Shown piece after piece: positions 1 through 64,000 of a stretch of 64,000 bases of DNA. Position 1 is the stretch's first letter. The number at the start of each line of letters is the position of its first letter. Below the pieces are notes generated by a model, which saw only the letters and a program-made list of their open reading frames with translations, did not search any database and was not told where the DNA came from. This stretch comes from Bacteroidota bacterium (GTDB lineage Bacteria > Bacteroidota > Bacteroidia > 2-12-FULL-35-15). Both the position numbers and the translations under genes were made by a program. The stretch covers positions 335,907 through 399,906 of the forward strand of contig JAOQAG010000008.1 in the NCBI GenBank assembly GCA_025963715.1. The letters are read 5' to 3'.

Positions 1-2888
1 ATTTCATCAAATCCGGGATTGTTGTAATAGAACAAGGGACGTTTTGCACCGCTGTACTGCAATGTATTATTCGCCGTATCAATTACCGCCAGCGCCAGGT
101 CCATCCCGTCTTTCGACTCATACGTATCCCTGTCCTGTTTCAATGATTTACGCACGCCCTGGTGTAATTTTTTCAGAATGCCGGCTGCATCATGCGTTCC
201 TTTTTTATTCACGATCTCGTTTAGCAATGAACTGCCGATCATACTCATGAATGCTCCGGGAACCCCGTGGCCGGTACAATCCACAGCAGCAATGTAAATG
301 ATATTATCTTTTTTATTGAACCAGTAAAAATCGCCGCTTACCACATCACGCGGCTTGAACAATACAAACGATTGCGGCAATGCCAATTTTATTTCTTCTT
401 CAATTGGCAGGATCGCATCCTGAATTTTTTTCGCGTAATTGATACTATCCTTGATGTCCTGGAATGCCACCGAAAGCTTGTCATTGGCATCTTTCAGCTC
501 ATGTGTGCGCTCCGTTACTTTTTCTTCCAATACCTTTTTCTCTTTCGCTAATTGCGCCGTGCGGTAATTGATAAATGCAAACACACCGCCCACCAAAAGC
601 AAAATGCTCAGCGTATAAAACCACCAGGTTTGCCACCATGGCGGGTTGATCCGGAAGCTGAATGCAATCACGTCTTTGCTCCACACACCATTGCTGTTCA
701 CTGCTTTTACTTTGAATGTGTAATTTTTTCCGGGATTAATGTTCGTAAAAGCCGCTTCTGCGTTGGTAGAGAGCGGCGACCACTCTTCATCCTGCCCTTC
801 CAGGATAAATGTATATTTTACATTATCGGTCGTGAATGCCTGGAAATCAAATGTTAAATTATTGTTCTTGTGCGAGAGCTCCAAATTCAATGGCAGGTTG
901 GTAGAAGGATCCACCGAATCTGCATAATTTTTCCAATCCACCGTTTGATACGCCAAACGAATGCTGCTTAAATGTAATTTTGGCGGTGTGATGTTTGGTG
1001 AGTCGTACTGCCGGTTATAGCGGCTCAAGCCATTGATCGTACCAAACCAAACGGCACCTTGCTTGTCCAGCAACACCGCATTCTGGTTGATCTCAATTCC
1101 TTTGTAACCTTCCTGTTCGCCGTAATACCGCAGCGATTCAATTTCAAAATTGGGTTTCAGCTTCAGATCATTGATCCCTTTTTCGGTCCCCAGCCACAAG
1201 CTGTTGTTGATCGGATCAAACGTGAGCGCCAAAATATAATTGGAACACAAACCGTCTTTTACCGAAATGGTTTTAAACGTTTTGCCATCGTAACACGCCA
1301 ACCCGTTTTCGCCTGTTCCCAGATAAATATTCCCGTTGTTATCTTCCGTGATCGCCCAGATCGCTTTGTCAACCAGGCCTTCTTTCACCGAATAATTTGT
1401 GAAATTTTTTCCATCGTATTTTACTACGCCCGCATCTTTTGTCCCGATCCACACATTGGATTTCGAATCCATAAAAACCGTGAGCACCTTGTCGGAAATA
1501 AAACCATTCTTTGTCGAGTAATTGATCGCTTCTCCCTTTGAATTGATGCGATACACACCCGATGCATACGTAGCGATCCACAGATCTTTTCCTTTGTCCT
1601 GGATAATTTTAAGCGCCGCCGTTACTTCATTGTCCGCTACTTTTTTATTGTAAAAATGCAGCATCGAAAATTTATCGCCCGTTTTTTTCAATACAAAAAC
1701 ACCTTCCTGCGCGCCTACCCAAATCTGTCCGAGATCATCCAGTGTTAACGAAAAAATAGTGCTTTCATCCACTTCTTTTATGCCGCAGGAATTTTTAAAC
1801 GTATTGCTTGCCGCATTGTATACATTCAGTCCTAAACCGGTGGTTCCGATCAGGTAATTGTCCTTATCGTATTGTACAATACAGCTGATATTTTTGCCTG
1901 TCAATCCATCTTTGTCAATAAAATTTACAAAGGATTCGTTGTTGAATAAATTCACGCCGCCGCCCTGCGTCCCGATCCAGATATTGCCTTCGTAATCGTT
2001 GCAAACCGACAAAACGCCGTTGGAAGAAAGCCCTTGTTTTTCGTCAAATAAATGGAAGGTTTTCCCGTCATATTTTAACACGCCATGATCGGTGGCAAAC
2101 CAGATATTTCCTTTTGTGTCTTCGGTAATGCTGCCGAAAAAATCGCCTTTCACCACTTCCGGCAATGCCAGCATTTCAAAATTAGTTCCGTTGTATTTCA
2201 GCACGCCGTAACCGGAAATGCCGCCAAACCAAACATTGCCTTTTGAATCGGCATAAGAAGAAAAAAATGTTTTGTTATTCAGCAAGAGATCTTTATCAAA
2301 GCTCACAATGTGATCGCCATCGTATTTAGCAATTCCATTCGACAAGCCAAACCAGTAATCGCCTTTTTTATCCTGCGCGATCGTGTATACATTGTTGGAA
2401 GGCAAACCGTCTTTGGTACCAATGGATGTAAACTTTTTTCCATCATACGTATTCACGCCGCCTTCCTGGATAGCAAACCAAAGCACGTTTTTTTCATCCG
2501 TGTAAATGCAGTACACACTTCCTTTCGAAAGCCCGTCCTTGTCCGTATAATTTTTGAAGTTAACACCATCGAATTTCGAAACACCTTCCGATGTGGCAAT
2601 CCAGATATTTCCCACTTTGTCTTCCGAGATGTAGGTCACATCGTTGGAAAGCAAACCATCGGCCTTGGTATAATTCTTAAACGTCTTTCCGTTAAAACGA
2701 CTCACACCTCCGCCTTGTGTGGCAAACCAGATATAACCTTTTGTATCCTGAAAAATATTATTGACAATAGAAGTTGCCAAACCATTTTTGGGCGTGTAAT
2801 TTTTAAAATTGTATTGCTGTGCTGCAGATGGAATGATCTGCAACAGTAAAACAGAGAAAAAAAGAAGTATTTGTTTGATACGCTTCAT
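1..2888 (-). CDS. Propeller sensor with SpoIIE-type PP2C phosphatase (C-terminus cut by window edge)
   Basis: The reading frame opens at an ATG at 2888 and stays open to the left edge (about 962 codons visible). Residues 1-24 are a signal peptide. About 14 repeats of the type GNIWxAT...GVxxFDGxxFxxYT follow to about residue 690, matching the Reg_prop beta-propeller repeat of periplasmic sensor domains. A Y_Y_Y-like domain comes next, then one membrane segment (about 745-768, rich in W, L and V), a charged coiled coil (EEKVTERTHEL), and a SpoIIE/PP2C domain from about 815 containing DCTGHGVPGAFMSMIG near 868, which carries the metal-binding Asp and Gly. Families with this order sense an extracellular signal and dephosphorylate a Ser/Thr phosphoprotein in the cytoplasm. 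No histidine kinase domain is visible. The ligand and the target are unknown. The end of the phosphatase domain lies outside the window. Confidence 0.9.
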   Translation of the reverse strand, partial: MKRIKQILLFFSVLLLQIIPSAAQQYNFKNYTPKNGLATSIVNNIFQDTKGYIWFATQGGGVSRFNGKTFKNYTKADGLLSNDVTYISEDKVGNIWIATSEGVSKFDGVNFKNYTDKDGLSKGSVYCIYTDEKNVLWFAIQEGGVNTYDGKKFTSIGTKDGLPSNNVYTIAQDKKGDYWFGLSNGIAKYDGDHIVSFDKDLLLNNKTFFSSYADSKGNVWFGGISGYGVLKYNGTNFEMLALPEVVKGDFFGSITEDTKGNIWFATDHGVLKYDGKTFHLFDEKQGLSSNGVLSVCNDYEGNIWIGTQGGGVNLFNNESFVNFIDKDGLTGKNISCIVQYDKDNYLIGTTGLGLNVYNAASNTFKNSCGIKEVDESTIFSLTLDDLGQIWVGAQEGVFVLKKTGDKFSMLHFYNKKVADNEVTAALKIIQDKGKDLWIATYASGVYRINSKGEAINYSTKNGFISDKVLTVFMDSKSNVWIGTKDAGVVKYDGKNFTNYSVKEGLVDKAIWAITEDNNGNIYLGTGENGLACYDGKTFKTISVKDGLCSNYILALTFDPINNSLWLGTEKGINDLKLKPNFEIESLRYYGEQEGYKGIEINQNAVLLDKQGAVWFGTINGLSRYNRQYDSPNITPPKLHLSSIRLAYQTVDWKNYADSVDPSTNLPLNLELSHKNNNLTFDFQAFTTDNVKYTFILEGQDEEWSPLSTNAEAAFTNINPGKNYTFKVKAVNSNGVWSKDVIAFSFRINPPWWQTWWFYTLSILLLVGGVFAFINYRTAQLAKEKKVLEEKVTERTHELKDANDKLSVAFQDIKDSINYAKKIQDAILPIEEEIKLALPQSFVLFKPRDVVSGDFYWFNKKDNIIYIAAVDCTGHGVPGAFMSMIGSSLLNEIVNKKGTHDAAGILKKLHQGVRKSLKQDRDTYESKDGMDLALAVIDTANNTLQYSGAKRPLFYYNNPGFDE

Positions 2889-2986
2889 TAAAAAAATTGC
2901 CCGTCCGTCAAAAGGTCGGGACAGGCAAATTTAAGATAATTACATTGAAATCTGATTTTAATCCGCAACTAATTGTACTGATCATT

Positions 2987-4159
2987 TTACTGTACCACCA
3001 GCTTTTTAAACGCCTGCATTCCGCCGCTTTTAATGCTTACCAGGTACATTCCTTTTCCATAACCGGAAAGGTCTATTTCCCTTTTAGTGCCTGTCATTCC
3101 GGATGTAGCTACGGTTTCGTCGTACACCACCTGCCCCATCATATTCTCTATTTGAATGCGTGCTGTTTTTACGTCCGGCGCCAAACCAATCGTCACTTGT
3201 CCGTTGGCCGGATTCGGATACATCACCACTTTGTTATCCAGCTGCTGCGATGCAATTCCGGTTGCAGTCAATTGCGCATGCTTGATGTTGGAACGCGTGG
3301 TGTTTACCGTTGCGCGTGTTGGATCACACACAATGCTCCAGTTGGTTTTTACACGCCAGTTGGCAATATTGCCGTGTGTTGCAAAACCGGGATCAGTAGC
3401 CGTAGTATCGGTTGGCGGAACTGTAGATACCGGCCCCCACACATCCACATTGGCGGTGTCGCAGATCAATACATAATTTGTTACCGGGTTGGAAGCGCCT
3501 TCTATCCCGTAAGGAATAGCCCAGGAAAATCCACCGAAGCCATCATCCACAATAAAAATAGTGTTGTGGTACGGGCTCAGTGCGCCATAATTTCCGCAGG
3601 TATCACGGATCTGGAGTTTGTACCTGTAAGATGCTGCATTCGGATCGCCATTCGCAGCTCCAATGCTTCTTGCTGTATCTTCAAACTGGCTTAATGAATC
3701 GCTGGACACAGCACCGATCCTGCTATAAACAGAAGCGGAAGTTTCGCGGTAAACAATAAATGAATCTGCATTGGTATAAGATGACTGATCCCAGTAAACA
3801 AAATTATTTACAGAATGCGCATCCGTGGTTACCATGCAAATAGAAGGTGTTGCAACTGGTGGCCCTGAAACGGTAACAGTACCGGTAGTGGCACAGCTGG
3901 GGCCGCCGTTTATAACTGTAACAGAATAAGTTCCGGGCATTAAACCGGTTGCAGTAGCAGTGATTTGAGATCCCGCTGAAACAGACCATAAATAGGTGTA
4001 AGCGCCAAATCCCCCGGTTGCAGAAACAGTTGCGGAGCCATTATTATTATTCGGACAGCTGGCATCGGTTGTTGTAAATGTAAGTGTAAGTGTTGGGCAG
4101 CCTGCTTTTGTAAGAGTATCTGTCAATAACATTGCAGTAAAAAGTAGTAGTTTTTTCAT
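2987..4159 (-). CDS. T9SS type A cargo protein with SprB-like repeat and PTRAT module
   Basis: This is a 390-aa secreted protein. I chose the ATG at 4159 because it starts directly at a signal peptide ([12 protein letters not shown]); an in-frame ATG at 4195 would add 12 polar residues. Residues about 20-95 form one SprB-like repeat ([16 protein letters not shown]...GTYSVTV). Residues about 104-296 form a module, probably two fibronectin-III-like folds, ending in [15 protein letters not shown]; the same module occurs in the two large cargo genes at 4685 and 13947. The C-terminus ([13 protein letters not shown] ... GKGMYLVSI ... KKLVVQ) is a type A T9SS sorting domain, so the protein is predicted to cross the outer membrane through T9SS and be attached to or released from the surface. 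Its biochemical role is unknown. No enzymatic motif is visible, so an adhesin or matrix role is only an inference. Confidence 0.9.
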
Positions 4160-4253
4160 GTTGTATAATTTTTTTCCAGAGCTAATATACGACATTACGG
4201 ATAACGAATGTACAGATAACGATGTACAGATAACGAACAGGAACGAATATTAC

Positions 4254-4273
4254 GTCCCGATAGCTATCGGGAC
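4254..4273. repeat. Perfect 20-bp palindrome
   Basis: GTCCCGATAGCTATCGGGAC is a perfect self-complementary palindrome. It could be a protein-binding site or a REP-like element. It lies downstream of no gene on the plus strand and about 95 nt upstream of the start at 4159 on the minus strand, so an operator role is possible but unsupported. Confidence 0.7.
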
Positions 4274-4341
4274 TGTGTTTGCTGTGTGCTTGCCGGATGT
4301 TAAAAAGAGCTCCCCCTTCAAGGGCTTTTTTGTCCCTTGAT

Positions 4342-4370
4342 GGGGTGATAGCAAACGTTGGCATGTAATG
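4342..4370 (+). repeat. 29-bp direct repeat, copy 1
   Basis: This copy begins GGGGTGATAGCAAACG and ends TTGGCATGTAATG. It is identical to 4477-4505. Each copy follows the right arm of a different inverted repeat, so the unit appears to have travelled with, or been duplicated beside, two unrelated palindromes. Confidence 0.85.
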
Positions 4371-4449
4371 TTACAGATAACGAACAGGAACGTCCTTCGA
4401 CAAGCTCAGGATGACACGAACCTGTGTGCTCGCTGTGTTTAAAAAACTA

Positions 4450-4480
4450 CCCCTGACAGGGTTTGAAACCCTGTCAGGGG
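4450..4480. repeat. Perfect 15-bp inverted repeat with 1-nt loop
   Basis: CCCCTGACAGGGTTT (4450-4464) is followed by one G and its exact complement (4466-4480). A relative with one inverted triplet occurs at 27674-27704. It would form a strong hairpin in RNA from either strand, without a long T-run in the plus direction. Confidence 0.85.
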
Positions 4481-4505
4481 TGATAGCAAACGTTGGCATG
4501 TAATG
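4477..4505 (+). repeat. 29-bp direct repeat, copy 2
   Basis: This is identical to 4342-4370 over 29 nt. Its first four G residues also form the end of the 4450-4480 palindrome. Confidence 0.85.
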
Positions 4506-4540
4506 ATTATAATTACACCCTAATCAGCTCACTATTTTTT

Positions 4541-4605
4541 GCCGCAGATTCACAGATTAAAATTTGTGTAATAAATTCCTGTAAAAAAATCTGTGAATCT
4601 GTGGC
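4541..4605. repeat. Inverted repeat of the CAGATTCACAGATT family
   Basis: The arm GCCGCAGATTCACAGATT (4541-4558) pairs with 4588-4605 with one mismatch. The same family, with a perfect 18-bp pairing, occurs at 27529-27645, downstream of a gene on the opposite strand. It is a dispersed intergenic element. Confidence 0.8.
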
Positions 4606-4632
4606 TTCTTTGCTTTGCATTGTTTTCAAAAA

Positions 4633-4662
4633 AAATCCCCTCGCCAATAAGCGAAGGGATTT
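4633..4662 (-). terminator. Rho-independent terminator of the 1557-aa cargo gene
   Basis: A 12-bp stem (AAATCCCCTCGC / GCGAAGGGATTT, one mismatch) with a 6-nt loop lies just past the stop at 4685. Read on the minus strand, the stem ends in a run of T, as expected for a terminator. Confidence 0.7.
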
Positions 4663-4684
4663 CAAAAAGATCATTTTTATTTTT

Positions 4685-7600
4685 CTAGTTGATCACTAAT
4701 TTTTTAAACACTCTTGTCATTCCGGATTCAATCGAGATCGTATAAATCCCTTTTGCAAAACCGCTGGTATTGATCTCTTTTGTTGTTCTCGCATTTGTTG
4801 CAGAAACATTCTGATCATACACCAATTGTCCCAATGAATTCATGATCTTAACAGATGTATTTTCATTCAATGCCGGTAATTCCAGCGTCACTGCTTCCGT
4901 TGCCGGATTTGGATATAACATCACGGATGATAATTCGGTTGTTTGGATCCCCGTCATCAAGGCCGCATGTTTAATGTTAGAACGTGTTGTATTTACCGTT
5001 GCACGTGTTGGCGTACAGGTAATACCCCATACCGTTTCCACATACCATCTTCCATTCGGATAAGTGGCATAGTTGGGATCTACCAGCGTGTTCTGCGTTC
5101 CGGCGGTAATGGCCACCTGGTTCCAGGTACCGGTGTTGTTATCATCGCGCATCAATGCATAATTGTCTACCGGGTTAGCACCGTTCTCAATAGTGTATAA
5201 CGGATTCCAGGTAAATTGTCCCAAACCATTATCCACAATATAAATAGTATTGTGGTAATTACTTTTTGCACTCACACCGCCGCAATTATCTACTACTGCT
5301 ATTTTGTAGCGCTTTGTAGTTGTGTTCGGATCTGCACCGTAATCATGGAATTCACTTAAACTATCGTATGCTACCGAACCGATCAGTGTGTACACATTCG
5401 TTACATCTTCGCGGTACACACGGAAACTATCAATGTTGGTCACCGATGGTTTTTCCCAATAAATAATGTTGTGTGTTGATCCGGGATCAACCGTTACCAT
5501 ACAAATCTCGAGCGGTAATGTAGTCGCAGCAATGCTGGTGGTACCGGTTGCAGTACATCCTTTATTATCCGTAACTGTTACCGTGTAATTTCCCATGGCA
5601 AGTCCTGTTGCTGTTTGCGTGCTTTGTCCGCCCGTCCATGCATACGTAAAGCCGGTGTTACCGCCTGCAGGAGTTGCTGTTGCTGTTCCGTCGATATTAC
5701 CACAGGTTGCACCCGTATTGGTAACCGCCGCCACCAATTGCGAAGGCTGTGTAACCGTATAGCTGCGGAAGCTCATACAACCGTGCGCATCGTTTACAAA
5801 CACTAAATAATTACCCGGTGTTAAGCTGTTAATGTCCTGGTGATTTGTTTGCGGAGGAGGAACGCTCCAGGTATATAAATAAGGAGATGTTCCACCGGTA
5901 ACGGTAATATCCACCGCACCATTGCTGCCATTGTAACAACTTACATTGTTCACAACTGCTGTAATATTCGGCGCATTTGAATTACTCAGATCCACTGTTC
6001 CATCCATGGTACAGCCTTTAAAATCAGTAATGGTAACCGTGTATGTTCCGGCTGGTAAACCCGTTGCCGTTTGTGTGGCCTGGTTTCCCGCATTACTGTC
6101 CCACATATATGTATACGGCCCTGTTCCGCCGCTTGCTGCTGCACTTGCCTTTCCATCAAAATTACCGCAGGTTGGCGATGTTACCACTGCCGTTGCTACC
6201 GCAATTGGAGAAGGTTGTGATACCGTTGCGTTTAATGTAGCGTGACAGCCACTGTTATCAATCACTGTAACCGAATAGTTACCTGCCGTTAAGCTGGAAG
6301 GATCCTGTGCCGGTGAAAGGTTCGACCACATATAAGTATATGGAGGAGTTCCGCCAGTTACGTTAATATCAATAGCACCGGTTGCACTTCCGTTGCATGT
6401 GGCATTTGTAACGGTGTTCAATGCCAGTGTAGCACCACCGTTCTCACTCACGCTGGCTGTTGCCGATGAGCTGCAACCATTTGCATCAGTAATGGTTACC
6501 GAATACGTTCCGGCTGCAAGGCCTGTTGTTGTGGCATTTGTAATTCCCGTCGACCATAAATAATTATAAGGTGATGTGCCTCCGCTGCTTACCACTACTG
6601 TTGCTGTTCCGCTTGCGCTGCCGCAGGCTGTAGTAGTGGTGCTGATCGCCGGAACGATCGGTGCCGGTGTAGGAATAGAGACTGCGAATGTAGTTGCACA
6701 TCCGATATTATCGGTTACTGTTGCGTAATACAAGCCTGCCGGTAAACTGGTGGCTGTGGCTGTGGTCTGCGCTGCAGCATCATTCCATGCATAGCTGTAT
6801 GGTGGCTGGCCGTTACTTACCGCGATGGAAGCGCTTCCATTACCACCATTCACACAGGTCGGCGAATTGGAAGATGTTAATGAAACTGCTGGTCCGCCAA
6901 CACCGGTTACCGTTAATGAACGGGAGAAAGTAGCTGTATTGCCGCAGCCGTTGGTTACAAGCACACTTACCACATACACGCCCGCTGTTGCATACGTGTG
7001 TGAAACGCTGGAAGAGCTGGTGGAAAGTGTTCCGCCATCACCAAAATTCCAGCTGTAATTGGATCCGCCGAATGCAAGTAAGCTGATTGGTGCACAGGTG
7101 CTGAACGGTGGAGGAGATGTGGTCATATCGCCTTGTACGGAAAGTCCGCCGCCAATATGGATCGTCATGGTATCGGTTACGGTATTACCGCAACCGTTGG
7201 TAAGTGTTAACGTGATCAGGTAATTTCCTGTTGCAGAAAACGCATGCTTGATAATGGTTACCGGAATGGTCCCGTCGCCGCCATACACAAGGAAAGGTTC
7301 TACCGCTGTTCCGCTGGTACCATCGCCAAAATCATAATGGTTGGATGCCGCATTTCCTTCAAAATAAAATACGATCGCATCACCCACACAACCGGCTGTT
7401 GATCCCGAACTGTTATCGCCATCACTGCCTGCAAATCCCCAGGTTGGATGTCCGTCGGACCCTACAAGCGCTGGCATTGCAGTATTCGAGATCACTTCAT
7501 CTGTGGAAACAGTGAGTGTGGAACCACAGCCGTTGGTCGCTGTTACAGTAACATGATAGGTTCCTGCGGTTCCATACATGTGCGTTCCACCCGATCCGAT

Positions 7601-9358
7601 GGTTGTATCCACCGGTGAGCCATCTCCGTAGTTCGTGATGTAAGTATAACTGGATTGTCCGCCATGTACATTAAAAAACACATGATCGGTTGGACAGGAA
7701 GGATTTTGAATTCCCTCCACCCCTAAATCCGGGTTAACCGGGCCGGAACCGGTAATGGTTACAGAACCGGAAACAGTTGTGGTAAGCCCGCAACCATTGG
7801 TGATCACACAGGTTACATTGTATGTACCGGTGGTGGTGTATGCGTGTTCTATACGTTCCCCCAGGGATGTAAAAGTATTTCCATCACCAAAATCCCAGGC
7901 ATACGACTGGAAGCCGCTTGGATATACCTCAAATTCAATAATATCGTTCGGGCAACTGATGTTTGGCGATGCATTTATCTGGATGCCGCCTGGGAAAGAG
8001 CCTGCATTGTTTACTACAATGGAAGTGTTTAAAGTGGTATCATTCCCACAATTGTTGGTGATGGTTACACCTACGTTGTATGTTCCGTTTGCTGTGTAGG
8101 GGTGCGAGTTATGACTGCTTCCACCTGCAGATGTGTGCCCATCACCATAATCCCACGCATAATTTGAATATCCGGATGGCGCTTCAAAATTAACGGCATC
8201 ACCATGACACACAGGATTGGGCGTTGCATTCAGAGAAAACCAGGATTGATTCGGAAAACCTATATTGCTTCCCACCTGCACCACTGAATTTAATACCGTA
8301 TCATCACCGCAACTATTGGTAATGGTTACAGAAGCATTGTAATTTCCAAGTGTGGCACCGTAATAATGGCTGGTGTTGGATTGTGTGGTGGTAGCGGTTG
8401 GAGAGCCATCGCCGAAATTCCAGAGAAACGTATAGCTGCCGCCGGGTGCGTTAAAATTCACATAAGAGCCCGGACAAACCGGCCCGGAGTTATCCATGTG
8501 GAAATAGGATTGGGTTGGAAATGGCGGATGACTTACAATGTTAACGGTATTGCTGGTGCTTCCCGATTTTCCACAACCGTTGGTTACCATTAACGTAGCG
8601 GTATAGGAGCCGTTGGCCGAATAAATATGTTGCGGGGTTTGTAAATTGGAAACGTTATTTGCCCCGGAACCCGGATCACCGAAATTCCAGCTGTAAGTGG
8701 TATATACGCCGCCGTAAAAGTCAACGGGGGCACCCGGACAAGAAGGATTGGGATTTGCAGATAAAAAAGGATGAGGATACACACCCGGAGCGATCACAAT
8801 TGTTTTGGTTACGGTGTTGGTACCGCAGCTTCCATTGGCTACCAATGTAACAGTATAAGTTCCGTTTGCACTGAATGTATGTGTGGGGCAATTTTGTGTG
8901 GAGGTATTGTTAACTCCCGAAGCCGGATCGCCAAAATTCCAGGAAGCAGAATTGAGCTGTCCGTTTGCACAAAAATTAACTGCATCGCCAACGCAGGCGG
9001 AATCCGATGTGCTGATGGAGCCGCCGTTTACCTGGATGCTGCTCCCACCGCCGTAGCTATACCCTACATAACCGCCCGAACTATTGTAAACAGTTAAAAA
9101 AGCGCTGTAATAACCCGGTGTCGTATATGTGTGGGTAATTGTTGTGGGCATTGTATCGATAAATATAGGTGTCCCGTCATTAAAATTCCATTCGTAACGG
9201 TACGCCGAAGGATCGGTACTGGCATTGGTAAATGTTACAACCAATGGTGCGCAGCCCTGGTTGGGGTTTGCAAAATAATTGATCTGTGCCGACAGGCGGG
9301 TGCTGCCGGTAAGGAGTAAAAAGGCAGCGCTTAATTTGAGTAAAAATGTATGTTTCAT
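4685..9358 (-). CDS. Giant T9SS type A surface protein: nine PKD domains, six SprB repeats, PTRAT module
   Basis: The protein has 1557 aa from the ATG at 9358, chosen because it starts the signal peptide (MKHTFLLKLSAAFLLLTG); an ATG seven codons upstream is possible. By eye I count nine PKD domains (YxWNFGDG-type cores) over residues about 30-830, each ending in a TNGCG-type linker. Six SprB repeats of the form GTYxVTVTDxxGC follow to about 1270. The shared module with [15 protein letters not shown] spans about 1282-1467, and the type A sorting domain starts at YPNPATEAVTLEL and ends KKLVIN. In gliding Bacteroidota, SprB-type repeats form mobile adhesin filaments, so an adhesive surface filament is a reasonable inference. 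No catalytic domain is visible. A terminator lies at 4633-4662. Confidence 0.92.
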   Translation of the reverse strand: MKHTFLLKLSAAFLLLTGSTRLSAQINYFANPNQGCAPLVVTFTNASTDPSAYRYEWNFNDGTPIFIDTMPTTITHTYTTPGYYSAFLTVYNSSGGYVGYSYGGGSSIQVNGGSISTSDSACVGDAVNFCANGQLNSASWNFGDPASGVNNTSTQNCPTHTFSANGTYTVTLVANGSCGTNTVTKTIVIAPGVYPHPFLSANPNPSCPGAPVDFYGGVYTTYSWNFGDPGSGANNVSNLQTPQHIYSANGSYTATLMVTNGCGKSGSTSNTVNIVSHPPFPTQSYFHMDNSGPVCPGSYVNFNAPGGSYTFLWNFGDGSPTATTTQSNTSHYYGATLGNYNASVTITNSCGDDTVLNSVVQVGSNIGFPNQSWFSLNATPNPVCHGDAVNFEAPSGYSNYAWDYGDGHTSAGGSSHNSHPYTANGTYNVGVTITNNCGNDTTLNTSIVVNNAGSFPGGIQINASPNISCPNDIIEFEVYPSGFQSYAWDFGDGNTFTSLGERIEHAYTTTGTYNVTCVITNGCGLTTTVSGSVTITGSGPVNPDLGVEGIQNPSCPTDHVFFNVHGGQSSYTYITNYGDGSPVDTTIGSGGTHMYGTAGTYHVTVTATNGCGSTLTVSTDEVISNTAMPALVGSDGHPTWGFAGSDGDNSSGSTAGCVGDAIVFYFEGNAASNHYDFGDGTSGTAVEPFLVYGGDGTIPVTIIKHAFSATGNYLITLTLTNGCGNTVTDTMTIHIGGGLSVQGDMTTSPPPFSTCAPISLLAFGGSNYSWNFGDGGTLSTSSSSVSHTYATAGVYVVSVLVTNGCGNTATFSRSLTVTGVGGPAVSLTSSNSPTCVNGGNGSASIAVSNGQPPYSYAWNDAAAQTTATATSLPAGLYYATVTDNIGCATTFAVSIPTPAPIVPAISTTTTACGSASGTATVVVSSGGTSPYNYLWSTGITNATTTGLAAGTYSVTITDANGCSSSATASVSENGGATLALNTVTNATCNGSATGAIDINVTGGTPPYTYMWSNLSPAQDPSSLTAGNYSVTVIDNSGCHATLNATVSQPSPIAVATAVVTSPTCGNFDGKASAAASGGTGPYTYMWDSNAGNQATQTATGLPAGTYTVTITDFKGCTMDGTVDLSNSNAPNITAVVNNVSCYNGSNGAVDITVTGGTSPYLYTWSVPPPQTNHQDINSLTPGNYLVFVNDAHGCMSFRSYTVTQPSQLVAAVTNTGATCGNIDGTATATPAGGNTGFTYAWTGGQSTQTATGLAMGNYTVTVTDNKGCTATGTTSIAATTLPLEICMVTVDPGSTHNIIYWEKPSVTNIDSFRVYREDVTNVYTLIGSVAYDSLSEFHDYGADPNTTTKRYKIAVVDNCGGVSAKSNYHNTIYIVDNGLGQFTWNPLYTIENGANPVDNYALMRDDNNTGTWNQVAITAGTQNTLVDPNYATYPNGRWYVETVWGITCTPTRATVNTTRSNIKHAALMTGIQTTELSSVMLYPNPATEAVTLELPALNENTSVKIMNSLGQLVYDQNVSATNARTTKEINTSGFAKGIYTISIESGMTRVFKKLVIN

Positions 9359-9550
9359 GTACGGATTTTTAAATTTCATGGCTAAAATAATATATTTCGT
9401 CTAACCGGCAAGTTCGTTTTCCAAATAAATTTTATTATTTTATCCTTCCGTTAAATCATTGATCTTATGAATGATACGAAACGCAACCGGCATCGGTTTA
9501 ACCGGACAAATGAGGAAAAGTACCGGCCGCCCCGAAAGCATAATTTTTAG

Positions 9551-9558
9551 TAGCTTTG
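9551..9558 (+). promoter_or_regulatory. Probable -7 promoter element of tadA
   Basis: TAGCTTTG matches the Bacteroidota -7 consensus TAnnTTTG, 12 nt before the ATG at 9571. It overlaps an upstream in-frame ATG at 9556, which argues for the 9571 start. No clear -33 TTTG is present. Confidence 0.45.
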
Positions 9559-9570
9559 CCCCATCATTTT

Positions 9571-10017
9571 ATGGAACTAACCGTTTTTTCCGACGAACAT
9601 TTTATGCGTGAAGCGCTGAAAGAAGCAAAAAAGGCTTTTGATGCGGATGAAGTGCCTGTGGGCGCTGTGGTGGTAGCTAACAATACCATTATTGCCCGGG
9701 CGTATAATTTAACGGAGCGCCTGCACGATGTTACCGCTCATGCGGAAATGCAGGCGATCACGTCGGCAGCCAATTTCCTGAACGGAAAATATTTAAATGA
9801 GTGTACGCTGTATGTAACGCTGGAACCCTGCGTAATGTGCGCGGGTGCGCTTGCCTGGTCGCAGATCGGAAAAATTGTGTACGGTGCCAGCGATACCAAA
9901 CGCGGCTATAATTTGATCAGCCATAATTTACTGCATCCCAAAACGCAGGTAAAATCGGGTGTGGTTGCCGAAGAATGTGCAGCACTGATCAAAACCTTTT
10001 TCCAAAAAAAGCGTTGA
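9571..10017 (+). CDS. tadA: tRNA adenosine(34) deaminase
   Basis: This 148-aa protein belongs to the zinc cytidine/deoxycytidylate deaminase fold. His57 and Glu59 (TAHAEMQA) and Cys87/Cys90 (LEPCVMCAG) supply the zinc site and the catalytic acid. TadA converts A34 to inosine in tRNA-Arg(ACG) so that it can read several Arg codons; this is usually essential. The length is normal for the family. I use the ATG at 9571 because the upstream ATG (9556) overlaps a promoter-like element. The gene stands alone between two minus-strand secretion genes. A guanine deaminase or RibD-type enzyme is less likely given the size and the HAE/PCxxC spacing. Confidence 0.93.
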   Translation: MELTVFSDEHFMREALKEAKKAFDADEVPVGAVVVANNTIIARAYNLTERLHDVTAHAEMQAITSAANFLNGKYLNECTLYVTLEPCVMCAGALAWSQIGKIVYGASDTKRGYNLISHNLLHPKTQVKSGVVAEECAALIKTFFQKKR

Positions 10018-10252
10018 TTATAATTTTCCCCATTGCTTTTTTACGGTTTTATCCACCGCTGATTTTAGAGGATTCACCTCTAAATGTCTCCCAAAAGTTA
10101 AAAATTCAGAATTAAAACAGAATCAGGTTATAGCCTTGTTATAAGCTTAGTAATTAATGAGTTTCATTTTCTATTGCTGAATATTCGCTCTCTCGAACTA
10201 TCATCATAAAGGAAAAACCATAGACGCTCCAAAAACCCATTGTCTAAGGCTT

Positions 10253-10288
10253 AAAAGGCAGACCACTTCTCTCCGTGGTCTGCCTTTT
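10253..10288. terminator. Bidirectional hairpin terminator
   Basis: A perfect 14-bp stem, AAAAGGCAGACCAC / GTGGTCTGCCTTTT, closes an 8-nt loop. T-rich on the plus strand and A-rich on the left side, it could end transcripts from tadA (or an unannotated small transcript) and from the opposite direction. Confidence 0.75.
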
Positions 10289-10346
10289 ATAATTTTAAAT
10301 ATGTATTTCAGAGCTTGTACCAATTAATCATATTTGTTTTTATGCT

Positions 10347-10544
10347 TTAACTTTTTGAAGGCAAAAAGTTACAAAAACCTTTTCCGGCCTGAAAGGTAAT
10401 TTTTCCTTCCGCTGGCGCTATAGGAAAACCGCGGTTAATTTCGCGTATGCGGTTGATCACTTCGTAGCTATAATTTTTCTGCCGCTCATTCCCGCTATTA
10501 CTGCACAGGCCCGAAATCGTCTGCAGGATGAGTATCTTATTATT
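10347..10544 (-). pseudogene. Possible gene remnant: 65 stop-free codons without a start
   Basis: On the minus strand, codons from 10544 to the TAA at 10347-10349 are open but contain no Met. The composition of the middle part (EVINRIREINRGFPIAP) looks protein-like, while the end runs into a dispersed inverted repeat. It may be the tail of a decayed gene or a chance open frame. No family is recognised. Confidence 0.2.
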
Positions 10545-10626
10545 TTATAAATATGGATTTAAATAAACTTACATCCCGCGAATGAAAAAAACCATTTGGT
10601 ATAAACTTTCCGATGGTCACTTCATT

Positions 10627-13581
10627 TTAGCGCGGTGTTGTTACTTTTCCTTTCGCTTTTTGTTTTCCTTCTGAGGGTGGCTGAGTGGTTGAATTTTTCG
10701 GCGCCTCAGCTGGTGTTTCCGCTTTTTTCTCTTCTTTTTTAGTATCCATCGCTACCGGGTTTCCATCAGTATCCAGCTCCACTACATCGTATCCCAATTT
10801 TACTAATCCTTCGTATACTTTTGCTTTATCGCCAACAACTAAAATAATCATGTTGTTGTACGGCAAACGATTTTTTGCAATGTCGTTGATCTCCGGTTGA
10901 GTGATGTTTTTCAGGATCGCATTTTGTTTTTCAACAAAATCTTTTGCTAAATTATAATCCAGGATACGGCCCATAAATCCGGCTTTCTGCATTGGTGTTT
11001 CATATTTTAATGCTTCGCTTTGTCCGATCGAATTTTTTGTGAACGCGAGCTCTTCTGCTGTGATTCCTTTATCAGCAAATTTTTTGATCTCGTACATGAA
11101 TTCCATCACGGAGCTGTCTGTTACATTTCCTCTTACACCAGCACTTGCCGTGTACGGTCCTGCAAATTTTGTTCCTGCAAACCCGGAGCGTGCACCGTAT
11201 GTAAATCCATGCAATTCGCGTAAATTTAAATTGATGCGGCTGTTGAATGCGCCACCCAATACATAGTTCATTACCGTTGCTTTGTAATAATCAGAAGTAG
11301 CATCATATGGGATTGCCATATAACCGATGCGAATCTCCGATTGCGGCGCTTTTTCTTTGTTCACAAGGTAAATACGTGTTTTATCAATCGTCGGCAACGT
11401 CGGTTCTGCAGTATGAACCACTTCTTTCCCGCTCCATTTTTTCAGAAAGCTTAATTTTGTCAAAGCCGCATCTTTATCAATATCACCTACTACCACCATG
11501 GATGCTACATTTGGCGAAAAATTATCTGCGTAGTATTTTTTCACATCGTCCAGCGTGATCTTCTCTACCGTTTCTTTTGTACCCAATGATGATGTTCCCA
11601 TCACACTTCCGTTGCCGTAAATTAATTTTGCGTATACATTGTTCGCAATCGTAGTCGCCTGCGTTGCCTGGTTGGCAATGGCTTCCAGGCGTTGTTTTTT
11701 AATACGGTCAAAATCTTTGCTGTCGAAACGCGGATGCATCATGATCTGTTCCGCAATAGCAATGGTTGAATCCAGGTTTTTTGTAAGCGATGAAATGTAT
11801 ACCGAAATATTTTCTGATCCGTTGGAAACGTTTACAGAACTTCCCAAACGGTCGAGTTTTTCATTGATCTCTTCCGCAGTGTATTTCATAGTTCCTTCGT
11901 TCATCATGCTGGCTGTTAATCCTGCAATTCCGGCCTGATTTTTATTTTCATAACGGTGGCCTGCTTCAACACTCACTTGTACGGTCACACTCGGAATTTC
12001 CGTAGTTTTTGCACCGATCACTTTTAATTTATTATCAAATTTTTCCGTCCAGTAATCCGGTGGAACGATCACCGGGTTGGCGCCGCCTTTTGGTTTTACA
12101 TTCCGGTCGAAATTATCTTTTGCTTTGTTGTACACCAAATTTTTATAATCCGCGCTTTCCACTGCGGTAGTGATACGCGCTGGAACGGTGTAATTATCAG
12201 CTTTCGCAACCATTTGCGGTTTTCCTTTCGGATAGATGCTCAATACCACCGCGTGTTTATTTTTGATGTAGGTATTGTATACACGCAACACATCTGCTTT
12301 TGTTACTTTGTTGTACGCTTCAACTTCTTTGGTGATGTAATTGGGGTTACCGGTAAACGTTTGATACGCCGCCAGCATTCCGCCTTTGCCCTGTACACTG
12401 GTAAGTGAATTTACCATTTGCGTTTCAAAACCGGCTTTGAATTTTTTCAGGTCATCATCGGTCACGCCGCGTTTTTCAAACTCAGCAAGTGATGCACGCA
12501 CCAACGAATCCATTTGTGCCAGTGATTTATCCTGCGTGGTGCGGATGGTAATATTGAATTCACCGGCAAGCTCCTGCGTACCATCGTACACATTTGCAGA
12601 TTGTGCCATTTGCGATTTTACAAAGTTTTTGTAAAAGATGGAAGATTTGCTTCCGCCCAAAATATCAGCCAATACATCCAGCGCCGCTTCATCCGGATGG
12701 TGTTGCGGAACAGTTGGGAACGTAAATGTTAATTGAGGCAAACGAATGTTGTCTTCATAAGAAATGTAACGATCCTTATCTAAAACCACCGGCGCAACTG
12801 TTTGTGATTTCACTTCTGCTCCGCGCGGGATCGGGCCGAAATATTTTTCTGCATATTTAATTACATCCGCAGCGGTAACATCCCCGGAAACGGTAAGTGT
12901 GGCGTTGTTAGGACCATACCAGCGCATAAAGAACTTTTTCAGATCGTTTACATTCACCCGGTTAAGGTCTTCGATATAACCAATCGTTAACCAGTTATAC
13001 GGATGATTCTGAGGATACAGGGCAGCAGAAATTCTTTCCTGTGCCAATCCGTACGGACGGTTATCGTAATTTTGTCCGCGCTCGTTTTTTACTGTTTCAC
13101 GCTGCACTTCAAATTTTTTCTGCGTTACCGAATCCAGCAAAAAGCCCATACGGTCGCTTTCCAGCCAGAATGCAGTTTCCAATTGATTGGATGGTAATAC
13201 TTCCCAATAGTTGGTGCGATCGGTGGTGGTGCTTCCGTTCAATGTTCCACCTGCTTCGGTTACCACTTTAAAATGCTGTTCATCGGCCACATGCTCCGAT
13301 CCCTGGAACATCATGTGCTCAAAAAAGTGTGCAAAGCCGGAGCGGCCTTCCTGCTCCCGTGCAGAGCCTACATGATAGGTCACATCCACATACACGATCG
13401 GGTCGGAATGATCTTCGTGTACGATTACGGTCAAGCCGTTTGGTAATACATATTTTTCGTAAGAAACCACCAGTTCGGTGCCTTTACGGTTTACTTTTTC
13501 TACCAGTTTGGTTTGTGCGAAGCTGTTTGTTGCAATTAATGAAACAACGGCAAGTGCTTTTAAAAAAATTCTTTTTTGCAT
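10627..13581 (-). CDS. M16 zinc metallopeptidase, two-module (insulinase family)
   Basis: This is a 984-aa protein with a signal peptide (residues 1-22, ending SFAQ). The first M16 module carries the inverted zinc motif HxxEH as H85-F-F-E88-H89 and the downstream ligand-bearing segment VKNERGQ near residue 160. The second module, from about 520, has the M16 C-terminal fold pattern (DVKKYYADNF..., GARSGF) but no HxxEH, as is usual for the non-catalytic half of tandem M16 proteases. The tail after about 930 is a low-complexity K/E/P/T segment. M16 enzymes degrade peptides or process secreted proteins in a closed chamber; here the signal peptide places it in the periplasm or the outer membrane. 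The substrate is unknown. It stands between two T9SS cargo genes, but a functional link is not shown. Confidence 0.92.
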   Translation of the reverse strand: MQKRIFLKALAVVSLIATNSFAQTKLVEKVNRKGTELVVSYEKYVLPNGLTVIVHEDHSDPIVYVDVTYHVGSAREQEGRSGFAHFFEHMMFQGSEHVADEQHFKVVTEAGGTLNGSTTTDRTNYWEVLPSNQLETAFWLESDRMGFLLDSVTQKKFEVQRETVKNERGQNYDNRPYGLAQERISAALYPQNHPYNWLTIGYIEDLNRVNVNDLKKFFMRWYGPNNATLTVSGDVTAADVIKYAEKYFGPIPRGAEVKSQTVAPVVLDKDRYISYEDNIRLPQLTFTFPTVPQHHPDEAALDVLADILGGSKSSIFYKNFVKSQMAQSANVYDGTQELAGEFNITIRTTQDKSLAQMDSLVRASLAEFEKRGVTDDDLKKFKAGFETQMVNSLTSVQGKGGMLAAYQTFTGNPNYITKEVEAYNKVTKADVLRVYNTYIKNKHAVVLSIYPKGKPQMVAKADNYTVPARITTAVESADYKNLVYNKAKDNFDRNVKPKGGANPVIVPPDYWTEKFDNKLKVIGAKTTEIPSVTVQVSVEAGHRYENKNQAGIAGLTASMMNEGTMKYTAEEINEKLDRLGSSVNVSNGSENISVYISSLTKNLDSTIAIAEQIMMHPRFDSKDFDRIKKQRLEAIANQATQATTIANNVYAKLIYGNGSVMGTSSLGTKETVEKITLDDVKKYYADNFSPNVASMVVVGDIDKDAALTKLSFLKKWSGKEVVHTAEPTLPTIDKTRIYLVNKEKAPQSEIRIGYMAIPYDATSDYYKATVMNYVLGGAFNSRINLNLRELHGFTYGARSGFAGTKFAGPYTASAGVRGNVTDSSVMEFMYEIKKFADKGITAEELAFTKNSIGQSEALKYETPMQKAGFMGRILDYNLAKDFVEKQNAILKNITQPEINDIAKNRLPYNNMIILVVGDKAKVYEGLVKLGYDVVELDTDGNPVAMDTKKEEKKAETPAEAPKNSTTQPPSEGKQKAKGKVTTPR

Positions 13582-13707
13582 TTTTATGTAGGTATTATTT
13601 ATTACGAATGTACGGTTACGAATACTAATTTCTACGAATGTACGGTTACGGATAACTAATTTTTACGAATGTACGAATCTGTGTAGAACTTGCCAATTAT
13701 TTTTTGT

Positions 13708-13776
13708 GCAGGCGCGAGCGTCCCGCTCGTGCCATTTTATTTGATGGCATCCTGCCATCTGTTTCAAATAAAAAAG
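13708..13776 (+). repeat. ~69-bp direct repeat with nested palindromes, copy 1
   Basis: The unit starts GCAGGCGCGAGCGTC and ends GTTTCAAATAAAAAA. Inside it, GGCGCGAG.../...CTCGTGCC and GATGGCA...TGCCATC are inverted repeats. It matches 13838-13906 with only a few mismatches, including paired changes (AGCGTCCCGCT versus AGTGTCACACT) that keep the stem. Confidence 0.8.
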
Positions 13777-13837
13777 GAACACAAATCGTTATGATTTTTA
13801 TGATTAAAAATGATTGCTGTGTTTGCCGGATGCTTTT

Positions 13838-13906
13838 GCAGGCGCGAGTGTCACACTCGTGCCATCCTATTTGATGGCATCTTGCCATCTGTTTCAAATA
13901 AAAAAA
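13838..13906 (+). repeat. ~69-bp direct repeat with nested palindromes, copy 2
   Basis: This is the second copy of the unit at 13708-13776. The stem changes relative to copy 1 are compensatory, which suggests that the folded form, and not the exact sequence, is conserved. Confidence 0.8.
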
Positions 13907-13934
13907 GCGACGGGATAAAATTCCGTCGCTTTTT
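13902..13934 (-). terminator. Terminator of the 2263-aa cargo gene
   Basis: AAAAAGCGACGG pairs with CCGTCGCTTTTT across a short A-rich loop, 13 nt past the stop at 13947 (minus strand), and is followed on that strand by a T-run. Confidence 0.75.
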
Positions 13935-13946
13935 ATTCTTGTTATA

Positions 13947-16900
13947 CTATTGGATCACGATCCGTTTGAATGTGCTTCCATATTCTGTTTGTACACTCAC
14001 AATGTAAACACCTTTTGTAAGTGCGCTTACATCCATTTTATGTGTAAGTGTTCCTTTATAGGATCCTTCATCTGCAAGCTCCTGGTTGTATACCAGCTGG
14101 CCCAATGCATCAAATACCATCAAGGTATATTTTTTAAATCCTACCGGGTATTCCACTGTAATTTCATCGGAAGCCGGATTCGGATACACGTTAATTGCTG
14201 CATTCATAATGTCCTGCTCAATATTACCGGTTGTGATCAACCCAACGTGTTTAATGTTGGAACGCGTTGTATTTACCGTTGCACGTGTTGGCGTACAGGT
14301 TACCGCCCAGTTGGATTCCAGCAAATAGCCAATGTTGGCAGCGCTTGCCGGTGGAGCAACATCGGTGTAAACCGTATTTACACCCGGTACGGAATCGATC
14401 GGAACAAAATCTCCGGTGCCAGCTGTATCGCGTAGAATGCGGTAGAAATCAACAGTTGCACCTTCATACGGCACCCAGTTTAAATTGATCACACCACCTA
14501 CTCCCTGGTTGGCTTGTAAGAAAATCGTACGGTGATAATTGCTCAATGCACTTTCATTTCCGCAGGTATCGATCACCGAAATTTTATAACGGAAATTGGT
14601 TGTGTTCGGATCCGCAGCCGGTAAATACACATTATCTGCATACTCGCTTAATGAATCATACGGTACAGAGCCAATGTGTACAAACGAGCTCAATACTTCG
14701 CGGTAAATGCGGAAGCTGTCGATGTCCGTTGCCATTGGTTTTTCCCACGTAATAATGTTGTAAGTCGAACCTGTATCCACCGATACCATACACAATTCCT
14801 GTGTTGGAACCGGTGCAACATATACATTTAATGTGGAAGACGCCCCCACTCCGCAGGCATTTTGTCCGAATACGCTGATGTTACCCGAAGCTGCTGCGTT
14901 GCTGTAATTCACGGTAATAGAATTGGTACTGTCGCCGCTCACAATGGTAGCACCTGCTGGCAATGACCAGGTATAATAACTTGCGTTGAATACCGGGCTT
15001 ACCGTATAGGTAATTGAATTGGAAGCCGGACAAAGCGTTAATGTATCGCTGCCGGCAATCACACCTGCCGCTGTCGGCAATGTGTTTACAATAATTGGTA
15101 ACGATGCTGCTGTCCCGTTTCCACAACTGTTTGCAGGCATCACCGTAACGTTTCCTGAAACGGCTGAAGCGCTGTAATCCACTGTAATGCTGTTTGTACC
15201 GGCACCGCCAACAATACTGGCGCCAGTTGGAACCGCCCAGTTATAGGTACTTGCATCGCTTACAAGCGGAATGGAATAGGTAACGCCGGATGTAGACGGA
15301 CAAGTAGTGATCGATGCTTGCCCCACAATGGTACCGGCTATTCCCGGATACGGATTCACTGTAAAAGTGATGCTGTTGCTCACACCATTTCCACAGGAGT
15401 TTACACCCATCACGGAAATAACACCGCCTGTTAAACCATTTGTATAATTTACAGTAATGGAGTTGGTATTGGTTGCCCCGATGATGGTTACACCACCCGG
15501 TAATGACCAACTGTAAGATGTTGCATTTAAAATGGAAGGCACACTGTAGGTAACACTTGTAGCGCCGTCACATACAGTTGTTGCACCGCTGATGGCACCT
15601 GCCGAATTTGGCAATGGATTAATGGTTACCGGGAAATTTGCCGATAATGTTCCGTTACCACAGGCATTTGTACCTCTTACGCTGATGTTGCCGGAAATAG
15701 AACCGGCACCGTAATCCACCGTAATGTTATTTGTATTGATACCGGAAATGAGTGAAGCACCGCTTGGTAAATTCCAGACATAACCGCTTGCATTATTGAT
15801 CAGCGGCACGGAATACGTTACGCCGTTTTGTCCCTGGCAAACTGTTGCAGAACCTGATACATTGGAAGCAGGATCCGGCACATCGTTGATGGTAACAAAT
15901 CCTGTTTTGATCTCAAAATCGGTTGCAGCTAAATTATCCGTTACCTGCAGCGATACTGTTTTTGCTCCGGCAGTTGAATACGAAACCGTATGCGGGCCTT
16001 GTCCGGTTGCCGTTGCCGGAAATGCACCCGGGCCGAAATTCCAGCTCCAGGAAGTAATGGTTGCACCGGCTGCAATCGATGCATCGGTATAGGTAATTAC
16101 AGGAGTGCCGCTCAAACATTGTGTGGTGGAACTTGCTGTAAAATCAGCTGTTGTAGGGCAGCTGTTGCGTTTGATCTTCACAACGCTTGAAGATGTGGCA
16201 CAGGAGCCGTTGCTGATCGTCCAGCGGAATGTTGCTGAATCGCCGATGGCAAAATTGGTAACGGTAGATGTTGGATTGCCCGGTACAGTAACTGAAATGG
16301 CGCCGTTGGTAGTGGAAACGATCGACCATAAACCGGTACCGAATGCCGGTGTATTTCCCGCCAGTGTTGCCACACCCGGACAGATCTGCTGGTTAGGGCC
16401 AGCAATGGATACAGTTGGTGTATGATCTACGGTTACAGTAAATGTGCGCGTTAAAATATTATTGTTGGTTGCGCCATCGTTGATCGTTACAGTGATCAGC
16501 GAAGTTCCGGAAACTCCTGCAACAGGCGTGTATGTTAATGTTCCGGTTGCAGCCGGGCTCACATAATTTACTGTTGGTGTTGGGATCAAGCCGGTATTGC
16601 TGGATGTTGCAGTAATCGTTAATGTTTGTGTTTCGTTACCGGAACCTGTTCCGATACCCGATAAATTAACGGTTTGCAAACCGGAGCTTTGACAGATGGA
16701 TGCCGGATTGGAGATCGCATTCAACGTAGGCGGGTTGTTATTGGTTGCCTGTGTTGCGCTATTATTGCCCGAATTAGGCATGTAGTTGTACTGGCAGGTC
16801 AATAATCCGTTGTATTCATAAACGCTGAATACATAATTGGTATTGGATAATAATCCGTTAACGGTTACACCGCTTCCGTTCCCATCAAATACACAATACG

Positions 16901-19900
16901 TTCCGCCGCCCAAATCGGTTCCGCTACCAAATGTTGTATTTGGCACGTAGCTTACACCATCGGACGGGCTGAATGCAGGGGAGCTTGCCGCACGTACAAA
17001 TACTACCTTATTAGCACCGTTGCCGGGCGTAAAAGTAACTGTCATTTGTGTGGTGGTTACTGCCGAAAACACCAGATTGCTTGCCTGCACGGTTGGTTCG
17101 GCAGCCAATGGGTTGATGTTGTTCTGGAAGTAAGAGAAATTTTGTCCGTTGGTAGTTGACAATACATCCATTTTAGAATCGGCGTTCATATCTGCCACTG
17201 CAACTACTGCCGGATTACTGCCACCAGCCACCAGGAAGTCATTTTTGGTTGCCACGCTGATGGTCGCCGTACTGTTATTTTTAAAGATAGACACATACGA
17301 TCCTGAAACGTAACCAACCGTAATATCAGCTTTGCCGTCACCATCAAGGTCGCCCAATTTAATATTGCCTGGTGTGTAGCCAAGAGTAGTTAATGTGGTA
17401 GGCGTGGTAGAAATACTCACAGTTCCCGGAGTGGAATTGTTTTTTAAAATACCGATGGTGCTTACACTTGCGCCGTATAAAATTTCGGGCTTGCCGTCGT
17501 TATCAATATCGCCAATAGTTACACCGGTAATAGTTCCTGTAAGCGTTACCGATGATAATACAAATGAAATAGAACCGATACTGCTCGTATTTCTCAAAAC
17601 CTGGATGGTAGAGTTAGTACCTTCTGCAAAAGCAACATCTATTTTCCCGTCGCCGTCTATATCTCCCACCGCCATGCTGTTAAAAACTGCGCTGGAAAAA
17701 ACACCCAGGTCTGTTCTGGTTGCAAACGTAATGTTGCCGATGGAGCTGGTGTTCCGGTAATACGACATGTAATTGTTAGCATAGGTCATGATCACATCCG
17801 GCTTACCGTCCTTATCAAAATCGGCCACTTTCACATCGCTTACGGTATAGCCGGAAATACCTGCAAATTCAACATTTGCAGCTGTACTAATATTTCCGGG
17901 AGTACTTGTATTACGTGTTACAATAAACGAACCGTTGGAGTTGTATGAATTTCCGACCAAAATATCCGTACGTCCGTCGCCATCAAAATCCGCAACATCC
18001 AGATCGGCAGTGGTAGCATTGCCATCGTAAATATATACCGGCGAATTGCTCAGGTTCACTGCCGTGGATGTGGATGCATTGCGTGTAATAGAAGTATAGC
18101 CATATTGGTACAAGCCCACGATATCGGGCAAACCATCCTGATCCATGTCAGCGATCCTTACAGAGACCGGATAATAGCCGGTTGCAGTTGTTCCTGCATT
18201 CAGCGTGGTAGCCGTAAATGCGGAACCTCCGCAAGGCGATGTTACATTGAATGGTTTTGTTGTATATGCCGTAAGCGTATTATTGGTAACGGAGATGGGC
18301 TCGAATGTAGCACCCGACGGAACTTTTACTGTAAGAACAGTACCTCCTGCATTGGCCGTAAGCACTGTTGCTTTGGTGGCACCGAAGTATACCGTATTGT
18401 TTGCGGGTGTTGCGTTAAAACCACTTCCGTTAATGGTTACAATAGAACCGATAAAACCGGAAGCTGGCGTAAACGATGTAATTACCGGCGCTGTTACAGC
18501 TGATGTAAGCACTTCCCCGATCGCGTAATTATTTATTAAATAATTGTTGTTGCCGGATGTTCCATTATAATCAAAAACACCAAACGTGTAATACGAATTC
18601 GGCGAAAGCCCGGTCACATTTACAGTAGTGCTATCCGGCCCGCGGTATACTGTATAGTACAAATTACCATAATAATAACTGGTGCTGGTGTTTGTCATAA
18701 ACACCGTATTGTCAAAATAAGAACTAAAATCAAGCGGTACATTTACCACTGCTCCCGAATGGATCCAGCCGCTGGTTCCGGTAAAGGATGTTGCCGGTGC
18801 AAACGATGAAAATCCAAATAATTGCGCATTTAACCCGCTGGTGAAAGAGGAGTTGACAGCAGTGCTGGTACTGGTGTAACCGTCATCCAGTTTCCAATAT
18901 CCTTTTAAACCGTATTCATTTCCTACCAGCGTTTTATTCATGTAATCCTTAATGGTGTAATACGGATTGGCCACATTCCAGATCCTTACTTCATCTATCT
19001 GCCCGTTAAAATTGGTACCCGATACAGCCGCGTTGGAACCGATATAAACCGGGTAGCTGGAATTGTACGGCGTAAGTGAAACCGTAGTGTAAGCATCCAG
19101 CGCACCATCTATATACAGAATCATTTGCGAACCATTGTAAGTAGCGGCCACATGGTGCCATTTGCCATCATTCACACTGCGATTACCGTATGTGGAATAA
19201 GTAATTGTTCCGCCAAATATAAACGGGGTGTTAATGGAATATTTAAGTGAATTTCCTGTTCCGTTCCGTGTGATCGACCAGCCATCATTGCCTTTGGTAA
19301 TGACGGATTGGTCGGAAACTGTAAATGCATTTACTTTGATCCATGCTTCGATCGTCATGTTGTTAAGGTCAAATGTAGATTCGTTTGGTATCGACACATA
19401 ATCATCGGTTCCGTCGAATGCAAGTCCCGTTTGTTTTCTTCCTGCAGCTACTCCCACAATGCGGTTGGCACCGTTTCCATTGGCCCAGGTTGCACGTGCC
19501 GAGCTGGAAGTAATGTTACTGAACGTTAATCCGGATGGCGCAACTGTTGGCTCGTTGGTAAGCGTTTGCTGATAATCACTCGGATAATACGACGTATTAT
19601 AGTTGTACGTATTGTTATACGTGTTGGTAGCTACATTATACTCGAATACGGAAAAGCAATACGTGGCTGTATTCGATAAACCGGTAACGTTCACATAATT
19701 ACCGGTTCCGTTATACACCACATACGCGCCGGATGTACCCAACTGACTCCCGGTTCCAAAGGTTGGCCCCGGCGTATAGTAGGTTGCATCTACAGGCAGC
19801 GCCGCGTTTAAAGTCCCCGCTTTACAGGTAACAATGCGGTTTGTTCCGCCGCCGCTGGCAGGTATTGTCCAGCTAACCGTCATGGAATTATCGGTAATAT

Positions 19901-20738
19901 TTGTAAATGATATCAGGTTAGATCCGCTGGTAGGCTCTGCCGCCAGGGTTGTAAACGTGGTAGCCGGGTATGAGCTGGTGTTGTAATTATTGGCACCGGA
20001 ATAACCGTTATAAGTGAATGCTGCCGCAGAATAAGTTGTTCCCGCAGTAAGGTTGCTCACGTTAGAAACGTTACCGGTACCATCATACACCACATAGGAA
20101 TATGGAATGGTACCCGCCGTATTTCCTCCGGAACCATAAGCGCTGCTGGAACCGTAATCGGTTCCATCTACCGGAGTATTTGCATAAATGCTGGATGCCC
20201 GCACTGCTATCAAGTTATATGTACCGCTGCCCAGCACATCTGTAAGTGTTACCGTGGTAGTATTTACGTTGGAAAATGTAAGCGAGCTGGGGCCGGTTGT
20301 AGGCTCGGTTGCCAATGTGTATTCGTAAATGGTTGGATAAGAGGAAACATTGTAATACGGCACTCCTACTGATGTATTGTATTCATACACCCTGAAACGA
20401 TAATCTGTATTGGCTGCTAAGCCAAACACCGTACAACCGTATGATGTTCCGTTATAAACGCAATAATTACCGGTACCTAAATAAGAACCCGAGCCAAACG
20501 TGGAGCTGGCGGTATAATTTGTACCGTTAGTAGGATTCACGGCTCCATTGGTTGCCAACGCGCAGGTAACAATCCGCTTGGCTCCGTTTCCGGATGTCCA
20601 GTTCAGGGATATATAGCTGGTGCTTTTTCCAACCAATACCAGTCCGCTTGCACCTGTTGTTGGCGTTTGCGCAAAGGCGAAAGCACTGCAAACCAATATA
20701 ACACATGTCAGGATGCTTTTTAGTAAATGTTTTTTCAT
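13947..20738 (-). CDS. 2263-aa multi-domain T9SS type A surface protein (LamG, IPT, VCBS/FG-GAP, PKD-like repeats, PTRAT module)
   Basis: The start is the ATG at 20738, directly before the signal peptide (MKKHLLKSILTCVILVCSAF); an in-frame TTG at 20750 adds four residues. Domains in order: fibronectin-III-like repeats introduced by EPT..., a laminin-G/concanavalin-like lectin domain (about residues 435-610; DDYVSIPN ... WHHVAATYNG ... IDEVRIWN), an IPT/TIG domain (about 755-840), seven VCBS/FG-GAP repeats with calcium-type DxDxDG loops (ADFDGDGRTD, GDIDGDGKID and others), another FN3-like unit, a PKD domain, four ~90-aa PKD-like repeats each ending NxCGNG-type, the shared [15 protein letters not shown] module (about 1979-2168), and a YPNPASDEITVEY sorting domain. 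The lectin and VCBS parts suggest carbohydrate or matrix binding at the cell surface; this is inference. No catalytic residues are visible. Confidence 0.93.
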   Translation of the reverse strand: MKKHLLKSILTCVILVCSAFAFAQTPTTGASGLVLVGKSTSYISLNWTSGNGAKRIVTCALATNGAVNPTNGTNYTASSTFGSGSYLGTGNYCVYNGTSYGCTVFGLAANTDYRFRVYEYNTSVGVPYYNVSSYPTIYEYTLATEPTTGPSSLTFSNVNTTTVTLTDVLGSGTYNLIAVRASSIYANTPVDGTDYGSSSAYGSGGNTAGTIPYSYVVYDGTGNVSNVSNLTAGTTYSAAAFTYNGYSGANNYNTSSYPATTFTTLAAEPTSGSNLISFTNITDNSMTVSWTIPASGGGTNRIVTCKAGTLNAALPVDATYYTPGPTFGTGSQLGTSGAYVVYNGTGNYVNVTGLSNTATYCFSVFEYNVATNTYNNTYNYNTSYYPSDYQQTLTNEPTVAPSGLTFSNITSSSARATWANGNGANRIVGVAAGRKQTGLAFDGTDDYVSIPNESTFDLNNMTIEAWIKVNAFTVSDQSVITKGNDGWSITRNGTGNSLKYSINTPFIFGGTITYSTYGNRSVNDGKWHHVAATYNGSQMILYIDGALDAYTTVSLTPYNSSYPVYIGSNAAVSGTNFNGQIDEVRIWNVANPYYTIKDYMNKTLVGNEYGLKGYWKLDDGYTSTSTAVNSSFTSGLNAQLFGFSSFAPATSFTGTSGWIHSGAVVNVPLDFSSYFDNTVFMTNTSTSYYYGNLYYTVYRGPDSTTVNVTGLSPNSYYTFGVFDYNGTSGNNNYLINNYAIGEVLTSAVTAPVITSFTPASGFIGSIVTINGSGFNATPANNTVYFGATKATVLTANAGGTVLTVKVPSGATFEPISVTNNTLTAYTTKPFNVTSPCGGSAFTATTLNAGTTATGYYPVSVRIADMDQDGLPDIVGLYQYGYTSITRNASTSTAVNLSNSPVYIYDGNATTADLDVADFDGDGRTDILVGNSYNSNGSFIVTRNTSTPGNISTAANVEFAGISGYTVSDVKVADFDKDGKPDVIMTYANNYMSYYRNTSSIGNITFATRTDLGVFSSAVFNSMAVGDIDGDGKIDVAFAEGTNSTIQVLRNTSSIGSISFVLSSVTLTGTITGVTIGDIDNDGKPEILYGASVSTIGILKNNSTPGTVSISTTPTTLTTLGYTPGNIKLGDLDGDGKADITVGYVSGSYVSIFKNNSTATISVATKNDFLVAGGSNPAVVAVADMNADSKMDVLSTTNGQNFSYFQNNINPLAAEPTVQASNLVFSAVTTTQMTVTFTPGNGANKVVFVRAASSPAFSPSDGVSYVPNTTFGSGTDLGGGTYCVFDGNGSGVTVNGLLSNTNYVFSVYEYNGLLTCQYNYMPNSGNNSATQATNNNPPTLNAISNPASICQSSGLQTVNLSGIGTGSGNETQTLTITATSSNTGLIPTPTVNYVSPAATGTLTYTPVAGVSGTSLITVTINDGATNNNILTRTFTVTVDHTPTVSIAGPNQQICPGVATLAGNTPAFGTGLWSIVSTTNGAISVTVPGNPTSTVTNFAIGDSATFRWTISNGSCATSSSVVKIKRNSCPTTADFTASSTTQCLSGTPVITYTDASIAAGATITSWSWNFGPGAFPATATGQGPHTVSYSTAGAKTVSLQVTDNLAATDFEIKTGFVTINDVPDPASNVSGSATVCQGQNGVTYSVPLINNASGYVWNLPSGASLISGINTNNITVDYGAGSISGNISVRGTNACGNGTLSANFPVTINPLPNSAGAISGATTVCDGATSVTYSVPSILNATSYSWSLPGGVTIIGATNTNSITVNYTNGLTGGVISVMGVNSCGNGVSNSITFTVNPYPGIAGTIVGQASITTCPSTSGVTYSIPLVSDASTYNWAVPTGASIVGGAGTNSITVDYSASAVSGNVTVMPANSCGNGTAASLPIIVNTLPTAAGVIAGSDTLTLCPASNSITYTVSPVFNASYYTWSLPAGATIVSGDSTNSITVNYSNAAASGNISVFGQNACGVGASSTLNVYVAPVPTQELCMVSVDTGSTYNIITWEKPMATDIDSFRIYREVLSSFVHIGSVPYDSLSEYADNVYLPAADPNTTNFRYKISVIDTCGNESALSNYHRTIFLQANQGVGGVINLNWVPYEGATVDFYRILRDTAGTGDFVPIDSVPGVNTVYTDVAPPASAANIGYLLESNWAVTCTPTRATVNTTRSNIKHVGLITTGNIEQDIMNAAINVYPNPASDEITVEYPVGFKKYTLMVFDALGQLVYNQELADEGSYKGTLTHKMDVSALTKGVYIVSVQTEYGSTFKRIVIQ

Positions 20739-20921
20739 TGTACGGTTCAATTGTATAGGGTTTATTTATAATTAATGTTCCGGTTGGTCCGGATAAAATC
20801 ATTTTTTTGTAGACAAACGATTTTTTTTAAAAGACCAACAGTTAAATAAGGAAGCTAAATTATAAAAAAAGTGGACAATGTCAAGTGCTTTTTTATCCAC
20901 AGCGGTTACCCGATTTTTTAG

Positions 20922-20929
20922 TAATTTTG
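20922..20929 (+). promoter_or_regulatory. Probable -7 promoter element of the bacilliredoxin gene
   Basis: TAATTTTG matches TAnnTTTG, 45 nt upstream of the ATG at 20975. A convincing -33 element was not found. Confidence 0.45.
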
Positions 20930-20974
20930 TACCACACTAATAAAATTGTCCTAACAAATTAAAAAAAAACAAAT

Positions 20975-21385
20975 ATGTATCCTGAAAGTATTGTATTACC
21001 AATGAAACAAGAGCTTGTGACCGTTGGTTTTGAAGATCTGACAACACCTGATGAAGTAACTGCTGCGATCAACAGCAAAGGAACCGTACTGGTAGTTGTA
21101 AATTCTGTTTGCGGCTGTGCTGCCGGTGCTGCACGCCCGGGAGTTAAGTTAGCGGTATCGGGTAATAAACGCCCCGATCGCATTACCACTGTTTTTGCAG
21201 GTTTTGATACCGAAGCTGTAGCGGAAGCACGCAAACATTTTGCACCTTACCCGCCATCTTCTCCGGCAATTGCCCTGTTTAAAGATGGTAAGCTGGTTCA
21301 CTTTGTAGAGCGCCATCACATTGAAGGACGCAGTGCTCAAATGATCGCTGATAATTTACAATTGGCATTCGACGAGCTTTGCTAA
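20975..21385 (+). CDS. BrxA/BrxB-family bacilliredoxin (DUF1094)
   Basis: This is a 136-aa thioredoxin-fold protein beginning MYPESIVLPM, with the family's redox motif C46-G-C48 (SVCGCAAG) and the conserved ARPG and YPPSSPAIALF segments. Bacillus BrxA/BrxB reduce mixed disulfides between proteins and bacillithiol, and family members are widespread in Bacteroidota, where the thiol partner is often bacillithiol or unknown. The length matches the family. It is a single-gene unit with its own promoter-like element and an intrinsic terminator directly behind it. Confidence 0.9.
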   Translation: MYPESIVLPMKQELVTVGFEDLTTPDEVTAAINSKGTVLVVVNSVCGCAAGAARPGVKLAVSGNKRPDRITTVFAGFDTEAVAEARKHFAPYPPSSPAIALFKDGKLVHFVERHHIEGRSAQMIADNLQLAFDELC

Positions 21386-21403
21386 TCGTTGTACATTCAA
21401 TTA

Positions 21404-21439
21404 AAAAAACGCCCATCATTCAATTGATGGGCGTTTTTT
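21404..21439 (+). terminator. Intrinsic terminator of the bacilliredoxin gene
   Basis: The stem AAAAAACGCCCATCA / TGATGGGCGTTTTTT with a 6-nt loop starts 19 nt after the stop codon. It is symmetrical and can work on both strands. Confidence 0.85.
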
Positions 21440-21552
21440 ATTTGCATTCCGTTTATACCGGAATACCGCCTTTCAAAAAAATATTTCCGCGGATCTCAAA
21501 TCATTTATTAATTTTATTTTTATTCCTGATACTCTAAAACCAAAAAACACTA

Positions 21553-23124
21553 ATGAAAAAAATTTCGATCCTGATTGGTCTGTTTATTTCAACCATTACC
21601 ATTGCTCAGAAAAAAGCGCCTGATAATTGGCAAACACTCGATCCAACTGCCGATAAAGTTTACGGAACCGGTGCAGAAGAAGCCTATAAAACATTAAAAG
21701 GAAAAACGTCGCAAACGATCATTGTTGCGGTAATCGACGGTGGTACCGATGTGGATCACGAAGATCTGAAAAACATTATCTGGACCAATCCGGGTGAAAT
21801 TCCGGATAACGGGATCGACGACGATAAGAACGGATACATTGATGATGTGCATGGCTGGAGTTTCCTGGGCGGAAAAAACGGCGACATCAATTATGAAGCA
21901 ACCGAACTGGCACGCATGTACCAGAAGATGAATAAAAAATTTAAAAATGTAAATACCGCTTCATTGAGCGATGCGGATGCAAAAGAGTACAAAGAATTTC
22001 AGGATAAGATCAAGCCTGAATATTTAAAAGCGCAGGCACAGGCCGATCAGCAGGCACAACAGCTGGCGGTATTATCGGACTTTATCAATAAAGTAAAAAC
22101 GCAAACCAAACAACCGTTCAGCAAAGACGCGGTAAAACAATTTGTACCTGACAATGCACAGGATGAGATGATCAAAAAAAGAATGAAGGTGATCCTTGCC
22201 CTGATCAGCGCGAAAGACCTGGATGAACAGGTGACACAAGGTGCCAACATGATCATTAACAATGCAAAATACAACAAGCTGAATGTGGATTCGATCCGCC
22301 AGTATATTGTTGGCGATGATCCAAACAACCCAAACGAACGTTATTATGGTAACAATCACATAAAAGGCCCGGATGCATTGCACGGTTCGCACGTTGCAGG
22401 AATTATTGCAGCGATCCGCAACAACAGTATCGGCATCAACGGGATTGCCGACAATGTAAAAATTATGGTGGTGCGCGCTGTTCCTGATGGAGATGAGCGC
22501 GATAAGGATATAGCGAATGCCATTCGTTATGCCGTTGATAATGGCGCAAAAGTGATCAACATGAGCTTTGGTAAATATTATTCGCCCGATAAAAAAGTGG
22601 TGGACGAAGCAGTTCAGTATGCATTGTCGAAAGATGTATTGCTGATCCATGCTGCAGGGAACGAATCGAAAGATAAAGATGTGGAGAATTCTTATCCAAG
22701 CCGCGATATGCTGGATGGAACAACAGCAAGCAACTGGATCGAAGTAGGCGCCAGCAGTTACAAAAAAGGAAAAAAACTGGTTGGTGATTTTTCCAACTAT
22801 GGTAAAACAAAAGTAGATTTCTTCGCTCCGGGTGTTGATATTTATTCTACGATTCCAGATAATAAATATACGACCGAATCCGGAACAAGTATGGCATCTC
22901 CGGCAACGGCTGGTGTTGCAGCACTGCTGCGCGAATATTTTCCTGATCTGAAAGCTGCAGATGTACGCACCGTATTGATGAAAACGGTGGTTACTTATAA
23001 AAAGAAAGTAAAAGTACCGGGCAAGAAAAAAGCGAAGATAAAAATGACGGAGCTTTGCATCACAGCCGGGTTTGTAAATGCGAACAACGCAGTAAAAGAA
23101 TTATTAGGAATGAATAAAAAATAA
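21553..23124 (+). CDS. Secreted subtilisin-like serine peptidase (S8) with a long insertion
   Basis: This 523-aa protein has a signal peptide (residues 1-19). The catalytic triad is visible: Asp62 (AVIDGGTDVDHEDL), His277 (LHGSHVAGI) and Ser446 (SGTSMASPA). In ordinary subtilases Asp and His are about 30-40 residues apart; here about 215 residues separate them, including a lysine/glutamine-rich, probably helical block (about 105-260). No type A or B sorting domain is present, so the enzyme may stay in the periplasm or be released by another route. Related S8 proteins with such insertions are common in Bacteroidota. Two back-to-back terminators follow, separating it from ssb. Confidence 0.92.
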   Translation: MKKISILIGLFISTITIAQKKAPDNWQTLDPTADKVYGTGAEEAYKTLKGKTSQTIIVAVIDGGTDVDHEDLKNIIWTNPGEIPDNGIDDDKNGYIDDVHGWSFLGGKNGDINYEATELARMYQKMNKKFKNVNTASLSDADAKEYKEFQDKIKPEYLKAQAQADQQAQQLAVLSDFINKVKTQTKQPFSKDAVKQFVPDNAQDEMIKKRMKVILALISAKDLDEQVTQGANMIINNAKYNKLNVDSIRQYIVGDDPNNPNERYYGNNHIKGPDALHGSHVAGIIAAIRNNSIGINGIADNVKIMVVRAVPDGDERDKDIANAIRYAVDNGAKVINMSFGKYYSPDKKVVDEAVQYALSKDVLLIHAAGNESKDKDVENSYPSRDMLDGTTASNWIEVGASSYKKGKKLVGDFSNYGKTKVDFFAPGVDIYSTIPDNKYTTESGTSMASPATAGVAALLREYFPDLKAADVRTVLMKTVVTYKKKVKVPGKKKAKIKMTELCITAGFVNANNAVKELLGMNKK

Positions 23125-23163
23125 AACATTCGACATTAAATAAAAAAAAGCTTAAAATAACGT

Positions 23164-23200
23164 AAACAAAAGCGCTTCCACAACGGAGGCGCTTTTGTTT
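23164..23200 (+). terminator. Intrinsic terminator of the S8 peptidase gene
   Basis: A stem of AAACAAAAGCGC(T)TCC with GGAGGCGCTTTTGTTT and a short loop is followed by T-rich DNA, 40 nt after the stop. Confidence 0.8.
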
Positions 23201-23213
23201 TTATAATACTATT

Positions 23214-23247
23214 AAAAAACCTTCTGACCGAATCAGAAGGTTTTTTT
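23214..23247 (-). terminator. Intrinsic terminator of ssb (bidirectional)
   Basis: AAAAAACCTTCTGA pairs with TCAGAAGGTTTTTT around a 5-6 nt loop, between the convergent S8 and ssb genes. A/T tracts on both sides allow use in both directions. Confidence 0.8.
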
Positions 23248-23274
23248 CTCCCGCTTCTCTCCTTCCAAATTTTA

Positions 23275-23628
23275 TTATTCTGCAGCTTCCGCCCTGTTTC
23301 CACCCATCATCAATAACGCATTGATCTGGATCTCGGTGATGTAACGTTTTGTTCCTTCTTTGTCTGTATAATTCCTGTTGATCAGTTTGCCTTCTACGCA
23401 GATCTCACTTCCTTTCACCAGGTATTTTTCGATGATACCGGCTGTTTTTCCCCACGCGATCAGGTTATGCCATTGCGTTTCCGTTACTTTTTCACCTTTT
23501 GAATTTTTGTACGTTTCATTTGTAGCAATGCTCATCTTCGCGATTTTTTTGCCGTCGTCAAACGTTTTCACCTCAGGATTCATACCCAGATTACCAATCA
23601 ATTGTACTTTGTTTCGTAATGCGTTCAT
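23275..23628 (-). CDS. ssb: Short single-stranded DNA-binding protein
   Basis: This is a 117-aa OB-fold protein with the SSB core (NKVQLIGNLGMNPEV, AKMSIATNETY, TQWHNLIAWGKTA, YLVKGSEICVEGKL). It coats single-stranded DNA in replication and repair. It ends RAEAAE right after the OB fold: the flexible linker and acidic tip (DDDIPF type) that recruits partner proteins in typical bacterial SSBs is absent. Short SSBs like this are often second copies used for transformation or mobile DNA, or work alongside a full-length SSB; which applies cannot be decided here. The stop is followed by a terminator. Confidence 0.9.
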   Translation of the reverse strand: MNALRNKVQLIGNLGMNPEVKTFDDGKKIAKMSIATNETYKNSKGEKVTETQWHNLIAWGKTAGIIEKYLVKGSEICVEGKLINRNYTDKEGTKRYITEIQINALLMMGGNRAEAAE

Positions 23629-23801
23629 ACTTTTATTTTTTTAATGATTAATAATTACGTCAATAAACGCCTTGTTATTTGACGCTGCAAATGTGTATCA
23701 AATTTTAACGATCATCATCCCGTTAAATATTTATATCCTGTTAAATAAACCGTTAAGCATTTACACACGGATAAATGTTCTATATTTATCGCAGCAAGAA
23801 A

Positions 23802-23826
23802 AAATGATTACTAGGAATAATCATTT
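23802..23826 (+). promoter_or_regulatory. Hairpin in the 5' region of the zinc-ribbon gene
   Basis: AAATGATTA and its perfect complement TAATCATTT are separated by 7 nt, 26 nt before the ATG at 23852. The stem buries an alternative in-frame ATG at 23804. It could be an operator palindrome or an RNA hairpin. Confidence 0.35.
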
Positions 23827-23851
23827 CTCTTATAACTTCTTAAATAGTTTT

Positions 23852-24214
23852 ATGAATAAAGAATGCATGGAATGCGGAGAGTCGGTTATTGGGCGAATCG
23901 ACAAAAAGTATTGTTCGGAACTCTGCCGGAACACATTTAATAACAAAGAAAATTACACCAACGACCATTATGTGAAAGACATAAACAGGATGCTGCGCAG
24001 AAACAGGAAGATCTTAAAAGAGCTGACTCCCGCGGAAACACTGGAATCTAAAATCTCCAAGATGAAGCTTCTGAAAAAAGGTTTTAACTTTCATTATTAC
24101 ACCAACATTTCCCGGAATCAAAAAGGTGCGGATTATTTTTTCTGTTACGAATATGGCTATTCGCCATTGGAAAAAGATCTGTACTATATTTTTAAACAGC
24201 GCGAAAACGATTAA
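23852..24214 (+). CDS. Small zinc-ribbon protein of unknown function
   Basis: This 120-aa protein begins MNKECMECGESVIGRIDKKY, with two Cys pairs (CMEC and CSELC) that form a treble-clef/zinc-ribbon of the type GxxIxGRxDKKYCSxxCRNxF. The rest is basic and probably helical (RMLRRNRKILKEL), with a C-terminal domain rich in aromatic residues (FNFHYYTN, YFFCYEYGY). Similar small proteins are widespread in Bacteroidota and unnamed as far as I know. DNA or RNA binding is plausible from the zinc motif and basic helix, but this is inference. I prefer the ATG at 23852 because it starts directly at the zinc motif; the frame is open further upstream (ATG at 23804). Confidence 0.75.
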   Translation: MNKECMECGESVIGRIDKKYCSELCRNTFNNKENYTNDHYVKDINRMLRRNRKILKELTPAETLESKISKMKLLKKGFNFHYYTNISRNQKGADYFFCYEYGYSPLEKDLYYIFKQREND

Positions 24215-24369
24215 AGATCGTTTTTAATTCTGTTGTTTGAATCCCGTAAACTGCTTTACACAAGCGGCGTGGAATTGCACTGCAACTGCCGGAAAATTTA
24301 ATTTTAATTGAGTCTCGGAAAGTTTATACCAAGCTACAGCTATTTTATTGGGAAAAGTTTTAATCACCT

Positions 24370-24461
24370 CGTCATTGCGAGGGCTTTTCGCCCGAAGCAA
24401 CCTCATTCTAGATTATATACGGGTGTGAGATTGCTTCGGGCGAAAAGCCCTCGCAATGACG
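24370..24461. repeat. Perfect 31-bp inverted repeat (GTCATTGCGAGGGC family)
   Basis: The left arm 24370-24400 and the right arm 24431-24461 are exact complements (starts CGTCATTGCGAGGGC, contains TTTTCGCCCGAAGCAA) around a 30-nt spacer. Elements beginning CGTCATTGCGAG are dispersed in many bacterial genomes. No ORF is enclosed, so it is a non-autonomous or structural repeat. It sits between the convergent zinc-ribbon and SET genes. Confidence 0.9.
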
Positions 24462-24513
24462 TTCTTAAAGTAAATTCTTTTTATGGTACAAAGTTCCGGA
24501 TACTCATTTAATT

Positions 24514-24951
24514 TTAACTCAAAAACTTCTTCCAGTATTCTTTTCCGTAGCCGCAAAAGATCTCTTCTCCACTGCTGATAGTACGTGTTGCGATCAGGCA
24601 TACTTTGTCCTGCTGATCCAACGCAATAATGGAATTGTTCTTCGATCTGTTTTTTTTAAATCCTTCCGCATCATTGGCATATTTGGCAAAGCATTTTACT
24701 TCGCGTGAATCCATGATCGTTCCATCCGGCATATTGATAAAATAACCATCCGTTTTATTTTTTACCCGGATCGCAGCTTCCCGGTTGGATAAAATCTCTC
24801 CTTTAAAAAGTGAGATCCGCTCATTCTTATAGATCCTGATGGCAGTAAACAAACCCATCCCGGCATTAAGAATGGCGGATGTTTTCAGATATAAATAATC
24901 TGATTCCTTTGCATCGATCAGATCAGGCATTCCTTCATCCGGCTTGTTCAT
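24514..24951 (-). CDS. SET-domain protein (putative protein-lysine methyltransferase)
   Basis: This is a 145-aa single SET domain. Visible elements are the N-terminal NAGMGLFTAIRIYKNE (GxGLF of SET), the middle KYANDAEG and NNSII segments that take the place of the NHS-type AdoMet pocket, and the C-terminal GEEIFCGYGKEYW, which holds the catalytic Tyr. SET enzymes transfer methyl from AdoMet to lysine; in bacteria targets are mostly unknown, and the domain is thought to be exchanged with eukaryotes. The start is the ATG at 24951; a TTG at 24981 would add ten residues. It is a lone gene next to a large inverted repeat. Confidence 0.85.
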   Translation of the reverse strand: MNKPDEGMPDLIDAKESDYLYLKTSAILNAGMGLFTAIRIYKNERISLFKGEILSNREAAIRVKNKTDGYFINMPDGTIMDSREVKCFAKYANDAEGFKKNRSKNNSIIALDQQDKVCLIATRTISSGEEIFCGYGKEYWKKFLS

Positions 24952-25050
24952 GGTTTGTTTTATTTCCTTAAAGATAGACAAAGCGATCCGTAAGGAAAGT
25001 ATGATCCGCCGGAATAGTGTTTTATTAAAAAACGGGGTCCGGGCTTGTTG

Positions 25051-25058
25051 TAATTTTG
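25051..25058 (+). promoter_or_regulatory. Probable -7 promoter element of the HD gene
   Basis: TAATTTTG matches TAnnTTTG, 26 nt before the ATG at 25085. No clear -33 element is present. Confidence 0.4.
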
Positions 25059-25084
25059 AGTATATTTAATAACCTTTTTACCAA

Positions 25085-25705
25085 ATGATGCTGCAGCAAA
25101 CATTTATAACATTAGCACAACGTTATTCAAGTGATGATCACCTGATCAATGCACTGTGGGAAGAAATTGAAAAAAATTATTCCGGCAAAAAACGTCATTA
25201 CCACACGCTTGCTCATCTTGATAATTTAATAAGTCAGCTCAACGAAGTAAAAGCACAGATCAGAGATTGGGATACTGTTTTATTCTCTGTGTTTTATCAC
25301 GATGTTATTTACAGCGCTTCCGCGAAGGATAATGAAGAAAAAAGTGCAGCGTTGGCCGAAAAAAGATTAACCTCCCTTTCTTTTCCGGCTGATAAAATAA
25401 AAAACTGCACCGCGCAGATCCTTGCTACAAAAGCGCATACACAAAGCAATGACAATGATATAAATTTATTTACCGATGCGGATCTTTCCGTATTAGGCCA
25501 AAGCCGGGAGGTTTACACCGATTATTTTAAAAATGTGCGAAAAGAATATTCCATTTACCCCGATTTCCTTTACAATCCGGGAAGAAAAAAAGTAGTACAG
25601 CATTTTTTAAACATGGAGCGCATTTTCAAAACGGATTTTTTCTTTTATAAAATGGAAACGCAGGCCCGGGAAAATTTAGCATACGAACTGAAAGTGCTTT
25701 CATAA
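25085..25705 (+). CDS. HD-superfamily metal-dependent phosphohydrolase (COG4339 type)
   Basis: This 206-aa protein has the HD metal ligands: His residues in RHYHTLAHLDNL (about 39-49), the HD pair in FYHDVIY (about 71-74), and a distal Asp in FTDADLSVLG (about 136-138). The pattern YHTLxHL...FHDxxY is typical of the predicted HD hydrolases of COG4339, small uncharacterised phosphatases or nucleotidases. The substrate is unknown. An ATG-ATG pair occurs at the start; the first is used here. The next gene begins 105 nt downstream. Confidence 0.85.
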   Translation: MMLQQTFITLAQRYSSDDHLINALWEEIEKNYSGKKRHYHTLAHLDNLISQLNEVKAQIRDWDTVLFSVFYHDVIYSASAKDNEEKSAALAEKRLTSLSFPADKIKNCTAQILATKAHTQSNDNDINLFTDADLSVLGQSREVYTDYFKNVRKEYSIYPDFLYNPGRKKVVQHFLNMERIFKTDFFFYKMETQARENLAYELKVLS

Positions 25706-25810
25706 ATTTTCAGCCAAAACAAACGAGCGGATTCCTGCTGCTTATATAATTTTGCTTTTGCAAAAACCTTTCGTATTTTTAAGCTACTACTTTTAAAACA
25801 TTCAAAAAAA

Positions 25811-26338
25811 ATGAAAAATAAAATTATTTTACTGGCATTGGTTTCCTTTTTCTTAATGAATAAATCATTCGGACAATTAATGACAATGGGATTTATAAAA
25901 AATTGCATGTCGTATGCACGCACTACTGTAACGGATGAATTAAAGAAAAAACAAATTTTCATGATCGACCGGAAAGCGCCAACTCCGAATAAATTATTGC
26001 AGGATGCCGTTTATTATTCAAATGATAAGGGTGGCGATTCTATAAAAGGCGAGATCCGCGTATTATCGTCTATCATCGGTTCCAAACAAATTACGGAGAT
26101 CACCTATATTACCGGGCTTGACAATGATTACTCAAAAAATTACAATGATGTTTACAACCAGATGGTTTCTTTTTTCCATACCGAAAAACCATTTAAAAGC
26201 GGGAAATATAAAACAGATGTTTTAAAATTTACAAACGATAAAAGCTATTATTATGTGTATAAAAACGGTTCGCGCCCCGTCATCGTTATCTCCAATTATA
26301 AAATTGATGACGAATATTTTGCAATTCTGCCAAAATGA
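25811..26338 (+). CDS. Secreted protein of unknown function
   Basis: The protein has 175 aa with a clear signal peptide (MKNKIILLALVSFFLMNKSFG). The mature part is of mixed alpha/beta type, rich in Lys, Tyr and Asn, with no recognisable motif. The stop codon overlaps the ATG of the next gene (ATGA), so the two are almost certainly translationally coupled. No homologue family is recognised. Confidence 0.8.
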   Translation: MKNKIILLALVSFFLMNKSFGQLMTMGFIKNCMSYARTTVTDELKKKQIFMIDRKAPTPNKLLQDAVYYSNDKGGDSIKGEIRVLSSIIGSKQITEITYITGLDNDYSKNYNDVYNQMVSFFHTEKPFKSGKYKTDVLKFTNDKSYYYVYKNGSRPVIVISNYKIDDEYFAILPK

Positions 26339-27507
26339 GAAAACTCTTTTTATTGCTTTTTGTATCCTGCAGCTATAATTCCGTTGCCTGCCTGAATATT
26401 TTTTATGCGTACGACAAAGAAGGTAATCCTACGAAAATGGAAGAACTTCCTGTTTTTCATAAAAATTTCGATAAGGAATCATACGTTGATAAAATAAAGC
26501 AGCTCGAAGCCCGCTTAAAAAAGGATCACAACTACATGTTATTGTCGGATTACAGCGTTTGCCTGATGAAGCTTGGGAAGCCTGCAGAAGCATTACAATT
26601 GCTGATCGAAATCTACAAACATTACCCGAACGATTACAAAATTGCTGCAAACCTGGGTACTGCCTATGAATTAAACGATCAACCCGACAGTGCATTAAAA
26701 TATATCCGGCGCGATATCGGGCTAAATCCAAAAGATCACGATGGCAGCGAATGGATCCATGTAAAAATCCTGGAAGCAGAAGTACAGCTCAAAAAAGATC
26801 CTGCTTATTTAACAACTCACAACGTACTCCAGCTTACCGAAAAGCAAAAAAAAGATAGCATGGTCTGTGTTCAGCTGAATATTCAACTGTATGAGCGCGT
26901 TCCGTTTACACCCGGCCCCAATGCATTGATGGCAAGCTTGTTTACCGATTTTGGGGATCTTTCGGCAAATACAATATCTGTGGAATATGCACGCGCATAT
27001 TACCTAACGGCAAAGGAATATTATGGCGACAAATCAACTGCCTTGGATGAAAAAATAAAAGCAATGGTCGCGCTTATTAATAAATACAACTCAAAAAAAT
27101 TACCTCCTCCCGATCCACATGAAGAATACGGAACGATGAATCCGCTTGGATATGTAGGCTATAAGCAGCTTCTGGTCAATTATGATCCGTACAAATACCA
27201 GGTCAACTGGTCAAAAATAAATACCGGTGTTCCGGCATTATTAAAACTAGTTGATTTTACAAAATCCGCAACCGAAGTAAAAACAATTGCTGTGCACTCA
27301 GCTCAACCAACGGATTCATTAAAATTAATCCCGGAAGTAACAGATACGGCAACATCTGCCAGGCCAGTTGAAAACATAGTAAAATCAAGCAATACAAACG
27401 CAGCAGCTCCAACAGCAAACAATACATTCATCTATATTTTGATTGCGGGAATTGTGTTTGTAACGGGAATATTCTTTGGATGGAGGAAATTAAAAAAGAA
27501 TAATTAG
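26335..27507 (+). CDS. Membrane-anchored TPR-like envelope protein
   Basis: The protein has 390 aa. Residues 1-18 are a signal peptide. Residues about 50-160 contain TPR-like helices (YMLLSDYSVCLMKLGKPAEA, then IAANLGTAYELNDQPDSALK), which are protein-interaction repeats. A linker with many Thr, Ser and Pro follows, then a C-terminal membrane segment (about 362-382; FIYILIAGIVFVTGIFFGW) with a basic end (RKLKKNN), so the TPR part faces the periplasm. The ATG overlaps the stop of the preceding gene by four bases. Function is unknown; the pair may form a small envelope complex. A dispersed inverted repeat begins 22 nt after the stop. Confidence 0.8.
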   Translation: MRKLFLLLFVSCSYNSVACLNIFYAYDKEGNPTKMEELPVFHKNFDKESYVDKIKQLEARLKKDHNYMLLSDYSVCLMKLGKPAEALQLLIEIYKHYPNDYKIAANLGTAYELNDQPDSALKYIRRDIGLNPKDHDGSEWIHVKILEAEVQLKKDPAYLTTHNVLQLTEKQKKDSMVCVQLNIQLYERVPFTPGPNALMASLFTDFGDLSANTISVEYARAYYLTAKEYYGDKSTALDEKIKAMVALINKYNSKKLPPPDPHEEYGTMNPLGYVGYKQLLVNYDPYKYQVNWSKINTGVPALLKLVDFTKSATEVKTIAVHSAQPTDSLKLIPEVTDTATSARPVENIVKSSNTNAAAPTANNTFIYILIAGIVFVTGIFFGWRKLKKNN

Positions 27508-27528
27508 TTTTTTTAGCATGCCATTTTT

Positions 27529-27645
27529 GCCACAGATTCACAGATTAAAAAAGGCAAAAAGGAATTACGTGGATTGTAAAAAATCGCAGAGCGATTTTCA
27601 TCTGTGTGCATTAAATTGAAATTAAAAAATCTGTGAATCTGTGGC
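27529..27645. repeat. 18-bp perfect inverted repeat (CAGATTCACAGATT family)
   Basis: GCCACAGATTCACAGATT (27529-27546) is the exact complement of 27628-27645. Between the arms lies another small hairpin (AAAATCGC/GCGATTTT, around 27588-27598). It is related to the repeat at 4541-4605. Confidence 0.85.
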
Positions 27646-27673
27646 TCTCCTGCATCGTTTCTGCAAAACAAAA

Positions 27674-27704
27674 ACCCCTGTCAGGTTTGAAACCTGACAG
27701 GGGT
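27674..27704. repeat. Perfect 15-bp hairpin (ACCCCTGTCAGG family)
   Basis: ACCCCTGTCAGGTTT, one G, and the exact complement form a hairpin of the same kind as 4450-4480. It lies between convergent genes and may act as a terminator for both. Confidence 0.8.
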
Positions 27705-27768
27705 ATAAAATAACACACAGCACAACACACAGATTGGTATATTAGTACCGATTCGTATTTAGTAGATT

Positions 27769-29109
27769 TTACTCCGTAAGATCAAAATCTTCCAAAAATT
27801 TCGTTGTATAATCACCTTTGATAAAATTCTCATCCTTCATTAATTTCAGGTGAAACGGGATCGTGGTTTTTACACCTTCAATTACGTACTCGCTCAAAGC
27901 ACGATACATTTTTGCGATCGCTTCTTCGCGTGTTTGCGCTACCGTAATTAATTTAGCAATCATACTATCATAATTCGGCGGAATCGTGTAACCAGCATAG
28001 ATGTGAGAATCCACACGCACGCCATGTCCGCCCGGTGTATGCAATACTGTAATTTTGCCCGGTGACGGACGGAAATTATTGAATGGATCTTCCGCATTGA
28101 TGCGGCATTCGATCGCATGCAATTGCGGAAAATAATTTTTTCCGGAAATCGGCACACCTGCCGCTACCAATATTTGCTCACGGATCAGGTCATAATCGAT
28201 CACCTCTTCCGTGATCGGATGTTCCACCTGGATCCGCGTATTCATTTCCATGAAATAAAAATTGCGGTGCTTGTCAACCAAAAATTCTACCGTTCCCACA
28301 CCTTCATATCTTACAGCCAATGCCGCTTTGATCGCAGCAGCGCCCATACGTTCGCGCAATTCATCCGTCATAAACGGAGAAGGCGTTTCTTCCGCCAGTT
28401 TTTGATGGCGGCGCTGGATCGAACAATCTCTTTCTGATAAATGGCAGGCTTTTCCGTATTGATCGCCTACCACCTGAATTTCAATATGACGTGGCTCTTC
28501 AATGTATTTTTCCATATACATAGCACCATTCCCAAATGCAGCTTCCGCTTCTTTGCTCGCCGATTCGTAATTTGCTTTCATCTCCTCCTCTTTCCAGATG
28601 ATGCGCATTCCGCGGCCACCACCACCGGCAGTTGCTTTAATAATTACAGGATACCCTACTTTCGGTGCCAGCTCAATTGCTTGTTCTGCACTTTCCAGTA
28701 ATCCTTCCGATCCCGGTACACAAGGAACTCCGGCGGCAATCATGGTTGCTTTCGCAGATGATTTATCGCCCATGGAATTGATCATCTCGGGCGAAGCACC
28801 GATGAATTTAATATTGTGTTCCTGGCAAATTTTTGAAAATTTAGCATTTTCCGATAAAAATCCGTAACCCGGATGGATCGCATCCGCATTGGTAATTTCG
28901 GCAGCTGAAATAATATTCGGAATATTCAAATACGAATCTTTGCTTGGCGGTGGCCCGATACACACGGCTTCGTCAGCAAATTTAACGTGTAAGGAATCTT
29001 TATCAGCAGTTGAATATACAGCCACCGTTTTGATTCCCATTTCTTTACAGGTACGAATAATGCGCAATGCAATCTCGCCTCTGTTTGCTATCAGTATTTT
29101 TTTGAACAT
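27769..29109 (-). CDS. accC: Acetyl-CoA carboxylase, biotin carboxylase subunit
   Basis: This 446-aa ATP-grasp enzyme carboxylates biotin on AccB using ATP and bicarbonate, the first step of fatty acid synthesis. Visible are the N-terminal biotin-carboxylase segment ([20 protein letters not shown]), the ATP-grasp glycine loop ([12 protein letters not shown], about 160-171), the catalytic [14 protein letters not shown] (about 285-298), and [16 protein letters not shown]. The length is normal. It follows accB on the minus strand with a 93-nt gap that contains an inverted repeat. Two other biotin carboxylases (pyruvate or propionyl-CoA) are longer or fused; the short length and neighbours fit AccC. 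Confidence 0.97.
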
Positions 29110-29119
29110 ATTTTAAATG

Positions 29120-29196
29120 AGTTTAAAGTTCAAAAGTTCAAAGTTCAAAGTTCTGCTTTAATACACACAGAAACTTTGAACCTTGAACTTTAAACT
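29120..29196. repeat. Inverted repeat with tandem TTCAAAGT units between accB and accC
   Basis: The left side (29120-29152) contains GTTTAAAGTTCAAAAGTTC and repeats of TTCAAAGT; the right side (29171-29196) is AACTTTGAACCTTGAACTTT and more. They are near complements and could fold in the accB-accC mRNA. A second tandem block of the same unit lies at about 29720-29752, between fabH and accB. Confidence 0.75.
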
Positions 29197-29202
29197 ATTT
29201 AA

Positions 29203-29685
29203 TTAAGAAGGATCTACTAGAAATAAAGGTTGATCGTACTCCACCGGAGTTGCATCATTTACCAATACTTTAACGATTTTTCCTTTGATATCCGATTCAA
29301 TTTCATTGAACAGTTTCATCGCTTCGATGATACATACCGGTTTTCCTTCGGAGATCTCATCACCAACACTTACAAACGCTGGTTTGTCAGGAGAAGAAGA
29401 ACGATAGAATGTTCCGATCATCGGCGATTTGATGGTTACATATTTTGCATCATCATTTGCTGCCGGTGCTTTCACGTCAGGGGCTTTTGTATCTGCAGCC
29501 GGTGCTGATTGTTGAACCGGCGCCGACATTTGTTGTGCAGGAGCAGATGTTTGAACATATATCTGTTCTTTTTTTCCTGCGGGAGTTTTAATAACAATTT
29601 TTACATCTTTGGTTTCCAGCTCTACCTCGCTTACGCCTGATTTTGCTACAAACTTTATTAAATCTTGAATTTCGTTCAGTTTCAT
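29203..29685 (-). CDS. accB: Acetyl-CoA carboxylase, biotin carboxyl carrier protein
   Basis: This is a 160-aa carrier. The C-terminal biotinyl domain (about 80-160) contains the biotinylation lysine in EAMKLFNEIES (the family usually has EAMKMM). An Ala/Gln/Pro-rich flexible linker (about 45-78) separates it from an N-terminal interaction helix. It receives biotin-bound CO2 from AccC. The gene lies immediately upstream of accC, with a dispersed inverted repeat in the gap and TTCAAAGT repeats upstream. Confidence 0.95.
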   Translation of the reverse strand: MKLNEIQDLIKFVAKSGVSEVELETKDVKIVIKTPAGKKEQIYVQTSAPAQQMSAPVQQSAPAADTKAPDVKAPAANDDAKYVTIKSPMIGTFYRSSSPDKPAFVSVGDEISEGKPVCIIEAMKLFNEIESDIKGKIVKVLVNDATPVEYDQPLFLVDPS

Positions 29686-29857
29686 TGTTGTAATTATTAA
29701 AATTAATACTCCGTTATTAGTTCAAAGTTCAAAAGTTCAAAGTTCAAAGTTGATACTAATAAACCCTTTTCAACTATTTTAATCTTTGTTCTTATTTTAA
29801 TTTTTTTGTCCGATCGTTTTTGATACCCGGTAAATCCTAAATCCTTATTCCAAAATC

Positions 29858-30856
29858 CTACTTAGTATCGTACGCCCATTTCAAATATACGCTTCCCCAG
29901 GTAAAGCCTGCACCAAATGTGGAAATAATAATATTATCTCCTTTTTTCATTTGTTTTTCGTAATCCCACAAACACAACGGAATTGTTCCACCGGTGGTAT
30001 TACCATATTTCTGAATATTCAGCATTACCTTCGCGGATGATAATCCCATGCGCTCAGCCGTAGCATCAATAATGCGTTTGTTTGCCTGATGTGGCACCAG
30101 CCATGCTACATCATCGGATTTTAATCCGTTACGTTCCATGATCTGCGCCGATACATCCGCCATACCAACAACGGCGCGCTTAAATACCGGCTGTCCGTCC
30201 TGGAATACAAAATGTTCGCGTGCATCCACCGTTTCATGGGATGGTGGTTTTACCGATCCGCCTGCTTTCTGGTGTAGGTACTGACGGCCGGAGCCATCTG
30301 ATTTTAAGATCGAATCCTGGATCCCAAATCCTTCTGTATTTGCTTCTAATAAAACCGCTCCTGCTCCGTCACCAAAAATGATGCAGGTGGAACGATCCGT
30401 ATAATCAAGGATTGCCGACATTTTATCGGCACCCACTACTACTACTTTTTTATATTTTCCAGTTTCAATAAATTGTGCACCGGTAGAAAGCCCGTATACA
30501 AAACCAGAGCAAGCTGCTGACAAATCAAATCCCCATGCATTGGTTGCTCCAATTTTATCGCAGATGACATTGGCAGTGGAAGGAAAAACAAAATCCGGTG
30601 TTACCGTTCCAACAATGATCAGGTCGATGTCCAACGCAGTAATTCCGCGCTTTTGCATTAACAATTCAATTGCTTTCACGCACATATCGGAAGTGCCTAA
30701 GCCTTCTCCTTTTAAGATCCTGCGTTCTTTGATCCCCGTGCGGGTTTCGATCCACTCGGAAGTAGTTGGAACTAATTTTTCCAATTCCGCATTGGTCAAA
30801 ATATAATCGGGAACATATCCGCCAACAGCAGTAATAGCAGCAGTAACTTTCGTCAT
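29858..30856 (-). CDS. fabH: 3-oxoacyl-ACP synthase III
   Basis: This 332-aa thiolase-fold enzyme starts fatty acid synthesis by condensing acyl-CoA with malonyl-ACP. The catalytic triad is visible: Cys116 (SAACSGFVYGL), His in VPHQANKRI (about residue 249), and Asn in KYGNTTGGTIP (about 280). Length and motifs match FabH. Its ATG overlaps the plsX stop by one base (TAATG), so the two are translationally coupled. Bacteroidota often have more than one FabH-like gene, but the operon here fits the housekeeping enzyme. Confidence 0.96.
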   Translation of the reverse strand: MTKVTAAITAVGGYVPDYILTNAELEKLVPTTSEWIETRTGIKERRILKGEGLGTSDMCVKAIELLMQKRGITALDIDLIIVGTVTPDFVFPSTANVICDKIGATNAWGFDLSAACSGFVYGLSTGAQFIETGKYKKVVVVGADKMSAILDYTDRSTCIIFGDGAGAVLLEANTEGFGIQDSILKSDGSGRQYLHQKAGGSVKPPSHETVDAREHFVFQDGQPVFKRAVVGMADVSAQIMERNGLKSDDVAWLVPHQANKRIIDATAERMGLSSAKVMLNIQKYGNTTGGTIPLCLWDYEKQMKKGDNIIISTFGAGFTWGSVYLKWAYDTK

Positions 30857-31794
30857 TATTGAAATGCTAGTTTAATTTTATCGGCAAGCTTTGCATTTAC
30901 AATATCTTTTGTAAGCAAAAGCATATTTTTTACCGCAATTTTACTTGAAATCCCATGTCCGATCATTACCGTGGAATTAATTCCTACAACAGGAGTTCCA
31001 CCATAAATCTCGTAATTAAAACGGTCAAAATACGCATCTTTTATTCCGCGTTTTTTGATCATTGTATAAAATGCTTCCGCTTCTTTTAATACCACGTTAC
31101 CGGTGAATCCGTCGCAGACGATCACATCGGCATGATCATTAAAAATGTCACGACCTTCAATATTTCCTATGAAATTAAAATCTTTTGAATCTTTCATCAG
31201 GCCGTGTGCAGCCTGCGAAACCAGGTTTCCTTTTTCGGGCTCTTCGCCGATGTTCAGCAAACCTACTTTTGGATTTTTGATCCCGTAAACGTTTTCCGCA
31301 AACAGGGAACCGAGTACTGCAAACTGGTACAATACATCCGGCTTACAATCGGCATTGGTACCTACATCTAACAGTAAGCCCACGCCGCCATTCTCTTTGG
31401 GAAGAATGGAAGTGATACAGGGACGGATCACTCCGGCAACCGATTTTACGCTGAACATGGAACCAACAAGCATTGCGCCTGTGTTTCCATTGCTCGCAAA
31501 ACCATCGATCTTGCCTTCTTTTAAAAGATGAAACCCAAAGCTAATACTAGAATTGGGTTTCTGTGAAAATGCTTTTGTCGGGTGCTCACCCATTCCTATT
31601 ACTTCAGGAGCATGAACAATGTCGAAATTTCCTGCATCAGCAGCTTGTTTCGCAAGTTCGGCCTCAATAACAGCTTTATCACCAATCAACACCAACCGAA
31701 CATCTTTGGGTAATTCATTATAAGCTAAAATAGCACCTGAAACAGTAGCTTCGGGTGCATAATCACCGCCCATAATATCTATACCTATCTTCAT
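30856..31794 (-). CDS. plsX: Phosphate acyltransferase PlsX
   Basis: The protein has 312 aa, beginning MKIGIDIMGGDYAPEATVSG, the conserved PlsX N-terminus, with EVIGMGEHPTKAF and the FTGNVVLKEAEAF motif (DGFTGN). PlsX makes acyl-phosphate from acyl-ACP for phospholipid synthesis at the inner membrane face. It lies between rpmF and fabH in an order common to many bacteria; the stop overlaps the fabH start. Slightly short compared with E. coli PlsX, but all central motifs are present. Confidence 0.96.
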   Translation of the reverse strand: MKIGIDIMGGDYAPEATVSGAILAYNELPKDVRLVLIGDKAVIEAELAKQAADAGNFDIVHAPEVIGMGEHPTKAFSQKPNSSISFGFHLLKEGKIDGFASNGNTGAMLVGSMFSVKSVAGVIRPCITSILPKENGGVGLLLDVGTNADCKPDVLYQFAVLGSLFAENVYGIKNPKVGLLNIGEEPEKGNLVSQAAHGLMKDSKDFNFIGNIEGRDIFNDHADVIVCDGFTGNVVLKEAEAFYTMIKKRGIKDAYFDRFNYEIYGGTPVVGINSTVMIGHGISSKIAVKNMLLLTKDIVNAKLADKIKLAFQ

Positions 31795-31856
31795 AAAAAA
31801 AGAAATAAGTTAATTGTTAATGGATATTGAAATGGCTATGGCTGAGCCTTCAATTT

Positions 31857-32042
31857 TTAAGCAGAAACTTTTTTCTCTACTGCTAATTTGCCTTTGTAGT
31901 AACCACATTCTCCACAAACACGGTGGTATAATGTAGGTGCTCCGCAATTAGAACAAGTTGAAAGTGTAGAAGCTACAGCTTTATCATGACCTCTACGGCT
32001 ATCTCTTCTGGATCTCGATAATTTTCGCTTTGGATGTGGCAT
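31857..32042 (-). CDS. rpmF: 50S ribosomal protein L32
   Basis: This 61-aa basic protein has the L32 start MPHPKRKLSRSRRDSRRGHD and a zinc ribbon of four cysteines (Cys30, Cys33, Cys43, Cys46). It is a structural component of the large ribosomal subunit. It sits between yceD and plsX; the zinc-binding form is the one replaced under zinc limitation in organisms that hold a second copy. Confidence 0.98.
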   Translation of the reverse strand: MPHPKRKLSRSRRDSRRGHDKAVASTLSTCSNCGAPTLYHRVCGECGYYKGKLAVEKKVSA

Positions 32043-32076
32043 TGTATTATGTATTTAATTGTTATTACTCTATTTA

Positions 32077-32625
32077 TTAATTCAACTTTATATTCTTCAA
32101 CTGGTTCCAGCGTGGATCCGTTTCCGGTTCATCTTCGCCGCCTTCGGGTGCTTTGTCCACCAGGTAATCTTTAATTTTTTCCAGCATTTCCTGGTTACAG
32201 GTGCTGTTTCCTTTTGCATCGGGAGGATGTACCCGCTTGATCGGCAATGAAAGTACAATGTACTCATAAATGTATTGCCTCAGCTCCAGCTCATGTTCCG
32301 CAGCGCTGATGGTGATGATGTCATCGTCTTCAACTCCCGAATCGCTTCCGCCTACTTTCACAATCAGCTTATAGCTTCCCGTGATCGGCAGATCAAATTC
32401 TTCGGTACACAGGTCACAGTTTACTTTTACTGTTCCGCTGATCTCAAATTCCAGCGCCATCATTGTTGATTGCTTTAACAGCGTAAGATCAACCTGTATG
32501 TTCGCCTGTTTTATTTCTGAAAATTCGAAGTGCTCAAAGAACGGATCTGTTACACTAAATTTATATTCATGTTTCCCAATTGCTAAACCAACAAACTGAA
32601 TAATATATTCTTTTCCTGCCTGCAT
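32077..32625 (-). CDS. yceD: YceD/DUF177 protein (rRNA accumulation protein)
   Basis: This 182-aa protein from the ATG at 32625; an upstream ATG (32655) lies inside the promoter -7 element and is rejected. It has the DUF177 pattern CDLCTEEFDLPI and YEYIVLSLPIKRVHPPDA in which conserved Cys and His residues occur. In E. coli, the homologue supports 23S rRNA accumulation; here it precedes rpmF, the usual partner. It is the first gene of a likely yceD-rpmF-plsX-fabH(-accBC) operon with its own strong promoter. Confidence 0.88.
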   Translation of the reverse strand: MQAGKEYIIQFVGLAIGKHEYKFSVTDPFFEHFEFSEIKQANIQVDLTLLKQSTMMALEFEISGTVKVNCDLCTEEFDLPITGSYKLIVKVGGSDSGVEDDDIITISAAEHELELRQYIYEYIVLSLPIKRVHPPDAKGNSTCNQEMLEKIKDYLVDKAPEGGEDEPETDPRWNQLKNIKLN

Positions 32626-32652
32626 TTTTACTTCACTTTTTGAGAAAGACCG

Positions 32653-32682
32653 CAAAGGTAAAAAATTCTACTTTATTTCAAA
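32653..32682 (-). promoter_or_regulatory. Canonical Bacteroidota promoter of the yceD-rpmF operon
   Basis: Read on the minus strand: -33 TTTG (32682-32679), an 18-nt spacer, and -7 TACCTTTG (32660-32653). This is an exact match to the TTTG-N17-19-TAnnTTTG consensus, 27 nt upstream of the yceD ATG. Confidence 0.75.
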
Positions 32683-32801
32683 GCCTTAATTTAAATTAAA
32701 TTTTAGCTGCATTTTGACAGAAAAAAAGCGAAAATCTGATAAAAACAATGCTTTTTCATCCAATTTCCGCTATAAAATTGTGTTTTTGCAGGATCAATTC
32801 A

Positions 32802-33857
32802 TTACCGTTCCCGTTTCATCGGGTTAATTTTCAGCGGATTAACGGTCAATTCGCTATAAAGCCTGCGGGTTTTGTAAATATCAATGGCAGTATAAATGGC
32901 TTTGCGGAAGGATGCCTCCGATGCCAGATTTTTTCCGGCAATATCATACGCCGTTCCATGATCGGGCGATGTGCGCACTACCGGTAAGCCTGCTGTGAAG
33001 TTAACACCATCGTGAAAAGCAATGGTTTTGAACGGGATCAGGCCCTGATCGTGATACATGGCCAGCACCGCGTCAAAATTCTTGTAAGCGCCATTCCCGA
33101 AAAAGCCATCGGCCGGGTACGGACCGTAAACCAGCATTCCTTCTTCTTTTGCCTTATTGATAGCGGGAATAATAATATTTTTTTCCTCGTCGCCAATCAC
33201 ACCATTATCGCCTGCATGCGGGTTTAAACCCAGCACAGCAATTTTTGGTTTACGGATGCCGAAATCTTCCACAAGGGATTTATATAATGATTGTATTTTT
33301 TTCTGAATTTTTTCGGGGCTTAGCTCCTGCGCCACGCGTGTAACCGGAATGTGCCCTGTTGCAACTGCTACACGCAGATCGTCACTTACCAAAAACATGA
33401 GGCTGTTGCCGTTCCCGAAACGATCATCTAAATATTCGGTATGACCGGGGAATTTAAAATCAGGCGACTGGATGTTCTCCTTATTAATAGGTGCAGTTAC
33501 CAGCACATCCACTTTTCCCTGCGCCAATGCATAAGCAGCTGCTTCGAGGGAAAGGAACGCATATTTTCCGCCGGTTTCGGTTTGTTTACCTAATTCGATG
33601 GTAATATCCTCATCATATACATTAATAATGTTGGCGCGCTTGTGGTTGATCTCGGAAACATCCTTGATCTGGTTAAAGCTGAAATCCTCGATGTTTAATG
33701 CTTTGCGGTGAAAGGATGCGGTTTTGTACGAACCAAAAAGTACCGGCGTACAAATATCAAAGATCTGCGGATCAAGGAATGTTTTGATGATCACTTCCAG
33801 TCCAATCCCATTTATATCTCCTTGCGAAATTCCAACAATTATTTTTTCTTCTGACAT
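32802..33857 (-). CDS. pdxA: 4-hydroxythreonine-4-phosphate dehydrogenase
   Basis: This 351-aa enzyme oxidises 4-phosphohydroxy-L-threonine in pyridoxal phosphate synthesis. Visible are the start GISQGDINGIGLEV, the central metal and substrate segment (NPHAGDNGVIGDEE), and the conserved YHDQGLIPFK with VNFTAGLPVVRTSPDHGTAYD (metal-binding His and Asp). The length is slightly above the family mean. It lies upstream of yceD with 176 nt between them, including the yceD promoter, so it is likely transcribed separately. PdxA next to yceD-rpmF is a common arrangement in Bacteroidota. Confidence 0.96.
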   Translation of the reverse strand: MSEEKIIVGISQGDINGIGLEVIIKTFLDPQIFDICTPVLFGSYKTASFHRKALNIEDFSFNQIKDVSEINHKRANIINVYDEDITIELGKQTETGGKYAFLSLEAAAYALAQGKVDVLVTAPINKENIQSPDFKFPGHTEYLDDRFGNGNSLMFLVSDDLRVAVATGHIPVTRVAQELSPEKIQKKIQSLYKSLVEDFGIRKPKIAVLGLNPHAGDNGVIGDEEKNIIIPAINKAKEEGMLVYGPYPADGFFGNGAYKNFDAVLAMYHDQGLIPFKTIAFHDGVNFTAGLPVVRTSPDHGTAYDIAGKNLASEASFRKAIYTAIDIYKTRRLYSELTVNPLKINPMKRER

Positions 33858-34012
33858 TAAAAAAAAGTTTAAAGTTTAAAATTGATCAGTTTAAAGTTTG
33901 CTGTGTTTGATGCAGCGAATAACGAATTTAAACGAATAGCGAATCTGTGTGTGAGTTCTGTTTTAATTGTGTTTGCTAAAAAACTACTATCCATCATTTC
34001 AGACTGTTTGCA

Positions 34013-34074
34013 GTAGGCGCTAGGCTCTGCCTAGTGACATTGCGTTTTGTCACCAGGCAGAGCCTAGCGCCTAC
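34013..34074. repeat. 26-bp inverted repeat (GTAGGCGCTAGGC family)
   Basis: Arms 34013-34038 and 34049-34074 (starts GTAGGCGCTAGGCTCTGCC) pair with one mismatch around a 10-nt loop. It lies between the divergent-free ends of a secreted protein gene and pdxA, in a 295-bp gap that also holds fragments such as GAATCTGTGTG. Confidence 0.85.
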
Positions 34075-34152
34075 ATTACATTATAACCAACACATCCGTT
34101 TTTATCCGCTCCATCCGTCAAATCCGCGTTCCATTGGCGAAATTAATCAAAA

Positions 34153-35283
34153 TTACTGTTCTATCCAGCCGATAATGTTAGCGATGGACGAAATATCCAG
34201 CAGCACCCATTTTTTGGAAACACTGTTCCATACTGATACTCCCTGTGCATAGCGCTCTGTACCGATTACCATATCGGTTTGCAATGCCGCATATCCTTTT
34301 GTGGTTTGTGCATTGTCAAAGCGCCACCATTTTTTTCCGATCTCGGCGCTTTCGTATTTCATGGTGCGCCCGTATTTATTGTTCTCTACAGATTCTACAA
34401 AAAAATTATTCCCGAGTGTTTCATACACTACAGGATCTGCCTTTTTCTTTTTCACATCCACTAAAAAACGTCCTTTTCCACAGGTATAAATAATATTTCC
34501 ATCGGCATCGTATTCGAAATACGCATTGGCAGCGGTGGATGGAACGGCATCAATATCTGCAATCTTCTCGCTGCTTTTATCTGTTCCTACTTTATAGATA
34601 CTCAAGGCATGCTGATCTTTTGAAAAATTTGCATATAAAAACGATGTATTATCCAGCCAGAAAATAGCGAATTTGCGTTTTACATTATCACCGATCAGGG
34701 GCTGTGATTCGCCGTAACCGGCATCTTTCACCAACACTTCTTTTTTTCCGCTGGCAGCGTATGCATTGATCGTGAATGGCTGCGTACTTTCATCTACTCC
34801 TACATCCGGCCGTGGCTGCGGGTTGTAATTTGCATTTTCTACTTTCTGATATTTTTCGTTTTTTAAGCTGAACACCGAATAATAATTCCCTTTAAAAATA
34901 TCGTTGGTATGAAAGATCACACTATCACCGTTAAACCCAACAAATTCGTCCTTTTCCGCCAATATTACTTTTTTATTTTTCAGATCGATGATGTTGCCGA
35001 TACCGGTGATAATGTAGCGGTTGCGGTACAATTTATTTTTACCGATATCAAAACGGATGTAATCGCCTTTCTGATCTTTTTTTTGCGTGGGTACGGATAG
35101 TACAACATCTTTGTTGGTCATCACGCCGTTTTCAAACGTATAACAAACAATATTTTGCAAATGATTTACCGCAGCATTATCGTCATACTCAGCTACCACC
35201 AGTGATTTTTTCTGCGCAAAGCACCAGCTGCCTGCAAAAATTGAAAGGAGTACGAACGTGTATTTCTGAAAAAGCAATTTCAC
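34153..35283 (-). CDS. Secreted or periplasmic protein of unknown function
   Basis: This 376-aa protein has a signal peptide (KLLFQKYTFVLLSIFAGSWCFA). The start is a GTG at 35283, 11 nt after the leucyl aminopeptidase gene ends, so the two are probably one transcript. The mature part is beta-rich with repeated DGNIIYTCGKG-like and WLDNTSFLYANFS-like strands, suggesting a propeller or similar repeat fold, but I do not recognise a family. No T9SS sorting domain and no catalytic motif are visible. Confidence 0.8.
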   Translation of the reverse strand: MKLLFQKYTFVLLSIFAGSWCFAQKKSLVVAEYDDNAAVNHLQNIVCYTFENGVMTNKDVVLSVPTQKKDQKGDYIRFDIGKNKLYRNRYIITGIGNIIDLKNKKVILAEKDEFVGFNGDSVIFHTNDIFKGNYYSVFSLKNEKYQKVENANYNPQPRPDVGVDESTQPFTINAYAASGKKEVLVKDAGYGESQPLIGDNVKRKFAIFWLDNTSFLYANFSKDQHALSIYKVGTDKSSEKIADIDAVPSTAANAYFEYDADGNIIYTCGKGRFLVDVKKKKADPVVYETLGNNFFVESVENNKYGRTMKYESAEIGKKWWRFDNAQTTKGYAALQTDMVIGTERYAQGVSVWNSVSKKWVLLDISSIANIIGWIEQ

Positions 35284-35294
35284 AGAATAAAAAT

Positions 35295-36731
35295 TTAAAA
35301 GTTATTTTTAAAGTAATCGAACAGCAGGCGCACTCCTGTTCCGGTTCCGCCTTTGGTACGGTATCCGTCTTTTGTCATTAAAAAAGCCGGGCCCGCAATA
35401 TCAAAATGCATCCATGGATAATCGATGTAGCGCGCTAAAAATTTACCTGCCGTGATAGCCCCGCCGTACGGCCCGCCAATGTTTTTCATATCAGCAATTT
35501 CCGATTTGATCATATCATCATACTCGTCCCAGAACGGCATTTCCGCCAAACGTTCAAACGTATTTTCACCGCTTTGTTTTAATTTATTTTTTACACTTTC
35601 GGATGCGGTTCCCATCGCTACTATTCCGGAAGTACCAATCGCGGCAACAGCGGCACCGGTTAAGGTGGCTAAGTCCATCACCAATTGCGGTTTGTATTTT
35701 TGAGCATACGCCAATGCATCCGCCAGGATCATGCGTCCTTCGGCATCGGCATTGAGCATTTCCACCGTTAATCCATTGTACATGGTAATGATATCGCCCG
35801 GTACGTAGGCGTTTTCGCCCGGACGGTTGTCCGTTGCAGGCACCAGCCCGATCACATGCACAGGTAATTTCGCTTTCGCGATGGCGTAGATGCTACATGC
35901 TACGGCAGCAGAACCGGCCATGTCGCATTTCATCATGTCCATGCTGTTGGCCGTAGGTTTTAAGCTAAGCCCTCCGGTATCATACGTCACGCCCTTTCCA
36001 ACCAGGATCACCGGCTGCTTGTTTTTTGCATTGGCGGGTTTGTATTCCATGATGGTAAATGTTGGCGGCTCAATACTTCCTAAGTTTACGGACAGCAAGC
36101 CACCCATTTTCAGCGATGTGATCTTTGATTTATTTAACACCTCCACATTAAAACCGGCTTGTTTCCCAAGCTTTTGAAATTCTTTCCCGAGCTGTGTTGC
36201 CGTTAAAAAATTAGCAGGTTCGTTTACAAGTGTGCGGGAAATAAAAATGGCTTCTACCACTGTATTCAATTGATCCAGCTGTTTATCCGTAATTTTTTTA
36301 CTGTAAACACCAATCGTTTTTAAAGAATGCGTTTCTTTTACTTTGTCTTTTTTATATTTTAAAAACTGGTAATTGCTCAGCGCCAGTCCTTCAGTAAATG
36401 CAAGTGTTTCCTCCGCTTTGCTTTCCACATCCACAACGGTAACACTTTCCAGCTTTGCGTCTGTAATTTGCGTATGCAGCACGCTGGCGGTTTTCCGGAT
36501 GGATTCAAGGTATTGCGAACGGTCTTTTTTCACTTCCATCAGCTGTATAAATACATACCGGCTCAGCTGGTTGATGACCACGCATTTCTTTTCTTTTGCG
36601 CCCATTTCGGTTTTTACAAAATCGATCTCTGCTTTGCTTAAGCCGTAATTTGTAAGATTGGACGATTTTCCGCACAACAAAACAACGCTTTCGTTGTTAT
36701 TTATTGTAGATTTTTTAGATATCGTAGTCAT
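35295..36731 (-). CDS. pepA: Leucyl aminopeptidase (M17 family)
   Basis: The protein has 478 aa. The catalytic half has the M17 two-metal motifs: VGKGVTYDTGGLSLKP (Lys and Asp ligands), KCDMAGSAAV (Asp), and NADAEGRMILADAL, which replaces the usual NTDAEGR (Asp and Glu ligands, active-site Arg). It removes N-terminal residues, favouring Leu, in the cytoplasm as a hexamer. The N-terminal domain (1-165) is the family's variable regulatory part. Divergent from mqnC over a 128-bp gap. Confidence 0.95.
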   Translation of the reverse strand: MTTISKKSTINNNESVVLLCGKSSNLTNYGLSKAEIDFVKTEMGAKEKKCVVINQLSRYVFIQLMEVKKDRSQYLESIRKTASVLHTQITDAKLESVTVVDVESKAEETLAFTEGLALSNYQFLKYKKDKVKETHSLKTIGVYSKKITDKQLDQLNTVVEAIFISRTLVNEPANFLTATQLGKEFQKLGKQAGFNVEVLNKSKITSLKMGGLLSVNLGSIEPPTFTIMEYKPANAKNKQPVILVGKGVTYDTGGLSLKPTANSMDMMKCDMAGSAAVACSIYAIAKAKLPVHVIGLVPATDNRPGENAYVPGDIITMYNGLTVEMLNADAEGRMILADALAYAQKYKPQLVMDLATLTGAAVAAIGTSGIVAMGTASESVKNKLKQSGENTFERLAEMPFWDEYDDMIKSEIADMKNIGGPYGGAITAGKFLARYIDYPWMHFDIAGPAFLMTKDGYRTKGGTGTGVRLLFDYFKNNF

Positions 36732-36859
36732 ATAATTTTTACTTTTGAGAACCGTAAATGTAAATAAAAGAATTTGTTAATTTTTTACTAATTTCCTGGT
36801 ATTTATTACAAGCGGAAACTCCAATATTAATCGGGCTATGTGCTCATATACTCATAAAA

Positions 36860-38008
36860 ATGAATACCCAATCCCTGCTGAAACGTGCGTTAAACTTTGA
36901 ATTTTTAAGTATAGAAGAAGGTGTGTATCTTTTCAAAAACGCAGCTACTGCCGATCTGATGTTTGTTGCCAACGAATTACGCAAGATCCAAAAACCTGAT
37001 TCCATTGAAAAAAATGGTAAAAAAGGGAAAGTTACCTGGCAGATCGACCGCAACGTAAATACAACGAATGTATGCATCGCGAATTGTAAGTTCTGTAATT
37101 TTTACCGCATACCCGGACACAAGGAATCCTACATCACGGATATAGAAACGTACAAAGTAAAAATTGATGAAACGCTTAAATACGGCGGCGACCAGCTGCT
37201 CCTGCAAGGCGGCCATCATCCTGATCTGGGCTTGAAATTTTATGTGGATACCTTCAGCTCCATCAAGAAATTATACCCGAAATTAAAATTGCACTCACTG
37301 GGGCCACCCGAAATTGCACACATTACCAAACTGGAAAAATCCACACATACCGAAGTGCTGAAAGCATTAAAGGAAGCCGGTTTGGACAGCTTACCGGGAG
37401 CTGGCGCGGAAATTTTAAACGATCGTGTACGCCGCCTGATCTCAAAAGGAAAATGCACCGGCCGCGAATGGCTGGATGTGATGCGTGCTGCTCATCAGTT
37501 AAACATTACCACTTCCGCCACTATGATGTTCGGGCACATCGAAACCATTGAAGAGCGTTTTGAACACCTTGTGTGGATCCGCGAAGTACAAAGCGAAAAA
37601 CCAACAGATTCAAAAGGATTTCTAGCCTTTATTCCATGGCCTTTCCAGGACGACGGAACCTTATTAAAACGCCACAAAGGGATTACCAATAATGTAACCG
37701 GCGATGAATATATCCGGATGATCGCCATGAGCCGCATCATGCTGCCAAACGTGATCAATATCCAGGCAAGCTGGTTAACCGTTGGTAAAGATGTAGCTAA
37801 ACTATGCTTACACGCAGGCGCTAACGATTTTGGAAGCATCATGCTGGAAGAAAATGTGGTTTCCGCAGCCGGTGCACCTCATCGCTTTACAGCGAAAGGA
37901 ATCCAGGAAGCAATTGCAGAAGCCGGATTTGAACCGCAACTGCGCACACAGCAATACGAATACCGTGAACTGCCTGCAAACATGGTGGAACAGGTGATCA
38001 ATTATTAA
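36860..38008 (+). CDS. mqnC: Cyclic dehypoxanthinyl futalosine synthase
   Basis: This 382-aa radical-SAM enzyme has the [4Fe-4S] motif Cys72-x3-Cys76-x2-Cys79 (VCIANCKFCNFY), the family segments GDQLLLQGGHHPDL, LPGAGAEIL, TTSATMMFGHIET and FLAFIPWPFQ. It cyclises dehypoxanthinyl futalosine in the futalosine branch of menaquinone synthesis. MqnE, a close relative, has different motifs around the Cys cluster and pocket, so MqnC is preferred. Other mqn genes are not in the window. A hairpin terminator follows at 38172. Confidence 0.93.
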   Translation: MNTQSLLKRALNFEFLSIEEGVYLFKNAATADLMFVANELRKIQKPDSIEKNGKKGKVTWQIDRNVNTTNVCIANCKFCNFYRIPGHKESYITDIETYKVKIDETLKYGGDQLLLQGGHHPDLGLKFYVDTFSSIKKLYPKLKLHSLGPPEIAHITKLEKSTHTEVLKALKEAGLDSLPGAGAEILNDRVRRLISKGKCTGREWLDVMRAAHQLNITTSATMMFGHIETIEERFEHLVWIREVQSEKPTDSKGFLAFIPWPFQDDGTLLKRHKGITNNVTGDEYIRMIAMSRIMLPNVINIQASWLTVGKDVAKLCLHAGANDFGSIMLEENVVSAAGAPHRFTAKGIQEAIAEAGFEPQLRTQQYEYRELPANMVEQVINY

Positions 38009-38036
38009 GTACCGGTAAAAACAAAGAAAAATTTTC

Positions 38037-38133
38037 CACCACATAAGGCACAAAGAAAACGTAAGGCAAAGCCCGGCATGCCAACGTATTTTTCGAGTTA
38101 CATCCTTATGTTTTCTTTGTGCCTTATGTGGTG
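38037..38133. repeat. 30-bp inverted repeat (CACCACATAAGGC family)
   Basis: The left arm 38037-38066 (CACCACATAAGGCACAAAG and more) and the right arm 38104-38133 pair with one mismatch around a 37-nt spacer. It begins 28 nt after the mqnC stop. Confidence 0.85.
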
Positions 38134-38171
38134 AAATTTGTTTTACACATTAGCAAGTAACCATTTAAACG

Positions 38172-38207
38172 AAATTCCTTTTCTTAAGTCATCAAGAAAA
38201 GGAATTT
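38172..38207 (+). terminator. Intrinsic terminator downstream of mqnC
   Basis: A 14-bp perfect stem, AAATTCCTTTTCTT / AAGAAAAGGAATTT, with an 8-nt loop is followed by TGTTTTTG. Confidence 0.8.
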
Positions 38208-38327
38208 TGTTTTTGTACAATCATCCGGCATATATTTTTACAGCTTATCAGGAGAAAAGATCCTTTTAAATACCGGAAAATTCATTATTTCCGGCAATAT
38301 CATAAAATAAAATTGCGTATTTTTGAG

Positions 38328-38335
38328 TTACAGGT
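38328..38335 (+). promoter_or_regulatory. Probable -7 promoter element of the tandem type B genes
   Basis: TATTTTTG matches TAnnTTTG, 16 nt before the ATG at 38352. No clear -33 element. Confidence 0.45.
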
Positions 38336-38351
38336 TGGAGAACATTAGAAA

Positions 38352-41063
38352 ATGAAACAATTTTTACTTGCCATCTTTATTACAATGACTGCTTCCTGCA
38401 ATTTATTTGCATCGCATCTCCGCGCAGGCGAAATTACCTATCAAAATCTTGGAGGTTATACTTACCTTGTTACAGTTACAACATACAGCAATACACTGGG
38501 TACTTCTGTGGATGATTGCAGCGTAAACGTTCATTTTGGTAATGGCGACACGGCCGTAGCACCACGTGTAAACGGGGCACATCCCGGCATAAATTGCCCT
38601 TCTACTTCAGATGGAGTAATCCTTTCGGGCGTTGCATATACCCGGCTCAATATTTACCAAACTACCTATACTTATAAAGGCCCCGGCATATATACCATTT
38701 CCGTGGATATCTCCAACCGTAATGCCGGTATTTGCAATATTAATAACGGCAATTCCGACATTGTTTCTTTTTATTTACACAGCGTTTTGGTGATCAACAA
38801 TATTATTGGCGCCAACAATTCCAGTATTTTACAGCGGCTTCCCATCGACCAGGGATGTGTGGGACAATGCTTCGAGCACAATCCCGGCGCGTATGACGTA
38901 GATGATGATAGTTTGTATTACAGCCTTATTCCCTGCTATGCTTCCGGTGCCCCGATTCCCGGCTTTACCTGGCCAGCCAATTTGTCCACCGAAAGCATCA
39001 ATCACCATACGGGTGAGGTTGATTGGTGCACTCCTGCCAATATTTGCCAATATAATATTGCCATACAAATTGAAGAATGGAGATTATTTACCGGAAATCA
39101 CCAACGCTATTTTATTGGCTCGGTTGTGCGCGATATGCAGATCAATATTGCTTCCTGCGCCAATACACCGCCTACAATCAGCAGCTTGCCCGATACCTGT
39201 GTGGTAGCCGGAACGTCGCTGAATTTTAATGTTTCATCCACCGATGCAGAAGGCAACAACATAATACTCAGCGCAACCGGCGGGCCACTTACCTTAACGC
39301 CCGCAGCCACCTTCCCGGATGTTTCCGGCCCGGGTAGCGTTACCGGAACTTTTAACTGGACACCTTCCTGCTCCGAAATTCAATTGCTCCCTTACCAGGT
39401 TACGTTTAAAGCTGTGGATGATTACCCGACAACGCCTTTGGTCAATTTCGAATCCATGTTCATTAAAGTTGTGCCGCCTGCTCCAACCGGTTTAACAGCC
39501 AGTCCAGGCGGATCGAGCATTATTTTAAACTGGCTGCCTTCCGCCTGTGCTGATACAACCGGCCACAACCCGCTGAAAAAATATCTGATCTACCGCAAAA
39601 ACACCTGCGATCCCTGGGTACACAATCCCTGCGAAACAGGTGTACCCGCCTATACCGGCTATACCTACATCGGATTTACCACCGGCAGCATTTTTACATT
39701 TACAGATAACAACGGCGGCAGCGGCCTGCTGCACGGTGTGGATTATTCCTACCTGGTGGTAGCTTATTACAACGACGGCTCACAAAGCTATGCTTCTACC
39801 AACGTATGCGCTCATTTAGTGCGTGATGTGCCTATCATTACCAATGTAAGCGTGATCACTACGGGAACGGATGCCACGGGAAGCATCTGGACACATTGGG
39901 TAAAACCATTAGGCTCGATCCCCGATCTGGATACCATTGCCAACCCCGGCCCGTATGAATACCGCCTGATGAAGGCACAGGGCGCTACCGGTCCCCTTTC
40001 ATTTACACAAGTAGCCAGCTACGTATACCCGGCATTCTGGCAGCTCACAGATACCGGTTATATAAGCACCGGTGTAAATACGCAGGACAGCAGCTACACC
40101 TATCGCGTTGATTTTTATTCCAACGGATTATTAAAAGGTTCCACACACACTGCTTCGTCGGTATTTTTATCCGCCGTACCAAGCGACAATAAAGTAGCAC
40201 TTTCCTGGCAGGAATATGTGCCCTGGACCAATTACCTGTTTTACATTTACAGGGAAAATCCGGCCGGATCAGGAAGCTTTGTTTTGCTCGATAGTACAAT
40301 CACACACACCTATCTAGATTCCGGTTTGGTAAACGGCGTAAATTTTTGCTACAAAGTGAAAAGCCGCGGCGCTTATTCCGATCCCGCTTTGCCAAATCCG
40401 CTTTACAACCTGTCGCAGATAAAATGCGCCACCCCCGTAGATCAGGTGCCACCTTGCCAGCCAACGTTAGCAGTAACGCCGGATTGCAGCATCATGCAAA
40501 ATGTATTGAGCTGGCGTAACCCAAATACATATTGCAGCAACGACGCGATCCAGTACAACATTTATTTTGCGCCCAACAGTGATGATCCGCTGCAGCTGGT
40601 CCACAGCACCACAAACATGAACGATACATCCTATACACATGTATATGATTACCAGGGCGTGCCATCCATTGCCGGTTGTTATGCCGTTACTGCCGTAGAT
40701 TCCTTTGCCAACGAAAGTGCGATCGTAAATAAAGTGTGTGTGGATAATTGCCCTGAATATGAATTGCCAAATGTATTTACACCCAACGGCGACAATGTGA
40801 ACGATTTTTTTATACCGCTGCCATACCGCTTTGTAAAGGATGTGGAGATAAAAATTTACGACCGCTGGGGATTGTTAATGTACGAAACCACCGACCCGAA
40901 TGTGATGTGGAATGGCAAAAACCAGGATACAAAACAACAATGCGTGGATGGAACCTATTACTACGTTTGTATTGTGAACGAGATCCACGTGGAAGGCCTC
41001 CGTCAAAAAGTACTCAAAGGCTTTGTACAGCTCATCAATACAAAATCACCCCCCAGCCGCTAA
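38352..41063 (+). CDS. T9SS type B cargo (gliding-motility C-terminal domain), paralogue 1
   Basis: The protein has 903 aa with a signal peptide (residues 1-20). The mature N-terminus starts SHLRAGEITYQNLGGYTYLV, an N-terminal module also seen in the genes at 41156 and 58802. A cadherin/Ig-like domain (about 275-370), several fibronectin-III-like domains (about 375-800), and a C-terminal type B sorting domain (about 810-903; NVFTPNGDNVNDFF ... IYDRWGLLMYET ... DGTYYYVCIV) follow. Type B substrates depend on T9SS and usually on a PorP/SprF partner. No catalytic motif is visible. It is followed after 92 nt by a close paralogue. Function is unknown, probably structural or adhesive. Confidence 0.92.
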   Translation: MKQFLLAIFITMTASCNLFASHLRAGEITYQNLGGYTYLVTVTTYSNTLGTSVDDCSVNVHFGNGDTAVAPRVNGAHPGINCPSTSDGVILSGVAYTRLNIYQTTYTYKGPGIYTISVDISNRNAGICNINNGNSDIVSFYLHSVLVINNIIGANNSSILQRLPIDQGCVGQCFEHNPGAYDVDDDSLYYSLIPCYASGAPIPGFTWPANLSTESINHHTGEVDWCTPANICQYNIAIQIEEWRLFTGNHQRYFIGSVVRDMQINIASCANTPPTISSLPDTCVVAGTSLNFNVSSTDAEGNNIILSATGGPLTLTPAATFPDVSGPGSVTGTFNWTPSCSEIQLLPYQVTFKAVDDYPTTPLVNFESMFIKVVPPAPTGLTASPGGSSIILNWLPSACADTTGHNPLKKYLIYRKNTCDPWVHNPCETGVPAYTGYTYIGFTTGSIFTFTDNNGGSGLLHGVDYSYLVVAYYNDGSQSYASTNVCAHLVRDVPIITNVSVITTGTDATGSIWTHWVKPLGSIPDLDTIANPGPYEYRLMKAQGATGPLSFTQVASYVYPAFWQLTDTGYISTGVNTQDSSYTYRVDFYSNGLLKGSTHTASSVFLSAVPSDNKVALSWQEYVPWTNYLFYIYRENPAGSGSFVLLDSTITHTYLDSGLVNGVNFCYKVKSRGAYSDPALPNPLYNLSQIKCATPVDQVPPCQPTLAVTPDCSIMQNVLSWRNPNTYCSNDAIQYNIYFAPNSDDPLQLVHSTTNMNDTSYTHVYDYQGVPSIAGCYAVTAVDSFANESAIVNKVCVDNCPEYELPNVFTPNGDNVNDFFIPLPYRFVKDVEIKIYDRWGLLMYETTDPNVMWNGKNQDTKQQCVDGTYYYVCIVNEIHVEGLRQKVLKGFVQLINTKSPPSR

Positions 41064-41155
41064 GATCATTTTTTCCGTTTTCCCGAAATTATTGTTTTCA
41101 GGTATGCCTTTGAAATAAATTGTTTAATTTTATAGTTCTTTTTGATCCGGGTTAA

Positions 41156-43870
41156 ATGAAAAAAATCTTCCTATCGCTCATTATTGTCTTGGTTGCCAGT
41201 GTTAGTGCATTTGCCACACACAACCGTGCAGGAGAAATCACCTACAGGTGGATCTCCGGGTACACGTATGAGATCACCGTTACTACTTATTCAAATACAT
41301 ACGCCACCACCGCCGACAGATGTGAACTGACCGTATATTTCGGTGATGGCGACAGTGCAGTAGCGCCTCGCACCAACGGCCCATCGATGCTTTGTCCTAC
41401 GGCGCACGACGGCGTAATGTTTCTCACCGTTGCCAACACCAAATTAAATGTTTATAGAACCGCGCATACCTATGCCGGTCCCAATAATTACGTTATTACG
41501 ATGGAAGATCCCAACAGGAATGCAGGGATCTGTAACATTCCCAACTCGGTAAACACCTCGTTTTTTCTGCGTACCGAATTGGTCATCAATCCTTTTTTAG
41601 ATCCGAACAGCTCCCCCGTGCTTTTAAATCCGCCCATCGATCAGGCTTGTGTTGGCGAATGTTTTGAGCACAATCCCGGCGCGTTCGATCCGGATGGCGA
41701 CAGCCTTTATTACAGCTTAACAACCTGCTATGCCAACGGTGCGCCTATCTTCGGATTTTCATTGCCGCCCAACATGACCTACGAAAGCATCGATCATCAC
41801 ACAGGTGATTTATTATGGTGCTCTCCCGATCGTATTTGCCAGTACAACATTGCCATCCTCATCCAGGAATGGAAATTATTATCCAATACACACCACCGGT
41901 ATTATGCAGGCTCTATCCTGCGCGATATGCAGATTGATGTGGCTGCCTGTGCCAACACGCCGCCAACCATTACCAGCCTGCCGGATACCTGCGTGGTTGC
42001 CGGTACACCACTGCATTTTACAGTCCATGCATCGGATGCCGAATTTAATGCGGTAACGCTCAGCGCTACAGGCGGACCTTTTGTATTGAGCCCTGCTGCT
42101 ACGTTTCCAACGGTTACTGCTATGAACAGCGTTACCGGTAATTTTAACTGGACACCGGCTTGTAACGAAATTCAACTGCTGCCTTACCTTGTTACATTCA
42201 AAGCAGAGGACAGTAACCCGATCACGCCGCTTGTTAGTTTCGAATCGATGTTCATTAAAGTGATAGCTCCTGCTCCAACCGGTTTAACAGCCACGCCAAG
42301 CGGCTCCAGCATTGTTGTTAACTGGACAGCACCTGCATGTTCTGCCACAACAGGAAACAACCCGATCAAAGGCTACATGATCTACCGCAAGGAAACCTGC
42401 GATCCATGGGTACACAGCCCTTGCGAAACAGGTGTGCCAAGCTATACCGGTTACACACTGGTAGGTACATTAACAGGAACAATATCAGGCCCGCCACCAA
42501 CCACATTTACCGATAACAACGGTGGATTGGGATTATCCCACGGCATTGATTATTCATACATTGTAGTGGCGTATTACAGCGATGGCTCGCAAAGCTATGC
42601 TTCTACCAATATCTGTGCGCATTTGGTTCGCGATGTGCCGATCATTACCAACGTGAGTGTTATGGCTACCGGCCCGGATGCTACCGGAATGATCTGGACA
42701 CACTGGCTCAAACCAATTGGTGTTAGTCCTAACCTGGATACCATCGTAAATCCGCCACCGTACGAATACCGGCTGATGAAAGCACAGGGTGCCACCGGCA
42801 CGCTTTCGTTTACACAGATCGCCAGTTACAATTACCCGGCATTCTGGCAACTGACGGATACCGGATTTGTAAGCACAGGTGTAAATACGCAGGACAGCAG
42901 CTACACCTACCGCGTTGATTTTTATTCCAACGGATTATTAAAAGGCTCTACGCATACGGCTTCATCGGTGTTTTTATCATCCGCGCCAAGCGCAAACAAA
43001 GTATCGCTTTCGTGGCAGGAATATGTGCCCTGGACGAACAACCTGTTTTACATTTACAAAGAGATCCCGCATGCGTCCGGTACGTTTGTACTGATCGATA
43101 GTACTGTTGCTCACACCTATGCCGATTCGGGATTGGTAAACGGAATAAACTATTGCTACAAAGTGAAAAGTAGTGGCGCGTATTCCGATACCACATTACC
43201 AAGGCCGTTGTACAATATGTCGCAGATCAAATGTGAAACGCCGGTGGATATAGTGCCGCCTTGCCAGCCAACATTAGCGGTAACCCCGGATTGCGGCATC
43301 ATGCAAAATGTATTGAGCTGGCGGAACCCAAATACATACTGCAGTACGGATGCGGTGCAATACAATATTTATTTTGCGCCAACGAACGACCAGCCTTTGC
43401 TCCTGATCTACAGCACCAACAACATGAACGATACAACGTACACGCACATTTATAATTACGAAGGCGTTCCGTCCATTGCAGGCTGTTATGCTGTTACAGC
43501 CGTAGATTCGTTTGCCAACGAAAGCGTGATCGTGAATAAGATCTGTGTGGATAATTGTCCGGAATATGAATTGCCAAACGTGTTTACTCCGAACAATGAT
43601 AACATCAACGATTTGTTTATACCGCTGCCATACCGTTATGTAAAAGACATTGATATTAAGATCTACGATCGTTGGGGCTTGCTGATGTTTGAAAGCACCG
43701 ATCCAAATATTTTGTGGAACGGTAAAAGCCAGGATACAAAACAGCCGTGTGTGGACGGCACGTATTACTACATCTGTAAAGTAAACGAGATCCACGTGGA
43801 AGGCATCCGGCAACGGGTACTCAAAGGCTTTGTACAACTCATCAATACGAAGAACGGACCAAATCATTAA
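41156..43870 (+). CDS. T9SS type B cargo (gliding-motility C-terminal domain), paralogue 2
   Basis: This 904-aa protein is the tandem copy of the preceding gene, with the same domain order and most residues identical by eye. It has its own signal peptide (MKKIFLSLIIVLVASVSAFA), the shared N-terminal module (THNRAGEITYRWISGYTY), and the type B domain NVFTPNNDNINDLF ... IYDRWGLLMFES. Some DNA stretches are nearly identical to the first copy (see findings) and others diverge, as expected for occasional gene conversion. A short insertion (about residue 445) distinguishes it. The ribE start lies only 6 nt after its stop. Confidence 0.92.
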   Translation: MKKIFLSLIIVLVASVSAFATHNRAGEITYRWISGYTYEITVTTYSNTYATTADRCELTVYFGDGDSAVAPRTNGPSMLCPTAHDGVMFLTVANTKLNVYRTAHTYAGPNNYVITMEDPNRNAGICNIPNSVNTSFFLRTELVINPFLDPNSSPVLLNPPIDQACVGECFEHNPGAFDPDGDSLYYSLTTCYANGAPIFGFSLPPNMTYESIDHHTGDLLWCSPDRICQYNIAILIQEWKLLSNTHHRYYAGSILRDMQIDVAACANTPPTITSLPDTCVVAGTPLHFTVHASDAEFNAVTLSATGGPFVLSPAATFPTVTAMNSVTGNFNWTPACNEIQLLPYLVTFKAEDSNPITPLVSFESMFIKVIAPAPTGLTATPSGSSIVVNWTAPACSATTGNNPIKGYMIYRKETCDPWVHSPCETGVPSYTGYTLVGTLTGTISGPPPTTFTDNNGGLGLSHGIDYSYIVVAYYSDGSQSYASTNICAHLVRDVPIITNVSVMATGPDATGMIWTHWLKPIGVSPNLDTIVNPPPYEYRLMKAQGATGTLSFTQIASYNYPAFWQLTDTGFVSTGVNTQDSSYTYRVDFYSNGLLKGSTHTASSVFLSSAPSANKVSLSWQEYVPWTNNLFYIYKEIPHASGTFVLIDSTVAHTYADSGLVNGINYCYKVKSSGAYSDTTLPRPLYNMSQIKCETPVDIVPPCQPTLAVTPDCGIMQNVLSWRNPNTYCSTDAVQYNIYFAPTNDQPLLLIYSTNNMNDTTYTHIYNYEGVPSIAGCYAVTAVDSFANESVIVNKICVDNCPEYELPNVFTPNNDNINDLFIPLPYRYVKDIDIKIYDRWGLLMFESTDPNILWNGKSQDTKQPCVDGTYYYICKVNEIHVEGIRQRVLKGFVQLINTKNGPNH

Positions 43871-43876
43871 GCATTT

Positions 43877-44461
43877 ATGTTTTCAGGAATTATAGAAGGG
43901 CTGGGGAAAGTAACAGCATTGCAAAAAGAGCAGAGCAATTTGCACATCACCGTAAAGTCCGCATTTACACATGAATTAAAAATCGATCAAAGCATTGCGC
44001 ACAACGGCGTTTGCTTAACGGTGGTCGGCATCAGCAATGATGAATATATAGTGACCGCGATCGATGAAACATTACAAAAATCAAACATTGGATTATTATC
44101 TGTTGGTGATGAAGTAAACCTGGAACGCTGCATGCGCCTGGGTGACCGGCTGGACGGGCACATCGTGCAGGGACACGTAGATCAAACGGCAGTTTGCAGA
44201 TCTGTGGAAGAAAGCAACGGCAGCTGGATCTTCACATTCGAATACGATGCTGCACAAAATAACATCACAGTCGAAAAAGGCTCCGTATGCGTAAACGGCG
44301 TAAGCCTCACAGTTGTCAATTCAAAAGAAAATTCTTTTTCCGTTTGCATTATTCCTTTCACCTTCGAACATACCAATTTCAAAAATATAAAAACCGGATC
44401 GGTTGTAAATCTGGAATTTGATATTTTAGGGAAGTATATCAGTAAACTGGTGAAAAAGTAA
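43877..44461 (+). CDS. ribE: Riboflavin synthase alpha subunit
   Basis: This 194-aa protein has two lumazine-binding repeats, starting MFSGIIEGLGKV and repeating near residue 97 (LDGHIVQGHVDQTAV), with the catalytic-site Cys/His surroundings of the family (SIAHNGVCLTVV and SVCVNGVSLTVV). It dismutates two 6,7-dimethyl-8-ribityllumazines into riboflavin and a pyrimidinedione. Length is normal. The ATG is 6 nt after a surface-protein stop, so it probably shares that transcript; other rib genes are not nearby and no FMN riboswitch is seen. Confidence 0.95.
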   Translation: MFSGIIEGLGKVTALQKEQSNLHITVKSAFTHELKIDQSIAHNGVCLTVVGISNDEYIVTAIDETLQKSNIGLLSVGDEVNLERCMRLGDRLDGHIVQGHVDQTAVCRSVEESNGSWIFTFEYDAAQNNITVEKGSVCVNGVSLTVVNSKENSFSVCIIPFTFEHTNFKNIKTGSVVNLEFDILGKYISKLVKK

Positions 44462-44469
44462 CACTCGGA

Positions 44470-44620
44470 TTTTACCACTAAGGCACTGAGGCCACTAAGA
44501 TTATAAAACAAAAAATGCCCGGCTTAAAGTCGGGCATTTTTTATTTTATTTCTTTGTGAGCTTGTAATAAAAATTCTCGCCTGCGAGAATCTAAGTGCTC
44601 TTAGTGCCTTAGTGGTAAAA
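44470..44620. repeat. 33-bp inverted repeat (TTTTACCACTAAGGCAC family) enclosing a terminator
   Basis: The left arm 44470-44502 and right arm 44588-44620 pair with four mismatches. The enclosed 85 nt contain an intrinsic terminator (44510-44542) and a second small hairpin ATTCTCGC/GCGAGAAT (44573-44590). It lies in the 161-bp gap between convergent ribE and metF. Confidence 0.8.
44510..44542. terminator. Terminator between convergent ribE and metF
   Basis: AAAAAATGCCCG pairs with CGGGCATTTTTT around a 9-nt loop; the A/T tracts allow action on both strands. Confidence 0.85.
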
Positions 44621-44622
44621 CC

Positions 44623-45576
44623 TTAAAAAACCTGGCTGGCCACTCTCCGCGTTACTTCCGATGTTCCCATTGTATAATAATGCAAACAAGGCACTTTCGC
44701 TTTTATCAATTCTTTTGATTGATTGATGCACCATTCAATTCCCACTTCTTTTACTTCCGCATCTGTTTTGCATTTTTCGATCTGCTCCAGCAAACCTTGC
44801 GGAACATCTATTTTAAAGATCTTCGCCAGTGTAGTTGCCTGTTTTTTAGTGGTCAGTATTTTTAATCCCGGAATGATCGGAACATCAATATTCATTTCCT
44901 TGCATTTTTTTACATACTCAAAATACTGCGCATTATCAAAGAACATTTGTGTTACAATATATTCAGCACCCGAATCAATCTTTGCTTTCAGGTGCTTCAT
45001 GTCTGAGGTCATGTTCGGCGCTTCAAAATGTTTCTCCGGGTAACCGGCCACACCAATACAAAAATTAGTTGGCGCTACATCGGCTAAATCATCATCAATG
45101 TATTTTCCTTTGTTCATTTGTTTTACCTGCTTTACCAGGTCGATCGCATACGCATGTCCGTTGGGTTCCGGAATAAATTCCGGTTCGCTTTTGATCGAAT
45201 CGCCACGCAATGCAAGTACATTATCGATCCCTAAAAACTGCAGATCGATCAATGCATTTTCTGTTTCTTCTTTGCTGAAACCACCGCAGATAATATGCGG
45301 CACAGCATCCACATGGTATTTATTCATGATGGCCGCACAAATGCCAACCGTGCCCGGACGCTTGCGGATGCTCACTTTTTCGAGGTAGCCGCCTTCACGT
45401 TTTTTATATAAATATTCTTCACGGTGATACGTTACATCCACAAATGATGGTTTGAATTCCATCAAGGGATCGATCCCGTCAAAAATCGACTGGATACTTT
45501 TCCCTTTTAAAGGCGGTAAAATTTCGATGGAAAACAGCGTGGAATTCGCTTGTTTAATGTGATCAACAACTTTCAT
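44623..45576 (-). CDS. metF: Methylenetetrahydrofolate reductase
   Basis: The protein has 317 aa from the ATG at 45576. The open frame extends 34 residues further up, but the conserved MetF start (SIEILPPLKG) lies close to 45576 and the promoter candidate lies between them. Motifs of the FAD TIM barrel are visible: VDVTYH, HIICGGFSKEE, DNVLALRGDS, and QMFFDNAQYFEYV. It reduces methylene-THF to methyl-THF for methionine synthesis. Stand-alone gene next to two lipoprotein genes. Confidence 0.93.
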   Translation of the reverse strand: MKVVDHIKQANSTLFSIEILPPLKGKSIQSIFDGIDPLMEFKPSFVDVTYHREEYLYKKREGGYLEKVSIRKRPGTVGICAAIMNKYHVDAVPHIICGGFSKEETENALIDLQFLGIDNVLALRGDSIKSEPEFIPEPNGHAYAIDLVKQVKQMNKGKYIDDDLADVAPTNFCIGVAGYPEKHFEAPNMTSDMKHLKAKIDSGAEYIVTQMFFDNAQYFEYVKKCKEMNIDVPIIPGLKILTTKKQATTLAKIFKIDVPQGLLEQIEKCKTDAEVKEVGIEWCINQSKELIKAKVPCLHYYTMGTSEVTRRVASQVF

Positions 45577-45615
45577 AGATTTTAAACTTACAGGTTTAAT
45601 TTTTATTTGCGGCTG

Positions 45616-45647
45616 CAAAGTAACGGCTTGAAGCGTTAAAAACCAAA
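45616..45647 (-). promoter_or_regulatory. Candidate promoter of metF
   Basis: On the minus strand, -33 TTTG (45647-45644), a 20-nt spacer, and -7 TTACTTTG (45623-45616; one mismatch to TAnnTTTG) are present 39 nt upstream of the metF ATG at 45576. Confidence 0.4.
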
Positions 45648-45685
45648 TTAAACTGCTTGTCAAATATTCTGCGATCAATAAACGG

Positions 45686-46384
45686 TCAATAGAATATGTT
45701 TACAAATGAAGTATCACCGGAAGGAACAAACACGGTGCTGGGAGCAAGCGACGTTGTTCCATAAGAAAAGGTTAATGTAGCATTACTGTTAGGATAAACT
45801 TTGCACACAAAAGTTGTATCATATATATGCCCGGCAGGATGTGTTGACGTGAAGAAATACTCCGGGACCTGTATAGATATAGGCTCTATGATATTGTAAT
45901 TTCCCTTGCAATAAATAAGCGGTGCGCCAATCCCGGATGTATCTTTAATATGAGTTTTTAAATATCCGACCGGTTTTACATAAAGTGGCGTCATAACATG
46001 TAACCCATTTTCGATCAACTGCCCGAATTTTACTTTTACTTTCCCGCATTGATTATTCGTGTACGCGTAAATGTAAATATCAGCGCTGTCTGGCAGTGCA
46101 TGTGTATAGCGCACATCACCGCCCCAGGTATAATCACCGCTGTACCAGCCCACAGCCGTTGTTCGACCTAACGTATATTTATCATCAGCATAGTAGGGCT
46201 GAAACTGGCACACCCTTGCGTTTGCCACTGGAATTCCGGTCAGTGTATCGATCACGATCCCTTTCAGATGATAATGATGATAAACCTGCAGATTCAAATA
46301 AGCGGGATCGTACGCATCATCTTCCTTTCTACAGGAATACAAAGCTGTTGTTAAAAGAAAAAATAAAAATAACCTGCTTAACAT
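45686..46384 (-). CDS. Putative lipoprotein with a carboxypeptidase-regulatory-like fold
   Basis: The protein has 232 aa with a lipobox (LLTTALYSC, Cys at residue 18) followed by charged residues (RKEDD), so it is predicted to be lipid-anchored in the envelope. Residues about 40-150 look like a carboxypeptidase-regulatory/Ig-like domain (GIVIDTLTGIPVANARVCQF, then GWYSGDYTWGGD). It resembles the next gene (46400-46807) in the same region and is probably a paralogue. The function is unknown; no polysaccharide-utilisation genes are nearby. Confidence 0.8.
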   Translation of the reverse strand: MLSRLFLFFLLTTALYSCRKEDDAYDPAYLNLQVYHHYHLKGIVIDTLTGIPVANARVCQFQPYYADDKYTLGRTTAVGWYSGDYTWGGDVRYTHALPDSADIYIYAYTNNQCGKVKVKFGQLIENGLHVMTPLYVKPVGYLKTHIKDTSGIGAPLIYCKGNYNIIEPISIQVPEYFFTSTHPAGHIYDTTFVCKVYPNSNATLTFSYGTTSLAPSTVFVPSGDTSFVNIFY

Positions 46385-46399
46385 ATAACAATTATTTTA

Positions 46400-46807
46400 T
46401 CAACGCACCGTAATACCAGGCACAATAAGCGTATCGTTCGCATTCAGCTGCCCTGCTTTTATTTTTTTAAAACCGCTTTCACTGCCCAAGTGTGCGCAGA
46501 CATACAAGTTACTGCTGTCGCCGGGCGGATCATTATGAGGGCCTAAGCCCCAGGTAATATGGGTAATGTACCAACCGCCCGAAATGATCGTACCTGCCCA
46601 CAATGCACTACCATTGGAAGTGGATGCAATGTAAACTTCAGCATCAGGAATCTGCACGGCTGTTGTAGAATCAATCACTTTTGTTTTCGTGTATGCCGAA
46701 AAAGAGCCCCATACAGGCTGGCTGTATGACTGCGGTTCCTCTTCCTTTTTACAGGAAAAAAAAACAGTCAGGCATAACAGCAAAAGAAATGCGACCCGGT
46801 TTTTCAT
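46400..46807 (-). CDS. Small putative lipoprotein, paralogue of its neighbour
   Basis: This 135-aa protein from the ATG at 46807 has a lipobox FFSC (Cys near residue 19) and a charged start (KKEEEPQ). A single domain follows with the same pattern as its neighbour: ...VQIPDAEVYIASTSNG, GGWYITHITWG, PPGDSSNLYVCAH, and KIKAGQLNANDTL. The two genes lie 15 nt apart in the same direction, probably one transcript. The product is shorter, without the neighbour's C-terminal half. Function unknown. Confidence 0.78.
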   Translation of the reverse strand: MKNRVAFLLLLCLTVFFSCKKEEEPQSYSQPVWGSFSAYTKTKVIDSTTAVQIPDAEVYIASTSNGSALWAGTIISGGWYITHITWGLGPHNDPPGDSSNLYVCAHLGSESGFKKIKAGQLNANDTLIVPGITVR

Positions 46808-46878
46808 ACATAAATATAGCAATTAACTTTTGAAAACACACAAACCAGTTTATGCCTCCACAATTCGCAAAAAAGTAG

Positions 46879-46886
46879 TAAATTCG
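46879..46886 (+). promoter_or_regulatory. Possible -7 promoter element of lepA
   Basis: TAAATTCG resembles the -7 consensus with C in place of T, 28 nt before the ATG at 46915. No -33 match. Confidence 0.3.
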
Positions 46887-46914
46887 CAGTCCTTAAAGAG
46901 AAAGCTATAGAAAA

Positions 46915-48705
46915 ATGGAGAACATCAGAAATTTTTGCATCATTGCGCACATCGATCACGGAAAAAGTACATTGGCCGATCGCTTGCTGGAATACACCAA
47001 TACCATCAGCAAACGCGAAATGCAGGCACAGGTGCTCGATGACATGGACCTGGAGAAGGAACGCGGCATTACCATTAAAAGCCACGCCATCCAGATGGAT
47101 TATGTGAAAGACGGCAAAAAATACATCTTCAATTTAATTGATACACCGGGCCACGTGGATTTTTCCTACGAGGTTTCCCGCTCCATCGCTGCCTGCGAAG
47201 GCGCATTGCTCATTGTGGATGCAGCACAGGGCATCCAGGCACAAACCATTTCCAATTTATACTTAGCATTAGAAAACGACCTGGAGATCATCCCGATCCT
47301 TAATAAAATTGACCTTCCCAGCGCAGAACCCGAAATTGTAAAAGACCAGATCGTGGATCTTTTAGGCTGTAAACGCGAAGACATCATGTCGGCATCCGGC
47401 AAAACCGGGATGGGCGTTCATGAGATTTTATCCGCCATTGTAGATCGGATTCCAGCGCCAAAAGGCGATCCGAAAGCGCCATTACAGGCATTGATCTTCG
47501 ATTCGGTATACAATTCCTTTCGCGGGATCATCGCATATTTTAAAATTGTAAACGGTACGCTCCGCAAAGGCGAGCGTGTAAAATTCATGAATACCGGCGC
47601 CGAATACAATGCCGATGAGATTGGCGTATTAAAATTAAAACAAGAGCCGAAAACACAAGTCAGCACCGGCGATGTTGGTTATATTATTTCCGGGATTAAA
47701 GACGCCCGCGAAGTAAAAGTAGGCGATACGATTACCACTACCATCAATCCATCTGAAACAGGGATTCAGGGTTTTGAAGATGTAAAGCCAATGGTATTTG
47801 CCGGGATCTATCCCGTAGATACCGAAGATTTTGAAGAGCTGCGCTATTCCATGGAAAAGCTGCAGCTGAATGATGCATCGCTTACCTGGGAACCGGAATC
47901 ATCCGCTGCACTGGGATTTGGCTTCCGTTGCGGATTTTTAGGAATGCTACACATGGAAATTATTCAGGAACGCCTGGAGCGCGAGTTTAACATGACTGTG
48001 ATCACCACCGTTCCCAACGTATCTTATTTTGCATTTACCTCCAAAGGCGAAAAAATAACAGTAAACAATCCTTCCGATCTTCCGGATCCAAGCAAGCTTG
48101 ATCGCGTGGAAGAGCCGTACATCAAAGCACAGGTGATCACCAAAGCCGAATTTGTAGGTTCCATCATGGGCTTGTGTATTACCAAACGCGGGATCATTGT
48201 TAACCAGAATTATTTAACGACTGATCGCGTGGAGCTTATTTTTGAAATGCCTTTGGGCGAGATCGTATTCGATTTTTACGACCGCTTAAAAACCATTTCA
48301 AAAGGATACGCTTCCTTCGATTATTCTCCGTTGGATTACCGCGCTTCCGATCTGGTAAAAATGGACATTCTTTTAAATGCGGAACCTGTAGATGCATTGT
48401 CTTCCCTGATCCATCGTGATAATGCCTACGATTTCGGCAAAAAAATGTGTGAAAAATTAAAAGAATTAATTCCGCGCCAGCAGTTCGAAATTCCTATCCA
48501 GGCAGCGATCGGTGCAAAGATCATTGCCCGCGAAACTATCAAAGCCATGCGGAAGGATGTTACCGCAAAATGTTACGGCGGTGATATTTCCCGTAAGCGT
48601 AAATTATTGGAAAAACAAAAAGAAGGTAAAAAACGGATGCGTTCCGTTGGAAATGTAGAGATTCCACAAAGCGCGTTCATGGCCGTATTGAAGCTGAATG
48701 ATTAA
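46915..48705 (+). CDS. lepA: Elongation factor 4 (ribosome back-translocase LepA)
   Basis: This 596-aa GTPase has all G motifs: G1 AHIDHGKST (11-19), G2 ERGITIKS, G3 DTPGHVDF, and G4 NKIDLP, followed by the LepA-specific C-terminal domain ending [18 protein letters not shown]. It acts on ribosomes during translation and affects fidelity and stress. The length and the C-terminus distinguish it from EF-G. A terminator follows. Confidence 0.98.
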
Positions 48706-48728
48706 ACAGCATTTATTATTATAAAATA

Positions 48729-48762
48729 AAAAATCCCTTTCCGTTAAACAGAAGGGGATTTT
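48729..48762 (+). terminator. Terminator downstream of lepA (bidirectional)
   Basis: AAAATCCC(T)TTC and GAAGGGGATTTT form an imperfect stem with a small loop between convergent lepA and the next cargo gene. Confidence 0.65.
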
Positions 48763-48773
48763 CAATTAAATAT

Positions 48774-49757
48774 TTATTGCTTCACAATTTTTTTTACTGC
48801 CGAGTTTCCGTTTGAATCGCTGACCCTTAAAAAATAAATTCCTTTCGGCTGATTTGTTAAATCAATTTCGGTCACATTCTCTTTAATCTTCATTGTTATA
48901 ATCGTGTTCCCCAACAATCCCTTAACTTCCAAAACCGCATCAGTAACAGCTGCTCCGTTTATATTCAGCTTATACTTTCCTTCACCTGGATTCGGGTAAA
49001 CGAAAACATTGTCTTCAGGTTCAGAAGGCTCGCTGATATTCACTGACAGCATAGTGCAAAAAGATCCGGGAGTTGTATAGATCCCGGTAGTGTCCGTAAA
49101 GCAATCCAGCACATTCTGTATCTCGAATGGAGGCATTAATATTCCTAAAAAGCCAAAAGTCGAGCCTACTCCTTCAATTATTGAAACGTATGCCGGTCCG
49201 GGATTTGCTGTTTGTGAAATATTAAATCGTTTATGATAAATACTTCCTATCAGCACCGAATCGATTGAGCTTACCGTATCAGTAGACACAATAGTAGGAT
49301 GAGTATACGATCCGGGCAAAGTATCACCTACGCTTAAATTAAAATCGTACAATAATGTATCGGTTAATTCTCCTGCGGGAATAAAATAAACTTTTTTATT
49401 AGATACATCTTCCCTGAAAGCACCGGGATAATAAATACTGGTGCTATTGTGTAAATAATAATATGAATACAAACTACCCAGCTGACATCCCCAGTAGCTA
49501 CCCGAAGACCCGGTTGTAGCCGGATTTGGACTGTCATAAATAATTCCGGCCCATTTCAATTTATGATAGGTTGTCCCGCTGATAATAGTATCGCCATCAA
49601 TATTAACCTGGTAATCCCTGCAGCAGTTACAGTTATAATCACCCGAATTTTCCCGCCACAATGCACCGGCGCCCGGAAAAGAATGATAAACGCTGCTTTG
49701 TGCTTTCACAAAGCTTAAAGAGAAGCAAAAAAAGAATAAGAGTAGCAGTCTTTTCAT
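48774..49757 (-). CDS. T9SS type A cargo protein of unknown function
   Basis: The protein has 327 aa with a signal peptide (residues 1-19). The mature part is rich in Tyr, Ser and Gly and has a cysteine cluster CNCCRDY near residue 43. The C-terminal ~80 residues (VYPNPGEGKYKLNI ... GIYFLRVSD ... AVKKIVKQ) form a type A sorting domain. No enzyme motif is visible. The family is common as single-domain secreted proteins in Bacteroidota. It is divergent from the ECF sigma gene over a 107-bp gap containing a palindrome. Confidence 0.85.
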   Translation of the reverse strand: MKRLLLLFFFCFSLSFVKAQSSVYHSFPGAGALWRENSGDYNCNCCRDYQVNIDGDTIISGTTYHKLKWAGIIYDSPNPATTGSSGSYWGCQLGSLYSYYYLHNSTSIYYPGAFREDVSNKKVYFIPAGELTDTLLYDFNLSVGDTLPGSYTHPTIVSTDTVSSIDSVLIGSIYHKRFNISQTANPGPAYVSIIEGVGSTFGFLGILMPPFEIQNVLDCFTDTTGIYTTPGSFCTMLSVNISEPSEPEDNVFVYPNPGEGKYKLNINGAAVTDAVLEVKGLLGNTIITMKIKENVTEIDLTNQPKGIYFLRVSDSNGNSAVKKIVKQ

Positions 49758-49808
49758 GTAAATGGGTTTAAGGTTTATCTAATTTAACAAAATATTTTCA
49801 AAATCGCT

Positions 49809-49828
49809 GTAACTTTACCGAAAGTTAC
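49809..49828. promoter_or_regulatory. Palindrome GTAACTTT-N4-AAAGTTAC upstream of the ECF sigma gene
   Basis: An 8+8 bp perfect inverted repeat with a 4-nt spacer, 36 nt before the sigma factor ATG and 51 nt upstream of the divergent cargo gene start. It may be an operator for a dimeric regulator of either gene. Its left half TAACTTTA is also close to a -7 element. Confidence 0.4.
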
Positions 49829-49864
49829 CCGTCATAAACCCGAAAACGCACAAAAAACGCTACA

Positions 49865-50350
49865 ATGACCGCAGAAGAATTCAACAAATGTGTTGACCAG
49901 TATGCCGATAATCTTTATCGCTTTATCCTTAAAAACATTAAGGACGAAGAAAAAGCGCGTGACGTTGTACAGGATACTTACGAAAAGCTGTGGCTGAAAG
50001 TATCCGAAGTGGAAAGTACCAACGCAAAATCGTACATGTTTACCACTGCGTACCGCACCATGATCGACCGGATCAGGAAAGACAAAAAGCAGGGTGAAAT
50101 GACGGATGCGAAAATGAACACGCTGAGCCACAGCAGACAATACAGTGATTTAAAAGAAATACTGAACGAAGCACTTACCAAATTACCGGAAATACAACGT
50201 TCCGTAATTTTGCTCCGCGATTATGAAGGTTATAATTATGCAGAGATCGGTGAAATTACCGGTTTGAGTGAATCACAGGTAAAAGTATACATTTTCAGGG
50301 CTCGCGGATTTTTGAAAAATTACATCGGCACCATGGAAAATGTGATTTAA
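49865..50350 (+). CDS. ECF-type RNA polymerase sigma factor
   Basis: This 161-aa protein has sigma region 2 (DEEKARDVVQDTYEKLWLKV..., contact with -10 and core) at about 20-75 and region 4 (LPEIQRSVILLRDYEGYNYA, then LSESQVKVYIFRARGFLK) at about 110-155. The linker is short and there is no region 3 or 1, as in ECF sigmas that respond to envelope signals. It is followed after 25 nt by a membrane protein with anti-sigma features. Its regulon is unknown. Confidence 0.93.
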   Translation: MTAEEFNKCVDQYADNLYRFILKNIKDEEKARDVVQDTYEKLWLKVSEVESTNAKSYMFTTAYRTMIDRIRKDKKQGEMTDAKMNTLSHSRQYSDLKEILNEALTKLPEIQRSVILLRDYEGYNYAEIGEITGLSESQVKVYIFRARGFLKNYIGTMENVI

Positions 50351-50375
50351 ACAGGTTAATACTATTAAAATATAA

Positions 50376-51686
50376 ATGAAGATCAACAGGAACAATTACG
50401 AAGCTTTTTTCCTCGATTACCACGAAGGAAATCTGGCACCTCAACAGGTGGCGGAATTGTTATTGTTTGTAGAGCAGCATCCGGAACTGAAAGAAGAATT
50501 TGAAAGCTTTGAGAATTTTTCCCTGGAAGATCTTTCAAATATTTCCTTCGGTGATACATCCGGCCTGAAAAAACAAATCACGGTCGAAAACAAGGATGAG
50601 TATTTTATCCGCGCCATCGAAAATAATCTGAATCCAACTGAACAACAATTAGTAGATCAGTTTTTAAAACAACATCCGCAATACAAAGTTGATTTTGAGC
50701 TTTTTCAAAAAACAAAATTAACGGCGGACCGGTCGGTTGTATTTGCAGACAAAGACATTTTAAAAGACATTGCCATCACTACCGATTACCTGCTGATCGC
50801 TTCTGTGGAAGGATTACTCACAAAGCAGGAATCATCCATGTTGAATCACCAACTGGCAGTGGATGCGGAAATGCAACAAAATTATGCGTTATATCAGCAA
50901 ACAAAAGTTACCGCGGATCAAACCATTGTTTTTGAAAACAAAGAAGAATTAAAACGCAAAGAAAGAAAAGTAATTCCCTTGTTTTATTATGTTGCTGCCG
51001 CTGCCGCGATCATTTTATTATTCGGGCTTTCCGTTTTATTTAATAATACAAACAACAACACTCCGGCAGTTGCTGTTAAACCCGCAAACGAACCAAAAAT
51101 AAAAATGGAGAATAACGCCGTAAGCCCTGTAAACACAAAAGAAAAAGATGCGCTGGCAGCAACAACAAACATTACTCCGGCTAAAACAGCTGCGGCAGGC
51201 AAACAAAAAAATACTGCCCCAAACAATTCGATGGCTGTTGCAGTAAATAAAAAAGAAAAAACGATTGTTGCTCCGGTTGAAACACCGGCACCGATTATCG
51301 CGCAAAGCAAAGAAGAAAAACAAAGCCCGGCAGTTGATCCTGAAAACAAAACAAATACCACTGCTCCTGTAACCAACGAACAGCCTGCAATTGCACAGGT
51401 TCGCCCACAGGTAAAACCTAATAACGATGGTCCTTTTTTATCGCTTGGCGAAATTGCAGCAACAAAGATCAAGCAAAAAACAATGGATGAAGATGCATTG
51501 AAAAACGAAAAGAAATTTGGCAAATTAAATAAATTCAGCGGCTGGGATGCATTACAGGTTGTTGCAAAAGGAGTAAGCAAACTTACCGGTAAAAAAGTAG
51601 AAGTAAAACCTACTTATAACGACGAAGGCGAAGTTACTGCCTACGCTTTTAATGCTGGTAAAATAGGCTTTTCGAAGGAAAGATAA
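50376..51686 (+). CDS. Putative membrane anti-sigma factor with triplicated N-terminal repeat
   Basis: The protein has 436 aa. The cytosolic N-terminus holds three related ~55-60-residue repeats (about 5-55, 74-131, 133-196), each with an E-G/N-N-L segment, a helix ending HPE/HPQ, and a segment of the type KxTADxxxVF. A membrane segment (about 201-221; YYVAAAAAIILLFGLSVLF) follows, then a long periplasmic tail rich in Ala, Lys, Thr and Pro with a more ordered end (about 385-436). Known Bacteroidota anti-sigma factors have one such N-terminal domain; the location directly behind an ECF sigma gene supports the call, but the triple repeat is unusual. Function is inferred from context. Confidence 0.7.
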   Translation: MKINRNNYEAFFLDYHEGNLAPQQVAELLLFVEQHPELKEEFESFENFSLEDLSNISFGDTSGLKKQITVENKDEYFIRAIENNLNPTEQQLVDQFLKQHPQYKVDFELFQKTKLTADRSVVFADKDILKDIAITTDYLLIASVEGLLTKQESSMLNHQLAVDAEMQQNYALYQQTKVTADQTIVFENKEELKRKERKVIPLFYYVAAAAAIILLFGLSVLFNNTNNNTPAVAVKPANEPKIKMENNAVSPVNTKEKDALAATTNITPAKTAAAGKQKNTAPNNSMAVAVNKKEKTIVAPVETPAPIIAQSKEEKQSPAVDPENKTNTTAPVTNEQPAIAQVRPQVKPNNDGPFLSLGEIAATKIKQKTMDEDALKNEKKFGKLNKFSGWDALQVVAKGVSKLTGKKVEVKPTYNDEGEVTAYAFNAGKIGFSKER

Positions 51687-51714
51687 TTTTTAAGGTCATT
51701 TTGATTTATTCTAT

Positions 51715-52719
51715 ATGCGGAGCACCGGTAAATTTTATTCCTGCTTTTTTATTCTCCTGTTCTTCTTCCCGGTTTTTTCATTCTCTCAAACTGAAAAAGT
51801 AAATTTTTCTAAAATTGATGCTTACGCCAAATCAATAAAAGGAATAAATGATCCCGGCAAGCTTTCTAAAAAATTAACGGCTCCTTACAAAACAGAACTG
51901 GAAAAAACCCGCTCTATTTTCAGATGGGTTGCCGAGAACATCAGTTACGATACAAAAGAATTTCATCTTCCTCCATCCGAATCATCTTACACAAAATTGT
52001 TTTACAAGCTGGATCCTGCAACCAAAAACATTGATAATGTATACCATGTTGAATTGGCAAAATATGTTTTGAAAAATAAAAAAGCGATCTGCGAAGGGTA
52101 CGCCGTATTATTTAAAGTGCTTTGCGATAGCGCAAACCTAAAAACAGAAGTGGTGCACGGAATTGCTAAAAATTCGGTGAGCAACATCGGCACAGCCATG
52201 AAAGAGAATCACGCCTGGAATGCTATCTTTTTAGATAATAAATGGCAATTGCTGGATGCAACCTGGGCAAGCGGTTCCTGCAACGACAGCACAACCATTT
52301 TTACAAAACAGTATGACGATTTTTATTTTTTAACTCCGCCCAACAAGCTCATCATTAACCATTTTCCAACAGATCCGAAATGGATGTTATTCAGTAATCC
52401 GCCTTTGTTAACGCAATTTTTAAGCTATCCGCTGGCATACACCGGGTACTTTGCAAACAACATCAGCTCTTACTCACCAATCAATGGAATTATAGAAGCG
52501 AGGATTGGAAATAAAATTTCTTTTACAATGAACATCCCTGTTAAAGATTCAGATATTTCTGTTTCATCAAAAACAGGAAGTAAAGAGATCACAATGAAAA
52601 GACAGGAAAAAACAGTGACCTATGAATATGTGGTCAGCTCCGACAAGGATGATGAGTTGGATATTTTTCTGGATGGTAAATGTGTTTTTACTTACCGGAT
52701 CGTAGTTGTTCCAAAATAA
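51715..52719 (+). CDS. Secreted transglutaminase-like protein
   Basis: The protein has 334 aa with a signal peptide (residues 1-25). Residues about 60-185 form a transglutaminase-like papain-fold domain with the triad Cys in AICEGYAVLFKVLCD (about residue 124), His in NHAWNAIFLD (about 164), and Asp in LLDATWASG (about 181). The rest is beta-rich. Such domains crosslink or cleave peptide bonds in the envelope. It lies 28 nt behind the anti-sigma gene and so may be a target or signal-processing component of that system. No sorting domain is visible. Confidence 0.85.
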   Translation: MRSTGKFYSCFFILLFFFPVFSFSQTEKVNFSKIDAYAKSIKGINDPGKLSKKLTAPYKTELEKTRSIFRWVAENISYDTKEFHLPPSESSYTKLFYKLDPATKNIDNVYHVELAKYVLKNKKAICEGYAVLFKVLCDSANLKTEVVHGIAKNSVSNIGTAMKENHAWNAIFLDNKWQLLDATWASGSCNDSTTIFTKQYDDFYFLTPPNKLIINHFPTDPKWMLFSNPPLLTQFLSYPLAYTGYFANNISSYSPINGIIEARIGNKISFTMNIPVKDSDISVSSKTGSKEITMKRQEKTVTYEYVVSSDKDDELDIFLDGKCVFTYRIVVVPK

Positions 52720-52752
52720 GATAACGTTATAGCTAATTAAATGGCTATATGC

Positions 52753-52777
52753 CTGGTATAAATTTTCCGATAGTCAC
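52753..52777 (+). repeat. Dispersed motif GGTATAAATTTTCCGA
   Basis: A copy of the motif also found at 10596-10620 (GGTATAAACTTTCCGA) and, inverted, at 24313-24333. Located 33 nt downstream of a stop codon. Confidence 0.6.
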
Positions 52778-52830
52778 GAATTCTAATTTTTCTAAAGTTT
52801 CACACATAGTATTAACCCAGATTCGTAGTG

Positions 52831-52854
52831 TCATCCTGAGCTTGTCGAAGGACG
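52831..52854. repeat. Dispersed 24-bp motif, reverse of 4391-4414
   Basis: The 24-bp sequence contains CCTGAGCTTGTCGAAGG and is the exact complement of 4391-4414. It ends 5 nt before the nadB stop region (minus strand), preceded by GATTCGTAGTG, a fragment of another recurring motif. Confidence 0.85.
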
Positions 52855-52858
52855 TTTT

Positions 52859-54433
52859 TTATTCGTTATCCGTACCTTTTGGATAATTCACCGTATAGTG
52901 CAATCCCCTGCTCTCCTTGCGTTTCCTTGCATGCTTGATAATAATATACGCCACATTGATAAGATTGCGCAACTCGCATAATTTAGGCGAAACAGTTGTG
53001 GTGAGATACAACGATTCGTTTTCCTTGTAAAGAATTTCAAGCCTGTCAAACGCTCGCTGTAAGCGGAGATCTGAGCGTACAATTCCTACATAATTGGTCA
53101 TGATCGCTTGCACTTCACGCAGGCTCTGGATCAGCAGCACCATTTCTTCGGGGTGTGCCGTTCCCTCTGCATCCCAATCAGGGATAGCTTCACAGAAGTT
53201 TGTATTCCTGATCACTTCTATCGCATTAAGCGCTGCGCGATGACCATACACTACCGCCTCCAGCAGTGAATTGGAGGCTAAGCGGTTGGCGCCATGCAAG
53301 CCTGTAGAAGAACATTCTCCCACAGCGTATAAATTTTTAATGCTGCTGCAGCCGTTTTTATCTACCTGGATCCCGCCACACATGTAGTGTGCAGCCGGAA
53401 CAACGGGAACATAATCCGTCATCATATCAATGCCAATGCTCAAACACTTTTGATAAATGTTTGGAAAATGTTTGATCAGCTCTTTTTTATCGAGATGCCT
53501 GCAATCAAGGTATACATAGTCATCTCCACGGGTTTTCATTTCGTTATCGATGGCACGTGCTACAATATCACGCGGCGCCAGTGATTTGCGCGCATCATAT
53601 TTTTCCATGAACTCTTTTCCATCCACGGTTTTTAAGATCCCGCCAAAGCCGCGTACCGCTTCGGATACCAAAAACGAGGGGCTTTCACCTGGATTGTATA
53701 GCGATGTGGGATGAAACTGGTAAAATTCCATTCCCTCCACGCGTCCTTTTGCACGATACACCATTGCCACACCATCGCCGGTAGCGATCGTAGGATTGGT
53801 AGTAGTACTGTACACATGCCCGGCGCCGCCCGTTGCCATTAAAATGGTTTTCGCCAAAATCGTTTCGATCTTATTGCTGCGTAAATTCAACACATACGCA
53901 CCGTAACATTCAATACCCGGTGTGCGGCTGTTCACTTCAATCCCCAAATGATGTTGTGTAAGAATGTCGATCGCAAAATGATGATCGAGGATCTTAATAT
54001 TGGGATGCTTGTGTACAGCAGCCAGCAAAGCGCGCTCGATCTCAAATCCCGTATTGTCTTTGTGATGCAGGATGCGGTGTTCCGAATGTCCGCCTTCCTT
54101 TGCCAGGTCATACTCGCCGCTGGATGTTTTATCAAATTTAGCGCCCCAGCTGATCAGTTCATTCACCCGTTCGGTGGATTCCGTGATCACCATCCGCACC
54201 ACTTCTTCGTCACAGATTCCGTCACCGGCAATTAATGTATCACTGATGTGTTTTTCGTAACTATCCGGACTGTACATCACCGCTGCAATTCCGCCCTGTG
54301 CATATTTTGTATTGCTCTCGTCCTCGTTGGCTTTGGTGATCATGCACACATTGCCGTGTTCAGCTACTTTCAGCGCATAGCTCAATCCCGCAATCCCCGA
54401 ACCGATGATTAAAAAATCTGTTTTTGTTTTCAT
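52859..54433 (-). CDS. nadB: L-aspartate oxidase
   Basis: This 524-aa flavoprotein oxidises L-aspartate to iminosuccinate, the first step of NAD synthesis. Visible are the FAD-binding start DFLIIGSGIAGLSYALK (6-22), TKYAQGGIAAV, the substrate-site segment MEFYQFHPTSLY (about 244-255), and the C-terminal GECSSTGLHGANRLASNSLLE. The length is normal. No nadA or nadC is nearby. It is divergent from nfu over 79 bp; NfuA-type proteins deliver Fe-S clusters, and the pathway partner NadA needs one, which is a possible but unproved connection. Confidence 0.95.
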   Translation of the reverse strand: MKTKTDFLIIGSGIAGLSYALKVAEHGNVCMITKANEDESNTKYAQGGIAAVMYSPDSYEKHISDTLIAGDGICDEEVVRMVITESTERVNELISWGAKFDKTSSGEYDLAKEGGHSEHRILHHKDNTGFEIERALLAAVHKHPNIKILDHHFAIDILTQHHLGIEVNSRTPGIECYGAYVLNLRSNKIETILAKTILMATGGAGHVYSTTTNPTIATGDGVAMVYRAKGRVEGMEFYQFHPTSLYNPGESPSFLVSEAVRGFGGILKTVDGKEFMEKYDARKSLAPRDIVARAIDNEMKTRGDDYVYLDCRHLDKKELIKHFPNIYQKCLSIGIDMMTDYVPVVPAAHYMCGGIQVDKNGCSSIKNLYAVGECSSTGLHGANRLASNSLLEAVVYGHRAALNAIEVIRNTNFCEAIPDWDAEGTAHPEEMVLLIQSLREVQAIMTNYVGIVRSDLRLQRAFDRLEILYKENESLYLTTTVSPKLCELRNLINVAYIIIKHARKRKESRGLHYTVNYPKGTDNE

Positions 54434-54484
54434 GATCTCTATCTCCAGCCCGCTTTTGAAAAAAGAACAGGAGCTTTTTTTAGT

Positions 54485-54492
54485 TATCTTTG
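54485..54492 (+). promoter_or_regulatory. Probable -7 promoter element of nfu
   Basis: TATCTTTG matches TAnnTTTG, 20 nt before the ATG at 54513. It lies inside the frame of the upstream extension of that gene, supporting the later start. Confidence 0.5.
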
Positions 54493-54512
54493 TAGCTCAA
54501 AATTACAAAAAG

Positions 54513-55136
54513 ATGGACACATTAGTAAAAAAGCCAATTATCATATATGCGGAGAGTACTCCCAATCCTTCTTCCATGAAATTTGTTGCCAATCAATTAT
54601 TGGTGCAGGATGGTGCAACAGCACAGTATCTTTCAAAAGCAGAAACAAAAGGATCGCCATTAGCGCAAAAATTATTTGAATTCCCCTTCGTAAAAGCCGT
54701 GTTTTTAGCATCGAATTTTGTGACGATTTCTAAAACAGATGCCATTCAATGGGAAGAGGTAACACAGGAATTGCGCGATTTTATCCGCATTTACCTGAAC
54801 GACGGAAAGGCGGTAATCACTGAATTACCAAAACAGGAAGTAGCAGTTGATAATACATTCACAACAAAGAAAGAAGTGTTTACCGAACACGCTGCACCCA
54901 CCACAGAAATTGAAGTAAAGATTGTGGAGATCCTCGAGCAATATATTCGTCCGGCTGTTGAAGGCGATGGCGGAAGCATCACATTCACGAGTTATGTGGA
55001 TGGCATTGTTACGGTTCAATTACGCGGCGCCTGCAGTGGCTGTCCTTCTTCCACCATTACGTTAAAAGCAGGCATTGAAGGCTTGTTAAAACGCATGATC
55101 CCGGAAGTGAAGGAAGTGGTTGCGGAAGCGGTTTAA
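54513..55136 (+). CDS. NifU/Nfu-type Fe-S scaffold protein
   Basis: This 207-aa protein has an N-terminal Nfu domain (ESTPNPSSMKFVANQ) and a C-terminal NifU domain with the cluster-binding CSGC (GACSGCPSSTITLKAGIEG). It assembles or carries a [4Fe-4S] cluster to target enzymes. The length and the two-domain order match NFU1-like proteins of Bacteroidota and mitochondria. The start is the ATG at 54513 and not the 36-residue upstream extension, which overlaps the nadB start region and holds the promoter element. Confidence 0.92.
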   Translation: MDTLVKKPIIIYAESTPNPSSMKFVANQLLVQDGATAQYLSKAETKGSPLAQKLFEFPFVKAVFLASNFVTISKTDAIQWEEVTQELRDFIRIYLNDGKAVITELPKQEVAVDNTFTTKKEVFTEHAAPTTEIEVKIVEILEQYIRPAVEGDGGSITFTSYVDGIVTVQLRGACSGCPSSTITLKAGIEGLLKRMIPEVKEVVAEAV

Positions 55137-55153
55137 GAAAATCCTGCTGCTCA

Positions 55154-55942
55154 TTGAAAAATAAAATTTTCATATTTCTACTCGTTTTTTTTCCGCTATC
55201 AATGTTGGGACAGAGGCCTGATTCGCTCCACACCAGGAGGATCGGCGCCATTGGCTCATTGGATGTTGCTTATAATTTTCAGGATAAAGTATTAGGCCCG
55301 GGTATGGGCCGTAAGTGGACAGCCGGTGTAAGCTACTGTAATAAAAAAAGAGAGTTCATCGTATTTGTAGCTGCCGGAATAAAAGGTTTTAAAATAAATG
55401 CATTATCATCTACGTTTCGCGGATCGTTTATAAACGATGTTCAAAAACATTATGTCCCCATCAATCACACAAGTGAAGACAGCCTGGTTGGTGCTAAAAT
55501 GAACGGTTCGCCCGGAAATAGCATGTGGGGAACTTATTCTCAATACGTACAGGCCGGTTTTATTTTAGTAAAATATAAATGGAAACCAACCATTAGCTTT
55601 TACCTGGGCCGGGAGGATTTTCTTTTATACGGAGGTTTTGCACAATATGAAGATCCTGAGAATCACGATATTGATTACGTAAGCATGACCACCACTTTTT
55701 ACGAATTGAAGCTGGGCTGTACCATTCCGTTCAAAAAAATGTGGAACCTTCCATGTAATCCAATCATAAACATCGGATATAAATGGGTGGATTATGGCAA
55801 GATTCAATTCGCTTCGGCACCTTTAAGTGCTTATACTACAGGGGATTTAGCAGACAAATACAGAAACCAGGGCAAGCTTACTGTTTCGCTTTCGTTTTAT
55901 GTATGGTCGAACTGGGATTGGAGATACAAACGATCTAAATAA
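55154..55942 (+). CDS. Putative outer-membrane beta-barrel protein, TTG start
   Basis: The protein has 262 aa from a TTG at 55154, chosen because the signal peptide (KNKIFIFLLVFFPLSMLGQ) begins there; the next ATG (55202) would cut it off. The mature part has alternating aromatic and polar residues and many short amphipathic strands (WGTYSQYVQAGFILVKYKWK, INIGYKWVDYGK), ending in an aromatic/basic C-terminus, suggesting an outer-membrane barrel. No family is recognised. It starts 17 nt after nfu and ends in a terminator that overlaps its stop codon. Confidence 0.7.
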   Translation: MKNKIFIFLLVFFPLSMLGQRPDSLHTRRIGAIGSLDVAYNFQDKVLGPGMGRKWTAGVSYCNKKREFIVFVAAGIKGFKINALSSTFRGSFINDVQKHYVPINHTSEDSLVGAKMNGSPGNSMWGTYSQYVQAGFILVKYKWKPTISFYLGREDFLLYGGFAQYEDPENHDIDYVSMTTTFYELKLGCTIPFKKMWNLPCNPIINIGYKWVDYGKIQFASAPLSAYTTGDLADKYRNQGKLTVSLSFYVWSNWDWRYKRSK

Positions 55943-55973
55943 AAAAGCTCAATCGTTATGATTGAGCTTTTTT
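55941..55973 (+). terminator. Intrinsic terminator overlapping the stop codon
   Basis: AAAAAAGCTCAAT pairs exactly with ATTGAGCTTTTTT around a 7-nt loop, beginning inside the TAA at 55940-55942. The terminator of this gene is therefore immediately adjacent to its stop. Confidence 0.85.
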
Positions 55974-55978
55974 ATTTA

Positions 55979-56140
55979 GATCGTGGTAAAACGCTGTGTT
56001 TATTTCTCGCAGAGGCGCAAAGTTCGCAGAGGCTAAATGTTTACTGTGTGTAAGAGAACGCAAAGGTTATATTTCGCTTGCGCGAAATTTTAAGCAACTC
56101 CACACACAGATTCGTAATATTCGTCTCTGTTCGTTATCCG
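55979..56140. repeat. Patch of dispersed intergenic motifs
   Basis: The gap holds CGCAGAGGCGCAAAG, a small hairpin TTTCGCTTGCGCGAAA (around 56068-56083), and ACACACAGATTCGTAATATT with TTCGTTATCCGTA, motif pieces that also occur (in either orientation) near 4195-4245, 13604-13675, 33912-33950 and 52815-52830. Confidence 0.6.
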
Positions 56141-56144
56141 TATC

Positions 56145-58655
56145 CTAATTTTTTACAACCTTTTTATTCAGAACACCATCATTGGTGATCACCTGTAAAT
56201 AATAAATTCCTTTTGCCTGTTCTTTTAAGTTCAGTTGTTTTTTGTATGTTCCCATAAACTGGCTCAGTTCATCTGTGTAAATTAGTTGTCCGGCAATGCT
56301 CATCAGGTTGATCTTCACATCACTTGCTTTCGCGAGATTGATCTCCAGCGTTACATCATCCGTTGCCGGATTCGGGTATACGCTCAAAGATGCGGATGCG
56401 CTGATCTCATCAATTCCGATATCAAAGATTCCTAAAGAGGTAGATGCTGTGGAACATCCCTGCGCATTATATACTCTTACATAATAATTTCCATTAGCTG
56501 TGTAAATGTATGTATTGCTGGTTGCGCCTGTAATGGCTACACCGTCCACATACCATTGATAGCCGCTTGCAGGTGTGCTGCAAACCAATGTATCATTTTG
56601 TTTCGTAAACACAGGCACGCCCGGATTTCCAAGCACCGTAATTTTAACAGAATCAATGTTTGAACATCCGCCCGAAGCGGTACCGATCACGGTATAAGTA
56701 GTGGTAACAATCGGGCCTGCAACCGGGTTGAAAATAGTAGAATCGCTCAGCGATGTTCCCGGGTGCCAGATGTAAGTCATAGCACCGCTTGCCGTTAAAT
56801 TCACATTGGTGCTCAAACAAGTACTGTCGCTCAATCCGGCATCAACCGGTGGAAGCGTAACTACGGTAACCGATTGTGTGCTGGTAGCCGCACATCCGTT
56901 TGCATTTGTAACCGTTACCATATAAGTACCGCTCGTATTTACAGTAATGGAAGCCAGCGTATCGTTGGCAGCAGTGCTCCATTGGTAATGAGTAGAAGGG
57001 TTGGAAGTTAATGTTACCGAACCGCCGATACAAAAAGTAGTAGGACCGCTTGCCGTAATGCCCGGTGCAGGTAATGGAACAACGTTTACAACAACTGTAT
57101 CCAGATCCACACAACCGTTAGTATTGGTAATGGCCACATAATATGCTGTGGTAGTGGTAGGGTTTGCTATTGGTGTTGCAGAGGTAACGCTGCTCAGTGT
57201 TCCGTCGTTCGGCAGCCATGCATAGCTCACCGCACCAATTGCAGTAGCGCTTAATGTGGTATTGGCACCGTTACAGATGGTCACATCGCTTCCGGCATCA
57301 GCAGTCAGCTGACAATATTTAATGGTTTCAAAATCATCATTTGTTCCGGCACCTTTACTCACGCCTGCCACAAACACATTCCCGATATTATCCACGCCTA
57401 CAGCAAGTGATTGATCGGAGTTGTTTCCGGTACCATTGTATTTGGTGATCCATTGCTGAGCACCGGTTGAATCGTATTTAATAGTTGTAAAATCATTGTT
57501 TACACCGGTAGTATAGCTATAACCGGTTACATAGGTATTTCCAATTGCATCAATAACAAGTGCTTTCCCTTCGTCGTAACCATTGGTAGGGCCATTGTAA
57601 CGCGCCAGCCATTTTTGTGTTCCGGCATTGTTGTATTTAATGGTCACAATGTCTTCTGCATCAGGAGAAACACCCACACTGCGGCCGGTCACATATACAT
57701 TGTTGGCAGCATCCAGCTTTATAGCATTGGCCCTGTCGTAATCGTTGCCGGAACCGTTATAGGTTTTCGCCCATTGCTGCACACCGGCAGAATTGTATTT
57801 TACGGTCGCATAATCGTAGTTGGTAAGAACAGCAGTTTGCGTGTAACCGGTAACGTATACATTTCCGGCAGGATCTACGGCAATGGCACGTGCCTCGTCG
57901 TAATTATCAGCCGGACTATCATACTGGCTGGCCCAGACCTGAGTCCCTGTATTATCATATTTGATGGTCACAAAATCAAAATCGGCAGTAGCGCTTTGAT
58001 AGGTATATCCTGCTACGTAATTATCTCCGGTAACGGGATTTACATAAATGGCAAAACCTGCATCGATACCGTTTCCGGCACCGTTAAAACGCTTTGCATA
58101 TTGCTGCACACCTGCGGAGTTGTATTTGATGGTAACGGCAGCACTATTAGAGCCAGATCCGTCGCTGGTACCGGTAATAAATACATTGCCTGCATAATCC
58201 ACGGCAATGTCCCATGCCTCGTCGGTTCCGTTGGTAGTATTATTATACCGCGATGCCCATTGCTGAACACCGGAAGCATTGTATTTTACAGTAGCAAAAT
58301 CATAACCTGTGGTAGCACCGCCGTTGCTCCAGCCGGTTACATACACATTGCCTGACGTATCCACAGTAATAGCGTGCGCTTCATCCAGCCCGTTGCCCGG
58401 GCCGTTGTACTGCGCGATCCACTGCTGTGCACCGGCAGCGTTATATTTTATGGTTATATAATCGAAATTGGTGCTGGTGCCGATGCCCAGGCCGGTTACA
58501 TATACGTTTCCAGCCGCATCCATCACCATGTCTTCGGCTTTATCAACATTACTGCCGGAACTGGTATAGCGTGTCTGCCATTGAATATTGATTTGGGCAA
58601 ATGATCCGGTGATAAAAGAAATATAAAAAATGACTGTGAGTAGGTGTTTTTTCAT
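56145..58655 (-). CDS. T9SS type A cargo with SBBP beta-propeller and Ig-like repeats
   Basis: This 836-aa protein has a signal peptide (residues 1-20). Residues about 25-440 form eight tandem SBBP/propeller repeats of the form GNVYVTGxS...DYATVKYNxAGVQQW...YNGxGNxxDEAxAI; the eighth is partial (DFETIKYC). Three Ig-like/PKD-like repeats (about 445-690) and one short Ig-like domain follow, then the type A sorting domain (VYPNPATDDVTLEI ... GIYYLQVIT ... LNKKVVKN). It is predicted to be exposed on the surface; propellers of this kind bind ligands or act as scaffold. No catalytic site is seen. The repeat produces long open frames on the opposite strand, which are not genes. Confidence 0.93.
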   Translation of the reverse strand: MKKHLLTVIFYISFITGSFAQINIQWQTRYTSSGSNVDKAEDMVMDAAGNVYVTGLGIGTSTNFDYITIKYNAAGAQQWIAQYNGPGNGLDEAHAITVDTSGNVYVTGWSNGGATTGYDFATVKYNASGVQQWASRYNNTTNGTDEAWDIAVDYAGNVFITGTSDGSGSNSAAVTIKYNSAGVQQYAKRFNGAGNGIDAGFAIYVNPVTGDNYVAGYTYQSATADFDFVTIKYDNTGTQVWASQYDSPADNYDEARAIAVDPAGNVYVTGYTQTAVLTNYDYATVKYNSAGVQQWAKTYNGSGNDYDRANAIKLDAANNVYVTGRSVGVSPDAEDIVTIKYNNAGTQKWLARYNGPTNGYDEGKALVIDAIGNTYVTGYSYTTGVNNDFTTIKYDSTGAQQWITKYNGTGNNSDQSLAVGVDNIGNVFVAGVSKGAGTNDDFETIKYCQLTADAGSDVTICNGANTTLSATAIGAVSYAWLPNDGTLSSVTSATPIANPTTTTAYYVAITNTNGCVDLDTVVVNVVPLPAPGITASGPTTFCIGGSVTLTSNPSTHYQWSTAANDTLASITVNTSGTYMVTVTNANGCAATSTQSVTVVTLPPVDAGLSDSTCLSTNVNLTASGAMTYIWHPGTSLSDSTIFNPVAGPIVTTTYTVIGTASGGCSNIDSVKITVLGNPGVPVFTKQNDTLVCSTPASGYQWYVDGVAITGATSNTYIYTANGNYYVRVYNAQGCSTASTSLGIFDIGIDEISASASLSVYPNPATDDVTLEINLAKASDVKINLMSIAGQLIYTDELSQFMGTYKKQLNLKEQAKGIYYLQVITNDGVLNKKVVKN

Positions 58656-58681
58656 GCCTGACGTTTATGTTTTTATCAAGT

Positions 58682-58689
58682 CAAAACTA
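58682..58689 (-). promoter_or_regulatory. Possible -7 promoter element of the propeller gene
   Basis: On the minus strand TAGTTTTG matches TAnnTTTG, 27 nt upstream of the ATG at 58655. No clear -33. Confidence 0.4.
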
Positions 58690-58729
58690 GTCTTTTTTAT
58701 CATTAATCTCATCTTTTTCACGATAAAAA

Positions 58730-58759
58730 TTTGCACTTTCAAAAAAATCTGTACATTTA
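58730..58759 (+). promoter_or_regulatory. Candidate promoter of the type B cargo-sprF operon
   Basis: TTTG (58730-58733), 18-nt spacer, and TACATTTA (58752-58759; the final G is A) lie 42 nt before the ATG at 58802. This is one mismatch from the Bacteroidota consensus with exact spacing. Confidence 0.5.
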
Positions 58760-58801
58760 CCATTGATAAACGTACTGAGTTAAACACATTTATTCCAACG
58801 G

Positions 58802-61800
58802 ATGAAGAACAAACTTTTACTCCTTTTAATTATTGTTTTCTTTATTCCTTTTACATCTTCGGCGACCCATATTGTTGGTGGTTCACTTACGTATGAACAA
58901 TTAGGAGGCTCCACTTACCGCATCACCTTAAAGCTTTACCGCGATTGTAAGCCCGGTAGTGCTGCATTTCCCGGCACGGTGGATATTGATGTACGGAAAA
59001 ACGATGGAACAGCATTTACTACAGTAAGTATCCCCTTCCCCGGTTCTGCTTTGGTTCCGCCAAACATTGATACCTGCGCAGTAAATCCCGGCATTTGCCT
59101 GGAAGAAGCCGTATATACAAAAGTAGTAAGCGGTTTGCCACCCAGTCCGGGCGGATACCATTTATCATTTCAATATTGCTGCCGTAACTCTACGTTATTA
59201 AACATTATAAATCCTTTAAATGCCGGTGAAACCTGGTATGCACACATTCCGGATAACGGCGTGGTGATCTCGAACAGCAGTCCGAAATGGGTAAATCCCC
59301 CACCGGTATTTGTTTGCCAGGGAAATAACATGTCGGTAAACCACAGTGCTACCGATGCTGACGGAGATTCGCTTGTATATTCATTATACACACCATACGA
59401 CGGGGATACCGGTGCCGGTGCGCTTGATCCTACTTATCCGGGAGGCGTATTTACCGTGCCGCCTGTAAACTGGTCGAGTACTTACAGTGCTACCAATCCA
59501 CTGGATCCTTCCATACCCAATTCATTGACCATTTCGCCTACAGGGATCATCAACGGGATCCCTCCAACCATCGGCCAGTTTGTTGCCGGTGTGCGTTGTG
59601 AAGAATGGAGAAGCGGCGTAAAGATCGGTGAGATTCTGCGCGATTTCCAGTTCAACGTGGTAAATTGCCCGCCTTTAGCTGTAGCTAGTTTTAACTCCAG
59701 CGGTGCGTGTAACGGACAGTTGATCACATTTACCAATACCACTACTCCATCAGCCAATTCATACATGTGGAATTTTGGCGACGGAAGCACATTATCCGAT
59801 ACATCGCATGTAGTAAGCCCTACCTATATGTACCCTACGCTGGGTGTTTATACAGCAACGCTGATCATCAACTACGGAACTCCTTGTGCAGATACTTCTT
59901 CGCAGATCGTACATTTATCGTATGTAGATGCAGATTTTACAAACGATGCACCTGCCTGTAAAGGCGTGCCGATCAATTTCCATGATACAACGGATGTAGA
60001 CCCAAGCAGCAGCATTACAAACTGGGATTGGAATTTTGGTGACGGAATAGTTTCCACATCGCAGGATCCAACGCATCCGTACAATGCAGGAGGCGCTTAT
60101 AATGTTACATTGATCACTACAAGTGCTGCTGGCTGTAAAGATACCATTGTACATACTGTGAATATCCAGGGACTGCCAATTGCAAATGCAGGTAATGATA
60201 CGGTAAGCTGCTCTAATAATTCAACTATTAACCTGGGTGGAACGATCCTGAATGCAGGGGGCGGAATCTGGAACGGAACCGGGGCATTCACTCCGGGCAA
60301 CACCACCTTAAATGCAACGTATACACCAACGGCAACGGATGTCTCCAACGGATCAGATACTTTATTACTCATCACTACAAGCAATGCGCTTTGCCCGGCG
60401 GATACCGACCAGGTGATCATTAATTTTTACACCGGTCCAACGGTGAACGCAGGAAGCGATCTTTCGGTTTGTAAGGATACGGTAAGCGTTCCGGTATGCG
60501 CTACCATTACGGTTGCATCGGGCGGAATATGGCAAACAACCGGTTCAGGCTCGTTTGCGAACGATTCATTAGCTTGTACACAATACATTCCAAGCACAGC
60601 AGATACAACTGCGGGATCCGTGATCGTGTATATTACTTCCACAGGAAACGGAAATTGCCTGGCATCGCGCGATAGTGTTACAATCGTATTTACATCTACA
60701 CCGTATGCTACCATTACTTCCAATGATAGTTCCTGTGCCAGCAACCCGGTTGACCTGGGTGTGAATATTTCTACCGGCTCCGGAATCTGGAGCACCAGCG
60801 GAACCGGCACATTCAGTCCAAGCAATACCACATTGAGCGGCGGCGTTTATAATCCGAGTCCGGCCGATGATGCTGCAGGACATGTGGACATTTTATTTAC
60901 ATCCACCAACAACGGTGGTTGCCGCGCCACATACGACAGTATTGATGTTACATTAATTCCTTCACCAACAGCTGCATACACAAGCGTTTCTGCCTGTCCT
61001 ACTTTCCCTGTAGTATTCACAGATGGTTCTACATCTACCGGAACGGTAGTGAACTGGAACTGGAGCTTTGGAGATGGCAGCAGCAACAGCACATTACCAA
61101 GCCCAACACATATTTATTCAACCGGCGGGCCGTACAATGTGCAACTGATCGTAACTTCCAACAATGGTTGTGTGGATACACTTTCGCAAACGGTAAACGT
61201 ATATAACAAACCAATTGCAGCTTTCGATGCAAACGGAATTTGTTTGAATGAAGGAACTGTATTTACGGATACTTCTTTTGTTGCAGGATCAACTATTAGC
61301 CAGTGGCACTGGAACTTTGGCGATGCTACCACAAGCATTGCACAAAATCCGTCTGTACATTATTATCCGTCGAGCGGAACTTACAATGCAACATTGATCG
61401 TACAATCTGCGCAGGGCTGTATCGATACTGTGGTGCAATCGGTGAACCTGTTACCGGGTCCCGGCGCTAATTTCAGTGCGGATGATGTTACTGCCAATAT
61501 CGGGCAAACCGTACATTTCACGGATCAATCCACCAATGGCGCAATTTCATGGACATGGGATTTCGGCGATTCGCAGATCGACTCCACTTCTACTGATCAG
61601 AACCCATCACATGCTTATAACACAGGCGGCTACTACGATGTATGTTTAGCTGTAACGGATGTAAACGGTTGTTCGGATACGATCTGCAAACAGGAAATTG
61701 TTTCGTTGCCTCCAAAAGTTCCATCCGGATTCAGTCCGAACGGCGATGGCGAAAACGATATTTTTTATGTGTACGGCGGGCCTTTCCATTCACTGGATTT

Positions 61801-61978
61801 CAAGATCTATAACAACTGGGGTGAGCTGATCTTTGAATCTAACAACCAATCACAGGGCTGGGATGGTAAACGCAAAGGCATTGACCAACCGATCGGTGTT
61901 TATGTATATGTGGTGGTGGGCGTAACGGAAGACGGCGAAACACACAAATTATCAGGTGATGTAACTTTATTAAGATAA
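58802..61978 (+). CDS. T9SS type B surface protein with five PKD domains
   Basis: The protein has 1058 aa with a signal peptide (residues 1-20). The N-terminal module (THIVGGSLTYEQLGGSTYRI, then LYRDC and FQYCCRN) is shared in outline with the two type B genes at 38352 and 41156. Two PKD domains (SYMWNFGDGS, TNWDWNFGDGI), three ~85-aa GGGIWNGTG-type repeats, three more PKD domains (NWNWSFGDGS, QWHWNFGDAT, SWTWDFGDSQ), and a type B sorting domain (SPNGDGENDIFYVY ... IYNNWGELIFES ... GVYVYVVVG) follow. It is the first gene of a cassette with a PorP/SprF protein 21 nt downstream, the arrangement known for SprB-SprF, in which the partner is needed to secrete or attach the cargo. Confidence 0.93.
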   Translation: MKNKLLLLLIIVFFIPFTSSATHIVGGSLTYEQLGGSTYRITLKLYRDCKPGSAAFPGTVDIDVRKNDGTAFTTVSIPFPGSALVPPNIDTCAVNPGICLEEAVYTKVVSGLPPSPGGYHLSFQYCCRNSTLLNIINPLNAGETWYAHIPDNGVVISNSSPKWVNPPPVFVCQGNNMSVNHSATDADGDSLVYSLYTPYDGDTGAGALDPTYPGGVFTVPPVNWSSTYSATNPLDPSIPNSLTISPTGIINGIPPTIGQFVAGVRCEEWRSGVKIGEILRDFQFNVVNCPPLAVASFNSSGACNGQLITFTNTTTPSANSYMWNFGDGSTLSDTSHVVSPTYMYPTLGVYTATLIINYGTPCADTSSQIVHLSYVDADFTNDAPACKGVPINFHDTTDVDPSSSITNWDWNFGDGIVSTSQDPTHPYNAGGAYNVTLITTSAAGCKDTIVHTVNIQGLPIANAGNDTVSCSNNSTINLGGTILNAGGGIWNGTGAFTPGNTTLNATYTPTATDVSNGSDTLLLITTSNALCPADTDQVIINFYTGPTVNAGSDLSVCKDTVSVPVCATITVASGGIWQTTGSGSFANDSLACTQYIPSTADTTAGSVIVYITSTGNGNCLASRDSVTIVFTSTPYATITSNDSSCASNPVDLGVNISTGSGIWSTSGTGTFSPSNTTLSGGVYNPSPADDAAGHVDILFTSTNNGGCRATYDSIDVTLIPSPTAAYTSVSACPTFPVVFTDGSTSTGTVVNWNWSFGDGSSNSTLPSPTHIYSTGGPYNVQLIVTSNNGCVDTLSQTVNVYNKPIAAFDANGICLNEGTVFTDTSFVAGSTISQWHWNFGDATTSIAQNPSVHYYPSSGTYNATLIVQSAQGCIDTVVQSVNLLPGPGANFSADDVTANIGQTVHFTDQSTNGAISWTWDFGDSQIDSTSTDQNPSHAYNTGGYYDVCLAVTDVNGCSDTICKQEIVSLPPKVPSGFSPNGDGENDIFYVYGGPFHSLDFKIYNNWGELIFESNNQSQGWDGKRKGIDQPIGVYVYVVVGVTEDGETHKLSGDVTLLR

Positions 61979-61999
61979 GGTTTCAATTATAAAAAGTAT

Positions 62000-63025
62000 A
62001 TGACAGAGTTATACAAAAAAATTAAAAAATCATTTGGCGCATTATTGATTGCGGTAGCGTTGATGCTATCGGCAGGCAATGCTGCACACGCCCAGGATTT
62101 TCACCTTTCCCAGTACGATGCACCGCCGATGTTCCTGAATCCTGCCATGACAGGCATGTTTGACGGAAAATTCCGCATTGAGGCACATTACCGTACACAG
62201 TGGGCGGCTGTTGCTACAAAACCTTTTACAACTACAGGAATTTCTTTTGATATGCCGATAAAAAAATTCGGCGTAGGTGTACAGATCATGAATTACCGCG
62301 CTGGTGCCGGACAGTTTAATGTATTGAGCGCTTTGGTTTCTGTTGCGTACGACATTGTGATCGACAAAGCAAAAAATCATCATTTTGCATTGGGGATACA
62401 AGGCGGTATTGTTTACAAAAGCTTTGATATTAACAAGCTTACATTCGGGAACCAATACACACCATTAAACGGCGGTGATTTTGATATGAACCTGCCAACG
62501 AATGAAGTATTGCAGAACTCAACCATCCTTACACACGACATCAATGCGGGAGCGCTTTATTATTTTGCAAAGGAAAATGTGCGGATCAATCCATTCGTAG
62601 GATTTTCGGCATTCCACTTAACACAGCCGCAGGAATCTTTTTATGACAATGGAAATAAATTACCGGTCCGCTATTATGCGCATGGTGGTTTAAAGATCAA
62701 CGTGAATGAAAAAATCCAGTTATTGCCAAAAGCAATTTACATGCATGAGGTAAACGACAACGAATGGACGGCGACTCTTTTATTACATTACTTTTTAAAG
62801 GATGCGGATACGTACCTGATCTTCGGGCCAACTTACCGGAGCAAGGATGCAGGTATTATCGAAGCCGGGATCAAAAAAGGACAATATACCTGCCGGATCA
62901 GCTATGATATAAATACATCATCATTACAAACGGTATCCAATCACAGGGGCGGTTTTGAAATATCATTCACGTATATTGCCCGCAGAAGCAAACCGAATCC
63001 ATTAGCTAATTGTCCGAGGTTATAA
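62000..63025 (+). CDS. PorP/SprF-family T9SS outer-membrane partner
   Basis: This 341-aa protein has a signal peptide (residues 1-32) and the family start QDFHLSQYDAPPMFLNPAMTG, a strongly conserved PorP/SprF signature, followed by YRTQWAA and repeated outer-membrane strands (GVGVQIMNYRAG, FALGIQGGIVYKS), ending in a C-terminal strand. PorP/SprF-like barrels bind the type B C-terminal domain of the cargo encoded beside them. It is between a type B cargo and a TPR/PD40 gene, with gaps of 21 and 2 nt, so the three are very likely co-transcribed. Confidence 0.93.
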   Translation: MTELYKKIKKSFGALLIAVALMLSAGNAAHAQDFHLSQYDAPPMFLNPAMTGMFDGKFRIEAHYRTQWAAVATKPFTTTGISFDMPIKKFGVGVQIMNYRAGAGQFNVLSALVSVAYDIVIDKAKNHHFALGIQGGIVYKSFDINKLTFGNQYTPLNGGDFDMNLPTNEVLQNSTILTHDINAGALYYFAKENVRINPFVGFSAFHLTQPQESFYDNGNKLPVRYYAHGGLKINVNEKIQLLPKAIYMHEVNDNEWTATLLLHYFLKDADTYLIFGPTYRSKDAGIIEAGIKKGQYTCRISYDINTSSLQTVSNHRGGFEISFTYIARRSKPNPLANCPRL

Positions 63026-63027
63026 TT

Positions 63028-64000
63028 ATGAAACGTAGTTTAGTAATCCTATTTTTATTTACAATTTCTGTTTTTTCTTTTGGTCAGACAAAGAGAGAAT
63101 GGATGGCTTACGGCGATGCCTCCTTTAAAAACGAAGATTATAAATCGGCGATCAATTATTATTTAAAAGTGCTGGACAAAAATACCAGTGTTGACCTGGT
63201 TTACCCTTATACTCCTAAGCCTTACATTCCACCGGCTAAAAAAAACAAAGACAGTATTGCGCTTGCACAGAAAGATACGCTTCGTAAAATTTCACCGGTA
63301 AGCCCAATGGAACAATACGTAACGCACCAGGTAGCGGATGCTTACCGCTTGAATCATGATTATGCAAATGCGGAGATCTGGTTTAAAAAATCGGTGGAGA
63401 ACAAGCCTGAAAAATATCCTTACGAGCGTTTCTGGTATGGTGATGCATTGATGAAGAATAGAAAATATCCGGCTGCTGCGATTGAATTTGATGCGGTAAT
63501 GAGCGATGCGGAGAAAAAAGATTCTACCATGTTTAAACTGGCGCAGGTAAAAACGGCAGGATGTTATTTGGCGACGGATACCAATTATGTAAAAAAAGAG
63601 ATCAATATTAAAGAGCTTGATTCGATCTTCAATTCAGGTACATCCAGCTTTGCAGTAAATTATTACGGCGATGCCAGCACGATCCAGTTTACTACGGCGC
63701 GTGAAGGAAATACAGTTGCTGATCCTAAAAAGGATAAAGACAAAGCAAAATTCATTGCCGATATCTATACTTTAAAGAAAACCAATGATGGCTGGACAGA
63801 TCTGAAAAAAGTAGAAGGTCCGGTTGATACGGATGTGCATGAAGGTGCCGGATTTTTAACACTGGATAAAAGCAATTATTATTTTACACGCTGGTCCACC
63901 ACCAATAAAAATGAATGTTCCATTTACTTATCAAAATTATTCAATGATAAATGGGTAAATGCCGAGCGCCTGAACGATAATGTAAATCTTGCGGGTTACA
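63028..64000 (+). CDS. TPR/PD40 envelope protein, probable OmpA family (C-terminus cut by window edge)
   Basis: The frame is open from the ATG at 63028 to the right edge (324 codons). Residues 1-19 are a signal peptide. Residues about 24-180 are TPR-like (WMAYGDASFKNEDYKSAINY; YANAEIWFKKSVENKPEK; YGDALMKNRKYPAAAIEF). From about 270 there are PD40/WD40-like strands (VHEGAGFLTLDKSNYYFTRW; ECSIYLSKLFNDKWVNAERL). Proteins with this order normally continue with a carboxypeptidase-regulatory domain and an OmpA peptidoglycan-binding domain, as in PorE of Porphyromonas, but that part is not visible. The gene starts 2 nt after the PorP/SprF stop. Confidence 0.88.
   Translation, partial: MKRSLVILFLFTISVFSFGQTKREWMAYGDASFKNEDYKSAINYYLKVLDKNTSVDLVYPYTPKPYIPPAKKNKDSIALAQKDTLRKISPVSPMEQYVTHQVADAYRLNHDYANAEIWFKKSVENKPEKYPYERFWYGDALMKNRKYPAAAIEFDAVMSDAEKKDSTMFKLAQVKTAGCYLATDTNYVKKEINIKELDSIFNSGTSSFAVNYYGDASTIQFTTAREGNTVADPKKDKDKAKFIADIYTLKKTNDGWTDLKKVEGPVDTDVHEGAGFLTLDKSNYYFTRWSTTNKNECSIYLSKLFNDKWVNAERLNDNVNLAGY

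Follow-up and report, generated by a model that had tools for sequence, protein, structure and literature searches.

Tandem class I-type domains in a predicted membrane-anchored anti-sigma factor of Bacteroidota

Published models of anti-sigma factors assume one domain per sigma factor, and the described members of the class I anti-sigma domain (ASDI) are treated as one domain of about 101 aa on average (PMC7406223). A gene located directly downstream of an extracytoplasmic-type (ECF) sigma factor gene in the window, by which we mean the whole stretch of 64,000 nucleotides from a Bacteroidota bacterium that was analysed here, seems to depart from this arrangement, with three shorter repeats ahead of a membrane helix. 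What are these repeats, and how might they share a sigma factor? A preliminary description of the gene proposed an anti-sigma candidate whose three copies could bind several sigma molecules, or different sigmas, and give a threshold response.

Three homologous units ahead of a single membrane helix

The three mutually similar cytosolic repeats were borne out by shuffle tests, by an independent profile and by an AlphaFold2 model in which the same fold appears three times. Their limits, first placed at residues 5–55, 74–131 and 133–196, were roughly right when compared with those given by the profile (Table 1), and the motif KxTADxxxVFxxKxxLK, said to be shared by the second and third repeats, is found there exactly, as KLTADRSVVFADKDILK and KVTADQTIVFENKEELK. 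The feature itself had been drawn as positions 50376–51040, which hold only the cytosolic part and the membrane helix of a longer gene.

Table 1. Features of the sigma/anti-sigma locus, in positions of the window
Feature	Positions	Strand	Residues or size	Basis or remark
ECF-type promoter, TGTAACTTT-N13-CGTC	49808..49833	+		upstream of the sigma gene; sole match in the window
ECF sigma factor	49865..50350	+	161 aa	25 bases upstream of the anti-sigma gene
Predicted membrane anti-sigma factor, whole gene	50376..51686	+	436 aa	
Unit 1, putative anti-sigma domain	50385..50576	+	aa 4–67	three-helix part best conserved here
Unit 2, putative anti-sigma domain	50580..50768	+	aa 69–131	profile search, shuffles, AlphaFold2
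Unit 3, putative anti-sigma domain	50778..50960	+	aa 135–195	fourth-helix segment TIVFENKEELKRK best conserved here
Single membrane helix, behind a basic KRKERK stretch	50985..51041	+	aa 204–222	hydropathy
Low-complexity linker, probably periplasmic	51042..51410	+	aa 223–345	sequence
Conserved C-terminal domain, probably periplasmic	51411..51686	+	aa 346–436 (~90 aa)	profile matches

Smith-Waterman alignment of the repeats, scored against 2000 shuffles, was significant for units 1 and 2 (Z 11.9) and for units 2 and 3 (Z 13.9), with no shuffle scoring as high, and not significant for units 1 and 3 compared directly (Z 1.4); the homology of units 1 and 3 is drawn from their link through unit 2 and from the family profile. 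This profile, for which only first units were used, taken from proteins that do not belong to the window's family, detects each of the three units, at 87.6, 44.2 and 22.1 bits, the best of 500 shuffles reaching 7.9 bits. Chance resemblance of the repeats is refuted by the shuffle and profile statistics.

In the AlphaFold2 model of the cytosolic part, each unit is predicted to form a three-helix fold with a short fourth helix, the helices following in the same order all three times; the global confidence of this model is low (pTM 0.31), as expected of beads on flexible linkers. Among the plausible structural matches found with Foldseek and VIA-align, RsiW (Z 4.9), MucA (Z 4.7) and ChrR (Z 3.0) came first, these proteins filling the top rows over a Z range of 2.8–4.9; values below 5 count as weak on the scale of the tool, and the small size of the units makes for modest scores. 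With scores of this size, the units are predicted to have the ASDI fold, a three-helix bundle plus a fourth helix, as do RseA (1OR7), RsiW (5WUQ), MucA (8Z6G) and ChrR (2Q1Z, zinc type). The zinc-binding anti-sigma (ZAS) motif HxxxCxxC is absent here, since the cytosolic part contains no cysteine. RseA, RsiW and MucA also share with the window protein a cytosolic N-terminal domain followed by a membrane helix, whereas the window protein differs from ASDI members in its three shorter domains (~63 aa each) in tandem and in the way conservation is divided between the first and the last of them.

A Pfam search of the window protein returned no significant match; zf-HC2 was touched by 4 of 55 units (best E 0.009, a weak match). 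The sequence search against solved structures likewise gave nothing significant, RseA surfacing weakly (E 0.81). That the repeats are unrelated linker helices, an alternative already raised in the preliminary description, was tested and is ruled out by the homology statistics together with the repeated fold. More broadly, a reading in which such linkers, or chance resemblance, take the place of anti-sigma domains would agree with the lack of a Pfam match and with fold-match Z values of only 3–5, but it is opposed by the shuffle and profile statistics, by the fold predicted three times over and by single-unit homologues encoded behind sigma genes, and we give it a next to negligible probability.

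By the positive-inside rule, the N-terminus of the protein is predicted to be inside. A profile of the C-terminal domain matched 56 loci, in the genus of the window and in loci L039–L065, with zero matches in Chitinophagaceae; a Pfam search of the domain returned none. The domain is conserved across distant Bacteroidota, yet without a Pfam entry, and it may be a sensor or effector-binding part.

The neighbouring sigma factor, its proposed promoter and its predicted targets

The sigma factor of the window scores above the cut-offs of PF04542, PF08281 and TIGR02937 and has the features of an ECF (group IV sigma-70) factor, with regions 2 and 4 only, a length of about 160 aa and an ECF-type promoter. 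Its best family among NCBIfam models is NF058625, 'GFO_1088 family ECF-type sigma' (GFO_1088 / PG0214), where it reaches 121.9 bits, below the curated cut-off of 130, and is therefore not formally a member.

An ECF sigma gene lies directly upstream in every relative with units that was checked, an order shared with class I anti-sigma factors, whose genes adjoin that of an ECF sigma. Among 36 genomes of the genus, sigma factor and units occur together in 27, the sigma gene stands at a contig end in 1, neither gene is intact in 7 and both are truncated in 1 (G027). The adjacent 161-aa sigma factor had been proposed as the likely partner, a view now backed by gene order in all relatives checked and by joint retention or loss. 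Because the sigma gene is upstream in all relatives, the two genes are gained and lost together and an ECF-type promoter precedes both, this sigma factor is, judging from the genomes compared, almost certainly the partner of the anti-sigma protein. The protein itself is very probably a membrane-anchored anti-sigma factor of class I type with tandem domains.

Decayed forms of the operon were observed in G027 and G031, where the start of the sigma gene runs directly into the sequence for the anti-sigma C-terminus and all units are gone (L029, 2112–1477, minus strand; L030, 1366–1818). The G027 form corresponds to a single deletion from within the sigma gene into the anti-sigma C-terminal part; in G031 the same remnant is shorter. 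Both keep the promoter region, with the TGTAAC box mutated in G031.

As for other neighbours, LepA and NadB flanks are often common to the loci. The divergent neighbour of the window (48774–49757) has a type IX secretion sorting tail (PF18962), and a secreted transglutaminase-like gene lies directly 3' of the anti-sigma gene on the same strand (51715–52719); the latter was not found in the other genus loci fetched and is perhaps a recent neighbour.

The promoter motif, counted at the loci as TAAC-N15–17-CGTC, is present, similarly placed, upstream of the sigma gene in 28 of 28 genus loci and in 24 of 28 distant loci (shuffled mean 0.12), and Chitinophagaceae promoters, inspected by eye in printed examples, show TGTAAC with CGTA instead. 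Across 21 genus genomes with the sigma factor we found 71 matches versus 31 for a reversed control pattern, so that part of the matches is due to chance; 5 genus genomes without an intact sigma gene gave 1 match, which belongs to the decayed operon of G027. Within the genome of the window, the matches besides that of the sigma gene are located upstream of a DUF2807 lipoprotein and of a small secreted protein whose gene adjoins one with a PspC domain, and DUF2807 proteins recur behind the motif in other genus members. The small regulon predicted in this way (L300, 1501–1891; L301, 1501–2309; L302–L329) includes DUF2807 (head GIN) proteins, at least one of them with an outer-membrane barrel, and other secreted proteins, among them a small TonB_C-like one.

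Promoter and predicted targets would fit autoregulation and an envelope function. The SM6 ECF promoters of Flavobacterium psychrophilum likewise carry a CGT box at -10, and the SM6 genes include one sigma/anti-sigma pair, with type IX secretion genes among the reported targets (PMC9723704); here the predicted targets are mainly DUF2807 proteins, and the likeness noted is one of promoter and gene content. Since a promoter and a small regulon can be proposed, the activity of the system could be read by a simple reporter.

Copy number and conservation of the units

A single small domain had been taken as the norm in Bacteroidota, which holds for distant anti-sigma factors but not for this clade, where two units are usual. 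The single-unit profile matches (L086–L100) are ordinary anti-sigma factors, also encoded behind an ECF sigma gene. Two units are found in 141 of 142 Chitinophagaceae proteins and in many Bacteroidales, and three in 26 of 27 members of the window's genus and, elsewhere in the sigma tree, in two more branches; the exception in the genus, G028, has lost unit 3 in frame. The two-unit anti-sigma factors of Chitinophagaceae and Bacteroidales relatives, identified here and not named in the literature searched, share with the window protein the unit, the sigma subgroup and the gene order, and most of their loci have the same promoter motif or its CGTA variant. They differ in having two units instead of three and, in Chitinophagaceae, in a different C-terminal part.

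The duplication history was taken from the sigma tree because resolution is poor in the tree built from individual units, in which single-unit domains show a tendency to cluster with first units. Three-unit proteins appear in three places of the sigma tree, and its well-supported branches force at least three changes, including the loss in L028. Copy number changes, yet holds steady within lineages, and one, two or three lineage-fixed copies with the same sigma subgroup constitute a natural series in which stoichiometry or geometry can be set against stress threshold. Class I anti-sigma domains are already well known and the tandem copies are the new aspect: we found no published description of tandem or duplicated anti-sigma domains in a literature search that excluded most subscription journals.

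One locus of another family (L085, 1417–2673, minus strand) encodes one clear and two decayed units and is perhaps a further three-unit lineage; the unit-count script scores it as one unit. Insertions are tolerated in the linker that joins units 2 and 3; in some relatives this linker contains palindromic, intergenic-repeat-like DNA read in frame (L011, 1888–1932; L020, 1888–1953).

Mean pairwise identity is 77, 55 and 51 % for units 1, 2 and 3, and dN/dS values of 0.10, 0.16 and 0.15 indicate purifying selection on every unit. The copies are old and have been retained, yet the first alone resembles a typical anti-sigma domain. The divergence of units 2 and 3, and the 22 region-4 matches above cut-off in the genome, might suggest a separate sigma factor for each unit, the protein acting as an integrator. 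However, among orthologues units 2 and 3 have drifted further than unit 1, opposite to the constraint that three separate partners would be expected to exert, each genome has one sigma factor of the subgroup, and sigma factor and array are lost together; the window genome, moreover, has no second gene with clear units. We regard different sigma factors as very improbable. Of the two possibilities raised in the preliminary description, this one is thus disfavoured, and binding of several sigma molecules gained no positive support.

Identity over whole units conceals a division within them. In every large group tested, conservation of helices 1–3 peaks in the first unit and that of the fourth-helix segment in the last. 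The bootstrap intervals of the first/last differences exclude zero in the window's genus (26 proteins), in two two-unit sets (12 and 20) and in 141 Chitinophagaceae (helices +0.45 bits, 0.38 to 0.51; fourth helix -0.33, -0.43 to -0.23), with some overlap in family between the last set and one of the two smaller sets of two-unit proteins. Five other three-unit proteins show the same direction, with the fourth helix not clear of zero for 2 of the 3 segment limits tried, and the effect persists after removal of the basic KRK end. Where helix 1 would make its contact, every unit has kept an acidic residue (E17, E82 and E145), equated by our own alignment to D11 of RseA, whose contact is described in PMC7406223, and the fourth-helix motif F-x-x-K-x-x-L-K is the family consensus. 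The split makes the role of each unit sharply testable with short deletions.

How the array may hold its sigma factor

Structures of known complexes show helices 1 and 3 in contact with sigma region 4 and helix 4 in contact with region 2 (PMC7406223). Since helices 1–3 are best conserved in the first unit and the fourth helix in the last, we favour, with a probability of about 0.4, a reading in which one sigma factor is gripped by both ends of the array, which fits the pattern at least as well as the binding of several sigmas. The three-helix bundle of unit 1 would be the main docking surface, the fourth helix of the last unit a second contact and the middle unit a spacer; in one-unit relatives a single domain would make both contacts, as RseA or RsiW does. 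We tentatively propose, as a step further, that tandem duplication split the class I contact surfaces between the first and last domains, so that a chain of two or three domains grips one sigma factor with its first and last members; pulling on the chain between these two points, or cleaving it there, could then release the sigma factor.

The protein would be built as a cytosolic array of three tandem anti-sigma domains, then one membrane helix, then a periplasmic sensor part. At rest, the array would keep the sigma factor at the membrane, and an envelope signal would release it, leading to transcription of its own operon and of a small number of genes whose products are secreted or reside in the outer membrane. 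The sigma factor itself probably reads the promoter of both genes, in which case the anti-sigma factor would close a feedback loop.

Two other ways of sharing the units have to be weighed against a grip by both ends. Unit 1 alone might bind the sigma factor, units 2 and 3 being descendants that now serve as spacer, membrane-proximal stalk, protease substrate or dock for another partner. The strong conservation of unit 1, the grouping of single-unit domains with first units, the insertions tolerated between units 2 and 3 and the membrane-proximal position of the last fourth helix are all compatible with this. Plain spacers, however, give no reason for the last fourth helix to be kept more strictly than that of unit 1, as it is in independent groups, and two units are fixed in 141 of 142 Chitinophagaceae; we therefore find this account somewhat unlikely. 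Alternatively, each unit might bind one sigma factor, up to three per protein, and the array would work as a multi-site sink with a sharper or higher threshold. Such a sink agrees with the predicted fold, the acidic helix-1 residue and the F-x-x-K-x-x-L-K consensus retained by all three units, with the purifying selection on all of them and with their maintenance in 26 of 27 genus members, but equal sites should be conserved alike, and unit 1 is far ahead of the others while the fourth helix behaves in the opposite way. Furthermore, elsewhere one or two units are enough for a sigma factor of the same subgroup, and G028 has lost its third, which makes a sink unlikely in our judgement. For the favoured grip by both ends, the last fourth helix is also the one nearest the membrane, so that a role at the membrane or towards a protease might account for its conservation instead.

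Mean-field DCA between the sigma factor and the units (141 pairs, Neff 104) gave no enriched block. A joint model was obtained for a relative (L003) whose two genes are in frame, with the intervening stop codons read as glycine and the whole predicted as one AlphaFold2 chain (pTM 0.42), in which the read-through linker favours unit 1. The sigma factor is modelled in a compact, inhibited form, as with RsiW, CnrY and NepR (TM 0.70–0.78), and not in the extended holoenzyme form. The fourth helix of unit 3 has a pLDDT of 82 in this model versus 64 in the model without sigma factor, two different proteins being compared, and alignments of closed PhyR to the joint model have a matched range reaching residues 366–368, at that same helix. 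The joint model hints, weakly, that the fourth helix of unit 3 lies by the sigma factor.
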